Shown here one piece after another: positions 1 through 64,000 of a stretch of 64,000 nucleotides of DNA (position 1 is its first letter; the number at the start of each line of letters is the position of its first letter). The DNA lies in contig NC_017586.1 of assembly GCF_000240165.1 (NCBI RefSeq), forward strand, positions 1,674,001 through 1,738,000, in the 5' to 3' direction. The position numbers were made by a program, and so were the translations under genes. The DNA comes from Streptantibioticus cattleyicolor NRRL 8057 = DSM 46488. GTDB lineage: Bacteria > Actinomycetota > Actinomycetes > Streptomycetales > Streptomycetaceae. Below the pieces are notes generated by a model. That model had not been told where the DNA came from, ran no database searches, and worked only from the letters and a program-made list of their open reading frames with translations.

Positions 1-2545
<2,545 letters not shown>

Positions 2546-2940
2546 GGGACCGACTCCTCGCGCACGGGGTTGCCCTGACGGCGGGGAGCGTACCCATCTC
2601 AAAGGCTTCGCAGTGCGTCCACGGCCATGTCACATGGCCATAACCACCCGTCTGCCAGCAGATCGAAAGCGACAAGGGGGCGATGCCTGGGATCCGCGAT
2701 CCACGGATTTCGTCGTCCCACCCTTCACCTCTTGAACACATGAGCGCGTCAATGTGCAATCGAGCAGACAGCGCCATCACGGTGCGTGACGTGGGTTTGA
2801 TTGCCTGAAGCGGCAGTACTTGGCACCCAGTGCCATTGATTGGAGAATTAACGACACCGGGTGCCGCAACAGAGAGATCCGGTTGCGCGCTCAAATGAGC
2901 GACTACCTCATCAGGCGTGGCGAGAATCACGCCGTTCGTC
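2546..2940. other. Intergenic region, ppdK promoter side, with small dyads
   Basis: This 395-base stretch lies upstream of ppdK and downstream of the vWA-TPR gene, and is less GC-rich than its surroundings. I see no convincing gene in it. It holds the 17-bp palindrome at 2623-2639 (listed separately), a perfect dyad TGGCAC-CCA-GTGCCA at 2821-2835, and a weak hairpin GGCGTG-N8-CACGCC at 2914-2933. The hairpin lies just 3' of the vWA-TPR stop and could be its terminator. Open frames crossing the region continue into the antisense of ppdK and show no recognisable protein. Confidence 0.5.
2623..2639. promoter_or_regulatory. Perfect palindrome upstream of ppdK
   Basis: GGCCATGT-C-ACATGGCC is a perfect 8+1+8 palindrome about 80 bp upstream of the ppdK GTG start. 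Its position and symmetry fit an operator for a dimeric regulator of ppdK. The regulator is unknown and no neighbouring gene encodes an obvious candidate. Confidence 0.4.
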
Positions 2941-5900
2941 TCACTCCTCGGACAGCCGGATGCGCCGCCGCAGGTCCTCCAGGAGACCCCGGGTGACCTC
3001 GGTGTTGCGGTGGTGCGGACCCAGCACCCGGCCGCGGGCCTCCAGCACGGCGGCGTACTCGGCCTCCGCCTCGGCGAGCCGGCCGAGGTGGTCCAGGGAG
3101 AAGGCCAGGTTGTGCCAGGTGCCCAGGGTCAGCGGGTTGTCGGCGCCGAGGACCCGGCGGCGGTCGCGCCAGGCGCGCCGGTTGACCTGCTCCGCCTCGG
3201 CGTACCGGCCCATCCGGTTGAGCAGGTAGCCCAGGTTGTGCCGGGACGACAGGGTGCGCGGCGCGTCGTCGCCGTCCCGGGCCGCGCGCTCGGCGGTCAG
3301 CGCCCGCTGCTCCGCCTCGGCCTCGGTGAACCGCTCCTGGTCCAGCAGGGTCCACACCAGCTGGGCCCGGGTGCTGGAGGTGTCCGGGTGGTCGGCGCCC
3401 AGCACCCGGCGGCGTGCCTCCAGCACCCGTCGCAGTTCGGCCTCGGCCTCCTCGTGCCGGCCCAGCATGCCCAGCGTCTGCGCCCAGCCGTGCCGGGCGG
3501 CCAGCGTGCTGTCGTGCTCCTCGCCGAGCAGCCGGGCCCGGGCCCGGGCCACCTCCCGGTACCCCTCCTCCGCCTCGGCCAGCCGCTCCTGGCCGCGGAC
3601 CGCCCGGGCCAGCTCCAGCCGGGTGGTGAGCACCGCGCCCTCCGGACGCCCCAGCCGCAGCTCCTCGGCGAGGATGCCCAGGCACTCCGTCTCCGCCTCG
3701 GAGTACCGTTCCAGCGCGTTGAGCACGGTGGCGTGCACGTACCGCATGCGCAGCGCGACCGGGTGGGCGGTGCCGAAGACACGGGTCGCGGCGGGCACCA
3801 GAGAGGTGGTCACCGCCAGCGCGTCGTCCGGCCGGTCCAGGTCGCGCAGGGCCACCGCCAGGTCCTCCCGGGCGTCCAGGGTCCGGGGGTCCCGCGGGCC
3901 GTACCGGGTCTCGGCCGCCGCGACCAGCTCGCGCAGCTCCGGCTCGGCGCGCGCGTACCGCCGGTCCCCCATCAGCACCCGGACCAGCCCGGCCCGGGCC
4001 ATCAGCGCGTCCTCCTGGTCCGGGCCGGCCGTGCGGGTCCAGGCGTCCAGCAGCTCCCGGTAGGCCTCCTCGGCCTCCGGGTAGCGCCGGGCCCGTTCCA
4101 GGCCGTGGCCCACCCACCACAGGGCGCCGAGCGTCTCGGGGTGGTCGGGGCCCAGCGCCGCCAGGCAGTCGTGGTGGGCGCGCCGGTACTCGTCCAGCGC
4201 CTCCTGGTGCCGCTCGCGCTGCTGGAGCACCTGGGCCAGCCGGGAGCGGGACTCGCCGACCGCGACGACGTCGAACTCCGGCCGGCGCAGATAGACCTCC
4301 AGCAGCTCCCGGCGTTCCGCCTCGGCCGCCTCCAGCCGCCCGGCCGCGCTCAGCAGACCGGCCAGATGGCCGCGGGCATACAGCGTGTAGCGGTGCTCCG
4401 GGCCGTGCACCCGGACGGAGACGGCCACCACCTCGCGCAGATGGTGCTCGGCCTGGTCGTGGTCGCCCAGCCGGTTGAGCGCGAGCGCCAGGTGGCCGCG
4501 CAGGTTGCGGGTCTCCAGGTCGTCGCCGGTCAGCTCGGGGAGCAACGTGCCGATGACGCGCCGCAGTTCACCGGCGTACCCGGTCAGATCGGTGTCGACC
4601 AGCCGGACGGCCAGCTCCTGGACGGCGTGCACCCCGTCCCAGCCGTACACCTCCTCCCGGTCGCCCGCGGCGTCGGCCATCCTGGCGGCCTGCTCGCGTA
4701 CGGCCCCGGGCACCGACGGGTCGCGGACGATCCGCCGGGCCAGCTCGGTCAGGGGCGGCCTGACCCACAGCGAGGCGTGGGAGAGCACGGGTTCGCCCGG
4801 GACGGGGGAGGGTGTGCCGGCGTCGGCGGGGTCGCCCCGCCCGGAGCCGCCGCCGTCGCCGAGGCTCAGCCGGTACAGCAGTTGCGGGGAGGCGGCGGCG
4901 AACGGGCGGGCGTCGTCGGTGACGGCGGTGCCGCCGGGGCCGTGGACGCGGGCGCGGAACTCCGGGCCGTCGCCGCGCCGCCGGGTCAGGTAGGCGGTGA
5001 CCAGTTCCACGGTGCCCAGCGCCTCGTCGGTGCGGACGGTGTCCAGCAGCAGGTCGGCCACGCCGGGCTGGAACTCGTAGGTGCCGCCGGCGCCCTCGGC
5101 CCGGCGCAGCAGGCCGCCCAGGAAGACCTCGGCGAGCTGGGCGGGGTGGAAGCGGTCGGCGCCGCCGGGGTCCTGCCGTCCGGCGTGGTGGATCAGCCGC
5201 ATCACCGGCAGGGTGAGCGGGTGGACGGCGGCGAGGCGGCCGGCCAGGCGCTGTCCCTCGGGCGAGGCGCTCTCCCGGAAGTGGCGCAGCCGTTCGCCGG
5301 GGGCCCGGTGCGGCGGGTCCGGCACCGGAACGGGCGGCGGGGGGTGGGCGGGCAGCAGCAGCACCGGCAGTGCGGCGCTGCCCCGGTCCCCCGCGGCGAG
5401 CCCGGCCCACGCCGCGAGCTGCTCCTCGGCCAGCTCCAGCAGCGGCACCGGCACCCCCTCGTACGGCGCCAACAGGCCGGACGGCAGCAGGGGGTGATGG
5501 ATCGTCAGGCAACGGTTGGCGGCGACCGGGCGCTCCGCGGCCAGCAGCAGGCGCTCGGCGGCCATCGCCGGGGCCGGCCACATGCGCGGCGGCAGCGGCT
5601 GCACCACCGCCACCGGCACCCGTCGCGCCCACCGGGCCAGCCAGCGCTGCACCGCCCCCGACCGCCAGGCCGGCCCCACCCCGTCGGAGAGCACGAGGAC
5701 CACCGTGCGCCCCTCCTGCCCCACCACCGAGCCGGGGGTGCGGCGCGGCGCGGCCGGGGCGAACGGGCGGGCGCGCAGCACCGGCGCCGCCGCGTCACCG
5801 GTGTCCAGGCCCAGGATGCGCAACTGCCGGAAGGCGCCCAGCCGTTCCAGGATGGCGCGCAGTTCCGCCGCAAGCTGCCGCCACAGCACCATCGAGGGGC

Positions 5901-6402
5901 CGTCGTCGACGATCAGGGTGAGGCTGAGCCGGTGCTCGCGTTCCGGGCGCAGCACCACGTCGGGGAGTCCGGTCTCGGCGATCCGGTCGGCGCTGGCGGA
6001 TTCGTCCAGCCGCACCAGCCGGGGCGAGGGCGACCACTGGCGCAGCGGGCGCAGGGCGCGGCCGAGCCGGTGCGCCCGGGTCAGCGCGCGGACCCCGCGC
6101 ACCTGCACCGTAACGGCGGTCCGGCCGCCACGGGGCGGACGCGGACCGGGCGCGTACAGCCCGGGGTCGGCGGGGCGGGCGGGGTCGGCGGCCTCGGACC
6201 CGGCGGGCGGCTCCGGCTCGGCGGCGTCGGCGGGGGGCCGCGGGGGCCGCGCGGTGGCGGCCGGGGCGGGTCCGGCCGGGGGCTCCCCCGTCCCGGCCGG
6301 TGCGCCGCCGGTCCGCACCGCCAGCCAGAGAACGTCGAGCAGTTCCTGGGTGGACAGCTCGACCCCCGCCCGTTCCAGCGCCGCGCTGAGCCGGTCGATC
6401 AT
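2941..6402 (-). CDS. vWA-TPR protein, SAV_2336-like N-terminus (conflict-system sensor)
   Basis: A 1153-residue protein. Residues 1-30 form a helical N-terminal segment like SAV_2336-type proteins, followed by a Pro/Ala-rich linker to about 95. A von Willebrand A-like domain spans about 155-320, with a degenerate MIDAS (LIVDDGPSM, 163-171) and LVLSDGVG (236-243). A helical middle region follows. From about residue 600 to the end there are many roughly 42-residue TPRs of the kinesin-light-chain style (LG..HP.TL..R..LA..L...GR..EAE). Its ATG overlaps the MoxR stop by one base, so it is the last gene of the four-gene operon. In VMAP ternary systems the vWA protein partners with MoxR and VMAP. 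I infer that the TPR array recognises the trigger or partner. Confidence 0.85.
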   Translation of the reverse strand: MIDRLSAALERAGVELSTQELLDVLWLAVRTGGAPAGTGEPPAGPAPAATARPPRPPADAAEPEPPAGSEAADPARPADPGLYAPGPRPPRGGRTAVTVQVRGVRALTRAHRLGRALRPLRQWSPSPRLVRLDESASADRIAETGLPDVVLRPEREHRLSLTLIVDDGPSMVLWRQLAAELRAILERLGAFRQLRILGLDTGDAAAPVLRARPFAPAAPRRTPGSVVGQEGRTVVLVLSDGVGPAWRSGAVQRWLARWARRVPVAVVQPLPPRMWPAPAMAAERLLLAAERPVAANRCLTIHHPLLPSGLLAPYEGVPVPLLELAEEQLAAWAGLAAGDRGSAALPVLLLPAHPPPPVPVPDPPHRAPGERLRHFRESASPEGQRLAGRLAAVHPLTLPVMRLIHHAGRQDPGGADRFHPAQLAEVFLGGLLRRAEGAGGTYEFQPGVADLLLDTVRTDEALGTVELVTAYLTRRRGDGPEFRARVHGPGGTAVTDDARPFAAASPQLLYRLSLGDGGGSGRGDPADAGTPSPVPGEPVLSHASLWVRPPLTELARRIVRDPSVPGAVREQAARMADAAGDREEVYGWDGVHAVQELAVRLVDTDLTGYAGELRRVIGTLLPELTGDDLETRNLRGHLALALNRLGDHDQAEHHLREVVAVSVRVHGPEHRYTLYARGHLAGLLSAAGRLEAAEAERRELLEVYLRRPEFDVVAVGESRSRLAQVLQQRERHQEALDEYRRAHHDCLAALGPDHPETLGALWWVGHGLERARRYPEAEEAYRELLDAWTRTAGPDQEDALMARAGLVRVLMGDRRYARAEPELRELVAAAETRYGPRDPRTLDAREDLAVALRDLDRPDDALAVTTSLVPAATRVFGTAHPVALRMRYVHATVLNALERYSEAETECLGILAEELRLGRPEGAVLTTRLELARAVRGQERLAEAEEGYREVARARARLLGEEHDSTLAARHGWAQTLGMLGRHEEAEAELRRVLEARRRVLGADHPDTSSTRAQLVWTLLDQERFTEAEAEQRALTAERAARDGDDAPRTLSSRHNLGYLLNRMGRYAEAEQVNRRAWRDRRRVLGADNPLTLGTWHNLAFSLDHLGRLAEAEAEYAAVLEARGRVLGPHHRNTEVTRGLLEDLRRRIRLSEE

Positions 6403-7355
6403 CAGGCGTCCACGTCGTCCAGCGACTGCAGCACGGTCTCGCGCAGCGTCTCGTACGGCATGCGGACGGCGGTGGAGCGCAGGTGGACGGCGTTGAGGAG
6501 CTGGTCGGTGGCGAGCTCGCGGTTCTGCCCGTCGCGCAGGTCGAGGAAGTCCGCGATCAGCCGCTCGGCCTCCTCGGTGAGGGGGCCGAGGTGGAGCGAG
6601 ACGATCTCGCGCAGCTGCTCGGCGCCGGGCTGCTTGAGGTCCAGCCGGACGCAGCGGCGCAGGAACGCCGGGGGGAACTCGCGTTCGCCGTTGCTGGTGA
6701 CCACCACCACCGGGAACGTCCGGCAGCGCACCACGCCGTGGGCGACCGTGACCTTGCGGTCCGACCCGGTGACCCGCACCCGGACCTCGCTCTCCTTGAG
6801 GCGGGCGAGTTCCGGGATCTCGTAGCGGCCCTCCTCGAAGACGGTGAGCAGGTCGTTGGGGAGGTCGATGTCGCCCTTGTCGAGTTCGTCGACGAGCAGC
6901 ACCCGGGGCTTGGCGGCCGGCAGCAGCGCGGTGCCGAGCGGGCCGAGCCGCAGGTAGTCGCCGATGTCGCCGTCACCGTCGGCCGCGTCGTCCGGGCCCC
7001 GGCGCATGGAGGCGTCCCGCAGCCGGCCCACCGCGTCGTAGTGGTAGAGCCCGTCGGCGAGCGTGGTACGGCTGTTGACCGGCCAGTGCAGCACCTCGCC
7101 CAGGCGCAGTTCGCGGGCGACGGCCCGGGCCAGGCTGGACTTGCCGGTGCCGGGCTTGCCGGTCACCAGCAGCGGCCGGTGCAGCAGCAGCGCGGTGTTG
7201 ACCACGTCCCGGTCGGCGTCGGAGATGACGTAGGGGAACGGCGCGGCGGGGGCCCGCGTGCCGGGGGCCTCGAAGCGGCGCCACGGCGGCGGCTCGGGCC
7301 AGGCCACGTCCCGCGGGCGCCCGTCACCGCGGAAGAGCTGCCAGTCGTCGGTCAT
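6402..7355 (-). CDS. MoxR-type AAA+ ATPase of the VMAP operon
   Basis: A 317-residue AAA+ ATPase of the MoxR group. Walker A is GKPGTGKS at 66-73, Walker B is LLVDELDK at 153-160, sensor 1 is VVVTSN at 217-222, and an arginine-finger-like FLRRC lies at 231-235. MoxR ATPases act as chaperones that remodel vWA-domain partners, and here the vWA partner is the overlapping downstream gene. The stop overlaps the vWA-TPR ATG by one base. The gene starts 28 bp after the caspase-like gene. In a ternary conflict system it would supply the NTP-dependent switch between sensing and effector release. The family call is firm; the role in defence is inferred from context. Confidence 0.92.
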   Translation of the reverse strand: MTDDWQLFRGDGRPRDVAWPEPPPWRRFEAPGTRAPAAPFPYVISDADRDVVNTALLLHRPLLVTGKPGTGKSSLARAVARELRLGEVLHWPVNSRTTLADGLYHYDAVGRLRDASMRRGPDDAADGDGDIGDYLRLGPLGTALLPAAKPRVLLVDELDKGDIDLPNDLLTVFEEGRYEIPELARLKESEVRVRVTGSDRKVTVAHGVVRCRTFPVVVVTSNGEREFPPAFLRRCVRLDLKQPGAEQLREIVSLHLGPLTEEAERLIADFLDLRDGQNRELATDQLLNAVHLRSTAVRMPYETLRETVLQSLDDVDA

Positions 7356-7383
7356 CGAGGGGTCCTACTTTCTTCGGCGTGGG

Positions 7384-9597
7384 TCAGACCGGGGCGGACA
7401 GGTCGAGCCGGCGCGGCAGCGGATGGCCGGGGTCGTCCCACAGCAGGGCGAGGTGCTTGCCGTGGTGGTCGTCGTCGAGGTCGCCGGCGGCCCGCAACTC
7501 CCGCAGGTGGTGCGGGAGTCGGGCCAACGGTACGGCGCCCAGCAGCGGCTCCAGCCGGTCCCGGGCGGCGCGGCGCTCCTCGGCGCGGTGCCAGACGAGC
7601 ACCGGGACCCCGCTGACCACGCAGGCCAGGAAGATCCCGGTGCGGTGCCGGGCCGGGGCGGTGACCACGCAGCCGGGGGCGTCCGGGTGGAGCGAGAGGG
7701 CGCCGGGCACCCGGTCGCGTTCCAGGTCGTCGGGGAGCCAGTGCAGGTCCCGCACGATGCCGGCGGCGACCCGCTCCCACCGTTTGCGCCAGGTGTGCAC
7801 ATAGGGCTGGGGGCGCGGGTCGGTGCCGCGGACCACGACCGGGTAGTCGGTGCCCAGCCGGCGTTCGACGTCGGTGCGGGCGCGGATCGTCCAGCGGTGC
7901 ACCTCCAGGTCGAGGTCGGCGGCGGGGAGGAAGAACTCCACCAGCGTCTCGTGGGCCCGGGCGTACCGGTAGAGCGCCTCGTCGAGGTCGTCGCTGATAC
8001 CGGCGGCGGGGCGCGGCCGGTCGCCCTTGGCCACCGCGACCACCTCGGTGCCGCGGCGGTACCAGATCTCGTAGGTGCGTCCGCCGCCGGCCGGGCCGGA
8101 CAGCCGGATCTGGACGCGGTCGCCGTCGGCCGCGTGCCCGGTCCGCTCGGTCTCCTCCTGGAGGTCGGCGCGGCGGGCGAGGAGCGCCTGGGTCATCCCG
8201 ATGCGTTCCGCGCAGCGGTCGGACCAGGACTGGAGCGCGGCGGCGTCGTCCGGCGGCAGCAGCGCGGCGGTGCGCTCGGTGATCCGCAGCAGCTGGGGCA
8301 GCTGGTGGCGGCGGGGCACCAGGCGTTCCAGGTCGTCCAGGACGGCCGGCGGATCGTCCGGGGCGGTCAGCCGGACCCCGGGCAGTTCGTCGTGGGCGGC
8401 CCCGACCAGCGTCGGCAGGGTGCGGCCGGTGGCGAGCAGGGCGAGCAGCCCGCCGTGTTCGAGACCGGTCAGCCACTCCCCGGACGGGCGCAGCGGGCGG
8501 GCGGCCGGCTCCGCGTCGGCCACCGTGTGCCGCCAGTGGTCGAGGTGGGGGCCGGGCTCGGCGGGGCGGGTGGCGTCGAGCGCGGCCAGCAGCGTGGTCA
8601 CCCCGTGGGCGGTGCCGATCGCCACGTCGACCAGTTCGCCGGCCGTGGCGGCGGGGCGCGGGACGGGGGCGTGCGGGGACAGCTCCCGGACGAGGTGGAA
8701 GGCGAAGGCGGCGGCGGAGTGCGGGTCGGCGGTGAGCAGTTCGGTGACGCGGGTCAACTGCGCCTTGGCACGCAGTTGTTCACCGGTGAGCGGGGGCGGG
8801 GCCGGGCGGTCGGTCTCGTTGCCCCGCCAGTCGCGCCGGTAGAGGTTGGGCAGCTGGTCGGCCTGGCCGGTCTCGCGCAGCCGGTCGAACGCGTCGTCCA
8901 CCCTGCGGGCCGCCGCGTCCAGGTCGGGCGGTCCGGCGCCGTCCGGGGCGGCGCGCAGCCCGGTCAGCAGGGTGCGGGTGAACAGGCCCTCGCCGCCGGT
9001 GTTCTTGGCCAGGCCGCCGGGTTCGCAGGCGCGCCACACGAAGGCCTGGCGGCCCCGGTGGAGCGTCTCGCGGGTGATGAAGTGGTCGGGTTCGGGGGCG
9101 GCGGCCCGCTCGGCCGGCGGGAGCGGCTGGCGGCAGGCGTCGACCACGGTGACGACCCGGCCGAACCGGTGCGGGGCGAGGGCGTCGGAGCACAGGTAGT
9201 CCACCAGCTTCCCGGCGTCCAGGCCGACCAGGTCGTCCTCCCGGGCCTCGGGGTAGAGCAGGCTCCATTCGCTCCCCTTGACCTGGACGCCGTGGCCGGC
9301 CCAGTAGACCCACAGCCAGTCGCCGTCCAGCCGGGGCAGGACGCGCTTGAAGAAGGTCCGCACCGTGCCGCGGTCGGCGCCCGCGTGGCCACGGCCGGCC
9401 AGCAGCGCGGCGTTGGCCGGGAGCGGGGCGGCGAGCAGGTGGACGTTGCGCTCCGGGACGCCGAGCCCGGTGAGCCAGTCGATCAGGCCGAGGGCGTCGC
9501 GCACCGGGCCGTCCAGGTGCCAGGCCGCACCGCCGGCGTACTCCTCGACGGCGACCGCGACGACGTGGACGCGCTCGGTGTCCCACCCGGCGCTCAC
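7384..9597 (-). CDS. Caspase-like protease fused to VMAP-C-like domain
   Basis: A 737-residue protein with an N-terminal caspase (C14) fold. The catalytic dyad is His102 in YWAGHGV and Cys155 in VVDACRQ. A helical middle region (about 250-480) follows. The C-terminal domain (about 490-737) carries signatures I associate with the vWA-MoxR-associated protein C-terminal domain: LGTDYPVVVR (581-590), SGVPVLVWHR and LLWDDPGHPLP. The GTG start at 9597 overlaps the upstream hydrolase stop by four bases (GTGA) and removes a long spurious N-terminal extension that would be antisense-like. VMAP links the MoxR/vWA switch to an effector, here a protease fused in cis. Both catalytic residues are intact, so activity is expected once released. 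Confidence 0.88.
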   Translation of the reverse strand: MSAGWDTERVHVVAVAVEEYAGGAAWHLDGPVRDALGLIDWLTGLGVPERNVHLLAAPLPANAALLAGRGHAGADRGTVRTFFKRVLPRLDGDWLWVYWAGHGVQVKGSEWSLLYPEAREDDLVGLDAGKLVDYLCSDALAPHRFGRVVTVVDACRQPLPPAERAAAPEPDHFITRETLHRGRQAFVWRACEPGGLAKNTGGEGLFTRTLLTGLRAAPDGAGPPDLDAAARRVDDAFDRLRETGQADQLPNLYRRDWRGNETDRPAPPPLTGEQLRAKAQLTRVTELLTADPHSAAAFAFHLVRELSPHAPVPRPAATAGELVDVAIGTAHGVTTLLAALDATRPAEPGPHLDHWRHTVADAEPAARPLRPSGEWLTGLEHGGLLALLATGRTLPTLVGAAHDELPGVRLTAPDDPPAVLDDLERLVPRRHQLPQLLRITERTAALLPPDDAAALQSWSDRCAERIGMTQALLARRADLQEETERTGHAADGDRVQIRLSGPAGGGRTYEIWYRRGTEVVAVAKGDRPRPAAGISDDLDEALYRYARAHETLVEFFLPAADLDLEVHRWTIRARTDVERRLGTDYPVVVRGTDPRPQPYVHTWRKRWERVAAGIVRDLHWLPDDLERDRVPGALSLHPDAPGCVVTAPARHRTGIFLACVVSGVPVLVWHRAEERRAARDRLEPLLGAVPLARLPHHLRELRAAGDLDDDHHGKHLALLWDDPGHPLPRRLDLSAPV

Positions 9598-10808
9598 GGC
9601 AGCTCCGGGGCGAGCAGCCGGTAGAAGCCGCGGTGCGCGAAGTAGGCGCTGTGCGACCAGGGGAACGGCTGCCGGGTGTCCACCCGCAGGTCGCGCACGC
9701 GGCCGGGGAAGATCCCGGCGGCCACGAAGCCCAGCAGGTCGCGCTCGTCGTAGACGTTGAGCCAGCGCGGGAAGGCGGGCGGCAGCGGTTCGCCGCGGCG
9801 CAGCCCGGTGAGGGCGTCGAGTTCGTACAGGAACGGGGCCTGGGAGCCCACGGTGACCAGCAGGTCGACGCGGAGGCCGGGGTCGGTGGCGAGCAGGTCG
9901 ACGCAGGCGATGCCGCCGAGGCTGTGGGCGAGGAGGACCACCGGGCGGCCGGGGTCGGCGGCGCGGGCCGCGCGGACGGTCTCGGCGACGCGGTCCCGCA
10001 GCGCCTCGCCGCGGGCCTGGTAGCGCAGGATGTCGCCGGTGGCCGGGACGGCGCCGCCGGTGATGCGGGTGCGGTGGCGCCGGGCCGCCTCGGAGTAGTC
10101 CCACACCGCCCAGGTCAGACCGCGCCGCAGCAGCCACCGGCCGGCGTCGGCGAGGGCGCCGCGGTCGGTGCCGCCCAGCGCCTCGGTGATCGCGGCCACC
10201 AGGGCGTCGCGTTCCTCCCCGTCCACCGGCGGCGGCTCCTGCGCGGGTTCCTCGCCGGCCGCCAGCCGCAGCGTCTCGGCCACCACGGCCCGCGCGGTGA
10301 CGGCGGTGACCCCGGCGTCGTCGGGGGCGCCGCCGGAGAGCGCGGCGATCTCGCGGGCGGTGCGTTCGGCGGCCTCGGGGAGCAGCCGGGCCGTCCCGGA
10401 GCCGGGTTCGGCGGCCCCGCCGGAGGCGGCGAGGGCGGCGGGTAAGGACCGTACCCGGTCGGCGAAGGCCCGCCACGGATCGGCCCGGCCGGGGACGAAG
10501 CCGCCGGCCTGCCGGGGCGCCGCCGCCGCGTGGGCGTGGAGTTCGGCGAAGGGGTCGGCCAGCAGCAGCGACCACAGCGCGGTGGGATCGTCCGCCGCGG
10601 CCTCGCCGGGCACCGCGCGGGTGCCCTCCCGTACCGGGATCGAGACGCCGCCCAGGGCCAGCCGGGCCCCGAAGGCGTCGCCCCAGTAGCAGCGCACCAC
10701 GGTGGCGTCGGGGCGCGCCGCGGCCAGCCCGCGCACCACCTTCTCGTGGGTGCGCTCGTACGACTCGGCGCGCACGCCCGTACCGTGGACGAAGACGACG
10801 CTCGTCAC
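9594..10808 (-). CDS. Alpha/beta hydrolase heading the VMAP operon
   Basis: A 404-residue alpha/beta-hydrolase-fold protein with a visible triad. The nucleophile is Ser296 in LAHSLGG, the acid is Asp354 or Asp357 in NVYDERDLLGF, and the His is His386 in PFPWSHSAYF. The N-terminal VVFVHGTGVR supplies the oxyanion region. A long helical insert (about 60-280) between the HG motif and the nucleophile is lid-like. No signal peptide is seen, so it acts in the cytoplasm. The GTG start at 10808 follows a GGGGGGA ribosome site. It is the first gene of the operon and overlaps the caspase gene by four bases. The substrate cannot be read from sequence; a lipase or esterase effector is the natural guess. 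Confidence 0.82.
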   Translation of the reverse strand: MTSVVFVHGTGVRAESYERTHEKVVRGLAAARPDATVVRCYWGDAFGARLALGGVSIPVREGTRAVPGEAAADDPTALWSLLLADPFAELHAHAAAAPRQAGGFVPGRADPWRAFADRVRSLPAALAASGGAAEPGSGTARLLPEAAERTAREIAALSGGAPDDAGVTAVTARAVVAETLRLAAGEEPAQEPPPVDGEERDALVAAITEALGGTDRGALADAGRWLLRRGLTWAVWDYSEAARRHRTRITGGAVPATGDILRYQARGEALRDRVAETVRAARAADPGRPVVLLAHSLGGIACVDLLATDPGLRVDLLVTVGSQAPFLYELDALTGLRRGEPLPPAFPRWLNVYDERDLLGFVAAGIFPGRVRDLRVDTRQPFPWSHSAYFAHRGFYRLLAPELP

Positions 10809-10836
10809 CGATCCCCCCGCCCGAGGTCCGTCACAG

Positions 10837-10856
10837 GCACGGCGTCGCCGCCGTGC
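10837..10856. promoter_or_regulatory. 8-bp-arm inverted repeat in the VMAP operon leader
   Basis: GCACGGCG-TCGC-CGCCGTGC is a perfect stem-loop 29 bp upstream of the operon's first start codon, in the 130-bp gap after dusB. It could be the dusB terminator, an operator, or a leader hairpin limiting expression of potentially toxic effectors. Confidence 0.4.
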
Positions 10857-10938
10857 GGTCGAAGAAGCCCGCAGGGTGACTTTACGCCCGCGTGGCCGGG
10901 TCGTGCGCCGGTTCGCCGGAGGGGCGGTTGACGGGTGG

Positions 10939-12108
10939 TCAGCCGCCGGAGGTGTCGAGTTCGGCGTCGGCGCCGGCCACCGCGCGGTCGTAGGGGTCGT
11001 CCAGCCAGCCGTCCGGGAGGACCACGCGCTTGGTGCCCGCGGTGCGTCCGCGCGGCCCTTCGGCGCCCTCGGGCCACGGCTGGGTCAGGTCGAGGGAGTC
11101 GAGGTGCTCGTCGAGTTCGGCCAGCGAGGAGGCCATGGCCAGCCGCTGCCGGGCCTGGGAGCCGACCGCGAACCCCTTGGTGTACCAGGCGACGTGCTTG
11201 CGGAAGTCGATGACGCCGCGGGCCTCGTCGCCCATCCACTCGGCGAGCAGCCGGGCGTGGCGGCGCATGACGGCGGCCACCTCGCGCAGCGTGGGCCGGG
11301 CGGTGGTGCCGGTGCCGTCGAAGGCGGCGACCAGGTCGGCGAAGAGCCACGGGCGGCCCAGGCAGCCGCGGCCGACCACCACGCCGTCGCAGCCGGTCTC
11401 GCGCATCATGCGCACCGCGTCCTCGGCGCACCAGATGTCGCCGTTGCCGAGCACCGGGATCTCGGTCACCGCCTCCTTCAGCCGGGCGATCGCCGACCAG
11501 TCGGCGGTGCCGCCGTAGTGCTGGGCGGCGGTGCGGCCGTGCAGCGCGATGGCGGTGACCCCCTCCTCGACGGCGATCCGGCCGGCGTCCAGGTAGGTCA
11601 GGTGGTCGTCGTCGATGCCCTTGCGCATCTTGACGGTGACCGGCAGCGGGCCTGCGCCGGTGACCGCCTCGCGCAGGATGGCGCGGAGCAGGTTGCGCTT
11701 GTACGGCAGCGCGGAGCCGCCGCCCTTGCGGGTGACCTTCGGCACCGGGCAGCCGAAGTTGAGGTCGATGTGGTCGGCGAGGTCCTCCTCGACGATCATG
11801 CGCACCGCCTTGCCGACGGTGGCCGGGTCGACGCCGTACAGCTGGATGGAGCGCGGGCGCTCACCGGCGTCGAAGCGGATGAGCTGCATGGTCTTCTCGT
11901 TGCGTTCGACCAGCGCCCGGGTGGTGATCATCTCGGAGACGAAGAGCCCCTTGCCGCCGGTGGCCGGCGCGCCCGCTCCGGCGTCCCACCCGGTGCCCTC
12001 GGCGAACTCGCGGCACAGGGTGCGGAACGGCGCGTTGGTGATCCCCGCCATCGGTGCCAGGACGACGGACGGGAACACGGTGTGCGGGCCGATCTGCAAG
12101 GGCTTCAT
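10939..12108 (-). CDS. dusB: tRNA-dihydrouridine synthase (DusB type)
   Basis: A 389-residue flavoenzyme that reduces uridine to dihydrouridine in the D-loop of tRNA using FMN and NADPH. The N-terminal TIM barrel begins with VVLAPMAGITNAPFR. DLNFGCPVPKVTRKGGGSAL contains the catalytic Cys, HGRTAAQHY and NGDI contribute to FMN and tRNA binding, and GRGCLGRPWLF closes the barrel. A C-terminal helical tRNA-binding domain follows. The start is ATG at 12108 because a GAGGAAG site lies at proper distance; an upstream in-frame ATG would add 18 unrelated residues. Its 5' side faces the XRE regulator end, and its 3' side faces the VMAP operon promoter. Confidence 0.95.
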   Translation of the reverse strand: MKPLQIGPHTVFPSVVLAPMAGITNAPFRTLCREFAEGTGWDAGAGAPATGGKGLFVSEMITTRALVERNEKTMQLIRFDAGERPRSIQLYGVDPATVGKAVRMIVEEDLADHIDLNFGCPVPKVTRKGGGSALPYKRNLLRAILREAVTGAGPLPVTVKMRKGIDDDHLTYLDAGRIAVEEGVTAIALHGRTAAQHYGGTADWSAIARLKEAVTEIPVLGNGDIWCAEDAVRMMRETGCDGVVVGRGCLGRPWLFADLVAAFDGTGTTARPTLREVAAVMRRHARLLAEWMGDEARGVIDFRKHVAWYTKGFAVGSQARQRLAMASSLAELDEHLDSLDLTQPWPEGAEGPRGRTAGTKRVVLPDGWLDDPYDRAVAGADAELDTSGG

Positions 12109-12199
12109 CTGCGGCGGGCTTCCTCGGTGGCGGACGCGGCGGTCGGGTACGGGCCCGTCCATTGTCCCGCACCCGGATGGCGGACCGACGCGGGCGCGG

Positions 12200-13126
12200 T
12201 CAGCCGACGGCGGCCAGCCGGTCGGCGGCGACGGCGGGACGTTCGGCAGGGCGTTCCACGGGACGTTCGACGGGGCGTTCCACGGACGGCGCCGAGGGCA
12301 GCTCGCTCAGCCGCTCCAGGCGGGCGCGGGTCTCCTCGTCCAGCGGGGTGTAGACCGCCATCCGGGTGCCGGTGCGGGGTCCGAGCCACATGCTGGTGTG
12401 CTCCAGGTTGAGCAGGCCGACCCGGTCGTTGAGGAACCGCTTGGGCCGGTTGGACGGCGGGGCGACCTCGTGCTGCCGCCACAGCTCGCGGAACTCCGGC
12501 GACGCCTGCTCCAGCCGCTTGACCAGGTACTTCCATACCGGCTCCGCCACGTGCTCGGCCATCGCGGCACGGAACTGGGCGGTGCAGCGGCGCCGTACCT
12601 GGTCCAGCTCGACCACGCTGCGCTGCCAGGCGGGGTCGGTGAAGACCAGCCACAGCACGTTGCGGTCCTCGGGCGGCAGCGCGTCGAGGTCGTCCACCAT
12701 CCGCCCGTAGGTGGTGTTGTGGGCGAGGATGTCGTAGCGGCTGTTGATCACGGCGGCGGGCAGCGGTTCGAGCTGCCACAGGGTCTGCCGGACGGAGTCG
12801 GAGACCGTCGGGCAGTCCTTGCGCGGCACCGGGTCGGCGACGCCGGCCAGGACGAACAGGTGGGCGCGCTCGCCCGGGTCGAGCATCAGGGTGCGGGCCA
12901 CCGCGTCGAGCACCTGGGCCGACACCTGGATGTCCCGGGCCTGTTCCAGCCAGGTGTACCAGGTGACCCCGACCGCCGACAGATGGGCGACCTCCTCGCG
13001 GCGCAGCCCCGGGGTGCGTCGGCGGCGGCCGACCGGCAGCCCCACCATGTCGGGGGTGATCCGCTCGCGGCGGCTGCGCAGGAAGTCGGCGAGTTCGCGA
13101 CGGCGTACATCTGTGCTCACGGCCAT
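12200..13126 (-). CDS. XRE-family regulator with MmyB-like ligand-binding domain
   Basis: A 308-residue DNA-binding regulator. A helix-turn-helix domain (about 8-85) contains RRTPGLRREEVAHLSAVGVTWY and LEQARDIQVSAQVLDAVARTL. The C-terminal domain (about 105-275) is the MmyB-like ligand-binding fold typical of Streptomyces (NSRYDILAHN; FTDPAWQRSVVELDQ; NLEHTSMWLG). The tail carries four VERP/AERP repeats. It is divergently transcribed from the MFS exporter gene at 13229, and the 102-bp gap holds a dyad. I infer that it controls the exporter and itself. The start is ATG at 13126; a GTG two codons further in is an alternative. Confidence 0.9.
   Translation of the reverse strand: MAVSTDVRRRELADFLRSRRERITPDMVGLPVGRRRRTPGLRREEVAHLSAVGVTWYTWLEQARDIQVSAQVLDAVARTLMLDPGERAHLFVLAGVADPVPRKDCPTVSDSVRQTLWQLEPLPAAVINSRYDILAHNTTYGRMVDDLDALPPEDRNVLWLVFTDPAWQRSVVELDQVRRRCTAQFRAAMAEHVAEPVWKYLVKRLEQASPEFRELWRQHEVAPPSNRPKRFLNDRVGLLNLEHTSMWLGPRTGTRMAVYTPLDEETRARLERLSELPSAPSVERPVERPVERPAERPAVAADRLAAVG
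12236..12283 (-). repeat. Four 12-nt repeats coding VERP/AERP
   Basis: Four in-frame 12-nt units encode VERP-VERP-VERP-AERP near the C-terminus of the XRE regulator. The units are near-identical, so copy number could vary by slippage. The segment is charged and proline-rich, probably disordered and outside the ligand-binding fold. Confidence 0.8.
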
Positions 13127-13159
13127 GGGGTCAAGGGTGCCGCACCGGCCAGCCGGTTG

Positions 13160-13180
13160 CCAGGTTCGGCCAATACCTGG
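13160..13180. promoter_or_regulatory. Dyad operator between XRE regulator and MFS exporter
   Basis: CCAGGT-N9-ACCTGG lies midway in the gap between the divergent regulator (start 13126) and exporter (start 13229). Position and symmetry suit the binding site of the XRE/MmyB-type regulator, which would then control both directions. Confidence 0.5.
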
Positions 13181-13228
13181 ATAACCACACTCTGGTACCC
13201 CCTTCGCGCAGCCTCGATCGTAGAGGCC

Positions 13229-14785
13229 ATGAGTGAACAGACCGGCATCACGACGAACGCCCCCGCCACCACCACCGCCCCCGCCTCCACCCTGGTGGGC
13301 TCCGGGCCGTCGCGCGCCGCGGTGGTACCGCGGGTACGCCGCCTGGGGCCGGCCGCGGCCGGCGCCGGACCGGAGGCTCCGCCGGGCGGGCCGGACGCGG
13401 CGCCCCATCTGCTGAGCCCGCTGGGGCTGTTGACGCTGCTGCTCGGGGCGGCGCTGCCGATGATCGACTTCTTCATCGTCAACGTGGCGCTGCCCACCAT
13501 CGACCACGACCTCAAGGCCGGTCCGGCGCTGCTGGAGATGGTGGCCGCCGGGTACGGCGTGGCCTACGCGGTGCTCCTGGTGCTCGGCGGACGGCTCGGG
13601 GACACCTTCGGCCGCCGCCGGCTCTTCCTGACCGGCACCGCGCTGTTCGCGCTCACCTCGCTCGCCTGCGGGCTGGCGCCGAACGCGTGGTCGCTGGTGG
13701 GCGCCCGGGTGGCGCAGGGCGCGGCCTCGGCGATGATGCTGCCGCAGGTGCTGGCCACCATCCAGGCCACCACCACCGGGGCCCGGCGCGGCCGGGCGCT
13801 CGGCCTGTACGGCGCCACCGGCGGCATCTCCGCGGTGGCCGGGCAGGTGCTGGGCGGCTGGCTGGTCGCCGCCGACCTGGCGGGCACCGGCTGGCGGTCG
13901 ATCTTCCTGGTGAACGTGCCGGTGGCGGTGGTCGCGATGGCGCTGAGCCTGCGGTCGGTGCCGGAGACCCGTTCCGACCGGCCGGCCCGGATCGACACCA
14001 AGGGCACCGTGCTGCTGGGGGCGACGCTGCTGGCGCTGCTGGTGCCGCTGATGGAGGGCAGGGCGGTCGGCTGGCCGGTGTGGACCTGGGTGCTGCTGGC
14101 CGCCTCGCCGTTCCTGGCGGCGGCGTTCTGGACGGTGGAGCGGCGCGGTGAGCGGGCCGGGGCCGATCCGCTGCTGCCGCCGAGCCTGCTGGCCAACCAC
14201 GGCATGCGCAGCGGGCTGCGGGTGGCGCTGCCGTTCTTCACCGGTTTCGGCGGCTTCATGTTCGTGATGGCGGTCGCCCTCCAGCAGGGGCTGCGGCTGG
14301 GCCCGGTCTCGGCCGGGCTGGCGCTGACCCCGATGGCGGCGGCGTTCTTCGCGGCCTCGCTGATCGCCCCGCGGCTGGTGACCCGGTACGGGCGGCACGT
14401 GGTCACCGTGGGCCTCGCGGTCCAGGGCGTCGGGCTGCTGGTGGTGGTCGCCACGGCGCTGGCGGGGTGGCCGGCGCTGGGCCCGCTCGACCTGCTGCCG
14501 GGGATGGCGGTGCTCGGCTTCGGTCAGGGCTTCGCGATGAGCACCCTGTTCCGCATCGTGCTCTCCGAGGTGCCCGCCGACCGGGCCGGCGTGGGCAGCG
14601 GGGTCATGGTGACCACCCAGCAGTCCTCGCTGGCGCTCGGGGTGGCCACGCTCGGCACCCTCTTCCTCTCCCTGGCCGGTTCGGTCGGGATGCGGGACGC
14701 GCTGGTCACGGCGATCCTCATCCAGGTGGCGGGCTGTGTGGCGGCGGTGGCGCTGAGCGTGCGGCTGCCGCGGTCGGTGCGCTGA
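13229..14785 (+). CDS. MFS exporter, DHA2 (14-TM) family
   Basis: A 518-residue drug:proton antiporter-like transporter in the membrane. A cytosolic Ala/Thr/Pro-rich N-terminus (about 65 residues) precedes the first membrane helix. The signature motif LGGRLGDTFGRRRLF follows helix 2, and motif C-like GATGGISAVAGQVLGG lies in helix 5. Fourteen hydrophobic segments can be counted roughly, as in EmrB/QacA-type pumps. The ATG at 13229 is preceded by TAGAGG. It is divergent from an MmyB-type XRE regulator, so it is probably an inducible efflux pump. The substrate cannot be told from sequence. Confidence 0.9.
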   Translation: MSEQTGITTNAPATTTAPASTLVGSGPSRAAVVPRVRRLGPAAAGAGPEAPPGGPDAAPHLLSPLGLLTLLLGAALPMIDFFIVNVALPTIDHDLKAGPALLEMVAAGYGVAYAVLLVLGGRLGDTFGRRRLFLTGTALFALTSLACGLAPNAWSLVGARVAQGAASAMMLPQVLATIQATTTGARRGRALGLYGATGGISAVAGQVLGGWLVAADLAGTGWRSIFLVNVPVAVVAMALSLRSVPETRSDRPARIDTKGTVLLGATLLALLVPLMEGRAVGWPVWTWVLLAASPFLAAAFWTVERRGERAGADPLLPPSLLANHGMRSGLRVALPFFTGFGGFMFVMAVALQQGLRLGPVSAGLALTPMAAAFFAASLIAPRLVTRYGRHVVTVGLAVQGVGLLVVVATALAGWPALGPLDLLPGMAVLGFGQGFAMSTLFRIVLSEVPADRAGVGSGVMVTTQQSSLALGVATLGTLFLSLAGSVGMRDALVTAILIQVAGCVAAVALSVRLPRSVR

Positions 14786-14804
14786 CGCCACGCACCAGGG
14801 GGCG

Positions 14805-14853
14805 GACACATGGAATGACAGATATTGAAATCTGTCATTCCATGTGTCATAGT
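14805..14853 (+). promoter_or_regulatory. 44-bp palindromic operator overlapping the aldo/keto reductase promoter
   Basis: Two perfect 19-bp arms (14805-14823 and 14830-14848) flank the 6-base loop ATTGAA; the arm core is GGAATGACAGAT. A promoter is embedded: -35 TTGAAA at 14825-14830, a 17-bp spacer, and -10 CATAGT at 14848-14853. A repressor bound here would cover the -35 and spacer. The natural candidate is the TetR protein encoded behind the reductase. It is AT-rich compared with its surroundings. It could also act as a terminator for the upstream exporter gene. Confidence 0.7.
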
Positions 14854-14920
14854 CGTTGACGTACGCGGGGTCCGCCCTGCTTGTACCGATTCCTCCGCAC
14901 CCTTCCCTTTCTGGAGCGTC

Positions 14921-15922
14921 ATGCGCACCCGCACCCTCGGCACCACCGGCCCGCGCACCTCGGCCATCGGCCTCGGCTGCATGGGGATGTCCGCCCTGTA
15001 CGGCGAGGCCGACCGCGGCGAGTCGATCGCCACCGTCCACGCCGCGCTGGACGCCGGGATCACTCTGCTGGACACCGGCGACTTCTACGGCATGGGCCAC
15101 AACGAACTGCTCGTCCGGGAGGCCCTCGCCACCCGCCCCGGCTCCCGGGAGAACGCGCTGATCAGCGTGAAGTTCGGGGCGCTGCGGGAGGCCGGGGGCG
15201 GCTGGCTGGGGTACGACGGCCGCCCCGAGGCGGTCCACAACTTCCTCGCCTACTCGCTCCAGCGGCTCGGCACCGACCACGTGGACGTCTACCGGATCGC
15301 CCGGCTCGACCCGGCGGTGCCGATCGAGGAGACCGTCGGCGCCATCGCCGAGGAGGTGGAGGCGGGCCGGGTGCGCCACATCGGGCTCTCCGAGGTGGGC
15401 GCGCAGACGCTGCGCCGGGCCGCCGCGGTGGCCCCGATCAGCGATCTGCAGATCGAGTACTCGCTGTTCTCCCGGGGCATCGAGCCGGAGATCCTGCCCA
15501 CCGCCCGGGAGCTGGGCATCGGCATCACCGCCTACGGGGTGCTCTCCCGCGGCCTGCTCAGCGGCCACTGGAGCGCCCAACGGCCGGTCGCCGCCGGGGA
15601 CTTCCGCGCCCACAGCCCCCGTTTCTCCGGGGAGAACCTCCAGCGCAACCTGTCCCTGGTGGAGGCGCTGCGGACGATCGCCGACGACAAGGGTGCTACC
15701 GTCGCCCAGATCGCCATCGCCTGGGTGCTCGCGCGTGGTGAGGACATCGTTCCGCTGGTCGGCGCGCGGCGCCGGGACCGGCTCACCGAAGCGCTGGGCG
15801 CGCTGGAGGTGACCCTGGACGAGGGCGACCTGGCCGCGATCGAGCGGGCCGTCCCGCACGACGCCGTGGCGGGCACGCGGTACGCGGCCGACCAGATGGA
15901 GCACCTCGACAGCGAGAAGTAG
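14921..15922 (+). CDS. Aldo/keto reductase
   Basis: A 333-residue NADPH-dependent oxidoreductase with a TIM-barrel fold. It begins RTLGTTGPRTSAIGLGCMGMS. The Asp and Tyr of the catalytic set are in LLDTGDFYGMGHNE, and the Lys is in LISVKFGA. At the position of the usual catalytic His the sequence reads DVYRIARLDP, so the His is absent, as in a known AKR subgroup with YRPARLDP. The start is ATG at 14921 with GGAG nine bases upstream; a longer frame would begin inside the palindrome. The tetR gene follows after 56 bp in the same direction. The substrate is unknown; reactive carbonyl detoxification is a reasonable guess. Confidence 0.9.
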   Translation: MRTRTLGTTGPRTSAIGLGCMGMSALYGEADRGESIATVHAALDAGITLLDTGDFYGMGHNELLVREALATRPGSRENALISVKFGALREAGGGWLGYDGRPEAVHNFLAYSLQRLGTDHVDVYRIARLDPAVPIEETVGAIAEEVEAGRVRHIGLSEVGAQTLRRAAAVAPISDLQIEYSLFSRGIEPEILPTARELGIGITAYGVLSRGLLSGHWSAQRPVAAGDFRAHSPRFSGENLQRNLSLVEALRTIADDKGATVAQIAIAWVLARGEDIVPLVGARRRDRLTEALGALEVTLDEGDLAAIERAVPHDAVAGTRYAADQMEHLDSEK

Positions 15923-15978
15923 CCGCGGGTGGCGCGGGGAACCGCGTCCCGCCCGCGACGGAAAGGCCGGACCCGCCC

Positions 15979-16575
15979 ATGGCGCCGCAGCCCCTGACCC
16001 CGGACCGCATCCTGGAGGCCACCGAGGAGGTGCTGCGCCGCCACGGCCCGGCGAAGGCCACCGTGGTGGACGTGGCCCGGGCGCTGGGGGTCAGCCACGG
16101 CAGCGTGTACCGCCACTTCCCCAGCAAGACGGCGCTGCGGGAGGCGGTGACCGCGCGCTGGCTCGACCAGTCGCACGCCGAACTCGCCGATGTCGCCGCG
16201 GAGTCGGGCCCGGCCCCGGAACGGCTGACCCGGTGGCTGACCGCGCTCTTCACGTTCAAGCGGCGCAAGGCCGGCTGCGACCCCGAGCTGTTCGCCACCT
16301 ACGTGGCGCTCACCGGCGAGCACAGCGAGGTCGTCGCGGCGCACATCACCACCCTCACCGGCCACCTCGCCCGGATCATCGCCGACGGGGTGGCCGCCGG
16401 TGACTTCTCGGTCGACGACCCCGCCACCGCCGCCCGCGCCGTCTGGGACGCCACCGTCCGCTTCCACGACCCCGCCCACGCCGCCGACTGGTCCTCCCCC
16501 TCCATCACCCCGGCCTTCACCGCCGTCTGCGCCCTGGCCCTCCGCGGCCTGGGCTTCGCCCCGCCCCGCGACTGA
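15979..16575 (+). CDS. TetR/AcrR-family repressor
   Basis: A 198-residue TetR-family regulator. The N-terminal helix-turn-helix (about 8-55) reads TPDRILEATEEVLRRHG and VVDVARALGVSHGSVYRHFPSK. The C-terminal all-helical ligand-binding domain is of YfiR/AcrR C-terminal type. The ATG is preceded by GGAAAGG. It lies 56 bp behind the aldo/keto reductase and is probably co-transcribed from the palindromic promoter at 14805-14853, which makes it the likely binder of that palindrome and an autoregulator. The inducer is unknown. Confidence 0.92.
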   Translation: MAPQPLTPDRILEATEEVLRRHGPAKATVVDVARALGVSHGSVYRHFPSKTALREAVTARWLDQSHAELADVAAESGPAPERLTRWLTALFTFKRRKAGCDPELFATYVALTGEHSEVVAAHITTLTGHLARIIADGVAAGDFSVDDPATAARAVWDATVRFHDPAHAADWSSPSITPAFTAVCALALRGLGFAPPRD

Positions 16576-16876
16576 CCCGGACGCGATCACGATCCCGGCC
16601 GGCCGCGGAGGAGGCGTCCCCGGCGGGTCGACCCGCCGGCCGAGCCCCGGGGCGGCGCGGGGGCGGGGGCGGCCCGCCCCGGAACGGAAGCCCCGCCGGG
16701 CGCGCCGACGCCTCCGCCCCTGGCGCGCGGAAGCCCCGTCCGGCTCGGGCCGGCCAGGCCGCGCCGACGGCCCGGCGGCGGAAACCGGCCCGGACCGGGG
16801 GCGGCCCGCCTCGAACGCCCCGGGCCACCTCCCCGCGAGCCGTTCCGGCCGGAAACACGCCGCGCCACTCCCGCGT
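16576..16876. other. GC-rich intergenic stretch with palindromes, no gene seen
   Basis: This very GC-rich, low-complexity stretch lies between the tetR stop and the next promoter region. Frames through it encode only Arg/Pro/Gly-rich runs without homology. A perfect 20-bp palindrome, CCGGCGGGTCGACCCGCCGG, at 16620-16639 may terminate the reductase-tetR transcript; it lacks a T-run. Confidence 0.5.
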
Positions 16877-16915
16877 TTGGTTGTAAGCTCTAAATAATTC
16901 TGACCTCACAACTAA
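16877..16915. promoter_or_regulatory. Candidate MarR operator upstream of MFS-marR operon
   Basis: An imperfect inverted repeat: TTGGTTGTAAGCTC (16877-16890) and GACCTCACAACTAA (16902-16915), matching at 11 of 14 positions, with an 11-bp A/T-rich spacer. It lies directly before the ribosome site of the MFS gene and is the only AT-rich patch nearby. The MarR protein encoded two genes down is the likely ligand-responsive binder. Confidence 0.55.
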
Positions 16916-16932
16916 CCGCCGGAGTGAACTTC

Positions 16933-18378
16933 GTGCCCGAACTCAGCCACAGGCGGCGGATGCTGGTGCTGGCGATCTGCTGCATGAGCCTGCTGATCGT
17001 GAGCCTGGACAACACCGTGCTCAACGTCGCGCTGCCGTCGATGCAGCGGGAGTTGCACACGTCGGTGTCGGGGCTGCAGTGGACCATCGACGCCTACACA
17101 CTGGTGCTGGCGAGCTTGCTGATGCTGTCCGGGTCGACCGCCGACCGGATCGGGCGGCGCCGTACCTTCCAGGTGGGGCTCGCCGTCTTCTCGGCGGCGT
17201 CGTTGCTGTGCAGCCTCGCGCCCAGCCTGTCGTGGCTGGTCGCGGCCCGCATGCTGCAGGCGGTCGGCGGCTCGATGCTCAACCCGGTGGCCATGTCGAT
17301 CATCACCAACACCTTCACCGTGCCCAGGGAACGCGCCCGGGCGATCGGCGTGTGGGGCGGGGTGGTCGGCATCAGCATGGCGGCCGGCCCGATCATCGGC
17401 GGCGCCCTGGTGGAGTCGACCGGCTGGCGGGCCATCTTCTGGCTCAACGTCCCCGTCGGCGTGCTCGCCCTCGTCCTCACCCGGCTCTTCGTCCCGGAGT
17501 CCCGCGCCCCCAAGCCGCGCCGGGTGGACCCGGTCGGCCAGCTGCTGATGATCGTGCTGCTGGCCGCGCTCACCTACGGCATCATCGAGACCCCGGCCCA
17601 CGGCTGGTCCTCGCCGCTGGTGCTGGGGTGCGAGGCCCTCGCCGTCCTCGCCCTGCTCGGCATCGTGTGGTACGAGCCCCGGCGCGCCGAACCCCTCATC
17701 GACCTGCGTTTCTTCCGCAGCGCCCCGTTCTCCGGCGCCACCGTGATCGCCATCTGCGGCTTCGCCGCGCTCGGCGGCTTCCTCTTCCTCAACTCCCTCT
17801 ACCTGCAAGACGTCCGCGGCCTCGACCCGCTGCACGCCGGGCTGTTCATGCTGCCGATGGCCGCCATGACGCTGGTGTGCGCGCCGCTGTCGGGACGGAT
17901 CGTCGGCGCCCGCGGACCGCGGCTGCCGCTGCTGCTGGCCGGCGCCGCCATGTGCGCCAGCGCGATACCGCTCGCCGTGGACTTCTCCGCGCACACCCCG
18001 ACCGCCTGGCTGGTCGCCGTCTACGTGGTCTTCGGCATCGGCTTCGGCCTGGTCAACGCGCCGATCACCAACACCGCCGTGTCCGGCATGCCGCGCGCCC
18101 AGGCCGGGGTGGCCGCCGCCGTCGCCTCCACCAGCCGCCAGATCGGCCAGTCGCTGGGGGTCGCGGTGATCGGCGCGGTGATGGCCTCCGCCTCGCTCGG
18201 CGCCGGCGCCCCCGGCTTCGCCGCCACCGGCCGCACCGCCTGGTGGATCGTCGCCGGGTGCGGGGCCGCCGTCCTGGCGGTCGGTACGATCACCTCCGGG
18301 CGCTGGGCCCGTACCACCGCGGAGCGGACCGCGGAACGGCTGGAGACGGCGGAGATCAAGGTGGCGGTGAGCACGTGA
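16933..18378 (+). CDS. MFS exporter, DHA2 family
   Basis: A 481-residue 14-TM efflux transporter. The first helix contains MLVLAICCMSLLIVSLDN then TVLNVALPSMQREL, the DHA2 motif. SGSTADRIGRRRTF is the loop 2-3 signature and GVVGISMAAGPIIGGALV is motif C. The start GTG at 16933 is chosen because GGAG lies eight bases upstream; a GTG nine bases earlier overlaps that site. Its stop overlaps the marR start (GTGA), so pump and regulator are translationally coupled. A candidate MarR operator lies just upstream. It is probably an inducible drug or metabolite exporter; the substrate is unknown. Confidence 0.9.
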   Translation: MPELSHRRRMLVLAICCMSLLIVSLDNTVLNVALPSMQRELHTSVSGLQWTIDAYTLVLASLLMLSGSTADRIGRRRTFQVGLAVFSAASLLCSLAPSLSWLVAARMLQAVGGSMLNPVAMSIITNTFTVPRERARAIGVWGGVVGISMAAGPIIGGALVESTGWRAIFWLNVPVGVLALVLTRLFVPESRAPKPRRVDPVGQLLMIVLLAALTYGIIETPAHGWSSPLVLGCEALAVLALLGIVWYEPRRAEPLIDLRFFRSAPFSGATVIAICGFAALGGFLFLNSLYLQDVRGLDPLHAGLFMLPMAAMTLVCAPLSGRIVGARGPRLPLLLAGAAMCASAIPLAVDFSAHTPTAWLVAVYVVFGIGFGLVNAPITNTAVSGMPRAQAGVAAAVASTSRQIGQSLGVAVIGAVMASASLGAGAPGFAATGRTAWWIVAGCGAAVLAVGTITSGRWARTTAERTAERLETAEIKVAVST

Positions 18379-18794
18379 GCGACGAGGCGGCGGACCTCGC
18401 CGGCGAGGTGTGGCGGTCCCTGCGCGAACTGGTGCTGGACCGCAACGACCGCCGCAAGCAGGCGGCCGAGTCCGCCGGGCTCACCTTCAACCGGGTCAAG
18501 GCGCTGATCCGGATCGCCGCCGAACCGCTGACCCTGCGGGCGCTCGCCGAATACCTGGTGATCGACGCCCCGTACACCACCGTGGTCGTGGACGACCTGG
18601 TCAAGCGCGGCCTCGCCGAACGGCTGGCGCACCCGCAGGACCGCCGGGCCAAGCTGGTGCACGCCACCGCCGCCGGCCGCCGGGTGGCCCGGCGGGCCGC
18701 CGCCGTCATGGACACCCCGCCCGACGCGCTGCTCGCGCTCGACCCGGAGGAGCTGGCCGTGCTCGACCGGATCCTCGGCAAGCTGCTCGCCTGA
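18375..18794 (+). CDS. MarR-family transcriptional regulator
   Basis: A 139-residue winged-helix regulator. TFNRVKALIRIAAEPLTLRALAEYLVIDAPYTTVVVDDLVKRGLAER is the helix-turn-helix, and HPQDRRAKLVHATAAGRRVARR is the wing with the conserved D-R-R. The GTG start at 18375 overlaps the exporter stop by four bases. MarR proteins usually repress the pump of their own operon and are released by the pump's substrate; the inverted repeat at 16877-16915 fits. The gene is followed by a strong bidirectional hairpin. Confidence 0.92.
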   Translation: MSDEAADLAGEVWRSLRELVLDRNDRRKQAAESAGLTFNRVKALIRIAAEPLTLRALAEYLVIDAPYTTVVVDDLVKRGLAERLAHPQDRRAKLVHATAAGRRVARRAAAVMDTPPDALLALDPEELAVLDRILGKLLA

Positions 18795-18813
18795 GGGCCA
18801 CGGCCCGGACACG

Positions 18814-18859
18814 GGAAAGGGGCGCCCCGGACGAAGATCCGTCCGGGGCGCCCCTTTCC
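18814..18859. terminator. Bidirectional hairpin terminator between marR and glyS
   Basis: Two perfect 20-bp arms (18814-18833, 18840-18859) with a 6-base loop AAGATC lie between convergent marR and glyS. The arms begin with GGAAAGGGGCG and end CCCCTTTCC, so a short T-run sits at the base on either strand. It should stop transcription from both sides. Confidence 0.9.
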
Positions 18860-18868
18860 GTACCGGGC

Positions 18869-20251
18869 TCAGCAGCCGAGCAGCCGGCTGCCCAGGTAGG
18901 AGGCGACCTGGTCCAGGGAGACCCGCTCCTGCTTCATGGTGTCGCGCTCGCGCACGGTCACCGCGTTGTCCTCCAGGGTGTCGAAGTCGACGGTGACGCA
19001 GAACGGGGTGCCGATCTCGTCCTGGCGGCGGTAGCGGCGGCCGATGGCGCCCGCGTCGTCGAACTCGATGTTCCAGTGCTTGCGCAGGTCCGCCGCGAGC
19101 CCCTTGGCCTTCGGGGAGAGCTGCGGGTTGCGGGAGAGCGGCAGCACGGCGACCTTGACCGGCGCGAGGCGCGGGTCGAGGCGCATCACGACGCGCTTCT
19201 CCAGCTGGCCCTTGGCGTTGGGCGCCTCGTCCTCGTTGTACGCGTCGAGCATGAAGGCGAGCATCGCGCGGTTGACACCGGCGGCCGGCTCGATGACGTA
19301 CGGGAACCAGCGCTCGCCGGCCTCCTGGTCGAAGTAGGACAGGTCCTGGCCGGACGCCTTGGAGTGCGAGGACAGGTCGTAGTCGGTGCGGTTGGCCACA
19401 CCCTCCAGCTCGGAGAACTCGGTGCCGCCGAAGTTGAAGCGGTACTCGATGTCAGCGGTGCGCTTGGAGTAGTGGGAGAGCTTCTCCTTGGGGTGCTCGT
19501 ACCACCGCATGTTCTCCTCGCGCATGCCGAGGTCGCGGTACCAGCCCCAGCGCTGCTCCATCCAGTACTCGTGCCAGGTGTCGTCCTCGCCCGGCTTGAC
19601 GAAGAACTCCATCTCCATCTGCTCGAACTCGCGGGTGCGGAAGATGAAGTTGCCCGGGGTGATCTCGTTCCGGAACGACTTGCCCATCTGCGCGATGCCG
19701 AACGGCGGCTTCTTGCGCGAGGTCTGCTGGACGGCGGCGAAGTTGGTGAAGATGCCCTGGGCGGTCTCGGGGCGCAGGTAGGCGACCGAGCCGGTGTCCT
19801 GGGTGGGGCCGAGGTGGGTGGAAAGGAGCCCGGAGAACTGCTTGGGCTCGGTGAAGGCGCCCTTGTTGCCGCAGTTGGGGCAGTTGAGGTCGGAGAGCCC
19901 GTGCTCCGGCATCCGGCCGTGCTTGGCCTCGTACGCCTCCTCCAGGTGGTCCGCGCGGAACCGCTTGTGGCAGGAGGTGCACTCGGTGAGCGGGTCGGTG
20001 AAGGTGGCGACGTGCCCGGAGGCCACCCAGACCTCGGGGGCGAGGATCACCGACGAGTCGATACCGACGACGTCGTCGCGCGAGGTCACCATGGCGCGCC
20101 ACCACTGGCGCTTGATGTTCTCCTTGAGCTCCACGCCGAGCGGTCCGTAGTCCCAGGCGGCGCGCTGGCCGCCGTAGATCTCGGAGCAGGGGTAGACGAA
20201 GCCACGGCGCTTGCTCAGGCTGACGATGGTGTCGATCTTGTCGGCGGCCAC
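18869..20251 (-). CDS. glyS: Glycyl-tRNA synthetase
   Basis: A 460-residue class II aminoacyl-tRNA synthetase of the alpha2 (eukaryote-like) type that charges tRNA-Gly. Motif 1 is around [22 protein letters not shown]. Motif 2 is [17 protein letters not shown]...[14 protein letters not shown]. Motif 3 is [14 protein letters not shown]. Zinc-type Cys pairs occur in ECTSCHKRF and NCPNCGNKG. The C-terminal anticodon-binding domain begins near [11 protein letters not shown]. The ATG at 20251 is the natural start. It is divergent from znuA with a 211-bp gap containing the Zur-like site. Confidence 0.97.
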
Positions 20252-20435
20252 GGTGCTCTCTTCAGTACGACGAAGCGGTCAGTGTGGGATCCGCCGGTGA
20301 CCGCGAAAAAGGGATGGCGCGGTCCAACTGCGGCCCAGCGAATACCTCAGGTTACCGGCGCACGCACCCTGCGGGCCAAATCGGTGGCGGGGTTTCCCGG
20401 CGGGCGGTGTGACGGGGACGGCGCTTGCACTGAAT

Positions 20436-20450
20436 TGACAATCGTTACCA
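20436..20450 (+). promoter_or_regulatory. Zur-box-like operator upstream of znuA
   Basis: TGACAATCGTTACCA matches the actinobacterial Zur box TGAAAATGATTTTCA at 10 of 15 positions, including the outer TGA/CA and the AAT/TT core. It lies 12 bp before the znuA ATG, within the likely promoter. The operon ends with zur itself, so zinc-dependent feedback repression is expected. Confidence 0.7.
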
Positions 20451-20462
20451 TTTCAGTTGAAC

Positions 20463-21416
20463 ATGAGTGTCATGAACATACGTCGCGCGACGGCCGCCGT
20501 CGCCCTGGCCGGTGCCACCGCGCTGGCGCTCACGCTCACCGGGTGCTCCGGCACCTCCGCGTCCGCCAAGGACGGCAAGCTGGACGTCGTCGCCTCGTTC
20601 TACCCGCTGGAGTACGCCACCGAGCAGATCGGCGGCGCACACGTCCACGTCACCGACCTGACCCCGCCCGGCACCGAGCCGCACGACCTGGAGCTGGCCC
20701 CCCGGCAGGTGGCCGCGGTGCACAGCGCGGACCTGGTGGTCTACCTCAAGGGGCTCCAGCCCACCGTCGACCAGGCGGTCGCCCAGGGCGGCCCGGCGCA
20801 CACCGCCGAGGTCACCTCCTACGCCCCGCTGGAGGACCACGGCACCGAGGTGGACGGCGCCGCCGAGAACCACGCGAGGACCGCCGACGGCCGCGCCGGC
20901 GACCCGCACGTCTGGCTCGACCCCGAGCGCTACGCCAAGATCGCCAGGGGCATCGGCGACCAGCTCGCCAAGGCCGACCCGGCGCACGCGGCCGACTACC
21001 GCGCCGGCGCCGACCGGTTCACCGCCCGCCTCGGCGCGCTGGACAAGGAGTTCCGCACCGGCCTGACCGGCTGCCGGGCCAAGACCTTCGTCACCTCGCA
21101 CGCCGCCTTCGGCTACCTCGCCGAGAGCTACGGGCTGGACCAGATCGCCATCAACGGCGTGGACCCGGAGTCCGAGCCCACCCCGGCGCGGATGACCGAG
21201 ATCCAGGACCAGGCGCGCGAGCACGGCGTCACCACGGTCTTCTTCGAGTCCCTGGTCAGCCCCAAGCTGGCCCGCACCATCGCCGGCGACCTCCATCTGA
21301 AGACCGCCGTCCTCGACCCGCTGGAAGGCGTCAAGGACCCGGCCAAGGACGACTACTTCAGCGTGATGCGGCGCAACCTGGCCAACCTGCGCACCGCCCT
21401 GGGGTGTTCCAGGTGA
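20463..21416 (+). CDS. znuA: Zinc ABC transporter substrate-binding lipoprotein
   Basis: A 317-residue lipoprotein that binds Zn2+ outside the membrane and delivers it to ZnuBC. The signal peptide ends in a lipobox LTGC at about residue 29. Metal-ligand His residues are visible in TEPHDLEL, GDPHVWLDP and VTSHAAFGYLAESYG, with the acidic ligand in FFESLVSP. A short acidic/His loop (DHGTEVDGAAENHARTADG) lies between the first two, shorter than the long His-rich loop of Gram-negative ZnuA. ATG at 20463 has no clear ribosome site and may be leaderless; ATG at 20472 is an alternative. The stop overlaps the znuC start by four bases. Confidence 0.94.
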   Translation: MSVMNIRRATAAVALAGATALALTLTGCSGTSASAKDGKLDVVASFYPLEYATEQIGGAHVHVTDLTPPGTEPHDLELAPRQVAAVHSADLVVYLKGLQPTVDQAVAQGGPAHTAEVTSYAPLEDHGTEVDGAAENHARTADGRAGDPHVWLDPERYAKIARGIGDQLAKADPAHAADYRAGADRFTARLGALDKEFRTGLTGCRAKTFVTSHAAFGYLAESYGLDQIAINGVDPESEPTPARMTEIQDQAREHGVTTVFFESLVSPKLARTIAGDLHLKTAVLDPLEGVKDPAKDDYFSVMRRNLANLRTALGCSR

Positions 21417-22207
21417 GCGCGCGGATACCGGCCCAGCGCGCCGCCGGGGCGGCCGACCCGGTCCGGCTGCGGGGCGCGGTGGCGGCTCTCGGCGGCCGTA
21501 CCGTGCTGCGCGGCGTCGACCTGACCGTGCGCCCCGGTGAGGTGGTCGCGCTGCTGGGCGCCAACGGCTCGGGCAAGTCCACCACCGTCAAGACCGTGGT
21601 CGGCTCGGTGCCGCTGCGCGCGGGCACGCTGGAGCTGTTCGGCACCCCGGCCGCCCGCTTCCGCGACTGGCGGCGCATCGGCTACGTGCCGCAGCGCACC
21701 ACCGCCGCGGCCGGCGTGCCCGCCTCGGTACGGGAGGTGGTGGCCACCGGACGCCTCTCCCGCCACCGGCTGCGCCCGCTGCGCCGCGCCGACAAGGCGG
21801 CGGTGGAGGCCGCCCTGGCCGCGGTCGGCATGGCGGACCGGGCCCGGGACGGGGTGGCCGACCTCTCCGGCGGCCAGCAGCAGCGGGTGCTGATCGCCCG
21901 CGCGCTGGCCGGCGGACCCGACCTGCTGATCATGGACGAGCCGATGGCCGGCGTCGACCTGGCCAGCCAGCGGGTGCTGGCGGACACGCTGCGCGCCGAG
22001 GTCGCCCGCGGCGCCTCCGTCCTGCTGGTGCTCCACGAACTCGGGCCGCTGCAGCCGCTGATCGACCGCGCGGTCGTGCTGCGCGACGGCCGCGTCGTCC
22101 ACGACGGCCCGCCGCCCGCCGCCGGCCCGGTGGCCGGCGAGGAGCACTGCCACACCGAAACCGAACCGGCGCCCGGCGCCACCATCGTCACGGGACCGCT
22201 GACATGA
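21413..22207 (+). CDS. znuC: Zinc ABC transporter ATP-binding protein
   Basis: A 264-residue ABC ATPase that powers zinc import. Walker A is GANGSGKST, the Q-loop is in GYVPQRTT, the signature is LSGGQQQRVLIARAL, Walker B is LLIMDEP, and the H-loop is VLHE. A His/Glu-containing tail (EEHCHTETE) may bind metal. The GTG start at 21413 overlaps znuA (GTGA) and the stop overlaps znuB (ATGA), so expression is tightly coupled. Confidence 0.95.
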   Translation: MSARIPAQRAAGAADPVRLRGAVAALGGRTVLRGVDLTVRPGEVVALLGANGSGKSTTVKTVVGSVPLRAGTLELFGTPAARFRDWRRIGYVPQRTTAAAGVPASVREVVATGRLSRHRLRPLRRADKAAVEAALAAVGMADRARDGVADLSGGQQQRVLIARALAGGPDLLIMDEPMAGVDLASQRVLADTLRAEVARGASVLLVLHELGPLQPLIDRAVVLRDGRVVHDGPPPAAGPVAGEEHCHTETEPAPGATIVTGPLT

Positions 22208-23103
22208 ACCTCCTCTCCTACGACTTCATGCAGCGCGCGCTGCTGGCCGCGGTGCTCATCGGGGTCACCGCCCCGGCCGTCGGCATCTACCTGGTCCAGC
22301 GCCGCCAGGCGCTGATGGGCGACGGCATCGGCCATGTCGCCCTCACCGGCGTGGGCCTGGGCTTCGTCTTCCACACCAGCCCGGTGTGGATGGCGGTGCT
22401 GGTGTGCGTGGCGGGCGCGGTGGTCATGGAGGTCATCCGCTCACGCGGCAACCAGCGCGGCGACATCGCGCTGGCCATGCTCTTCTACGGCGGCATGGCC
22501 TGCGGCAAGCTGCTGGTCAGCGTCTCGGCCAACGGCGGGGGCGGCGGCAACCTGGAGTCCTACCTGTGGGGCTCCATCCTCACCGTGGCCCCGGCCGACC
22601 TGGTGGCCATCGTGGTGCTGGGCGCCTTCGCGGTGGCGGTCACCCTCGGGCTGCGGCGCCAGCTCTTCGCGGTCTGCCAGGACGAGGAGTTCGCCCGGGT
22701 CACCGGGGTGCCGGTGCGCCTGCTCAACCTGCTGCTGGCGGTCACCGCGGCGGTCACCGTGACGGTGGCGATGCGGGTGGTCGGGCTGCTGCTGGTCAGC
22801 GCGCTGATGGTGGTGCCGGTGGCGGCGGCCCAGCAGCTGACCCGGTCGTTCGCGGCCACCCAGGCGCTCTCGGTGGCCGTCGGCGTGGTGGTGGCGCTGG
22901 CCGGGGTCACCGGCTCGTACTACGTGGACGTGCCCTCCGGGCCGGCCATCGTGCTGCTGGCCATCGCCGTCTTCGCCGGGTGCACCGCGCTGGCCGCGCC
23001 GCTGGCCCGCCGGACGGCCCGCCGCCGCGCGGCCGGAACGGAGCGCCCGCGGCGCCCCGACGACTCGGCGCCGACCGAGCCGGGCCCCGCGCTGGCACAA
23101 TAG
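22204..23103 (+). CDS. znuB: Zinc ABC transporter permease
   Basis: A 299-residue membrane permease of the ABC-3 metal family. Eight or so hydrophobic helices are visible. Family hallmarks are RRQALMGDGIGHVALTGVGLG near the N-terminus, NLESYLWGSIL in the middle and AMRVVGLLLVSALMVVPVAAA near helix 6. The C-terminal tail from about 275 is Arg/Pro-rich and cytosolic. ATG at 22204 overlaps the znuC stop. An 83-bp gap precedes zur. Confidence 0.95.
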   Translation: MNLLSYDFMQRALLAAVLIGVTAPAVGIYLVQRRQALMGDGIGHVALTGVGLGFVFHTSPVWMAVLVCVAGAVVMEVIRSRGNQRGDIALAMLFYGGMACGKLLVSVSANGGGGGNLESYLWGSILTVAPADLVAIVVLGAFAVAVTLGLRRQLFAVCQDEEFARVTGVPVRLLNLLLAVTAAVTVTVAMRVVGLLLVSALMVVPVAAAQQLTRSFAATQALSVAVGVVVALAGVTGSYYVDVPSGPAIVLLAIAVFAGCTALAAPLARRTARRRAAGTERPRRPDDSAPTEPGPALAQ

Positions 23104-23186
23104 GGGCACCTGGGCAACCGGGTACGAGACCAACAGGCGACGTGCACCGGGCGCCACCCGCCCGCGCAGACCCGAGGAGGACGACC

Positions 23187-23606
23187 GTGGCCACCGCCAA
23201 GCCGCCCGTACAGGGCCGCGCCACCCGGCAGCGGGCCGCAGTGTCGGCCGCGCTCAACGAGGTCGACGAGTTCCGCAGCGCGCAGGAGCTCCACGACCTG
23301 CTGCGGCACCGTGGCGACTCGGTGGGGCTGACCACCGTCTACCGCACCCTGCAGTCGCTCGCCGACGCCGGCGAGGTCGACGTGTTGCGCACCAGCGAGG
23401 GCGAGGCGGTCTACCGCCGGTGCAGCAGCGGCCACCACCACCACCTGGTCTGCCGCGGCTGCGGCAAGGCGGTCGAGGTGGCCGGGCCGGCCGTGGAGCG
23501 GTGGGCCGACGCCGTCGCCGCCGAGCACGGCTACGTGGACGTCGACCACACCATCGAGATCTTCGGCACCTGCGCGGAGTGCGCCGCGGCCCGCGCCGAG
23601 GGGTGA
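23187..23606 (+). CDS. zur: Zinc uptake regulator of the Fur family
   Basis: A 139-residue zinc-sensing repressor. The winged helix is at about 10-80 (RATRQRAAVSAALNEVDEF; VGLTTVYRTLQSLADAGEVDV). The metal site is in SSGHHHHLVCRGCGKAVEV, and a second CxxC lies in GTCAECAAA, forming the structural zinc site. The GTG start at 23187 has GAGGAGG upstream. It lies in the znuACB transcription unit and would repress it when zinc is sufficient. Convergent with uppS with only 10 bp between stops. Confidence 0.95.
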   Translation: MATAKPPVQGRATRQRAAVSAALNEVDEFRSAQELHDLLRHRGDSVGLTTVYRTLQSLADAGEVDVLRTSEGEAVYRRCSSGHHHHLVCRGCGKAVEVAGPAVERWADAVAAEHGYVDVDHTIEIFGTCAECAAARAEG

Positions 23607-23616
23607 CCGGCGCCGG

Positions 23617-24435
23617 TCAGCTCCCGGCGCCGGCCTCGTTGGGCAGCGCGCCGCCGAACCGCCGGTCCCGGGAGGCGTACTCCAGGCAGGCCCGCCACAG
23701 GTCACGGCGGTCGAAGTCGGGCCAGAGCACGTCCTGGAAGACCATCTCGGCGTAGGCCGACTGCCACAGCAGGTAGTTGGAGGTGCGCTGCTCGCCGGAG
23801 GGGCGGACGAACAGGTCGACGTCGGGCATGTCCGGGTAGTACAGGTACTTGGCGAAGGTCTTCTCGTTGACCTTGGACGGGTCCAGCCGCCCGGCCCGCA
23901 CGTCGGCGGCGATCGCGGCGGCGGCGTCGGCGATCTCCGCCCGGCCGCCGTAGTTGACGCAGAAGTAGAGCGTCATCACGTCGTTGTTCTTCGTCTGCTC
24001 CTGGGCGATCTTCAGCTCCTCGACCACCGACTTCCACAGCTTGGGCATCCGGCCGGTCCACCGGATGCGGATGCCCAGCTCGTCCATCTCGTCCCGGCGG
24101 CGGCGGATGACGTCCCGGTTGAAGTTCATCAGGAAGCGCACCTCCTCCGGGGAGCGCTTCCAGTTCTCCGTCGAGAAGGCGTACAGCGAGAGGTTCTTGA
24201 CGCCCATCTCGATGCAGCCGGCCAGGACGTCGAGGACCACGCCCTCGCCCACCTTGTGGCCCTCGGTGCGCGGCAGCCCGCGCTGCTTGGCCCAGCGGCC
24301 GTTGCCGTCCATCACGACGGCGACGTGGTTGGGCACCAGCTCCGCGGGGATCTTCGGCGGGCGGGCGCCGGAGGGGTGCGGATCCGGGACGCGGTACTCG
24401 CGGCGGTTGCGGCCGAGGATCCCACGACGTGCCAT
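23617..24435 (-). CDS. uppS: Isoprenyl transferase (undecaprenyl diphosphate synthase family)
   Basis: A 272-residue cis-prenyltransferase that elongates allylic diphosphates with isopentenyl diphosphate to make the lipid carrier for cell-wall synthesis. The catalytic Asp is in [14 protein letters not shown]. Conserved segments are [36 protein letters not shown] and [24 protein letters not shown], where Arg and Ser bind the diphosphate. It is upstream of nothing else on this strand and downstream of recO with 66 bp between, possibly in one operon. Confidence 0.96.
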
Positions 24436-24501
24436 GCGCTTGGTTCTCCTGATTCTGGGACGGTTTCCTGACCGGGCCGGGCCGGGGCCCGGACGCTGAC
24501 G

Positions 24502-25248
24502 CTACTTGTCGACGAACCGCAGCGAGCGCAGCCCCCGCTCCAGGTGCCACTGGAGATAGGCGGCGACGATGCCGCTGCCCTCCCGGGCGTGCCGCTCCTC
24601 GCACGCGTCCGCCGTCTCCCAGTCCCCCGCCAGCAGCGCCCCGAGCAGTTCCAGGGACTCCGCCGAGGGTACGACGCTGCCGGGCACCCGGCACTGCCCG
24701 CAGACCACCCCGCCGGAGGCGACCGAGAAGAACCGGTTGGGCCCGGGCATGCCGCACCGGGCGCACGCCTCGAAGCTGGGCGCGTAGCCGCCCACCGCCA
24801 GCGAGCGCAGCAGGAAGGCGTCGAGCACCAGCCGGGCGTCGTGGCCGCCGCCGGACAGCGTGCGCAACGCCCCGACCAGCAGCAGGTACTGCTGGACGGC
24901 GGGCTCGCCCTCGTGGTCGGTGAAGCGCTCGGCGGTCTCCAGCATCGCGGTGCCGGCGGTGTAGCGGCCGTAGTCGGTGACGATGCCGGCGCCGTACGCG
25001 GCCAGCGTCTCCACCTGGGTGCACAGCGGCAGCCCGCGTCCGACCAGCTCCCCGCCGCGGGCGAAGAACTGCACGTCCACGTGGGAGAAGGGCTCCAGCC
25101 GGGCGCCGAACTTGGACTTGGTACGCCGCACCCCGCGGGCCACCGCGCGGACCCGGCCGTTGCGCCGGGTGAGCAGGGTGATGATCCGGTCCGCCTCGCC
25201 GAGCTTCTGGGTGCGCAGGACGACGCCCTCGTCACGGAAGAGCGTCAT
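24502..25248 (-). CDS. recO: DNA repair protein RecO
   Basis: A 248-residue RecFOR-pathway mediator that loads RecA onto gapped DNA coated by SSB. The N-terminal OB fold reads LFRDEGVVLRTQKLGEADRIITLLTRRNGRVRAVARGVRRTKSKFG. A C-terminal helical domain carries a zinc site with CARCGMPG and VVCGQCRVPG. Length is normal for the family. The ATG at 25248 is natural. Confidence 0.96.
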   Translation of the reverse strand: MTLFRDEGVVLRTQKLGEADRIITLLTRRNGRVRAVARGVRRTKSKFGARLEPFSHVDVQFFARGGELVGRGLPLCTQVETLAAYGAGIVTDYGRYTAGTAMLETAERFTDHEGEPAVQQYLLLVGALRTLSGGGHDARLVLDAFLLRSLAVGGYAPSFEACARCGMPGPNRFFSVASGGVVCGQCRVPGSVVPSAESLELLGALLAGDWETADACEERHAREGSGIVAAYLQWHLERGLRSLRFVDK

Positions 25249-25344
25249 CGCGGGCCCCCGCGGCGCGGTCGCGGGTGGGCCCGGCCGCCACCAGTCGTCA
25301 GCATGGCTCCATTGTCGCCTACCGGCGCACGGGGGAGCGCACGG

Positions 25345-26067
25345 TCACGAGGGGGTGCGGGCGGCGGCCTCCAGCAGGCGCGCGGTGTCCTCGTCGGGCA
25401 GCAGCAGGGCGCGGCCGACTGCGGCCAGCGCCTCGCGTTCGGCGGGCCGGTAGGGGCCGTCGGCCAGGGCGATCCGGGCGCCCTGGAGGAGGATCCGTTC
25501 CCGGCCCTGCGGCGCCAGGTGCGGGGTGAGCGGGCCGAGCGCCTCGTGCAGCTCGATCGAGAGCCAGGTGCCGCAGCCGTCGACCGCGCCGGGCAGCGGT
25601 TCGTCGCTGCCGGGCAGCCGCCCCTCGTCGGCGGCGAGCGCGGCCAGCAGCCCGATCAGCTGGTCCTCGGTGCAGTCGGTGAACCCGGCGGCGCGCACCG
25701 CCTCCAGCGCGGCCTGCCGGGCGTGCCGTGAGGTGGCCCCGCCGGCGGTGAGCACGGCGAGGGCGACGGTGTGCACCGCGTCCCGCAGCATCGCCGCGAA
25801 CCGGCTGCTGGTGGGCTGGTCGAGGGCGTCCAGGGCGAAGCGCTCCTGGCAGACCCCGCACTCGACCACGGTGCCCGCCGAACCCCGGTGCAGCACCGGG
25901 ATGTTGAACACGGTCAGGCGCCTGGTGCCGGTGCGCCGCGAGTAGTTGCGGTCACCGCCGCAACGGGGGCAGAAGAACTCCCCGTCCCCCTCGGTCTGCC
26001 AGACGGTGCGCACGCCCCAGATCCACAGGCCCCGGCAACGCAGATCCAGCAGCGACGGCAAGACCAC
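25345..26067 (-). CDS. TerB-like protein with zinc-ribbon N-terminus
   Basis: A 240-residue protein of unknown function. The N-terminus starts VLPSLLDLRCRGLWIWGVRTVW and carries two CxxC pairs (FFCPRCGG and VVECGVC) that form a zinc ribbon. The rest is all-helical and TerB-like, with two acidic pattern stretches (ALAADEGRLP and ALADGPYRPAEREALA) typical of TerB metal-binding repeats. The GTG at 26067 is chosen because GGAGGT lies six bases upstream; the longer frame begins with unrelated residues. It sits between recO and leuA on the same strand. No operonic partner suggests a specific role. Confidence 0.8.
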   Translation of the reverse strand: MVLPSLLDLRCRGLWIWGVRTVWQTEGDGEFFCPRCGGDRNYSRRTGTRRLTVFNIPVLHRGSAGTVVECGVCQERFALDALDQPTSSRFAAMLRDAVHTVALAVLTAGGATSRHARQAALEAVRAAGFTDCTEDQLIGLLAALAADEGRLPGSDEPLPGAVDGCGTWLSIELHEALGPLTPHLAPQGRERILLQGARIALADGPYRPAEREALAAVGRALLLPDEDTARLLEAAARTPS

Positions 26068-26210
26068 GGTGCTACCTCCGGCGGCTCGTCCCGGCACATC
26101 CCCACGGACACGGGCACACGCGGACGTATCCCTCCGGCAACGGCGCCGTGTTGGAGTGATGTTAGCCACACCGATGACGTGGCGTCAGCACCCCGTCGCC
26201 ATGCGGTGCG

Positions 26211-26247
26211 AAAAACCGGTCCCGGCGCTCCCGTGGGCGCCGGGACC
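26211..26247 (-). terminator. Intrinsic terminator of leuA
   Basis: On the minus strand, 11-bp perfect arms GGTCCCGGCGC / GCGCCGGGACC with an 8-base loop are followed by a T5 run (26211-26215). It begins about 12 bases after the leuA stop, a classic Rho-independent terminator. Confidence 0.92.
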
Positions 26248-26259
26248 TCTCCGGCCGGG

Positions 26260-28224
<1,965 letters not shown>

Positions 28225-28290
28225 TCAGTATGCAAGACGCCCGGACAGGACGCACGAAGCGGAAGCTTCCCTCCCAATCGCGGGCATATT

Positions 28291-28345
28291 GCACTCCTTT
28301 TCGGGAATTCCGACTGCGGGCAGTGACATTCCGACAACGGAGTGC
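28291..28345 (+). promoter_or_regulatory. Repeated elements upstream of the M4 protease
   Basis: ATTCCGAC occurs twice as a direct repeat (28307-28314 and 28328-28335), exactly 21 bp apart, and is framed by GCACTCC (28291-28297) and its inverse GGAGTGC (28339-28345). Direct repeats two helical turns apart are typical of activator binding. The site ends 12 bases before the protease ATG. Confidence 0.5.
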
Positions 28346-28357
28346 GACATTGCCCTT

Positions 28358-29491
28358 ATGACGCGCTCAACCTCCGCCTTCTGCACCATCGTCCCGCCGC
28401 ACCTGCTCGAACAGCTCGCCCGCCACGCCGACCCCGAGGTCCACCGCCCCGCCCAGTACACCCTGGAGGTGGACGCCGGCCACCGCACCCGCCGCCACGT
28501 TCTCACCACCCGCCCCGCAAGCGCCGCGGCGGAGGGCGTGGCCCCGCAGGCCACCGCCGCCGACCACCCGGAACGCACCGTCTACGACGCCCACCACGAG
28601 CAGTCGCTCCCCGGCGACAAGGTCCGCGGCGAGGGCGCCCAGGCCAGCGGAGACCAGGCGGTCAACCACGCCTACGACGGCCTCGGCGCCACCTTCGACC
28701 TGTACCTGAAGGCGTACGGCCGCCACTCCATCGACGGCAAGGGGCTGCCGCTCAACGCCAGCGTCCACTACGGCAAGGGGTACAACAACGCCTTCTGGAA
28801 CGGCGAGCAGATGGTCTTCGGGGACGGCGACGGCCGGATCTTCCACGACTTCACCGGCTCGGTGGACGTCATCGGCCACGAACTGACCCACGGCGTCACC
28901 CAGCACAGCGCCAACCTCGTCTACCTCGGCCAGTCCGGGGCGCTCAACGAGTCGATCTCCGACGTCTTCGGCTCCGTCATCAAGCAGTACGCGCTGCGCC
29001 AGACCGTCGACCAGGCCGACTGGCTGATCGGCGCCAACCTGCTCGCGCCCGGCGTCCATGGGCAGGCGCTGCGCTCGATGAAGGCCCCGGGCACCGCCTA
29101 CGACGACCCCAAGCTCGGCAAGGACCCGCAGCCGGCCACCATGGCGGGTTACGTCCACACCTGGCAGGACAACGGCGGGGTGCACATCAACTCGGGCATC
29201 CCCAACCACGCGTTCTACCTGGCGGCCACCGCGATCGGCGGCCACTCCTGGGAGAAGGCCGGGCTCATCTGGTACCTGGCGCTCACCGGCGGCAAGCTGA
29301 CGCCCATCGCCGACTTCGCCGCCTTCGCCCGGCTGACCGCCACGGTGGCCAAGGAGAAGTTCGGCGACGGGGCCGAGCACCGCGCGGTGGTGGACGCCTG
29401 GACCAAGGTCGGGGTGCGGATCACCGGCGCCTCCGCCGCGGTCCCGCAGCAGTCCGGGCCCGCGCTGGATGAGCCGTCGCCGCACGGGTAG
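28358..29491 (+). CDS. Protealysin-like M4 metalloprotease
   Basis: A 377-residue thermolysin-family zinc protease. There is no secretion signal. Instead a short propeptide with VPPHLLEQLA near the N-terminus is the protealysin-type precursor (PPxxL) that is clipped off. Catalytic residues: the zinc site HELTHGVTQHS around residue 180, the third ligand Glu in GALNESISDVFG, and a catalytic His near GGVHINSGIPNHAFYLAA. The start ATG at 28358 is chosen because the family begins near this point; no strong ribosome site is visible. An emfourin-like inhibitor gene follows 9 bp downstream. It is probably cytoplasmic or released non-classically. Confidence 0.93.
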   Translation: MTRSTSAFCTIVPPHLLEQLARHADPEVHRPAQYTLEVDAGHRTRRHVLTTRPASAAAEGVAPQATAADHPERTVYDAHHEQSLPGDKVRGEGAQASGDQAVNHAYDGLGATFDLYLKAYGRHSIDGKGLPLNASVHYGKGYNNAFWNGEQMVFGDGDGRIFHDFTGSVDVIGHELTHGVTQHSANLVYLGQSGALNESISDVFGSVIKQYALRQTVDQADWLIGANLLAPGVHGQALRSMKAPGTAYDDPKLGKDPQPATMAGYVHTWQDNGGVHINSGIPNHAFYLAATAIGGHSWEKAGLIWYLALTGGKLTPIADFAAFARLTATVAKEKFGDGAEHRAVVDAWTKVGVRITGASAAVPQQSGPALDEPSPHG

Positions 29492-29500
29492 ACGTCCCCC

Positions 29501-29767
29501 ATGCGGATAGCGGTCACCCGAAGCGGCGGATTCACCGGCATCACCCGCAAGGCGGAGCTGGACACCGACGGCCGGGCCGACGCGCCCCGGCTGGAGGCGC
29601 TCGCCCGCGAGGTGCTCACGCGGGGGCGTCCGGCCCCGCCCGACGGCGTCCCGGACGGCTTCACGTACTCGATCACGGTGGACGACCGGACGGTCTACGC
29701 CGCCGACCCCGGGCTCACCGACACGGAACGGGAGCTGGTCCAGGAGGTGCTGCGGGAAGGGGCGTGA
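29501..29767 (+). CDS. Emfourin-type protealysin inhibitor
   Basis: An 88-residue protein (MRIAVTRSGGFTGITRKAELDTDG...) matching the emfourin family, slow tight-binding inhibitors of protealysin-like M4 proteases. RSGGFTGI near the N-terminus is the characteristic segment that contacts the protease. The gene follows the protease stop by 9 bp in the same direction, so protease and inhibitor are co-expressed. It probably keeps the intracellular protease silent. Confidence 0.88.
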   Translation: MRIAVTRSGGFTGITRKAELDTDGRADAPRLEALAREVLTRGRPAPPDGVPDGFTYSITVDDRTVYAADPGLTDTERELVQEVLREGA

Positions 29768-29800
29768 GCACCGGCCCCGCCCCCGTCCCGTCCCCGGCGG

Positions 29801-30745
29801 TCAGAAGCCCAGCTTGCGCAGCTGCTTGGGGTCGCGCTGCCAGTCCTTGGCCACCTTCACGTGCAGGTCGAGGAAGACCGGCGTGCCCAGCAGCGCCTCG
29901 ATGTGCTTGCGGGAGCGGGTGCCGACCTCCTTGAGCCGGGCGCCCTTGGGGCCGATGATGATCCCCTTCTGGCTGGGGCGCTCGATGTAGAGGTTGGCGT
30001 GCACGTCCAGCAGCGGCCGGTCGGCCGGGCGGCCCTCGCGGGGCAGCATCTCCTCGACCACCACCGCGATGGAGTGCGGCAGTTCGTCACGGACGCCCTC
30101 CAGCGCCGCCTCCCGGATCAGCTCGGCCACCATGACCTGCTCCGGCTCGTCGGTCAGGTCGCCCTCCGGGTAGAGCGCGGGCCCTTCCGGCAGCAGCGGT
30201 ACGAGCAGATCGGCCAGCAGCTCGACCTGCTTGCCGCCGACTGCCGACACCGGGATGATCTCGGCCCACTCGATGCCCAGTTCCCGGCCGAGCTGGTCGA
30301 TGGCGATCAGCTGCTCGGCGAGGCGCTCGGAGTCGACCAGGTCGGTCTTGGTGACCACCGCCACCTTGGGGGTCTTCTTGATCCCCGCCAGCTCCTTGGC
30401 GATGTACCGGTCACCCGGCCCGAGCTTCTGGTCGGCCGGCAGGCAGAAGCCGATCACGTCCACCTCGGCCCAGGTGGCGCGCACCACGTCGTTGAGGCGT
30501 TCGCCGAGCAGGGTGCGCGGCTTGTGCAGCCCGGGGGTGTCGACCAGGACGAGCTGGGCGTCGGGGCGGTGCACGATGCCGCGCACGGTGTGCCGGGTGG
30601 TCTGCGGGCGGTTGGAGGTGATCGCGACCTTCGTCCCCACCAAAGCGTTGGTCAGGGTCGACTTGCCCGCGTTGGGACGGCCGACGAAGCACGCGAAGCC
30701 GGCCCGGAAGCCGCCCTGCCCGGTGGCGGAGGAAGGAGAACTCAT
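29801..30745 (-). CDS. era: GTPase Era
   Basis: A 314-residue GTPase needed for 16S rRNA maturation and 30S assembly. G1 is GRPNAGKST, G2 is around TSNRPQTTRH, G3 is DTPG, G4 is TKTD. The C-terminal KH domain has KGIIIGPKGARLKEVGTRSRKHIEALLG. The ATG at 30745 is chosen (MSSPSS); two in-frame upstream ATGs at 30754 and 30784 are possible, but spacing to AGGGA fits 30745 best. The stop is 33 bp from the emfourin stop (convergent). Confidence 0.96.
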   Translation of the reverse strand: MSSPSSATGQGGFRAGFACFVGRPNAGKSTLTNALVGTKVAITSNRPQTTRHTVRGIVHRPDAQLVLVDTPGLHKPRTLLGERLNDVVRATWAEVDVIGFCLPADQKLGPGDRYIAKELAGIKKTPKVAVVTKTDLVDSERLAEQLIAIDQLGRELGIEWAEIIPVSAVGGKQVELLADLLVPLLPEGPALYPEGDLTDEPEQVMVAELIREAALEGVRDELPHSIAVVVEEMLPREGRPADRPLLDVHANLYIERPSQKGIIIGPKGARLKEVGTRSRKHIEALLGTPVFLDLHVKVAKDWQRDPKQLRKLGF

Positions 30746-30797
30746 GTCGCCCATTGTCCCTGATCGGCGAGGATGCTCCCCCACCGTCTCGCGCCGC

Positions 30798-31154
30798 TCA
30801 GGTGTGGGTGACGGAACGGATCTCGCCGGCCGGGTCGGCGAGGAAGACCGGGGTGCCGGGGCCGCCGAGGTCGCGGACGGCGGCGAGGTCGGCCTCGGCC
30901 GGGGCGTCCGGGCCCGGGGCGGACACCACGGCCGCCGCCTCCAGCGACATCGCCCCGCTGGCCACCGCCATCGCCACCGCCGTCCGCAACGCGCTCAGCT
31001 CCAGGCTGGCCAGCGCCACGGTGCCGGCCACGTAGGTGCGGCCGGTCTCGTCCCGTACCGCGGCGCCCTCGGGGACGCCGTTGCGGGCCCGGGCCGAGCG
31101 GGCGAGGGTGATGATCTTGCGGTCTTCGGGGTCCACGGAGGCGGCATCGCTCAT
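30798..31154 (-). CDS. Cytidine deaminase-like protein, catalytically degenerate
   Basis: A 118-residue protein with the overall pattern of a cytidine deaminase (ARSARARNGVPEGAAVRDETGRTYVAGTVALASLELSALRTAVAMAVASGA). However, the C/HAE zinc-catalytic motif is replaced by LSALRTAV, and the second PCxxC motif is absent (LGGPGTPVFLADPAGE). It therefore lacks both the zinc ligands and the proton-shuttling Glu. It lies between era and the lipoprotein on the same strand. A non-catalytic role is likely. The start is ATG at 31154; ATG at 31166 is an alternative. Confidence 0.8.
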   Translation of the reverse strand: MSDAASVDPEDRKIITLARSARARNGVPEGAAVRDETGRTYVAGTVALASLELSALRTAVAMAVASGAMSLEAAAVVSAPGPDAPAEADLAAVRDLGGPGTPVFLADPAGEIRSVTHT

Positions 31155-31176
31155 GGCCGGGAGCATAGCGAGCCGG

Positions 31177-31881
31177 TCACCCGCCGTTGGAGGTGAGCCG
31201 CCGGGCGGCGGCCCGTACCGCGGCGCGGAACGCGGTGTCGTCCGCCCCGGCCCGGTAGCGGTCGACCACGGTGGCCACCGCGCCGCCCTGGCGGACGGTG
31301 GCCAGCCGGTAGCGGGTGACCGAGGCGCCCTGGCCGATGTCGACCTGGTAGCCGATGGAGTCGTCGCCGTACCGGGCGGCGTCCCGCAGACGTTCGGAGT
31401 GGATCTGGACGGCGTGGGCGCCGCTCCCCGACTCGAAGTCCGAGCACTGCACCAGCGCCAGGTCGAGCTGGGTGAGGGTGTCCGTGGCCCGCGGGCGGGT
31501 GGTGCGCACCAGGTCCTGGCGCAGCTCGTCGCCGTCCTTGGTGAAGGCGACCCGCCGCGGCGTGGCCCGGCCGCCGCCGAAACCGGGGCCGAGCACGTCC
31601 AGCAGCGGCTGGCAGGGCACGCCGACCGGGGCGAGCCCGGTGGTCCGCGCCGCGTCGTCCCGCCGTACCCAGCCGCCGCCGGGCAGGTCGGCGGCGGTGA
31701 TCATCCCCGCCGCCGGCCGGCCGGGCGGGGCGGAGGACGAAGGGGTGGAGGACGAAGGGGTGGAGGACGACGGCGTGCCGGACGGGGCGGCCCGGCCCGC
31801 GTCCCGCGTCCCGCAGCCGGTCAGCAGCGCCGCCACGGCCAGCAGCACCGCGGGGCCGGCCACCGCGCGCCGGGGGCTCAA
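31177..31881 (-). CDS. Lipoprotein of unknown function (TTG start)
   Basis: A 234-residue lipoprotein. The signal sequence starts SPRRAVAGPAVLLAVAALLTGC with lipobox LTGC, followed by a Ser/Thr/Pro linker of three SSSTP-like repeats. The extracytoplasmic domain begins near MITAADLPGG and ends RAAARRLTSNGG. It loosely resembles PknH-type extracellular sensor domains (ALVQCSDFES; AVATVVDRYRAGADD), but I cannot assign a family. The TTG start at 31881 overlaps the XRE regulator stop (TTGA), so it is translated by coupling. Three other repeats and a low-complexity linker suggest a surface-exposed tether. Confidence 0.75.
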   Translation of the reverse strand: MSPRRAVAGPAVLLAVAALLTGCGTRDAGRAAPSGTPSSSTPSSSTPSSSAPPGRPAAGMITAADLPGGGWVRRDDAARTTGLAPVGVPCQPLLDVLGPGFGGGRATPRRVAFTKDGDELRQDLVRTTRPRATDTLTQLDLALVQCSDFESGSGAHAVQIHSERLRDAARYGDDSIGYQVDIGQGASVTRYRLATVRQGGAVATVVDRYRAGADDTAFRAAVRAAARRLTSNGG

Positions 31882-32750
31882 CTGGCCACCGTCCGCAGCG
31901 TCTCGCGCCGGCCTCGCGGGGAGGTCAGCCGTTCCAGCTTGGCCGCCGTGTCGGTGCCGGGCAGCGGGTTGTGCATCACGATGATCAGGTCGGGGCGGGC
32001 TTGCAGGCGCATCTGGCTGCTTTCGAAGGACAGGGTGCCGACGGTGGGGTGTTCGTAGCTCTTGTGCATCTGGCCGCTGGGCATCGCGTCGCCACGGGCC
32101 CACAGCGCCGCGAACTCCTCGCTGGCCGTGAGGAGTTCGTCCACCACCGCGCGGTACCCCTCGTCGTCGGGGTGCTCGGCGAGCGCCGCGCGGTACTGGG
32201 CGACGACGCTGGCCGCCAGCTCCTCCCGGCGTTCGCACCGGCCGCGGTAGACGGGGTTGAGGAAGAAACTGATCAGGCAGTTGCTGTCCTGCTCGTCGTA
32301 GCCGAAGGTGAGCCGGGCCGACTCGTTGTGGGCGACGATGTTCCAGTAGGCGTCCATGATGTGCGCCGGGAACGGCATCCAGGCGTCGATGAGGCGTTGC
32401 AGCCCCTCGCAGAAGCTGTCGTCGGCCTCGGGCGCCAGCAGCGGCGGGTTGAGCCCGGCGAGGACGTAAAGGTGCCTGCGTTCGGCCGGGTTGAGCCGCA
32501 GCACCCGGGCGACGGCGTCCAGCACCTGGGGGGAGACGGAGATGTCGCGCCCCTGCTCCAGCCACTGGTACCACGAGGCGCCGACGCCGGCGAGCACCGC
32601 GACCTCCTCGCGGCGCAGCCCCGGGGTGCGGCGCCGACCGCCGTCGGGCAGCCCGGCCTCCGCGGGGCTCACCCGGGCCCGGCGGTTCATCAGGAACTCG
32701 CGCAACTCCTGCCGTCGTCCCGGCCGTTCGGACCGTTCCGCCTGCCGCAC
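31878..32750 (-). CDS. XRE-family regulator with MmyB-like ligand-binding domain
   Basis: A 290-residue regulator homologous in architecture to the one at 12200-13126. The HTH region holds GRRRTPGLRREEVAVLAGVGASWYQWLEQGRDISVS (in shorter pieces: LRREEVAVLAGVGASW). The ligand-binding domain shows MDAYWNIVAHNESARL and FFLNPVYRGRCERREELAASVV. The GTG start at 32750 has GGGGGAG six bases upstream. It is divergent from the MFS gene at 32857 with a dyad between, and it overlaps the downstream lipoprotein gene. Confidence 0.92.
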   Translation of the reverse strand: MRQAERSERPGRRQELREFLMNRRARVSPAEAGLPDGGRRRTPGLRREEVAVLAGVGASWYQWLEQGRDISVSPQVLDAVARVLRLNPAERRHLYVLAGLNPPLLAPEADDSFCEGLQRLIDAWMPFPAHIMDAYWNIVAHNESARLTFGYDEQDSNCLISFFLNPVYRGRCERREELAASVVAQYRAALAEHPDDEGYRAVVDELLTASEEFAALWARGDAMPSGQMHKSYEHPTVGTLSFESSQMRLQARPDLIIVMHNPLPGTDTAAKLERLTSPRGRRETLRTVAS

Positions 32751-32788
32751 CGCGTCTCCCCCCGCGTCCGTCGGCCCCGTCCGGTAAG

Positions 32789-32805
32789 TGGTGGCCGGAC
32801 CACCA
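32789..32805. promoter_or_regulatory. Dyad between XRE regulator and MFS exporter
   Basis: TGGTGG-CCGGA-CCACCA is a perfect 6+5+6 inverted repeat in the 106-bp divergent gap. It is a candidate operator for the XRE regulator. Immediately after it lies GCATAAACT, a possible -10 region. Confidence 0.5.
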
Positions 32806-32856
32806 GCATAAACTCCGGCTCCCCAGCGCCGGCCCGGTCACCGCAGGGTGGTCGGT

Positions 32857-34272
32857 ATGACGACCGACACCACGCTGCGCGCCCTGGGCACCACCGGGAC
32901 GGCCGCGCCGCCGGGGCCGACCGCCCGGACCAGGCTCATCCTGTTCGTGCTGTGCGCCGCCCAGTTCATGATCGCGCTGGACTTCTCCATCCTCAACGTC
33001 GCGTTGCCGGTGCTCGGCCGCGAACTGCACATGAGCCAGGCCAACCTCCAGTGGGCGGTCACCGCCTTCGCCCTCCCCTCCGGCGGCTTCCTGCTGCTCT
33101 TCGGGCGCGTCGCCGACCTCTTCGGCCGCCGCCGGCTCTTCCTGACCGGCCTGGCGCTGTTCACCGCGGCCTCGGCGCTGGCCACGCTGGCGTGGGGGCC
33201 GGGGGTCTTCCTCGCCGCCCGCGCGGTGCAGGGGCTGGGCGCGGCGGTGATCGTGCCGACCGGGATGTCCCTGCTGACCACGACGTTCCCGGAGGGACCG
33301 CAGCGGGACCGGGCGCTGGGTGTCAGCGGCACCCTGATGTCGCTGGGGTTCACCATCGGCGTGGTGCTCGGCGGGGTGCTCACCGACACCCTCGGCTGGC
33401 GCTCCACCATGGGGCTGCTCGGCGTGGCCGGGGTGATCGTGCTGGTGGTCGCGCCCGGGGTGCTGGCCGAGTCCCGCAACCCGGCCCGCCCCCGCCTCGA
33501 CGTCCCCGGCGCGGTCACCGTCACCGGCGGGCTGCTGGCGGTGATCTACGCGCTGTCCACCGCCGCCCAGCGCGGCTTCGGCAGCGCCGACGTGGTCGCC
33601 ACGCTGGTCGTGGGGGCGGTGCTGCTGGCCGCGTTCGTGGTGGTCGAGTCGCGGGTGGCCGAGCCGATGGTCTCGTTGCGGATGCTGCGGCTGCCGACGG
33701 TGGCCTTCGGCAACCTGGCCGGGGTGACCACGTTCGCGATGATGTCCACCGTGGTCTTCCTGCTCACCCTCTACCTCCAGGACGTCCGCGGGCTCACCGC
33801 GCTCCGAACCGGGCTGGTCTTCGGGGTGCAGGGGCTGGGCGCGGCGGTCACCGGGATGACGGCGGCCCGGGTGGTGGCCCGGATCGGGCCGCACCGGCTG
33901 CTGGTGGGCGGGCTGCTGATCCAGGCGGTGCTCACCGCGACGATGGTCTTCCTCGGCACCGGTTCCGGCGGCACCTGGCTGGCGCTGGCGACGGTCACCG
34001 CGGGGTGCGTGGGCCACATGTGGGCCATCGTCTCGTACGGGATCACCGCGACCTCCGGGCTCCCCGACCACCAGCAGGGGCTGGCCACCGGGCTGGTGAC
34101 CAGTTCGCAGCAGGTGGGGATGACCATCGGCATCCCGCTGCTGGGCGCGCTGGCCACCACGCGGGCCCATCTGCTGGGCGGGGTACGGCTCGCGCTGGGC
34201 GTGGACGCGGCCGTGGTGGCCGTGGTCGCGGTGCTGGTCGCGGTCGGGCTCGCGCGGCGCGCCCGCCGGTGA
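32857..34272 (+). CDS. MFS exporter, DHA2 family
   Basis: A 471-residue 14-TM antiporter-type pump. QFMIALDFSILNVALPVLG is helix 1, FGRVADLFGRRRLF is the loop 2-3 signature, and GTLMSLGFTIGVVLGGVL is motif C in helix 5. The ATG at 32857 follows AGGGTGG. It is divergent from an MmyB-type XRE regulator, an arrangement repeated at 12200-14785. The substrate is unknown. The stop is 14 bp from the convergent CNNM gene. Confidence 0.92.
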   Translation: MTTDTTLRALGTTGTAAPPGPTARTRLILFVLCAAQFMIALDFSILNVALPVLGRELHMSQANLQWAVTAFALPSGGFLLLFGRVADLFGRRRLFLTGLALFTAASALATLAWGPGVFLAARAVQGLGAAVIVPTGMSLLTTTFPEGPQRDRALGVSGTLMSLGFTIGVVLGGVLTDTLGWRSTMGLLGVAGVIVLVVAPGVLAESRNPARPRLDVPGAVTVTGGLLAVIYALSTAAQRGFGSADVVATLVVGAVLLAAFVVVESRVAEPMVSLRMLRLPTVAFGNLAGVTTFAMMSTVVFLLTLYLQDVRGLTALRTGLVFGVQGLGAAVTGMTAARVVARIGPHRLLVGGLLIQAVLTATMVFLGTGSGGTWLALATVTAGCVGHMWAIVSYGITATSGLPDHQQGLATGLVTSSQQVGMTIGIPLLGALATTRAHLLGGVRLALGVDAAVVAVVAVLVAVGLARRARR

Positions 34273-34286
34273 ACGGCGGGCGCCGG

Positions 34287-35606
34287 TCAGGACTCCTCGG
34301 CGTCGGCGGTCACTTCCGCCGGGGCCGTGGCGTGCCGCGGCTCGACCAGCACGGTGCCGATGCGGTTGCGGCGTCCGGCGGTGGACTCCGCGGTCAGCCG
34401 CAGCGCCACCGGGCGGTCCGGGTAGGCGACGTCCTCCGGCAGCGGCACCAGCGCGGTGGCGCCCGGGATCGGCACCCGGCCCAGCGACTTGGCGAGCAGT
34501 CCGCCGACGGTCTCCACGTCCTCGTCGTCCAGCTCCACCCCGTACAACTCGCCCAGGTCGCCGATGTCGAGGCGGGCGGTGACCCGGTAGCGGCCGTCGC
34601 CGAGGTCGGCCACGGGCGGCAGTTCCCGGTCGTACTCGTCGGTGATCTCGCCGACGATCTCCTCCAGGATGTCCTCGATGGTCACCAGGCCGGCGGTGCC
34701 GCCGTACTCGTCGACGACGACCGCGACGTGGCTGCGGTCGCGCTGCATCTCGCGCAGCAGGTCGCCGGCGTTCTTGCTGTCGGGGACGAAGGTGGCCGGG
34801 CGCATCACGGCGGCGACCTGGTCGGTCTCGGCCTCGCGGTTGACGTGCACCCGGCGCGCCAGGTCCTTGAGGTAGACGATGCCGACGACGTCGTCCTCGT
34901 TGTCGCCGGTGACCGGGATGCGGGAGAAGCCGCTGCGCAGCGCGAGGGTGAGCGCCTGGCGGACGGTCTTGGTGCGCTCGATCATCACCAGGTCGGTGCG
35001 GGGCACCATCACCTCGCGCACGATGGTGTCGCCGAGTTCGAAGACCGAGTGCACCATGCGGCGCTCCTCGTCCTCGATGAGCGATTCCTGCTCGGCGAGG
35101 TCGACCAGCGCGCGCAGTTCGGCCTCGGAGGCGAACGGGCCCTGCCGGAAGCCCTTCCCGGGGGTGAGCGCGTTGCCGATGAGGATCAGCAGCCGGGGCA
35201 CCGGGCCGAGCACCCGGGCCAGCGGCACCAGGACGTAGGCGGCGGCGGTGGCGGTGTTGAGCGGGTGGAGCCGGCCGATGGTGCGCGGTGAGACGCCCAC
35301 CGCCACGTAGCTGACGAGCACCATCACGCCGATGGCCACCAGCAGCACCTGCCAGGTGCGCGTGAACTCGCGCACGCACACCACGGTGATCAGCGCGGCG
35401 GCGGCCATCTCGCAGCCGACCCGCACCAGCAGCGCCAGGTTGAGGTAACGGGTCGGGTCGGCTGCGACGGCGAGCAGCCGTTCCCCGCCGCGGCGGCCGT
35501 TGCGCACCGCCTCCTCGGCGCGGAACCGGGAGGTGCGGGCGAGTCCGGCCTCCGCGCAGGCGGCGAGCCAGGCGACGACGACCAGCAGGACGCTGACGAC
35601 GATCAC
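34287..35606 (-). CDS. CNNM/CorC-type transporter with CBS pair
   Basis: A 439-residue membrane protein of the hemolysin-C/CorC (CNNM) family, implicated in Mg2+/Co2+ homeostasis. Four N-terminal hydrophobic helices (DUF21, about 1-165) are followed by a linker [22 protein letters not shown] (in part), two CBS domains (about 195-315; [17 protein letters not shown] and [18 protein letters not shown]), and a CorC_HlyC domain (about 340-420). GTG at 35606 starts 12 bp after the ybeY stop. The order phoH, ybeY, CNNM on one strand is a conserved cluster. Confidence 0.93.
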
Positions 35607-35618
35607 GGCGGACCGCCG

Positions 35619-36116
35619 TCAGTGGACGGTCGGGGCCGGGGAGGGCCCTTCGATGCCGCGCTCGGCCCGCCAGTCGTCCAGGATCGCCTTCTGCAGCCCG
35701 AACATCTCGGCCTTCTCGCCGGGTTCCTCGTGGTCGTAACCGAGCAGGTGGAGCACCCCGTGCACGGTGAGCAGTTGCAGCTCCTCGTCCATGGAGTGCT
35801 TGGTGGGGGCCGCCTCGCCCTGCTGCTTGGCGACCTCGGGGCAGAGCACGATGTCGCCGAGGAGGCCCTGCGGCGGCTCCTCGTCGTCCTTGCCCGGCGG
35901 ACGCAGCTCGTCCATCGGGAAGGACATCACGTCGGTCGGCCCCGGCAGGTCCATCCACTGCCGGTGGAGCTGCTCCATGGCGTCGGCGTCGACCAGGATG
36001 ACCGAGAGTTCGGACAGGGGGTGGATGCGCATGCGCTGGAGCGCGTACCGCGCGGCGTCGAGCACCGACTTCTCGTCGATCTCCCAGCCGGACTCGTTGT
36101 TGACGTCGATCGCCAT
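35619..36116 (-). CDS. ybeY: Endoribonuclease YbeY (rRNA maturation)
   Basis: A 165-residue zinc endoribonuclease acting in 16S rRNA 3' maturation and ribosome quality control. The HGxLHLxGYDH motif is present as [14 protein letters not shown]. The region [10 protein letters not shown] is the conserved substrate-site segment. It lies 14 bp after phoH on the same strand. Confidence 0.96.
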
Positions 36117-36130
36117 GGTGCTCGGTTCTT

Positions 36131-37162
36131 TTACTTTCTGTCGCCGCGGTCGCCGCCGCGCTCGCCGTTGCGGTTGTCGTACGCCTCGTAGGCGTCCACG
36201 ATGCGCCCGACCAGCTTGTGGCGGACCACGTCGTTGCTGGTCAGCCGGGAGAAGTGGACGTCGTCGACGCCGTCGAGGATCTCCTGCACCTGGCGCAGGC
36301 CGCTGCGGGTGCCGCCGGGCAGGTCGATCTGGGTGACGTCGCCGGTGATCACGATCTTGGAGTCGAAGCCGAGCCGGGTGAGGAACATCTTCATCTGCTC
36401 GGGGTTGGTGTTCTGGGCCTCGTCCAGAATGATGAAGGCGTCGTTGAGGGTGCGCCCGCGCATGTAGGCCAGCGGGGCCACCTCGATGGTGCCCGCGGCC
36501 ATCAGGCGCGGGATGGAGTCGGGGTCGATCATGTCGTGCAGCGCGTCGTACAGCGGGCGCAGGTACGGGTCGATCTTCTCGTAGAGGGTGCCCGGCAGGA
36601 AGCCCAGCCGCTCCCCCGCCTCGACCGCGGGCCGGGTCAGGATGATCCGGTTGACCTGCTTGGACTGGAGCGCCTGCACGGCCTTGGCCATCGCCAGGTA
36701 CGTCTTGCCGGTGCCGGCCGGGCCGATGCCGAAGACGATGGTGTGCCGGTCGATGGCGTCGACGTACCGCTTCTGGTTGACGGTCTTGGGGCGGATGGTG
36801 CGACCGCGGTTGGACAGGATGTTCTGGGTGAGGACCTGGGAGGGGGTCTCCTCCAGGCCGTCGCTGCCACTGTCCTTGCGGAGCATGGCGATCGAACGCT
36901 CCACCGCGTCCTCCGTCATCGGCTGGCCGGTGCGCAGCACCAGCATCATCTCGTCGAAGAGGCGCTGCACCAGTGCGACCTCGGCCTGGTCACCGGTGGC
37001 GCTGATCTCGTTGCCCCGCACGTGGATGTCGACGTCCGGGAAGGAGCGCTCGATCACCCGCAGCAGCGCGTCGCCCGAGCCCAGGACGGTGACCATGGGG
37101 TGCTTGGGCGGAACCACGAAGTGGGCACGCGCCTGCGGTTGCTGGGTGGATGTCTGAGTCAT
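36131..37162 (-). CDS. PhoH-family ATPase
   Basis: A 343-residue PhoH-like NTPase. Walker A is [15 protein letters not shown], Walker B is FIILDEAQN, and [12 protein letters not shown] follows. The N-terminal part (about 20-110) contains a KH-like segment ([17 protein letters not shown]). Its neighbours ybeY and CNNM suggest a link to RNA metabolism. The ATG at 37162 is natural. Confidence 0.95.
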
Positions 37163-37273
37163 GGGCCGGCTCTGTGGCCTGGTGTCCCGCCTTCGTCTGT
37201 CCGGGGCGCCCTCACGGGCCTTGGGGTACCAGGGTACTTCGCCGTCCGGCCGGGGTTGGAGGGGTTTTGCCGG

Positions 37274-38401
37274 TCACCGCGGCCCCAAGGTGCCGCCCGG
37301 TGCCGGGGCGGGCGGGGTCTGCCGGAAACCGATGGTCGGCACCGCCCGGCGCAGCGGCCAGGGGCGGGCGGCCGGCGGCAGCAGCTCGTCCAGGAAGGCG
37401 TACCGGCGCAGCGCCCCGCGGTCCTGGTCGTCGTAGGTCTTGGCGTGCTGCCACCAGGTGGCCACCTCCAGCCAGCCCGGGGCGGAGAGCGAACCGCCGA
37501 ACTCCTGCACCGACAGCGCGGCGGTGAGGCTGGCGAAGGCGAGCCGGTCGGCGAGCGGCCAGCCGGCCAGCGAACCGGTGACGAACCCGGCCACGAAGAC
37601 GTCCCCGGCGCCGGTGGGGTCCAGCGCCTCCACGGTGAGCGCGGGCACCTCGGCGGTCTGACCGCGGGCGGAGTCCACCGCGTAGGCACCCTCGGAGCCC
37701 ATGGTGACCACGGCCAGCGGGACCCGGTCGGCGAGACGGCGGGCGGCCTCGCGGGGGCAGTCGGTGCGGGTGTAGCGCATCGCCTCGACGGCGTTGGGCA
37801 GGAAGGCGTCGCAGTGTTCCAGGTCGGCGAGGTCGGCCGGGTCCCAGCGGCCGGTGTCGTCCCAGCCGACGTCGGCGAAGATCCGGCTGCCGTGGCGGGC
37901 GGCGCGGGCCAGCCACGGCTCGCGGCGCCCGGCGGTCAGCGAGGCGACGCAGGCCCGGGCGGGCGGCGGGTCCTGCGGGGCGGCCTCCTCCGGCGGCGGT
38001 GCCTCGTGGCCGTGGCTGACCATGGTCCGCTCGCCCTCGTAGGCCATGGAGACGGTGACCGGGGAGTGCCAGCCGCTCACCTTGCGGGAGAGCGTGAGGT
38101 CGATGCCCTCGTGCTGTTCGAGCGACTCCCAGCAGTAGTCGCCGTACATGTCGTCGCCGAACGCGGCGGCGAGCGCGGTGTGCAGGCCCAGCCGGGCGAG
38201 CGCGGTGGCCATGTTGGCGATGCCGCCGGGGCTGGAGCCCATGCCGCGGGCCCAGGACTCGGTGCCGCGCACCGGGGCGCTGTCCAGGCCGGTGAAGATG
38301 ATGTCGAGGAAGACCGGTCCGGTCAGGTAGACGTCGGTCACCGGGTCACCGGTGTCGCGGACCGAGGCGAGCGGGTCGAGAACGGGCGGCTGGTCGGTCA
38401 C
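37274..38401 (-). CDS. PfkB-family carbohydrate kinase
   Basis: A 375-residue ribokinase-fold sugar kinase. The N-terminal glycine pair motif is [17 protein letters not shown]. The C-terminal PfkB signature with the catalytic Asp is [20 protein letters not shown]. It begins [16 protein letters not shown]. The GTG start at 38401 follows GGAG by seven bases. It is divergent from a GH4 phospho-glycosidase gene 69 bp away, so the pair may act in one glycoside pathway; the sugar specificity cannot be read. Confidence 0.9.
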
Positions 38402-38470
38402 CCCGGGCTCCTTCCGTCGGGTACGGGACCGGTGCAGGACACTGTGCCCCAAAAGACCGAGGGAGAAGAC

Positions 38471-39832
38471 ATGGCGGCGGACACGACGGCCTTCGCACGC
38501 GGGGGCGCCCGGCTGGTGGTCCTGGGCGGCGGCGGTTTCCGGGTGCCCCTGGTGTACCGGGCTCTGATCGGCGATCCGGCGGTGCGGGAGGTGGTGCTGT
38601 ACGACACCGATCCGGGGCGGCTGTCGGTGATCGCGGCGGTCCTGGCCGAGCAGGGCCGTTCGGCCGAGCGGGCGGGGGCGCGGGCGCCGGAGGTACGGGT
38701 GGCGGCCGGGCTGGACGACGCGCTGCGCGACGCGGACTTCGTCTTCTCGGCGATCCGGGTGGGCGGGATGGCCGGACGCGCCTGCGACGAGCGGATCCCG
38801 CTGGCCGAGGGGGTGCTGGGCCAGGAGACGGTGGGCGCCGGCGGGGTGCTGTACGGGCTGCGCACGCTGCCGGTGGCCACCGCGATCGCGAAGCGGGTGG
38901 CGGCGGTGGCGCCCCGGGCCTGGGTGATCAACTTCACCAACCCGGCCGGGATGGTCACCGAGGCGATGCGCGCGGTGCTCGGGGACCGGGTGATCGGGAT
39001 CTGCGACTCGCCGGTGGGCCTGGTGCGCCGGGCGGCGCGGGCGGCGGGCGCCGACCCGGACCGGGTGGGGTACGACTACGTGGGCCTCAACCACCTCGGC
39101 TGGCTGCGGCGGTTGGAGTGGCGGGGGCGTGACCTGCTGCCCGGGCTGCTGGCGGACGCGGCGGCGCTGGCCACGTTCGAGGAGGGCCGGCTGTTCGGCG
39201 CGCGGTGGCTGGGGACGCTGGGGTCGCTGCCCAACGAGTACCTGCACTACTACTACTTCACCCGGGAGGCGGTGGCCGCGGCGCGGGAGGCGGCGGCCAC
39301 CCGGGGGGAGTTCCTCGACCGGCAGCAGGCGGAGTTCTTCGGCCGGGCGGGCGCCGACCCGGCCGGGGCGCACCGACTGTGGGAGGCGGCCCGGCTGGAA
39401 CGGGAGGAGACCTACCTGGCCGAGGCCCGCCAGGCGTCCGGCGGCTGGCAGCGCGACGCGGCCGATCTGGACGGCGGCGGCTACGACCGGGTGGCCCTCG
39501 CCCTGATGCGCGCCCTGTCCGGGGCGGCCCCGGCCCGGCTCGTCCTCAACGTGCGCAACGGCGGCACGGTGCCGGTGCTCGACGAGGAGGCGGTGGTGGA
39601 GGTCGCCTGCGAGGTGGACGAAACCGGGGTGCGCCCGCTGCCGGTGGCCCCGCCCGACGCGCACCAGGCGGGGCTGATGCTGTCGGTCAAGGCGGTGGAA
39701 CGGGCCGCGATCGAGGCCGCCGCCACCGGCTCGCGCAGCCACGCGGTACGGGCGCTGGCGTTGCACCCGCTGGTGGACTCCGCGGCGGTGGCGGAACGGA
39801 TCTGGCGGCGCGCTCAGTCGGCGAAGGTGTAG
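38471..39832 (+). CDS. Family 4 glycosidase (6-phospho-beta-glucosidase type)
   Basis: A 453-residue NAD+/Mn2+-dependent GH4 enzyme that cleaves (phospho-)glycosides by oxidation-elimination. The Rossmann motif VVLGGGGFRVP is at about 16-26. The Mn ligands are Cys178 in ICDSP and His208 in GLNHLGW. NFTNPAGMVTEA is the family motif. The ATG at 38471 follows GGGAGAAG. The 3' end overlaps the convergent deaminase gene by 19 bases. No PTS genes are nearby, so the substrate may be phosphorylated by the divergent kinase. Confidence 0.9.
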   Translation: MAADTTAFARGGARLVVLGGGGFRVPLVYRALIGDPAVREVVLYDTDPGRLSVIAAVLAEQGRSAERAGARAPEVRVAAGLDDALRDADFVFSAIRVGGMAGRACDERIPLAEGVLGQETVGAGGVLYGLRTLPVATAIAKRVAAVAPRAWVINFTNPAGMVTEAMRAVLGDRVIGICDSPVGLVRRAARAAGADPDRVGYDYVGLNHLGWLRRLEWRGRDLLPGLLADAAALATFEEGRLFGARWLGTLGSLPNEYLHYYYFTREAVAAAREAAATRGEFLDRQQAEFFGRAGADPAGAHRLWEAARLEREETYLAEARQASGGWQRDAADLDGGGYDRVALALMRALSGAAPARLVLNVRNGGTVPVLDEEAVVEVACEVDETGVRPLPVAPPDAHQAGLMLSVKAVERAAIEAAATGSRSHAVRALALHPLVDSAAVAERIWRRAQSAKV

Positions 39833-40803
39833 GCGGCCACCTCGGCGAGGCGGGCGGCCTTGGTCTCCTCGTCGAGGAAGGAGGCGGTGAAGGAGTTGGC
39901 GGCGAGGGTGCGCAGCGTCTCGTCGTCCAGCCCCAGCGCCTCGCGCACCGCGGCGAAGTTGTCGTCCGCGTATCCGCCGAAGTACGCCGGGTCGTCGGAG
40001 TTGACGGTGACCAGCAGCCCGGCGTCGATCATGCGGCGCAGCGGGTGGTCGGCGAGGGTGTCCACGCAGCGCAGCCGGACGTTGGACAGCGGGCAGACGG
40101 TCAGCGGCACCTGTTCGCGCGCCAGGCGGTCGACGAGCGCCGGGTCCTCCAGGCAGCGCAGCCCGTGGTCGACGCGCTCGACGCCGAGTTCGTCCAGCGC
40201 CTCGGTGATGTAGGCGGGCGGGCCCTCCTCGCCGGCGTGGGCGACGCGGTGCAGCCCGGCCTCGGCGGCGAGCCGGTAGACCTCGCGGAACTTCGCCGGC
40301 GGGTGGCCGACCTCGGCCGAGTCCAGGCCGACGCCGTGGACGCGGTGCAGATGGGGGCGGGCGGACTCGAAGGTGGCCAGCGCCGATTCGGCGGACTGGT
40401 CGCGCAGGAAGCTCAGGATCAGCCGGGTGGTGACGCCGTGCCGGTGCTCGGCCTGGTCCAGGGCGCGGCCCAGCCCCTCGATCACGGTGCCGATGGGTAC
40501 GCCGCGGGAGGTGTGCGCCTGCGGGTCGAAGAAGATCTCGGCGTGGCGCACGCCTTGTGCGGCGGCCCGGCGCAGGTAGGCGTCGGCGAGGTCGTGGAAG
40601 TCGTCCTCGGTGCGCAGTACGGCGGTGAGCGCGTAGTACAGGTCGAGGAAGGACTGCAGGTCGCGGAAGGAGTAGGCGTGGCGCAGCTCCTCGGTGGAGG
40701 CGTAGGGCAGCGGCACGCCGTTGCGGGCGGCGAGGGCGAAGGCGAGCTCGGGTTCGAGGCTGCCTTCGATGTGCAGGTGGAGTTCGGCCTTGGGCAGGGG
40801 CAC
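39814..40803 (-). CDS. Adenosine deaminase family protein
   Basis: A 329-residue metal-dependent purine deaminase. The zinc site is AELHLHIEGSL (His9, His11), with VAHAGEEGPP and VERVDHGLRC supplying further ligands, and the catalytic Asp pair in TVNSDDPAYFGG. Adenosine or adenine as substrate cannot be separated by eye. The GTG start at 40803 has only a weak ribosome site. Its 3' end overlaps the convergent GH4 gene by 19 bases. Confidence 0.93.
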   Translation of the reverse strand: MPLPKAELHLHIEGSLEPELAFALAARNGVPLPYASTEELRHAYSFRDLQSFLDLYYALTAVLRTEDDFHDLADAYLRRAAAQGVRHAEIFFDPQAHTSRGVPIGTVIEGLGRALDQAEHRHGVTTRLILSFLRDQSAESALATFESARPHLHRVHGVGLDSAEVGHPPAKFREVYRLAAEAGLHRVAHAGEEGPPAYITEALDELGVERVDHGLRCLEDPALVDRLAREQVPLTVCPLSNVRLRCVDTLADHPLRRMIDAGLLVTVNSDDPAYFGGYADDNFAAVREALGLDDETLRTLAANSFTASFLDEETKAARLAEVAAYTFAD

Positions 40804-40885
40804 GAGAGATCACTTCACGGGTGCGGGGGCGGGAACGGCTGCCATGGTAAGCGCTTTCCGCCCCGGTGACGTGGGCCGGGTCCGG

Positions 40886-41785
40886 TCAGCGGCGTTTGGG
40901 GAACGGCACCCGGTCCAGGTCGCGGGCGATGGTCAGTTCACCGGTGAACCCGGCTTCGCGGGCCTCGGCGGCGTACGCCTCGGGGTCGGGGTAGCGCTGG
41001 GAGAAGTGGGTGAGCACCAGGTGGCGTACCCCGGCGCCGGCCGCGACCCGGGCGGCCTGGGCGGCGGTGAGGTGGCCGTACTCGTCGGCCAGCGCCTCGT
41101 CCGGGCCGAGGAAGGTGGACTCGATGACCAGCAGGTCGCAGCCGTCGGCGAGGGCGTGCACGTTGTCGCACAGGCGGGTGTCCATGACGAACGCGAAGCG
41201 CTGGCCGCGGCGGACCTCGCTGACCTCCTCCAGCCGGACGCCGCGCAGTTCGCCGTCGCGTTGCAGCCGGCCGACGTCCGGGCCGGCGATGCCGTGGGCG
41301 GCGAGCTTCTCCGGCAGCATGCGGCGGCCGTCGGGCTCCACCAGCCGGTAGCCGTAGGAATCCACCGGGTGCGAGAGCTTGCGGGCGGTGAGGGTGAACG
41401 CCGGGGTGACCGCCAGCTCGCCGTCGCCGATGACCGGCTCCTGGCGGATCACCGCGGTCTGACGGTAGGCGGTGGCGTACCGCAGGCGTTCGAAGAAGCG
41501 GGAGCCGGAGGCCGGGTAGTGGGCGGTGACCGGGTGCGGCACCCGGTCGAGGTTGATCCGCTGGACGACCCCGGCGACCCCGAGGCTGTGGTCGCCGTGG
41601 AAGTGGGTGACGCAGATGCGGGTCAGGTCGTGCGCGGCGACCCCGGCGAGCAGCATCTGGCGCTGGGTGCCCTCACCGGGGTCGAACAGGATCCCCTCGC
41701 CGTCCCACCGCAGCAGGTAGCCGTTGTGGTTGCGGTGGCGGGTGGGCACCTGGCTGGCGGTGCCCAGGACGACGAGTTCGCGCAT
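40886..41785 (-). CDS. rnz: tRNase Z
   Basis: A 299-residue ribonuclease Z of the metallo-beta-lactamase fold that removes the 3' trailer of tRNA precursors. The zinc motif is [34 protein letters not shown] is the N-terminus (in short pieces: [14 protein letters not shown]). VIESTFLG and LTHFSQRYP close the active site. It is the last of the HIT-tRNase Z pair; the HIT gene is 21 bp upstream. Confidence 0.95.
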
Positions 41786-41806
41786 GACCGGATTCCGGTT
41801 TCTCCG

Positions 41807-42166
41807 TTATCCGGGGGGCCAGTTGAGGCCGCGTCCGCCGAGGAGGTGGGCGTGGGCGTGGAAGACGGTCTGGCCGGCGCCGCCGCCGGTGTTGAACACG
41901 ATGCGGTAGCCGGTGCCGTCCACCCGCTCGGCGGCGGCCACCTGGCCGGCCGTGGCGAGGACGTCGGCGGCGAGCTGCGGCGCCTGCTCGGCGAGCGAGG
42001 CGGCGTCCGGGTAGTGCGCCTTGGGGATCACCAGGACGTGCGTCGGGGCCTGGGGGTTGATGTCCCGGAAGGCGACCGTGGTGTCGTTCTCGTGGACGAT
42101 CGTCGCGGGCACGTCGCCCGCCACGATCTTGCAGAACAGGCAGTCGGCCTGCGGATCTCCCGCCAC
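41807..42166 (-). CDS. HIT-family nucleotide hydrolase
   Basis: A 119-residue histidine-triad protein (CxxC at DCLFCKIVAG; triad FHAHAHLLGG). HIT proteins hydrolyse or transfer nucleoside phosphates such as AMP-Lys or Ap4A. GTG at 42166 is preferred because GGGAG lies eight bases upstream; the longer frame (42202) adds non-conserved residues. It is read toward the rnz gene. Confidence 0.93.
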   Translation of the reverse strand: MAGDPQADCLFCKIVAGDVPATIVHENDTTVAFRDINPQAPTHVLVIPKAHYPDAASLAEQAPQLAADVLATAGQVAAAERVDGTGYRIVFNTGGGAGQTVFHAHAHLLGGRGLNWPPG

Positions 42167-42299
42167 GTTGGCGTCTCCCTTGCGAACCGGGTGGGCAGGC
42201 AACGGCGTTGGTGCCGTTGGTGCTTACGGGGCGCATGTTACCGGTCGGGGCGCGCCGGACGGGCGGCGCGCCCCTGGTGCCGCGTCGGCCCTCGCGCCG

Positions 42300-45200
42300 T
42301 CACGGCAGGGCGGGCGGGGTGCGGGCGGGCTGGGCGGCGAGGCGTTCCAGGGCCACCTCGATCGCGGTGTCGAGCTGGACGTCCCGGCCGGCCACCCGGT
42401 CCTGCGGGGTGGGGACGACCTCGATGTCCGGATCGACGCCGTGGTTCTCCAGGTCCCAGCCGAGGCTGTCGAACCAGATGGCGTACTTGGGCTGGGTGAC
42501 CAGGGTGCCGTCGACCAGGTGGTAACGGGAGTCGATGCCGACCACCCCGCCCCAGGTGCGGGTGCCCACCACCGGGCCGATGCCCAGTTCCTTGATGGCG
42601 GCGTTGACGATGTCGCCGTCGGAGCCGGAGAACTCGTCGGCCACCGCGACCACCGGGCCGCGCGGGGCGTCCAGCGGGTAGCTGGAGGGACGCGCGCCCC
42701 GGGGCACGTCCCAGCCGACCACCCGGCGGACCAGTTTCTCGATCACCAGTTGCGAGGTGTGGCCGCCGCGGTTCTCCCGCAGGTCCACCACGAGCCCCTC
42801 GCGGGCCACCTCGATCCGCAGGTCGCGGTGGAGCTGCGCCCAGCCGTACCCCTGCATGTCGGGGACGTGCAGGTAGCCCAGGCGGCCGGCGGAGCGTTCG
42901 TGGACGTGGGCGCGGCGGCCGGCCACCCAGTCGTGGTAGCGCAGCGGCTCCTCGTCGGCGATGGGGACCACCACCACCGCGCGCGGCTCGCCGGTGGCGC
43001 CGACGACGGTCAGCTCGACGGGCTTGCCCGCGGTGCCGACCAGCAGCGGGCCGGGCCCGGCGACCGGGTCGACCGGCCGGCCGTCCACCGCGAGCAGGGC
43101 GTCCCCGGCGCGTACCGCGACCCCCGGGGCGGCCAGCGGGGAGCGGGCGCCCGGGTCGGAGGTCTCCGAGGGGAGCACCCGGGCCACCCGCCACACCCCG
43201 TCGCCGTCGCGCACCAGGTCGGCGCCGAGCAGCCCCTGGCGGTGCAGGGCGTCCCCCCGGCCGCGCGGCGGGACGACGTAGGCGTGCGAGGTGCCCAGTT
43301 CGCCGTGGACCTCCCACAGCAGGTCGCACAGGTCGTCATGGGTGGCGACCCGGTCCAGCAGAGGGCGGTAGCGGTCCAGCACCCCGTCCCAGTCGACGCC
43401 GCCGAGGTCGGGGCGCCAGAAGTTGTCCCGCATCAGGCGGCCGGTCTCGGCGTACATCTGGCGCCATTCCGCGGCCGGTTCGACGGTCACCCGGATCCGG
43501 GAGAGGTCCACGGTGACCGCGCTGTCGCCGTCCTCGTCGTCGGCCTTGGCGTCGGAGGGCACCACGCGCAGCTTGCCGCCGGAGGTGAGCAGCAGCCGGC
43601 GGCCGTCGCCGGTGACCGCGAAGTCGTCCACGTCCTCGGCGAGTTCCTCGGCGCGCAGCCGGTCGAGGTCGAACCGCTCCAGCGTGGTGGCCGGCGGGGT
43701 GGCCTGCGGGGTGGCCAGGGCGGCGCCGAGGACGCCGTGCAGCGGGTGGCGCAGCCACAGCACCCCGCCGGCCGCGGCGCGCAGCGTGGAGCAGCGGCCG
43801 GCCTCCACCGGGAACGGCACGATGCGGTCGGCGAGTCCGTCGAGGTCGAGCCGGGTGACCGGGACCCGGCGTTCGCCGTCCTCGGGGTGGCCCTCGTCGT
43901 GGCGTTCGCCCTCCGCCCGGTCGTCGGCGCCGCCGCCGAGCGGCCGGCCGTGGCGCTGCGGGCCGAACGGCGAGGGGGTGTCGGCGGCCAGCGTGATCAG
44001 GTAGGGGCGGCAGGCGTTGGGGAACGACAGGTCGAAGACGTGGGCGTCGTAGACCGGGTCGAAGGCGCGCTCGGAGAGGAACGCCAGGTGCTTGCCGTCG
44101 GCGGTGAAGGCCGGCGAGAAGTCGTTGAAGCGCAGCGGGGTGGCGTCGCAGACGGCGAGCGTGGTGGTGTTGGCCAGCCGCAGCTGGCGCAGCGGCGCCG
44201 GGCCGGGCTGGGACCAGGCGAGCCAGCCGGAGTCCGGGGAGAAGACCAGCCCGCTCGCCTCCCCGTGCTCGCTGTCGGAGACCCGCCGCACCTCGCCGGT
44301 CTCCCGTTCCACCAGCAGCACCCGGCCGTCGTGGGAGGCGACGGCGACGCGGCGGCCGTCGGGCGAGACGGCGAGTTCGAGCACCCGGCCGAGGCGGCCG
44401 GCGGCGAGGCGGTGCGGCGGAGCGGTGGCGTCGGTGCGGCCGGTCTCGGCGCCGGAGCCGGTGGCCGGGGCGAACTCCAGCGCGTCCTCGCCCTCGGCGT
44501 CGGTCACCCAGACCACGTGCGGCTCGCCCTCGCCGCCCTTGCGGAAGACCCGGGGCAGCCGGGCCCGTACCCCCGGGGTGGCGGCGAGCGCGCGGGCCGG
44601 GCCCTCGCGGTGGGTGAGCCAGTGGACGGTGCCGCGTACCTCGACGGCGCTGCCGCGGCCGGTGTGGTCGGGGTGGGCGTCGCCGAGGTGGTGGGCGGCG
44701 CGGACGGGGTAGGGCTGGAGGTCGGTGCGCTGGCCGCCGAGGCGGACCTGGAGCGGGCGCGGTTCGGCGTCGAGGGAGTCGAGCAGGTGGAGCCGGCCGC
44801 CGCTGGTGTAGGCGACCCGGGTGCCGTCGGTGGCCGCGTGGCGGGCGTAGAAGCCGTCCAGCGGGGTGTGGCGGCGCAGGTCGGAGCCGTCCGGGAGGCT
44901 GGAGTAGAGGGCGCCGGTGCCCTCGTGGTCGGAGAGGAAGGCGATCCGGGCCGGGCCGCCGCCGCCCGAGACCCACAGCGGGCACTCGATGTTGCCGTCG
45001 AGTGCGGCGTGGACGCGGTGGAAGGTGCCGGTGCCGTCCGGGTCGAGCCACAGCTTGCCCGCGGTGCCGCCGCGGTACCGCTTCCAGGTGGCCGCCTCCC
45101 GGCCCATGGAGACCGACTGGAGCAGCACCGCCCCGTCGGGCCCGAAGGCGACGCCGCCCACCGGTCCGTACGGCAGGGTGCGGGCCGGGCCGCCGTCCAG

Positions 45201-45563
45201 CGGGACCGCCCGGGCCCAGGTGCGGCGCGACGACACCTCGCCGTGCGCGGTGACCGCCAGCACCTCGCCCCGCGGGGTCCAGCCGAGCACCCTCGTCTGC
45301 CAACTGCCCCAGTACGTCAGGCGTTTGGCGGGGCCGCCGTCGACCGGGGCGAAGTGCACCTCGGGTGCGCCGTCCCGGGTCGAGGTGTAGGCGATGTGCT
45401 CGCCGTCCGGGGAGATCCGCGGGTGGTCGACCGGCATGTTGTCGGCGCTGACCCGCCAGGCCCGCCCGCCGTCGAGCGGGGCCGCCCAGACGTCGTCCTC
45501 GGCCGTGAAGGTGATCAGGTCGCCGTGCGGATGCGGATACCTCAGGTACGAAGGGTGCGTCAC
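42300..45563 (-). CDS. Tricorn protease homologue
   Basis: A 1087-residue serine protease with a beta-propeller N-terminal half (about 1-700; repeated SPDG motifs) followed by a C1 domain, a PDZ domain and the C2 catalytic domain. Family catalytic residues are visible in GTSHAYV (Ser-His pair), EFSGSDGDIV (nucleophile Ser and Asp) and HGVDPDIEVVP (Glu). Tricorn proteases break down oligopeptides downstream of larger proteases. The start GTG at 45563 is likely leaderless: TAGTGT lies seven bases upstream. A GTG nine bases further is an alternative. Confidence 0.95.
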   Translation of the reverse strand: MTHPSYLRYPHPHGDLITFTAEDDVWAAPLDGGRAWRVSADNMPVDHPRISPDGEHIAYTSTRDGAPEVHFAPVDGGPAKRLTYWGSWQTRVLGWTPRGEVLAVTAHGEVSSRRTWARAVPLDGGPARTLPYGPVGGVAFGPDGAVLLQSVSMGREAATWKRYRGGTAGKLWLDPDGTGTFHRVHAALDGNIECPLWVSGGGGPARIAFLSDHEGTGALYSSLPDGSDLRRHTPLDGFYARHAATDGTRVAYTSGGRLHLLDSLDAEPRPLQVRLGGQRTDLQPYPVRAAHHLGDAHPDHTGRGSAVEVRGTVHWLTHREGPARALAATPGVRARLPRVFRKGGEGEPHVVWVTDAEGEDALEFAPATGSGAETGRTDATAPPHRLAAGRLGRVLELAVSPDGRRVAVASHDGRVLLVERETGEVRRVSDSEHGEASGLVFSPDSGWLAWSQPGPAPLRQLRLANTTTLAVCDATPLRFNDFSPAFTADGKHLAFLSERAFDPVYDAHVFDLSFPNACRPYLITLAADTPSPFGPQRHGRPLGGGADDRAEGERHDEGHPEDGERRVPVTRLDLDGLADRIVPFPVEAGRCSTLRAAAGGVLWLRHPLHGVLGAALATPQATPPATTLERFDLDRLRAEELAEDVDDFAVTGDGRRLLLTSGGKLRVVPSDAKADDEDGDSAVTVDLSRIRVTVEPAAEWRQMYAETGRLMRDNFWRPDLGGVDWDGVLDRYRPLLDRVATHDDLCDLLWEVHGELGTSHAYVVPPRGRGDALHRQGLLGADLVRDGDGVWRVARVLPSETSDPGARSPLAAPGVAVRAGDALLAVDGRPVDPVAGPGPLLVGTAGKPVELTVVGATGEPRAVVVVPIADEEPLRYHDWVAGRRAHVHERSAGRLGYLHVPDMQGYGWAQLHRDLRIEVAREGLVVDLRENRGGHTSQLVIEKLVRRVVGWDVPRGARPSSYPLDAPRGPVVAVADEFSGSDGDIVNAAIKELGIGPVVGTRTWGGVVGIDSRYHLVDGTLVTQPKYAIWFDSLGWDLENHGVDPDIEVVPTPQDRVAGRDVQLDTAIEVALERLAAQPARTPPALP

Positions 45564-45637
45564 CCTTGCCACACTAAACACGTGCGGCGTGGCGGACGAC
45601 CGGTTTCGTGATCCGCGAACGGCCCCTTGGCGCCCGC

Positions 45638-46393
45638 TCAGTCCGGGGCGCCCCAGCGGCCGGTGCGGCCCAGCAGCAGCGCGGTGGCGGCCACCCCCGC
45701 GGTGGAGGTGCGCAGCACGGTGGGGCCCAGGCGGCAGGGGGCGGCGCCGGCATCCGCGAAGGCGGCCAGCTCGTCGGGGGCGACGCCGCCTTCCGGGCCG
45801 ACGACCAGGACGATCTCGCCGCGCTTCGGCAACGGGGCGGCGGCCAGCGGGGCGGCGCCCTCCTCGTGCAGGACGGCGGCGAAGTCGGCCCCGGCCAGCA
45901 GCCCGGCCACCTGACGGGTCGTCATAAGGTCGTGGACGACGGGGAATCGCAGCCGCCGCGCCTGCTTGCCGGCCTCCCGCGCGGTGGCCCGCCACTTGGC
46001 CAGCGCCTTGACGCCGCGCTCGCCCTTCCACTGCGTCACGCACCGCCCGGCGGCCCACGGCACGACGGCGTCCACGCCGGTCTCGGTCATCGTCTCCACC
46101 GCCAGCTCGCCCCGGTCGCCCTTGGGCAGCGCCTGGACGACGGTGATGCGCGGCGCCGGATCCGGCTCCCGGCGGACCTCGGCGACCTCGGCCTCCAGCC
46201 AGTCCTTGCCCTCGACGGCGGCCACCGTGCCGTAGGCGCCGGTGCCCTCCCCGTCGGTGAGCACGATCTCCTCGCCGACGCGCAGCCGGCGCACCGAGAC
46301 GGCGTGCCGGCCCTCCGGCCCGTCGAGCACCACGCGGGTGCCGGGGGCGGCGGGCAGCGCGCCGGGCGGGACGACGAAGACGGGGGCGGTCAC
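45638..46393 (-). CDS. rsmE: 16S rRNA m3U1498 methyltransferase
   Basis: A 251-residue SPOUT-class rRNA methyltransferase. VVQALPKGDRGELAVETMTETGV is an N-terminal conserved stretch (in part LPKGDRGE), with IVLVVGPEGGVAPDEL and LGPTVLRTSTAGVAATALL as the SAM-binding knot. GTG at 46393 overlaps the nitronate monooxygenase stop (GTGA), so both genes are coupled. Confidence 0.95.
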   Translation of the reverse strand: MTAPVFVVPPGALPAAPGTRVVLDGPEGRHAVSVRRLRVGEEIVLTDGEGTGAYGTVAAVEGKDWLEAEVAEVRREPDPAPRITVVQALPKGDRGELAVETMTETGVDAVVPWAAGRCVTQWKGERGVKALAKWRATAREAGKQARRLRFPVVHDLMTTRQVAGLLAGADFAAVLHEEGAAPLAAAPLPKRGEIVLVVGPEGGVAPDELAAFADAGAAPCRLGPTVLRTSTAGVAATALLLGRTGRWGAPD

Positions 46394-47457
46394 CGGGCCC
46401 GCCCCGGGGTGCGCGCGCCGCGGGCCTCGGCCAGCTCGGCGGCGAGGACGCGGACGAGTTCGGCGGCGGGCAGCTCGCGGGCGAGCCGGTGGCCCTGCCC
46501 GGCCCACAGCGCCATCGCCTCGGTGTCGCCGGCCGCCGCGGCGGCCTTGCGCAGCGGGCTGGTCAGGTGGTGGACGGCCGGGTAGGCGGCCGGGGCGGCC
46601 GGGCCGTGCTCGCGCAGGAAGCGGTTGACCAGCCCGCGGGCCGGGCGGCCGGAGAAGGCCCGGGTCAGCTCGGTGCGGTCGTAACCAGGATCGGTCAGCG
46701 CCCGCTTGTGCAGCGGGTGGGCGCCGGATTCCGCGGTGGCCAGGAAGGCGGTGCCGAGCTGGGCCGCCTCGGCGCCGGCCGCCAGCACCGCCGCGATCCC
46801 CCGGCCGTCCATGATCCCGCCGGCCGCGATCACCGGCAGCCCGGCCGCCTCGCGGACCGCGGGCAGCAGCGCCTGAAGCGTCGTCGCGGTGGCGTCCCGG
46901 CCCGGGTCGTCGTGGTGGCGGCCCTGGTGGGCGCCGGCCTCGGTGCCCTGGGCGCAGACCGCGTCCGCCCCGGCCCGGCGGGCCGCGACCGCCTCGGCGG
47001 CGGAGGTGACGGTGACCACGGTGTACGTACCGGCCCGGCGCAGCGCCTCGACCACGGCGGGCTCCGGGCAGCCGAAGGTGAAGCTCACCACCGGCACCGG
47101 ATCCGCCAGCAGCAGCGCGACCTTGGCGTCGTAGGCGTCGTCATCGCCCGCGCCGGGGTCGCCGAGCGCGGTGCCGTACCGGTCGGCCTCGGGGGCCAGC
47201 CGGGCGGCGTAGGCGGCGACGGCGGCCGGGTCGGCGGCGGGCTGCGGCAGGAAGACGTTGACCCCGAACGGCCGCGCGGTCAGCGCGCGTACCTCCGCGA
47301 TCTCCCGCCGCACCGCCTCCGGCGTCTTGTACCCGGCGGCGAGGAAGCCCAGGCCACCGGCGCCGCTCACCACGGCGGCGAGCGCCGGGCCGGAGGCCCC
47401 GCCGGCCATCGGCGCCTGGACGACGGGCAGCGGCAGCAGCTCGGTCAGGGTTGGCAT
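46390..47457 (-). CDS. Nitronate monooxygenase family flavoprotein
   Basis: A 355-residue FMN-dependent TIM-barrel enzyme (NPD/nitronate monooxygenase). LPVVQAPMAGGASGPALAA is the N-terminal FMN-binding segment. GADAVCAQGTEAGAHQGRH carries the catalytic His. IAAGGIMDGRGIAAVLAAGAEAAQLGTAF is the C-terminal phosphate-binding part (in short: AAGGIMDGRG). It is coupled to rsmE by an overlapping GTGA. Confidence 0.93.
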   Translation of the reverse strand: MPTLTELLPLPVVQAPMAGGASGPALAAVVSGAGGLGFLAAGYKTPEAVRREIAEVRALTARPFGVNVFLPQPAADPAAVAAYAARLAPEADRYGTALGDPGAGDDDAYDAKVALLLADPVPVVSFTFGCPEPAVVEALRRAGTYTVVTVTSAAEAVAARRAGADAVCAQGTEAGAHQGRHHDDPGRDATATTLQALLPAVREAAGLPVIAAGGIMDGRGIAAVLAAGAEAAQLGTAFLATAESGAHPLHKRALTDPGYDRTELTRAFSGRPARGLVNRFLREHGPAAPAAYPAVHHLTSPLRKAAAAAGDTEAMALWAGQGHRLARELPAAELVRVLAAELAEARGARTPGRAR

Positions 47458-47484
47458 GGCTCCATCCTGGCACGGCCGGCCGCG

Positions 47485-47509
47485 GCGCCCCCGGGCGGCC
47501 CGGGGGCGC
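47485..47509. terminator. Hairpin after dnaJ
   Basis: GCGCCCCCGGG-CGG-CCCGGGGGCGC, two perfect 11-bp arms, lies 12 bases past the dnaJ stop on the minus strand. It is a likely terminator separating hrcA-dnaJ from the nitronate monooxygenase gene. There is no T-run, which is common in streptomycetes. Confidence 0.75.
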
Positions 47510-47521
47510 TCCTGGAACGGC

Positions 47522-48664
47522 TCAGCGGCCGTTGAAGGCGTCCTTCAGCCGGGAGAAGAGCCCCTGCTGGCCGGGCTGGAAGTGGCCGGAGGGGCGCTCC
47601 TCGCCGCGCAGCACGGCCAGCCGCCGCAGCAGCTCCTCCTGCTCGGCGTCGAGCTTGGTCGGGGTCTGCACCTCGACGTGGACCACCAGGTCGCCCCGGC
47701 CGCCGCCGCGCAGGTGGGTGATGCCGCGCTGGTGCAGCGGGATCGACTGGCCGGACTGGGTGCCGGGCCGGATGTCCACCTCCTCCAGGCCGTCCAGCGT
47801 CTCCAGCGGCACCTTGGTGCCGAGCGCGGCGGCCGTCATGGGGATGGTCACCGTGCAGTGCAGGTCGTCGCCGCGCCGCTGGAAGACCTGGTGCGGCAGC
47901 TCGCGGATCTCCACGTACAGGTCACCGGCGGGGCCGCCGCCGGGGCCGACCTCGCCCTCGCCGGCCAGCTGGATGCGGGTGCCGTTGTCCACACCGGCCG
48001 GGATCTTGACGGTGAGGGTGCGCCGGGACCGGATCCGGCCGTCGCCGGCGCACTCCGGGCACGGGGTCGGCACCACGGTGCCGAAGCCCTGGCACTGCGG
48101 ACACGGCCGGGAGGTCATCACCTGGCCGAGGAAGGAACGGGTCACCTGGGAGACCTCGCCCCGGCCGCGGCACATGTCGCAGGTCTGCGCCGCGGTGCCC
48201 GGGGCGGCGCCCTCACCGGCACACGTGGTGCAGGTGACGGCGGTGTCGACCTGGATCTCCTTGGTGGTGCCGAAGGCCGCCTCGTCCAGCTCGATCTCCA
48301 GCCGGATCATCGCGTCCTGGCCGCGCCGGGTGCGCGAACGCGGGCCGCGCTGGGACGCCGTGCCGAAGAAGGCGTCCATGATGTCGCTGAAGTTGCCGAA
48401 GCCCGCGCCGAAGCCGCCGGCGCCCGCGCCGCCGGCCCCGCCGGAGGCGGACAGCGGATCGCCGCCGAGGTCGTAGATCTGCTTCTTCTGCGGATCGGAG
48501 AGGACCTCGTAAGCGGCGTTGATCTCCTTGAACCGCTCCTGGGTCTTGGGGTCCGGGTTGACGTCCGGGTGGAGCTCGCGAGCGAGTCGGCGGAACGCCT
48601 TCTTGATCTCGTCCTGTCCGGCGTCACGCCGGACGCCCAGGACCGCGTAGTAGTCCGTCGCCAC
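47522..48664 (-). CDS. dnaJ: Chaperone DnaJ (DnaJ2)
   Basis: A 380-residue type I DnaJ. The J domain with HPD is at about 3-65 (ELHPDVN). A Gly/Ala-rich region ([14 protein letters not shown]) follows, then four zinc-finger CxxCxGxG repeats ([32 protein letters not shown]), then the C-terminal substrate-binding domains. GTG at 48664 directly follows the hrcA TAA with no gap, so it is translationally coupled to hrcA. The unit is probably under HrcA control. Confidence 0.97.
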
Positions 48665-49684
48665 TTACGACTCCGCCAGGATCTGTCCGACGTACCTCGC
48701 CACTGCGCGTACCGCTCCCATCGTTCCGGGGTAGTCCATCCGGGTCGGTCCGACCACGCCCAGCCGGGCGACCGCCTCGTCGCCCGAACCGTAACCCACC
48801 GCGATGACCGATGTGGAGTTCAGGCCCTCATGCGCGTTCTCGTGACCGATTCGTACCGTTACGCCACTGTCCTTCGCCCCTTCTCCGAGGAGTTTGAGCA
48901 GGACGACCTGTTCCTCCAGGGCCTCCAGGACCGGGCGGATGGTGAGGGGGAAGTCATGGGCGAACCGCGTCAGGTTGGCGGTGCCGCCGAGCATGATCCG
49001 TTCCTCGGTCTCCTCCACCAGCGTCTCCAGCAAGGTGGCGAGCACCACGGAGACCGTCGGACGGTCGTCGTGCTCGAAGGAGTCCGGCAGGTCCTGCACG
49101 AGCGAGGGGACGTCGGTGAAGCGGCGGCCGACCACCCGGCTGTTGAGCCGGGCCCGCAGATCGGCCAGGACCGTCTCGCCGACCGGCGCCGGGCAGTCCA
49201 CCAGGCGCTGCTCGACCCGTCCGGTGTCGGTGATCAGGACGAGCATCACCCGTGCGGGGGCCAGCGAGAGCAGCTCCACGTGGCGCACCGTCGAGCGGGT
49301 CAGCGACGGGTACTGCACCACCGCCACCTGCCGGGTGAGCTGGGCCAGCAGCCGTACCGTGCGGGCCACCACGTCGTCCAGGTCGACCGCGCCGTCCAGG
49401 AAGTTCTGGATGGCGCGGCGCTCGGCGGCCGACAGCGGCTTGACGCCGGCCAGCCGGTCGACGAAGAGGCGGTAGCCCTTGTCGGTCGGGATCCGCCCGG
49501 CGCTGGTGTGGGGCTGCTGGATGAACCCCTCCTCCTCCAGCACCGCCATGTCGTTGCGCACGGTGGCGGGCGACACGCCGAGCTTGTGCCGCTCGGTGAG
49601 CGCCTTGGAACCGACGGGTTCCTCGGTGCCGACGTAGTCCTGGACGATGGCGCGCAGGACTTCGAGTCTGCGTTCGCTCAGCAC
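48665..49684 (-). CDS. hrcA: Heat-shock repressor HrcA
   Basis: A 339-residue repressor of class I heat-shock genes, acting at CIRCE elements. The N-terminal winged helix shows [19 protein letters not shown] and [31 protein letters not shown]. The rest is the HrcA core. The GTG start at 49684 follows GGAGGT by six bases. A perfect CIRCE sits 40 bases upstream, so it represses itself and dnaJ. Confidence 0.97.
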
Positions 49685-49724
49685 GCGCGCACCTCCAAGC
49701 CGTGGGTCCGACGGGTCCTTCCCC

Positions 49725-49751
49725 CTGGCACTCAGCCGATGCGAGTGCCAG
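49725..49751 (-). promoter_or_regulatory. CIRCE element
   Basis: CTGGCACTC-N9-GAGTGCCAG is a perfect 9+9+9 inverted repeat matching CIRCE (TTAGCACTC-N9-GAGTGCTAA) at the seven central positions of each arm. It lies in the leader region of hrcA-dnaJ, so HrcA should repress the operon here. Confidence 0.95.
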
Positions 49752-49904
49752 ATTCCCTGAGCCAGTGTACGGCCGGGTAGCAAGGGGTGGGCAAGGGCCG
49801 CCGCGTGCCGGACCGTTCCGCGGCGCGCGTCACGGTACCGCGCGCGGGCGCGGAGCGGCACGGTCGCCGGGCGGGACGACGTGCGTCCGGCTAGCGTGCC
49901 GGGC

Positions 49905-50621
49905 GTGGAGAAGACGGAGCGGGACGGGTGGGAGCGGCTGGCGCCGGGGGTCGCCCGGCGCAGGCTGGCGTTCCTGGACGTGACGATCGGGGTGGTGGTC
50001 GGCACCGACGGGGTGCTGCTGATCGACAGCGGCTCGACGGTGCCGGAGGGTGAACGGCTGCGCCGGGAGGTGCGCGATCTGACCGGGCGGGACGTCACCC
50101 ATCTGGCCCTCACCCATGCCCATTTCGACCACGTCCTGGGCGCCTCGGCGTTCCCGGAGGCGGCGGTGTACGGGCAGGCGGGGCTGGCCGGGGTACTGGC
50201 GCGGGGGCGTGCGGAGCTGGGTGAGGACGCGGTGCGGTACGGGGTGGCCGGACCGGAGGCGCGGCGGGCGGTGGACGCGCTGGTGACCCCGGGCCACCCG
50301 GTGGACCGGCGGCACGCGCTGGACCTCGGCGGACGCGAGGCGCTGCTGGTCCACCCCGGCCCCGGCCACACCGGGCACGACCTGGCGGTGGTGGTGCCCG
50401 GCACCCCCGTCGTGGTCTTCTGCGGCGATCTGGTCGAGGAGTCCGGGGAGCCGCAGGCCGGTCCGGACGCGGTGCCCGGGCGGTGGCCGGCGGCGCTCGA
50501 CGCGCTGCTGGAGCTGGGCGGGGAGACCGCGGTGTACGTCCCCGGGCACGGCGCGGTGGTGGACGCGCGGTTCGTCCGGGCCCAGCGGGACGCGCTGGCG
50601 CGCCGCTTCGCGGTGGGGTGA
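49905..50621 (+). CDS. MBL-fold hydrolase
   Basis: A 238-residue metallo-beta-lactamase-fold protein. The metal motif is [10 protein letters not shown], with further His residues in [10 protein letters not shown] and [11 protein letters not shown] at 49905 is preferred because TAGCGT lies seven bases upstream, a leaderless arrangement. The longer frame from 49881 is less likely. The substrate is unknown. Confidence 0.88.
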
Positions 50622-50661
50622 GCCGGGGCCGTCCGGCGGGCGGCTCGTTACCATCTGGCCC

Positions 50662-51492
50662 ATGCGCAGCAGGAGTTACGGCCCCGATCTGACCCCGCCC
50701 TGGAAGCGGTCCAAGCCGGCGCCGGAGGTGGCGGCCGAGCCGGACCTGGTGGTGGAGGAGGTCGGAACCGGCTTCTGCGGCGCGGTGGTGCGCTGCGAGA
50801 AGACCGCCGAGGGGGTCACCGTCACGCTGGAGGACCGCTTCGGCAAGCACCGGGTCTTCCCGCTGGTGCCCCGGGGCTTCATGATCGACGGCCAGGTGGT
50901 CACCCTGGTGCGTCCGGCCCCGGCGGGGCGCGCTCCGGCCGGGCCGCGGCTGACCGCCTCCGGCTCGATCGCGGTGCCCGGCGCCCGGGCCCGGGTGGCC
51001 AGGGCGGGGCGCATCTACGTCGAGGGGCGCCACGACGCCGAGCTGGTCGAACGGGTCTGGGGGGACGACCTGCGGATCGAGGGCGTGGTGGTGGAGTACC
51101 TGGAGGGCGTGGACGACCTGCCCGGCATCGTGGCGGAGTTCGCCCCGGGTCCCGACGCCCGCCTCGGCGTCCTCGTCGACCATCTGGTGCCCGGTTCCAA
51201 GGAGTCCCGGATCGCCGAACGCGTCGGCGGCCCCGACGTCCTGGTGGTCGGCCACCCCTTCGTGGACGTCTGGCAGGCGGTCAAGCCGGCCGCCGTGGGC
51301 ATCCCCGCCTGGCCCACCGTGCCGCGCGGCCAGGACTGGAAGACCGGGGTGTGCCGGGCGCTGGGCTGGGAGGAGCACACCGGCGCGGCGTGGCGCCGGA
51401 TCCTGGCGAGCGTACGCAGCTACAAGGACCTGGAGCCGGAGCTGCTGGGCGCGGTGGAGCACCTGATCGACCACGTCACGACGCCCGCCTGA
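50662..51492 (+). CDS. DUF3097 family protein with Toprim-like region
   Basis: A 276-residue protein of the actinobacterial DUF3097 family, function unknown. The C-terminal half reads RIYVEGRHDAELVERVWG and LGVLVDHLVPGSKESRIA. This resembles the VEGxxDA and DxDxxG elements of Toprim proteins such as RNase M5, although the acidic pair is degenerate (VDHLVPG). The ATG at 50662 lies seven bases after TACCAT, a leaderless pattern. It is convergent with hemW with 10 bp between stops. Confidence 0.85.
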   Translation: MRSRSYGPDLTPPWKRSKPAPEVAAEPDLVVEEVGTGFCGAVVRCEKTAEGVTVTLEDRFGKHRVFPLVPRGFMIDGQVVTLVRPAPAGRAPAGPRLTASGSIAVPGARARVARAGRIYVEGRHDAELVERVWGDDLRIEGVVVEYLEGVDDLPGIVAEFAPGPDARLGVLVDHLVPGSKESRIAERVGGPDVLVVGHPFVDVWQAVKPAAVGIPAWPTVPRGQDWKTGVCRALGWEEHTGAAWRRILASVRSYKDLEPELLGAVEHLIDHVTTPA

Positions 51493-51502
51493 GCCGGAGG
51501 GT

Positions 51503-52735
51503 TCAGTCCACCAGGTCCCGTACCACCGCGTCCGCCAGCAGCCGCCCGCGCAGCGTGAGCACGGCGCGGCCGGCCTGGTAGGGGGCGGGCTGGAGGAGTC
51601 CGTCGGCGAGGGCGCGGGCGGCGGCCCGGGCGCCGTCCGGGCGCAGCAGGTCCAGCGGGCAGCCGTCGGCGAGGCGCAGTTCCAGCAGGACGCGCTCGAC
51701 CCGGCGGTCCTCGTCGGTGAGGACCTCGCGGCCGGCCCCGGGGGTACGGCCCTCGGCGAGCGCCTGGGCGTACGCGCCGGGGTGCTTCACGTTCCACCAG
51801 CGCACGCCGCCGACGTGGCTGTGCGCTCCCGGGCCGGCGCCCCACCAGTCGGCGCCGCGCCAGTACAGCTCGTTGTGGCGGCAGCGGCCGGCCTTCGTGG
51901 TGGCCCAGTTGGAGACCTCGTACCAGTGGAATCCGGCGTCGGAGAGGGCCTGTTCGGCGATCAGGTAGCGGTCGGCGTGGACGTCGTCGTCGGTCATCGG
52001 GATCTCGCCGCGCCGGATGCGGTGGGCGAGCCGGGTGCCGTCCTCGACGATGAGGGCGTAGGCGGAGACGTGGTCGGGGCCGGCCCCGATCGCCGCGTCG
52101 AGGGAGGCCCGCCAGTCGTCGTCGCTCTCCCCCGGGGTGCCGTAGATCAGGTCGAGGTTGACGTGGTCGAAGCCGGCCGCGCGGGCCTGCTCGACGCACT
52201 TCTCGGGGCGACCGGGGGTGTGGGTGCGCTCCAGGATCCGCAGCACGTGCTGCCGGGCGCTCTGCATGCCGAACGAGACGCGGGTGAAGCCGGCCGCCCG
52301 CAGCCGTTCCAGGTAGGCCGGGTCCACCGTCTCGGGGTTGGCCTCGGTGGTGACCTCGGCGCCGGGGGCGAGCCCGAACTCGTCCCGGATCGCGGCGAGC
52401 ATCCGGCCCAGGTCCTCGGCGGCCAGCAGCGTCGGGGTGCCGCCGCCCACGAAGACCGTCGCCACCTGCCGCGGGTCGTCCCCGAGCACCTTGCGGGCCA
52501 GCCGGACCTCCTCCACCAGCGTCTCGGCGTAGTTGTCCCGCGAGGCCGGCGCCCCTCCCGAACCGCGCAGCTCGCTCGCCGTGTAGGTGTTGAAGTCGCA
52601 GTACCCGCAGCGGGTGGCGCAGTACGGGACGTGCAGGTAGAAGCCGAGCGGCCGGCCGGCGGCGCCCGCGAGGGCGTGACCGGGCAGCGACCCGTCCGCG
52701 GGCATGGGTTCGCCGTCGGGCAGTACGGAAGGCAT
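51503..52735 (-). CDS. hemW: Radical SAM protein HemW
   Basis: A 410-residue radical SAM enzyme of the HemW/HemN-like family, a haem chaperone. The CxxxCxxC cluster is YCATRCGYCDFN. GGGTPTLL and FGMQS are family motifs. The C-terminal part is the HemN-C domain. ATG at 52735 is preferred because GACAAT lies six bases upstream; an in-frame ATG at 52753 is possible. Confidence 0.94.
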   Translation of the reverse strand: MPSVLPDGEPMPADGSLPGHALAGAAGRPLGFYLHVPYCATRCGYCDFNTYTASELRGSGGAPASRDNYAETLVEEVRLARKVLGDDPRQVATVFVGGGTPTLLAAEDLGRMLAAIRDEFGLAPGAEVTTEANPETVDPAYLERLRAAGFTRVSFGMQSARQHVLRILERTHTPGRPEKCVEQARAAGFDHVNLDLIYGTPGESDDDWRASLDAAIGAGPDHVSAYALIVEDGTRLAHRIRRGEIPMTDDDVHADRYLIAEQALSDAGFHWYEVSNWATTKAGRCRHNELYWRGADWWGAGPGAHSHVGGVRWWNVKHPGAYAQALAEGRTPGAGREVLTDEDRRVERVLLELRLADGCPLDLLRPDGARAAARALADGLLQPAPYQAGRAVLTLRGRLLADAVVRDLVD

Positions 52736-52808
52736 ACCGCCATTGTCCGGCATCGCCCCGGCGTTCCCGCCGCCCCGGCGGACGCGACCCCGGTCACGCC
52801 CGGGGGGA

Positions 52809-52873
52809 CCGCGCTACGCCTCGACCGCCCCCGCGGCCCCCACCTCCCGGGGGACGACCCCCGTACCCCCGCG

Positions 52874-52895
<22 letters not shown>
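52809..52895. repeat. 27-bp direct repeat at the 3' end of the acyl-CoA synthetase gene
   Basis: Copies at 52809-52835 and 52869-52895 are identical over 27 bases and exactly 60 bases apart. They share the core GCGCTACGCCTCGACCGCCC. The second copy encodes the last residues of the synthetase (AGAVEA and stop); the first lies beyond the stop. It looks like a small local duplication. Confidence 0.85.
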
Positions 52896-54751
<1,856 letters not shown>

Positions 54752-54958
54752 GCCAACCTCCGGGCCCGCTGCTGTGCTTGGTGACTCACGAGTAACCTCC
54801 GAGCAGGCATCAGGGTAGACGCCGGACCCCCGGCTTGTAAGGGGCTACGGACCGTTGGTTCGAAGAGTGACCGACGGGATGGCTGCTATGTACAACGAGT
54901 AAGCGGCGCACCAGGTGGGCGCCGGGCCCGCCCGGGAACGTACCCGTCCGGCGGGCGT

Positions 54959-55363
54959 TCAGCCGGTGTGGCCGAGCGGGCTGGCGCCGACCGGCAGCTG
55001 GTGGACCGCGTTCAGCGGGTTGCCGTGCAGCGGCAGGCCGCCGAGGAGTCCGAGCGGTCCCTGTCTGCCGTCCTTGGCCTCCTTCTCGTCGACCGCCTCG
55101 CACAGCGCCGCCACGCCGTCGACGGGCAGGCCGCCGCCGCGGTAGTGGTTGAACACCTTGGGCAGCCGGCCGTGGTGGAGTACGTGGTCGCCGACGAGCG
55201 CGAGGGTGTGGGAGGCGCAGCCCGCGCCCTGGTTGGCGCTCAGGTGCCGGCCGTCGAAGGCGTCGGCCGAGGCGGCCATGGCGGCCGGGCAGGCCGAACC
55301 GAGCGCGACCGCCGAACCGGCTGCGGCCAGCAGCATCCGCCTGGCCATCGCGGAATCACTCAC
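54959..55363 (-). CDS. Small secreted protein of unknown function
   Basis: A 134-residue protein. The signal peptide (about 1-32) reads MARRMLLAAAGSAVALGSACPAAMAAS after the first residues. The mature part has two Cys (GAGCASH; ALCEAV), His/Asn-rich stretches and a Gly/Leu/Pro-rich tail (PLGLLGGLPLHGNPLNAVHQL). I do not recognise a family. GTG at 55363 follows GAAAGGGG; the longer frame adds 42 residues of unlikely sequence. It could be a small cell-surface or spore protein, but this is a guess. Confidence 0.7.
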   Translation of the reverse strand: MSDSAMARRMLLAAAGSAVALGSACPAAMAASADAFDGRHLSANQGAGCASHTLALVGDHVLHHGRLPKVFNHYRGGGLPVDGVAALCEAVDEKEAKDGRQGPLGLLGGLPLHGNPLNAVHQLPVGASPLGHTG

Positions 55364-55443
55364 TGTGCACCCCTTTCCGGCGGCGCACCGGCACCGGTCA
55401 CGACCCTCGTGCCGCGCGAGGACACCGCCATCGTGGGTAACGG

Positions 55444-55483
55444 CCGCGCCGGCCCCGGAGAAACCGGGACCGGCGCGGTTTTT
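55444..55483 (+). terminator. Plus-strand intrinsic terminator without an obvious plus gene
   Basis: CCGCGCCGGCCCCGG (55444-55458), loop AGAAA, CCGGGACCGGCGCGG (55464-55478) with one mismatch, followed by T5 (55479-55483). The T-run is on the plus strand, but neighbouring genes on both sides are on the minus strand. It may end an antisense or small RNA, or act as a secondary lepA terminator. Confidence 0.6.
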
Positions 55484-55536
55484 CGGCAACCACCCGAACG
55501 CGCGGTGCCGTGCGGTGCGGTGATGCTACTTATGCG

Positions 55537-55558
55537 GCGGCTCGGGGGGACGAGCCGC
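55537..55558 (-). terminator. Hairpin at the end of lepA
   Basis: GCGGCTCG-N6-CGAGCCGC lies directly after the lepA stop on the minus strand. It is a perfect 8-bp stem, probably the lepA terminator. Confidence 0.65.
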
Positions 55559-57427
55559 TCACTTGCGGGCCTTGGCGTCGCCCTCGTCGGTGGAGAGCGC
55601 GGCGATGAAGGCCTCCTGCGGCACCTCCACGTTGCCCACCATCTTCATCCGCTTCTTGCCTTCCTTCTGCTTCTCCAGCAGCTTGCGCTTACGCGAGATG
55701 TCACCGCCGTAGCACTTGGCGAGGACGTCCTTGCGGATGGCGCGGACGGTCTCCCGGGCGATGACCCGGCTGCCGATGGCGGCCTGGATCGGCACCTCGA
55801 ACTGCTGCCGCGGGATGAGTTCGCGCAGCTTGCCGGCCATCCGCACGCCGTACGCGTACGCCTTGTCCTTGTGCAGGATCGCGGAGAAGGCGTCCACCTT
55901 GTCGCCGTGCAGCAGGATGTCGACCTTGACCAGGTCGGAGATCTGCTCGCCGGTGGGCTCGTAGTCCAGCGAGGCGTAGCCGCGGGTCTTCGACTTGAGC
56001 TGGTCGAAGAAGTCGAAGACGATCTCGGCGAGCGGCAGGGTGTAGCGCAGCTCCACCCGGTCCTCGGAGAGGTAGTCCATGCCCAGCAGGCTGCCGCGCC
56101 GGGACTGGCACAGCTCCATGATGGCGCCGACGAACTCGCTGGGCGCCAGCACGGTGGCGCGCACCACCGGCTCGTAGACCTCGTCGATCTTGCCGACCGG
56201 GAACTCGCTGGGGTTGGTCACCGTGTGCTCGCTGCCGTCCTCCATGATCACGCGGTAGACCACGTTGGGGGCGGTGGCGATCAGGTCGAGGCCGAACTCG
56301 CGCTCCAGCCGCTCGCGGATCACGTCGAGGTGGAGCAGGCCGAGGAAGCCGACGCGGAAGCCGAAGCCCAGGGCGGCGGAGGTCTCCGGCTCGTAGACCA
56401 GGGCGGCGTCGTTGAGCTGGAGCTTGTCCAGCGCGTCGCGCAGCTCGGGGTAGTCCGAGCCGTCCAGCGGGTAGAGCCCGGAGAAGACCATCGGCTTGGG
56501 GTCCTTGTAACCGCCGAGCGCTTCGGTCGCCCCCTTGTGGAGCCGGGTGACGGTGTCGCCCACCTTCGACTGGCGGACGTCCTTGACGCCGGTGATCAGG
56601 TAGCCCACCTCGCCGACGCCGAGGCCGTCGGCGGCGGTCATCTCCGGCGAGGAGACGCCGATCTCCAGCAGCTCGTGGGCGGCGCCGGTGGACATCATCT
56701 GGATGCGCTCGCGCTTGGAGAGCCGGCCGTCGACGACCTTCACGTAGGTGACGACGCCGCGGTAGGAGTCGTAGACCGAGTCGAAGATCATCGCGCGGGC
56801 CGGGGCGTCGGCCACGCCGACCGGCGCCGGGACCTCGGCCACCACCTTGTCCAGCAGCTCGGCCACGCCCTCGCCGGTCTTGGCGCTCACCTTGAGCACC
56901 TCGGAGGGGTCGCAGCCGATGATGTGCGCCAGTTCGGCGGCGTACTTCTCCGGCTGGGCGGCGGGCAGGTCGATCTTGTTGAGCACCGGGATGATCGTGA
57001 GGTCGTTCTCCAGCGCCAGGTAGAGGTTGGCGAGGGTCTGCGCCTCGATGCCCTGGGCGGCGTCGACCAGGAGGATGGTGCCCTCGCAGGCGGCGAGGGA
57101 ACGGGAGACCTCGTAGGTGAAGTCGACGTGGCCCGGGGTGTCGATCATGTTGAGGACGTGGGTCGTCCCCTTGCCCTCGCCGCTGGTGGGCGCCCAGGGC
57201 AGCCGGACCGCCTGCGACTTGATCGTGATGCCGCGCTCACGCTCGATGTCCATGCGGTCCAGGTACTGGGCGCGCATCTGGCGCTGCTCGACGACGCCGG
57301 TGAGCTGGAGCATCCGGTCGGCGAGTGTCGACTTGCCGTGGTCGATGTGCGCGATGATGCAGAAGTTGCGGATCAGCGCCGGGTCGGTACGGCTCGGCTC
57401 CGGCACGTGGGATGGGGTCGCGGGCAC
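55559..57427 (-). CDS. lepA: Elongation factor 4 (back-translocating GTPase LepA)
   Basis: A 622-residue translational GTPase. G1 is [15 protein letters not shown]3 is DTPGHVDF, G4 is NKIDLP. Domains II, III, V and the unique C-terminal domain follow ([23 protein letters not shown] near the end; [12 protein letters not shown] is typical). GTG at 57427 follows AGGA by six bases. Divergent from rpsT. Confidence 0.97.
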
Positions 57428-57528
57428 GCAGGGTCCTGTTTCTTGCCGACGCCTGGTGAGGGCGCCTGGGGCCTTGTCGGATCGATACGTAGCCTCCATA
57501 GTCCCACGACCGCGCGGCGGCGAGCGGT

Positions 57529-57558
57529 TTGGGAGCGTCATCGGCTCCCTGGTAACCT
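57529..57558 (+). promoter_or_regulatory. Candidate rpsT promoter
   Basis: TTGGGA (57529-57534), an 18-bp spacer and TAACCT (57553-57558) resemble a sigma-70-type promoter about 155 bases upstream of rpsT. The 285-bp gap also holds the lepA promoter on the other strand, which I could not place. Confidence 0.4.
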
Positions 57559-57712
57559 GGGGCGCTGTGTCTCGTGGCCCTCTCACCCGAGACCGCCAGG
57601 CCGTCCGCCGCTCGGCGTTCCCGGTTCCTCCCGCTCCGCGGTTGGTCCCGTCGACGTCATGCGACGGGTACGGCCGACACCCGTACCAGTCAAAACCTGA
57701 AGAGGCTTCTTC

Positions 57713-57979
57713 GTGGCGAACATCAAGTCCCAGATCAAGCGCAACAAGACCAACGAGAAGGCGCGGCTGCGCAACAAGGCCGTCAAGTCCGAGCTGAAGA
57801 CCGCCATCCGCCGCACCCGCGAGGCCGTCGAGGCCGGCAACGCCGAGAAGGCCACCGAGGCCGCCCGCGCCGCGGCGCGCAAGCTCGACAAGGCCGTCAG
57901 CAAGGGCGTCATCCACAAGAACCAGGCCGCCAACAAGAAGTCGGCGCTGGCCTCCTCGGTCGCCTCCCTCAAGGGCTGA
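57713..57979 (+). CDS. rpsT: 30S ribosomal protein S20
   Basis: An 88-residue ribosomal protein binding 16S rRNA. It begins [20 protein letters not shown] and is Lys/Arg/Ala-rich throughout with the pattern [26 protein letters not shown] (in part). GTG at 57713 follows GAAGAGG. Confidence 0.98.
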
Positions 57980-58234
57980 CCACCGCTTCCGCACCGGGCC
58001 GACCGGTCCTGCCGAGCCGCTCGCGGGTTGACCCCCGCGCCCGGCCCCGGCGCTGACCGGATCCGGCCCCAGGGAGTCCACGGTCTCGGGCGCCGCCGCC
58101 TCGGCGGTACGACGCCCGGCGCTTGAACTTCCGCCGGGAAGGACCCAGCGGTCCCTCTCACCCGCTCCGCCCCGGCACCCTTTCCGCGCCGCACGCGTTC
58201 GCGTTCGCCACGCGGGTGCGGCGCCCAGCCTCAC
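57980..58234. other. Intergenic region downstream of rpsT, no gene seen
   Basis: GC-rich stretch after rpsT. Frames through it give low-complexity Arg/Pro peptides only. Together with the hairpin at 58235-58286 it makes a 322-base gap between convergent genes. Confidence 0.5.
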
Positions 58235-58286
58235 CGAAGACCCCGGTCCCCCGCCGTTTCCCCCGGCGCGGGAGCCGGGGTCTTCG
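58235..58286. terminator. Long hairpin between rpsT and the oxidoreductase
   Basis: CGAAGACCCCGG (58235-58246) and CCGGGGTCTTCG (58275-58286) are perfect 12-bp arms, with further inner pairing (TCCC/GGGA and CCGCCG/CGGC parts). It lies between convergent genes and probably terminates both. Confidence 0.8.
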
Positions 58287-58301
58287 GCGTTCCCGGACGT
58301 T

Positions 58302-59261
58302 TCAGGAGCGGTCGAGGAGCAGCACGAGCTTGCCCCGGGCCCGGCCGCCGAGGCTGGTCTCCGCCGCCGTGCGCCAGTCCGCCAGGGGGAAGACGCGGGC
58401 CACGGGTATGGAGAACCGGCCCTCGGCGGCGCGCTGGGCGAACTCGCCGAGCACGTCGTAGCGGAGCGCCTTGGACGCGTCCTCGTCGAAGGAGGTACGG
58501 ACCCCGAGCCCGACGCCGTCGGGGTCGCTGACGGTGAGCACCCGTCGGGGGTCGCCGTCCGCGACGCGCACGAGGGCGGGGAGTACGCCGCCGGGCGGCG
58601 CGGTGTCCAGGACGAGGTCCACCGGTCCGCCGGCCGCCGCCGTGACCCGTTCGGCCATCCCGTCGCCGTACGAGGTCACCGTCGCGCCCAGCGCGCGCAG
58701 GCGTTCGGCGTAGGTGGGGCCGGCGGCGGCGATCACCCGTGCGCCCCGGTCCAGGGCTATCTGCACGGCCGCGAAGCCGATCATGGTCCCGGCGCCGTGG
58801 ACCAGCAGGGTGCGGCCCGCGGTGACGGCGAGTTGTTCCAGGCTGCGGTAGGCCGTCTCGACCGCCATCGGCAGCGCGGCGGCCTGGACGAGATCGAGCC
58901 CTTCGGGCACGTGGGCCCAGTGCGTCAGGACCGCGAAGTCCGCCGCGCCGGCGCTGTGGCCGCCGGCGTAGTCGGCCGCGCCCAGGACGGTGTCGCCGAC
59001 GGCGACGCCGGTGACGCCCGCGCCGACCGCGTCGACGGTCCCGGAGACCTCCAGGCCGATGCCGCGCGGGAGTTGACCGGTGAACAGGCCGCGGCACAGC
59101 GCCCAGTCGGCCGGGTTGAGCCCGCAGGCGTGGACGGCCACGCGGATCTCGCCGGGGCCGGGGACCGGTACGTCGGCCCGTTCCAGCCGGAGCACGTCGG
59201 TGGCTTCGCCGTACTCGTGGAAGCGGATGGCGTTCATGGTGGGGGGTGTTGGTTGGTTCAT
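58302..59261 (-). CDS. NADP-dependent quinone-oxidoreductase-like protein
   Basis: A 319-residue medium-chain dehydrogenase/reductase of the zinc-free QOR group. [19 protein letters not shown] is a typical start (in part), [12 protein letters not shown] is the GroES-like core, and [25 protein letters not shown] is the Rossmann part ([16 protein letters not shown]). ATG at 59261 follows GGAG by six bases. It is divergent from a TetR regulator with three shared operators. The substrate is unknown. Confidence 0.92.
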
Positions 59262-59309
59262 GGTCTTCTCCGGAGGAAACGGCCGAGCCGGATGGGCGAC
59301 GGAACGTAA

Positions 59310-59405
59310 CGACAGAGACTGTCGCAACGAGGTGACCCGGCGACCGTAACACGTAGCGTCAGACCCTGTCGCTACCTTGGGGCCTTGTGACGTCAGGTGC
59401 TGTCA
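59310..59405. promoter_or_regulatory. Three TetR-type operators in a divergent promoter region
   Basis: Three 15-bp dyads: CGACAGAGACTGTCG (59310-59324), CGTCAGACCCTGTCG (59357-59371) and CGTCAGGTGCTGTCA (59391-59405). All fit CGWCAG-N3-CTGTCR. The third ends nine bases before the tetR -10 TATAGT (59415-59420), which is six bases before its ATG. The sites would let the TetR protein control both its own gene and the oxidoreductase. Confidence 0.85.
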
Positions 59406-59426
59406 CTACGGGCCTATAGTGGGGAC

Positions 59427-60020
59427 ATGCCACGTGACGGACGGCCGGCGCGCCTGCGCCTCCAGAAAGCAGCCGCCGAACTCTTCGGGGAGCACGGCTT
59501 CGACCGGGTCACGACGGCCGAGATCGCGGCCCGGGCGGGCGTCACCGAGCGCACCTTCTACCGGCACTACGCCGACAAGCGCGAGGTGTTCTTCGCGAGC
59601 GAGGCCGACCTGCGGGACGCCCTGGTCGCCGGGGTGGCCGACGCGCCCGAGGAGTTGGAGCCGCTGCCGGCCCTGCTGTGGGCCTTCCGCACGGTGGTGC
59701 CGGTCATGGAGGAGAACCGCCCGCTGGTCGAGCCGATGCGACGCGTCATCGCCGACACCCCCGCGCTCCGCGAACGCCACCAGGCGAAGACGGCCGCCCT
59801 CACCGACGCGCTGGCGACCGCGCTGCACGGCCGGGGCGTCGCCGGACCCACGGCGTCACTGGCCGCCCGGGTCGCCATGGCCGCCATGAGCCACGCCGCC
59901 GCCGTCTGGTTCGTCAACCCTGGCCACGACCTCGACCGGCTGCTGCGCGACACCTTCGCCGACGTCCACGCCCTCACCGCCGCCCTGGCCGCCTCCGACG
60001 CGGAGGCGGCGCGGCGGTGA
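59427..60020 (+). CDS. TetR/AcrR-family repressor
   Basis: A 197-residue regulator. The HTH region contains AAAELFGEHGFDRVTTAEIAARAGVTERTFYRHYADKREV (in short: TTAEIAARAGVTERTFYRHY). The C-terminal domain is helical. ATG at 59427 is preferred because TATAGT lies six bases upstream, a leaderless arrangement; an upstream in-frame start would put the promoter inside the gene. Three dyads in the divergent gap are its likely targets. Confidence 0.92.
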   Translation: MPRDGRPARLRLQKAAAELFGEHGFDRVTTAEIAARAGVTERTFYRHYADKREVFFASEADLRDALVAGVADAPEELEPLPALLWAFRTVVPVMEENRPLVEPMRRVIADTPALRERHQAKTAALTDALATALHGRGVAGPTASLAARVAMAAMSHAAAVWFVNPGHDLDRLLRDTFADVHALTAALAASDAEAARR

Positions 60021-60054
60021 CGCCGACGGTGCCGTGCCGGAGCCGGCGGGAGCG

Positions 60055-61044
60055 CTACCCGCGGCGGGAGCGGGCGGCGCGGGAGATGGTGACCACGGCC
60101 TTCTCCAGGGCGTAGGCGGGGTCGGCCCCGGCGCCCTTGACCGCGGCGTCGGCCTCGGCGACCGCGCGCAGCGCCATGGCGACCCCGTCCCCGGACCAGC
60201 CGCGCATCTGCTGCCGTACCCGGTCGATCTTCCAGGGCGGCATGCCGAGTTCGCGGGCGAGATCGCCGGGGCGGGCGCCGCGCGGGGCGGTGGCGAGCTT
60301 ACCGATGGCGCGGACGCCGGAGGCCAGCGCGAAGGTGATGCCGGGCAGCGGCTGGCCGACCGCCAGCGCCCAGCGCAGCCGCTCCAGCGCCTCGGCGGTG
60401 CGTCCGGTGACCGCGAGGTCGGCCACCTCGAAGCCGGTGGCCTCGGCGCGGCCGGTGTAGTAACGGGCGACCACGGCCGCGTCGACGGTGCCCTCGACGT
60501 CGGCGCCGAGCTGGGCGCAGGCGGAGGCCAGCTCCCGCAGGTCGCTGCCGATCGCGTCCACCAGCGCCTGGCACGCCTCGGGGGTCGCCGAACGCCCGGC
60601 GGTACGGAACTCGGCGCGCACGAACGCCAGCCGGTCGGCGGGCTTGGTCAGCTTCGCGCAGGCGACCTCGCGGGCGCGGGCCTTGCGGGCGGCGTCGAGC
60701 AGCCCCTTGCCCTTGGCGCCGCCGGCGTGCAGCAGGACGAGGGTGATCTCCTCCGCGGGGGCGTCGAGGTAGCCCTTGACGTCCTTGACGGTGTCCGCCG
60801 ACAGGTCGTGCGCGTTGCGGACGACGACGACCTTGCGTTCGGCGAAGAGCGAGGGGCTGACCAACTCGGCGAGCGTGCCGGGCTGGAGGGCGTCCGGGGT
60901 CAGGTCGCGCACGTCGGTGTCGGGGTCGGCCGCGCGGGCGGCGGCCACCACCTCGGCGACCGCGCGGTCGAGCAGCAGGTCCTCCTGGCCCACGGCCAGG
61001 GTGACCGGGGCCAGCACGTCGTCGGTCGAGCTCTTCTTCGCCAT
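60055..61044 (-). CDS. holA: DNA polymerase III subunit delta
   Basis: A 329-residue clamp-loader subunit that opens the beta clamp. The N-terminal AAA+-like domain has no functional Walker A; conserved pieces are GQEDLLLDRAV, LFAERKVVVVRNAH and GSDLRELASACAQL. The C-terminal helical domain includes GRTAEALERLRWAL and LGMPPWKIDRVRQQMRGW. ATG at 61044 is preferred over the much longer frame. Confidence 0.94.
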   Translation of the reverse strand: MAKKSSTDDVLAPVTLAVGQEDLLLDRAVAEVVAAARAADPDTDVRDLTPDALQPGTLAELVSPSLFAERKVVVVRNAHDLSADTVKDVKGYLDAPAEEITLVLLHAGGAKGKGLLDAARKARAREVACAKLTKPADRLAFVRAEFRTAGRSATPEACQALVDAIGSDLRELASACAQLGADVEGTVDAAVVARYYTGRAEATGFEVADLAVTGRTAEALERLRWALAVGQPLPGITFALASGVRAIGKLATAPRGARPGDLARELGMPPWKIDRVRQQMRGWSGDGVAMALRAVAEADAAVKGAGADPAYALEKAVVTISRAARSRRG

Positions 61045-61118
61045 CGCGCTCCAGCATCCCACGCCCCACCGACATCCCCCCGAACGGCCTGGTCGGCGGC
61101 TGTGCAGAATGTGTGTTC

Positions 61119-61364
61119 GTGAGCAATGTTCGACATGTATTGGTGCTTCCCGACCGCGACGCGGCCCACGAGGCGGCCGAGGAAGCCGTCTCCCGCTTCG
61201 GCCTGGACGACGACCCCGACATCGTGCGCGAGGCACTGGCCGGCGAGGACGACGCCGAGGACGCCCAGTGGCTGGTGGTGATCGAGGACGAGCCGGGCGA
61301 ACTCGACCCCGCGGAGCTGGAGTCGCTGGCCGAGGAGTACGACGGCTGGCGCGAGGAGGAGTGA
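61119..61364 (+). CDS. Small acidic protein, unknown function
   Basis: An 81-residue protein, about a third Asp/Glu. It begins SNVRHVLVLPDRDAAHEAAEEAV and ends LAEEYDGWREEE. GTG at 61119 is preferred; GTG at 61113 is an alternative. CAGAAT eight bases upstream may be a -10 for a leaderless message. It is divergent from holA and lies directly before the MITE-like element. I recognise no domain. Confidence 0.75.
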   Translation: MSNVRHVLVLPDRDAAHEAAEEAVSRFGLDDDPDIVREALAGEDDAEDAQWLVVIEDEPGELDPAELESLAEEYDGWREEE

Positions 61365-61401
61365 CGTCCGGCCCCGCACGCGGCGTCCGGGTCCTACGCC
61401 C

Positions 61402-61900
61402 TGTCGTCAAAAGGTCGCCGGCCGCCCGGAGGGCGGTGCCCCGCGGCGTCCGGGGGTAACCCCAGGCGAAGCTGAAGGGGGAGCGTGTGATCGCAAGGCG
61501 GAGGGCGGAGAGCCCAGCGGGCTGCATCGGAGGGCGAGCCGAGCTGAGGCGGAGGTTGGGGGTCGGCCCGAGGGACGAGGGCCGGGCCCCGGCCGCAGCC
61601 GAAGCGAGGCGGAGCCCGACCATCCGGCCCCGCAGGGCGAGCCGAGCTGAGGCGGAGGTTGGGGGTCGGTCCGAGGGACGAGGGCCGGGCCCCGGCCGCA
61701 GCCGAAGCGAGGCGGAGCCCGACCATCCGGCCCCGCAGGGCGAGCCGGGCTGAGGCGGAGGTTGGGGGTCGGTCCGAGGGACGAGGGCCGGGCCCCGGCC
61801 GCAGCCGAAGCGAGGCGGAGCCCGACCGTGCGGGCCGACGACCGACAACGCCGCGAGCGCCCGTGCCGGGCGCCGCGGGGCAGGCGAGATGTTGACGACA
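61402..61900. mobile_element. MITE-like non-autonomous element with 12-bp target duplication
   Basis: A 499-bp element with terminal inverted repeats TGTCGTCAA (61402-61410) and TTGACGACA (61892-61900). The ends share a further TCGCC and TGCCCCGCGGCG with CCGG, offset on the left by a 17-base insert. Identical direct repeats GGTCCTACGCCC flank it at 61390-61401 and 61901-61912. The termini read TG...CA. The inside has no transposase frame but contains the 103-bp tandem array. The 618-bp gap between neighbouring genes is almost wholly this element. IS481-type elements can give duplications of this length; the family is not proven. Confidence 0.75.
61532..61828. repeat. 103-bp tandem repeat, about 2.9 copies
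   Basis: Copies start at 61532, 61635 and 61738, period 103. They differ by single bases such as GGTCGGCCCG against GGTCGGTCCG and GAGCTG against GGGCTG. The third copy ends near 61828. It contains the self-complementary GGGCCGGGCCCCGGCC. No spacer structure is present, so it is not CRISPR. It lies wholly inside the MITE-like element. Confidence 0.95.
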
Positions 61901-61981
61901 GGTCCTACGCCCCAGGTCCCGGCGCCGGTCCCGCCTCCGGCCGGATCCCCGCCGCCCGGGGCGGCCGGTAGCGTCGCGATC

Positions 61982-62440
61982 ATGACGCACCCCGAGAGCC
62001 CCCGGAGCCTGGCCCTGCGCAAGCGGCAGGCGCTGCACCGCCTCGACCACGACCAGGACGTCTGGGTCGCCACCGCGGACGGCGACGGGGTGCCGTGCCT
62101 GGTGCCGCTGTACTTCTGGTGGGACGGCCACGCGGTGTGGATCGCCACCCGCGGCACCAACCCCACCGGGGTCAACCTGAGCCGCTCCGGCCTCGCCCGG
62201 CTCTCCTTCGGCCACACCCGCGACGTCGTGCTGATGGCCGGCACCGCCACCGACTTCGCCCGCGACGGACTCCCCGCCGGGGTGGGCGACGCCTTCGCCG
62301 CCAAGTTCGGCTGGGACCCCCGTGAGGACCACCCCTCCTACCGGTACTTCCGGATCGTCCCCGAGCTGATCCAAGCCTGGGGCACCGTCGCGGAAATGGC
62401 CGACCGCACCCTGATGCGCGACGGGCGGTGGCTGTTGTGA
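61982..62440 (+). CDS. PPOX-fold (pyridoxamine 5'-phosphate oxidase-like) protein
   Basis: A 152-residue split-barrel flavin or F420-binding protein. ALHRLDHDQDVWVATADGDGVPCLVPL is the N-terminal strand pattern (in part DVWVATADGDGVP), WIATRGTNPTGVNLSRS and RLSFGHTRDVVLMAGTA follow. It likely reduces or oxidises a small substrate with F420 or FMN. ATG at 61982 lies seven bases after TAGCGT, a leaderless arrangement. Just 3' of the MITE-like element. Confidence 0.88.
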   Translation: MTHPESPRSLALRKRQALHRLDHDQDVWVATADGDGVPCLVPLYFWWDGHAVWIATRGTNPTGVNLSRSGLARLSFGHTRDVVLMAGTATDFARDGLPAGVGDAFAAKFGWDPREDHPSYRYFRIVPELIQAWGTVAEMADRTLMRDGRWLL

Positions 62441-62487
62441 CCGCCGCGCCGTCCGCCCTCCGGGGAGCGGCGTGACGACCGGTGGCC

Positions 62488-64000
62488 TCATGACGCCCCC
62501 TTCACCACGCTCGCCGACAAGGCCGGCGGACCGGCTCCCGGGACGGGGGCGTCCCGGCCGGTCACGGCGATCGACCCCGCGGTGTCGGTCCGCAGCACGG
62601 TGGCGCCCTGGGCGTGGAGGGCGTCCAGGGTCCGCGGCGAGGGGTGGCCGTAACGGTTGTGGGCGCCGCAGGAGATGAGGGCGAGGCGGGGCCGGAGCCG
62701 GGCGAGGAGCGCCGGGTCCTGGTGGGCCGAACCGTGGTGGGCGACCTTGAGGACGTCGGCGCGGGGCAGTCCGGGGTTGCGGGCCAACACCTCCTGCTGC
62801 GCGGCGGGTTCGAGGTCGCCGAGGAGCGCGAGGGTCAGCCCGGCCACGGTGACCAGCAGCGCGACGCTGGCGTCGTTGGGGCCCTCGTCGGGCAGCTCGG
62901 CCGGGGCCGGCGGCGGCCAGAGCACCTGCCACTCCAGCGCCCCCAGCCGGCGCCGCTCCCCCGCCGCCGCCCGGACCAGCGGAACGTGGGCCGCCGCGGC
63001 GGCGCGGACGACCGACGCGGCCTCCGGCGCCGGGCTGTCCAGCGTCGTCGTCTCGATCGCGCCGACCGCGCGCCCACGCAGCACCCCGGGGAGCCCGGCC
63101 ACGTGGTCGGCGTGGAAATGGGTGAGGATCAGCAACGGGATCCGGGTGATCCCCAGGGCCCGCAGACAGCGGTCGGCGAGGACCGGATCGGGCCCCGCGT
63201 CCACCACCACCCCGGTGCCGGAACCGGAGTTGAGCACCAACGCGTCTCCCTGGCCCACGTCGCACACCACCATCCGCCACCCCGGCGGCGGCCACCCCGT
63301 GGCGAACCGGGTCAGCGGCGCCGGACGCACCACGGCCACCAGCAACGCCACCACCAGCGCCGCGTACATCCACGGGCGCGGCCGGATCCGCCGGACCAGC
63401 CCGACGGCGGCCACCGTCACCACCGCCAACAGCAACCCGCCCCGCCAGCCCCCGGGCCACCCCAGCCGCGCCCCCGGCAGATCCGCCCCGGTCCGGGCCA
63501 CCCAGGCCACCCACCGCACCGGCCAACCGGCCAGCCACGCCAGCGCCTTGGCGGCCGGCAACGACACCGGCGCCACCGCCAGCGCCGCGAACCCGGCGAC
63601 CGTGGCCGGCGCCACCGCGACCTCGGCCAGCAGGTTGCACGGCACGGCGACCAGGCTGACGTGCGCGGCCAGCACCGCGATCACCGGCGCGCAGCACGCC
63701 TGGGCCGCCGCTGCCGCGCCCAGCGCCTCGGCCGCCCGGGGCGGCACCCCGTGCCGTCGCAGCCCCTCCGCCCAGCGCGGGGCCAGCGTCAGCAGCGCCC
63801 CCGTCGCCAGCACCGACAGCGCGAAGCCGAACGACCGCGCCAGCCACGGGTCGGCGAGCACGAGCACCAGCACGGTGGCGGCGAGCGCCGGCAGCAGCGA
63901 ACGGCGCCGGCCGGTGCCGATCGCGGCCAGCGTGATCAGCCCGCACACCGCGGCCCGCAGCACGCTGGGCTCCGGCCGGCACAACACCACGAACCCGGCG
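62488..64000 (-). CDS. comEC: ComEC/Rec2 DNA channel protein (N-terminus outside window)
   Basis: The C-terminal part, at least 504 residues, of the competence-type DNA uptake channel. Several membrane helices are visible (ARSFGFALSVLATGALLTLAP is the competence domain). It is followed by a metallo-beta-lactamase-like domain: VVCDVGQGDALVLNSGSG, LTHFHADHVAG and VLKVAHHGSAHQDPAL. The latter probably degrades the non-imported strand. The start lies beyond the right edge. Confidence 0.95.
   Translation of the reverse strand, partial: AGFVVLCRPEPSVLRAAVCGLITLAAIGTGRRRSLLPALAATVLVLVLADPWLARSFGFALSVLATGALLTLAPRWAEGLRRHGVPPRAAEALGAAAAAQACCAPVIAVLAAHVSLVAVPCNLLAEVAVAPATVAGFAALAVAPVSLPAAKALAWLAGWPVRWVAWVARTGADLPGARLGWPGGWRGGLLLAVVTVAAVGLVRRIRPRPWMYAALVVALLVAVVRPAPLTRFATGWPPPGWRMVVCDVGQGDALVLNSGSGTGVVVDAGPDPVLADRCLRALGITRIPLLILTHFHADHVAGLPGVLRGRAVGAIETTTLDSPAPEAASVVRAAAAAHVPLVRAAAGERRRLGALEWQVLWPPPAPAELPDEGPNDASVALLVTVAGLTLALLGDLEPAAQQEVLARNPGLPRADVLKVAHHGSAHQDPALLARLRPRLALISCGAHNRYGHPSPRTLDALHAQGATVLRTDTAGSIAVTGRDAPVPGAGPPALSASVVKGAS

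Follow-up and report, generated by a model that had tools for sequence, protein, structure and literature searches.

A probable IS5-type MITE with a tandem hairpin insert in Streptantibioticus cattleyicolor

The element and its target site

The window, which is the whole stretch of 64,000 nucleotides of the Streptantibioticus cattleyicolor genome analyzed here, contains a 509-bp element located between two TA dinucleotides (Table 1). A first-pass annotation, made from the letters alone, had described it as a MITE-like sequence with terminal inverted repeats, a 12-bp target duplication, and no transposase. The last point is borne out at the Pfam level, as the three long frames that run across the element gave no transposase match, their sole Pfam matches belonging to a DNA polymerase III delta gene outside of it. 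The terminal inverted repeats are present as well, but the termini are longer than described and reach, in the form GGNCCTGTCGTCAA, up to a TA. The outermost left base of the window copy is a C, whereas the family has a G.

Table 1. Positions of the window copy and its parts
Feature	Position in the window	Strand	Remarks
Whole MITE copy	61397..61905	+	509 bp, between both TA dinucleotides
Left TA	61395..61396	none	presumed target duplication (CTA/CGCCC, cut after TA)
Right TA	61906..61907	none	presumed target duplication (GGTCC/TAC, cut before TA)
Left terminal repeat	61397..61410	+	CGCCCTGTCGTCAA; family form GGNCCTGTCGTCAA, first base different
Right terminal repeat	61892..61905	-	minus strand reads GGACCTGTCGTCAA
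Left 12-mer	61390..61401		GGTCC + TA + first five bases of the element
Right 12-mer	61901..61912		last five bases of the element + TA + CGCCC
Tandem insert	61526..61833	+	308 bp; missing in hairpin-free siblings (junction comparison, repeats)
Hairpin unit 1	61531..61621	+
Hairpin unit 2	61634..61724	+
Hairpin unit 3	61737..61827	+

The 12-mer GGTCCTACGCCC is identical at 61390-61401 and 61901-61912. Next to it lie the inner ends TGTCGTCAA (61402-61410) and TTGACGACA (61892-61900), and the copy thus reads GGTCC-TA-CGCCC-TGTCGTCAA ... TTGACGACA-GGTCC-TA-CGCCC. Since the CGCCC of the left 12-mer and the GGTCC of the right one are the ends of the element, the 12-mer is no plain target duplication. 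Most copies of the family keep CTAGGNCC on both sides, outside TGTCGTCAA.

The flanks were compared in 105 pairs of ends, namely the pairs with distinct flanks from loci L001-L287. This set is uncurated and holds a few chance or distant pairs (e.g., L209, L180, and L231 at 4020), with four pairs that have TGTCTTCAA ends among such examples. A TA adjoins the element at the left end in 86 of the 105 pairs, at the right end in 88, and at both ends in 71. A C before and a G after the TA (CTAG) were found in 65 of these 71 pairs. Five of the six remaining pairs keep the G and C ends of the element while the outer bases differ, and a 2-bp TA duplication therefore fits them better than a 4-bp duplication. 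The sixth is the window copy with its outermost C, which alone also fits a 4-bp CTAC duplication. Twelve identical flank bases out of 12 occur only in the window copy (1/105); no pair has 11 and six pairs have 10. The 12-bp target duplication was rejected on this count and on the overlap of the 12-mer with the element's own ends. The 12-bp repeat is therefore explained as element ends plus TA plus a resemblance of the flanks that is partly coincidence. The target duplication is most likely the TA inside CTAG, as also suggested by a filled and empty pair of sites of a sibling MITE described below, and for the window copy a TA duplication appears to be the best fit. At L149:4062-4131, L270:590-605, and L183:1415-1430, elements adjoin each other with common CCTAGG ends, as if a restored CTAG had been a new target.

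Copies, element-free loci, and stop codons

A search of the S. cattleyicolor genome, as proposed in the first-pass annotation for the termini and inner ends, returned 44 BLAST matches with the element as query, and at least 11 two-ended copies of one common architecture are present. Hairpin-free copies measure 199 bp (L012 and L013), 201 bp (L015 and L016), and 173 bp (L017), and longer copies 296 bp (L010), 259 bp (L011), 639 bp (L009), and 509 bp (the window copy), while L023 and L027 are short, with 72 and 53 bp. Single-ended fragments were added by a search with a 209-bp stretch around the L012 copy. Identity to the window core is 80-93% for the five full siblings that lack the hairpin, which argues that the copies are not recent. 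Moreover, TA is kept on both sides in only four of the 10 paired copies compared in this genome. Together with the changed left end base, these values speak against the earlier view of the window copy as fresh.

In the family, the exact end pattern TAGGNCCTGTCGTCAA was found in 47 of 297 genomes (S. cattleyicolor included) and in five of 17 genera, with up to 31 matches in one genome; the reversed control yielded 15 matches, spread over 14 genomes (manual count). When up to three mismatches were allowed in the S. cattleyicolor genome, the end pattern was rarer than its reversed control (56 versus 199), and exact or near-exact matches and pairing were therefore relied on. With a looser end pattern, 11 matches were obtained, and with its control seven. 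Among the matches listed, at least 118 loci were counted, of which 84 are titled Streptomyces and 26 are non-actinobacterial, mostly single ends; the phage records searched gave no match. Pair lengths of 172-175 bp are seen in 46 of the 105 pairs and of 50-80 bp in 15. Ends like GGGCCTGTCGTCAATTCAG occur in two Verrucomicrobia MAGs (L202:4625-4775, paired, and L252:1059-1494), and judging from these sequences such ends may exist outside actinobacteria. Related MITEs with other ends, for example CTAGGCCGTGTCTTCAAA, CTAGGTCGTGTCTGGCAAAT, and TAGGGCCTGTTGCGAAGG, were observed at L040-L043, L045, and L046 (genomes G005, G006, G031, G020, G044, and G047), and each helper IS perhaps has a MITE type of its own.

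An element-free version of the window locus is present in G023, a genome of the same family and of another genus (g9, to which most sampled family genomes belong). Here, the flanks match at 90166-90433 and 90463-90845 and are separated by 29 bp versus 566 bp in the window. The sequence of G023 at this place includes CCTAGGTCC, and the alignment is too loose for a base-exact insertion point; the empty-site comparison proposed earlier thus yields an element-free locus but no insertion placed to the base. Among the matches listed for the relatives of G189, no genome had both flanks at one place. An arrangement with all orthologous loci filled, no other copies, and no empty site, which had been set against the transposon reading in the first-pass annotation, is accordingly not what was found.

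A base-exact comparison is available for a sibling MITE with GGGCGTGTTTTAGAAG ends, which was found by similarity search on Streptomyces atratus plasmids (L340) and is missing from five related plasmids. Its filled site reads GGTCCGC-TA-GGGCGTG...CACGCCC-TA-GGGCCTT and the empty site of NBC_00984 reads GGTCCGCTAGGGCCTT. In this pair the TA is duplicated; the sibling's ends differ from those of the window family. In the four other plasmids the sequence diverges too far beyond the stop for the junction to be seen, and one of these, S. nigrescens, has TGA at the position of the TAG. Plasmid flank searches gave no empty sites for L338, L336, and L337 among the matches listed.

The TA of the sibling MITE lies in the TAG stop of an annotated gene, and the first G of the element restores the TAG. 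The restored stop can be seen by comparing the filled L340:1481-1530 with the empty L341:781-840. A flank was counted as stop-like when a coding-like open frame of 60 codons ends at the TAG. By this rule, stop-like flanks make up 60 of the 170 MITE flanks, whereas other CTAG sites of these loci have 24 among 186 flanks and random positions 281 among 2060; at least one stop-like flank is present in 57 of the 101 elements. The Fisher P values, about 8e-7 against the other CTAG sites and 2e-11 against random positions, are optimistic because related copies, which are not independent, were counted. Survival of such insertions, and not targeting, may account for the excess. The window copy itself does not belong to these cases, as the 83-aa frame upstream of it stops at 61364, short of the element.

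The tandem hairpin insert

The first-pass annotation had omitted that the window copy carries, as its insert of 308 bp at 61526-61833, a tandem array of three 103-bp units. These units account for the extra 308 bp of the copy relative to its 201-bp siblings. At the insert site the hairpin-free siblings read GGGCTGCGCCGACG. The window copy shares its left junction (GGGCTGC/ATCGG) with L009 and L010 and its right junction with L009. The number of units is three in the window copy, four in L009, one in L010, and one in the rearranged L011, and the five full siblings have none. These common junctions point to a single acquisition, after which the lineage would have spread and the number of units changed.

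The unit is also found outside MITEs. In the S. cattleyicolor genome this applies to L014, L019, and L020 and in part to L018 and L021, and L037, L038, and L039 from other genera carry tandem arrays of it. Besides these, loci with the hairpin unit are L044, L380, L382, L384-L387, L402, and L406. The unit folds as a strongly covarying hairpin. In an alignment of 14 distinct sequences, eight of the 21 base pairs are changed on both sides, compared with a mean of 3.0 (SD 1.1) in shuffles, none of 500 of which reached eight, and with 0-2 in slid controls. A second alignment, of 15 distinct sequences from 14 loci obtained by a model search, has 14 of 21 pairs changed on both sides; this alignment is fitted to the model, which had itself been built with the help of one of the 14 loci (L377, at the place of L020). 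Its controls gave 7.7 (SD 1.5) in shuffles, with none of 500 reaching 14, and 0-5 when slid. With this model (R1) the unit was detected in 11 of 61 genomes (S. cattleyicolor included) and seven of 30 genera, all of the same family, five of the 11 positive genomes having supplied sequences to the model. No Rfam match was obtained up to E = 1 for positions 61000-62300 of the window. Gene ends lie beside the hairpins, on one side or the other, at eight of 18 loci, a count made without a control.

The internal loops of the unit are GA-rich on the given strand and CT-rich on the other, which points to the given strand as the folding one. Tentatively, the 103-bp unit could be an as yet undescribed structured repeat of the Streptomycetaceae, folding into a long hairpin whose internal loops are symmetric and GA-rich; it would be amplified in tandem, act as RNA or single-stranded DNA, and have hitch-hiked into, and spread with, a MITE lineage of this species. 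We consider this model possible and still rather doubtful.

Candidate helper elements and interpretation

An autonomous IS with the same ends was sought among the loci with the end pattern; the search covered L096 and L117-L225, with L226-L263 outside its range. In the examined loci, 53 of 153 ends have no partner within about 320 bp. Among these unpartnered ends, a recurrent IS was found, with a length of 896 bp at L149 (S. fimicarius) and 900 bp at L167 (Streptomyces sp. SDr-06), the two being 84% identical over 895 bp. Relatives occur at L182 and L132, and the contig edges of L160 and L205 show the same start. The ends of the IS have three and one mismatches to the pattern in L149 and two and zero in L167. 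In both, the transposase consists of two overlapping frames. The two transposase parts score 128 and 149.9 bits against NF033580 (transpos_IS5_3), above its cut-off of 110, and also match PF13340 and PF01609, which makes the candidate helper the carrier of an IS5-type DDE transposase. This IS may belong to the IS427 group, whose layout is two overlapping frames joined by a frameshift. At L182:7341-7834, a 494-bp form of the IS keeps both ends and has lost part of the transposase region; judged from its sequence, it is possibly a step from IS to MITE.

In the S. cattleyicolor genome, 30 places match NF033580, six of them above the cut-off, and a query with part of the transposase gave four matches. 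At the examined loci (14 of the 30 places and the four matches), no helper with ends within three mismatches of TAGGNCCTGTCGTCAA was found. The ends present at the examined IS5-type loci are of other kinds, for example TAACTGATCGTTTCAGAATG and TAAGGGCTGTCCCGTA, and a single end-like site with four mismatches is present at L357, where the transposase match is partial. Most of the remaining 16 places correspond to further copies of the 260-aa type that L362 and L375 represent. This recurrent 260-aa IS5-like transposase frame is found at C1:1029303, C2:2414315, and others, and its two examined copies have TAAGGGCTGTCCCGTA ends. The expectation of an autonomous IS with the same ends is thus supported by near-identical ends in other Streptomyces but not by the loci examined in S. 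cattleyicolor, where the copies look orphaned. They probably moved under an earlier helper and would now be relics.

The element is best read as a non-autonomous DNA transposon (MITE) of the IS5 type, to which we assign a probability of about 0.87, probably a gene-less element moved by the enzyme of another element. The MITE claim of the first-pass annotation holds up well here, as the sequence is multi-copy, has inverted ends and no transposase domain, shares its ends with a transposase-bearing IS, and is missing from some loci. The perfect 12-mer on both sides of the window copy would also agree with the core TGTCGTCAA...TTGACGACA being the element and a transposase of another family having made a genuine 12-bp duplication. 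This is very improbable because the other copies keep GGNCC and TA rather than 12 bases, as underlined by the single 12/12 case among the 105 pairs. A TA target alone names no family, and the MITE might have been moved by another TA-targeting family (e.g., IS630/Tc1-like) or by way of a 4-bp CTAN duplication, given that a CTAC duplication with GNCC ends fits the window copy with no mutation needed. We regard both variants as unlikely, since the IS with near-identical ends carries an IS5-family transposase and five of the six non-CTAG pairs with TA on both sides fit 2 bp better.

Strong folding of 61402-61900 (z -4.06), the frequent position at stop codons, and the conserved hairpin units are what a host structural repeat (REP- or terminator-like) without any mobile element would lead one to expect. 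It is, however, scarcely credible in view of the TA/CTAG flanks, the loci with and without the element, the ends in common with a transposase-bearing IS, and the patchy occurrence. For the IS5-type MITE, the mechanism we infer is that an IS5-family transposase acting in trans would recognize the ends and that insertion at CTAG would duplicate the TA, the copies probably having moved while a helper was present. One lineage would then have gained the 103-bp hairpin unit at one internal site and spread, with the unit number changing to one, three, or four, presumably by slippage or unequal recombination.

Like the MITEs of the IS5 family (model NF033580), the element is short, lacks a transposase, and has IS5-type inverted ends and CTAG/TA insertion; unlike them, a helper with matching ends was not found at the loci examined in its own genome. 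According to the respective report, the IS5 of Escherichia coli prefers CTAG-like targets and duplicates 4 bp with the consensus C(A/T)A(G/A) (PMC11677980), whereas a 2-bp TA duplication fits the window family better. For the archaeon Haloquadratum walsbyi, the published account describes MITEs that have few terminal bases in common with their transposon, some of them without an intact transposase in the genome (PMC3119063); they are likened to the window family by description, not by sequence. BrickBuilt of Porphyromonas gingivalis is described as a MITE with a tandem minisatellite of a 23-nt unit and with terminal repeats similar to those of IS elements, among them one listed as IS5 family (PMC4596501). 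The window MITE likewise has a variable tandem repeat inside inverted ends, a likeness of layout and not of sequence; instead of a 23-nt unit it carries a 103-bp covarying hairpin, which also occurs outside MITEs in other genera. In the open-licence literature, covered by partly narrow searches, no description of a MITE family with these ends or of the hairpin was found. The kind of MITE is ordinary and a minisatellite within a MITE is known from BrickBuilt, and the hairpin family is the newer part.

With these results, Streptomyces genomes gain a widespread MITE family, its likely helper IS, and a CTAG target rule. Insertion at a stop codon that restores the stop may make insertions harmless. 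Finally, a covarying hairpin repeat would have been picked up and multiplied by a mobile element.
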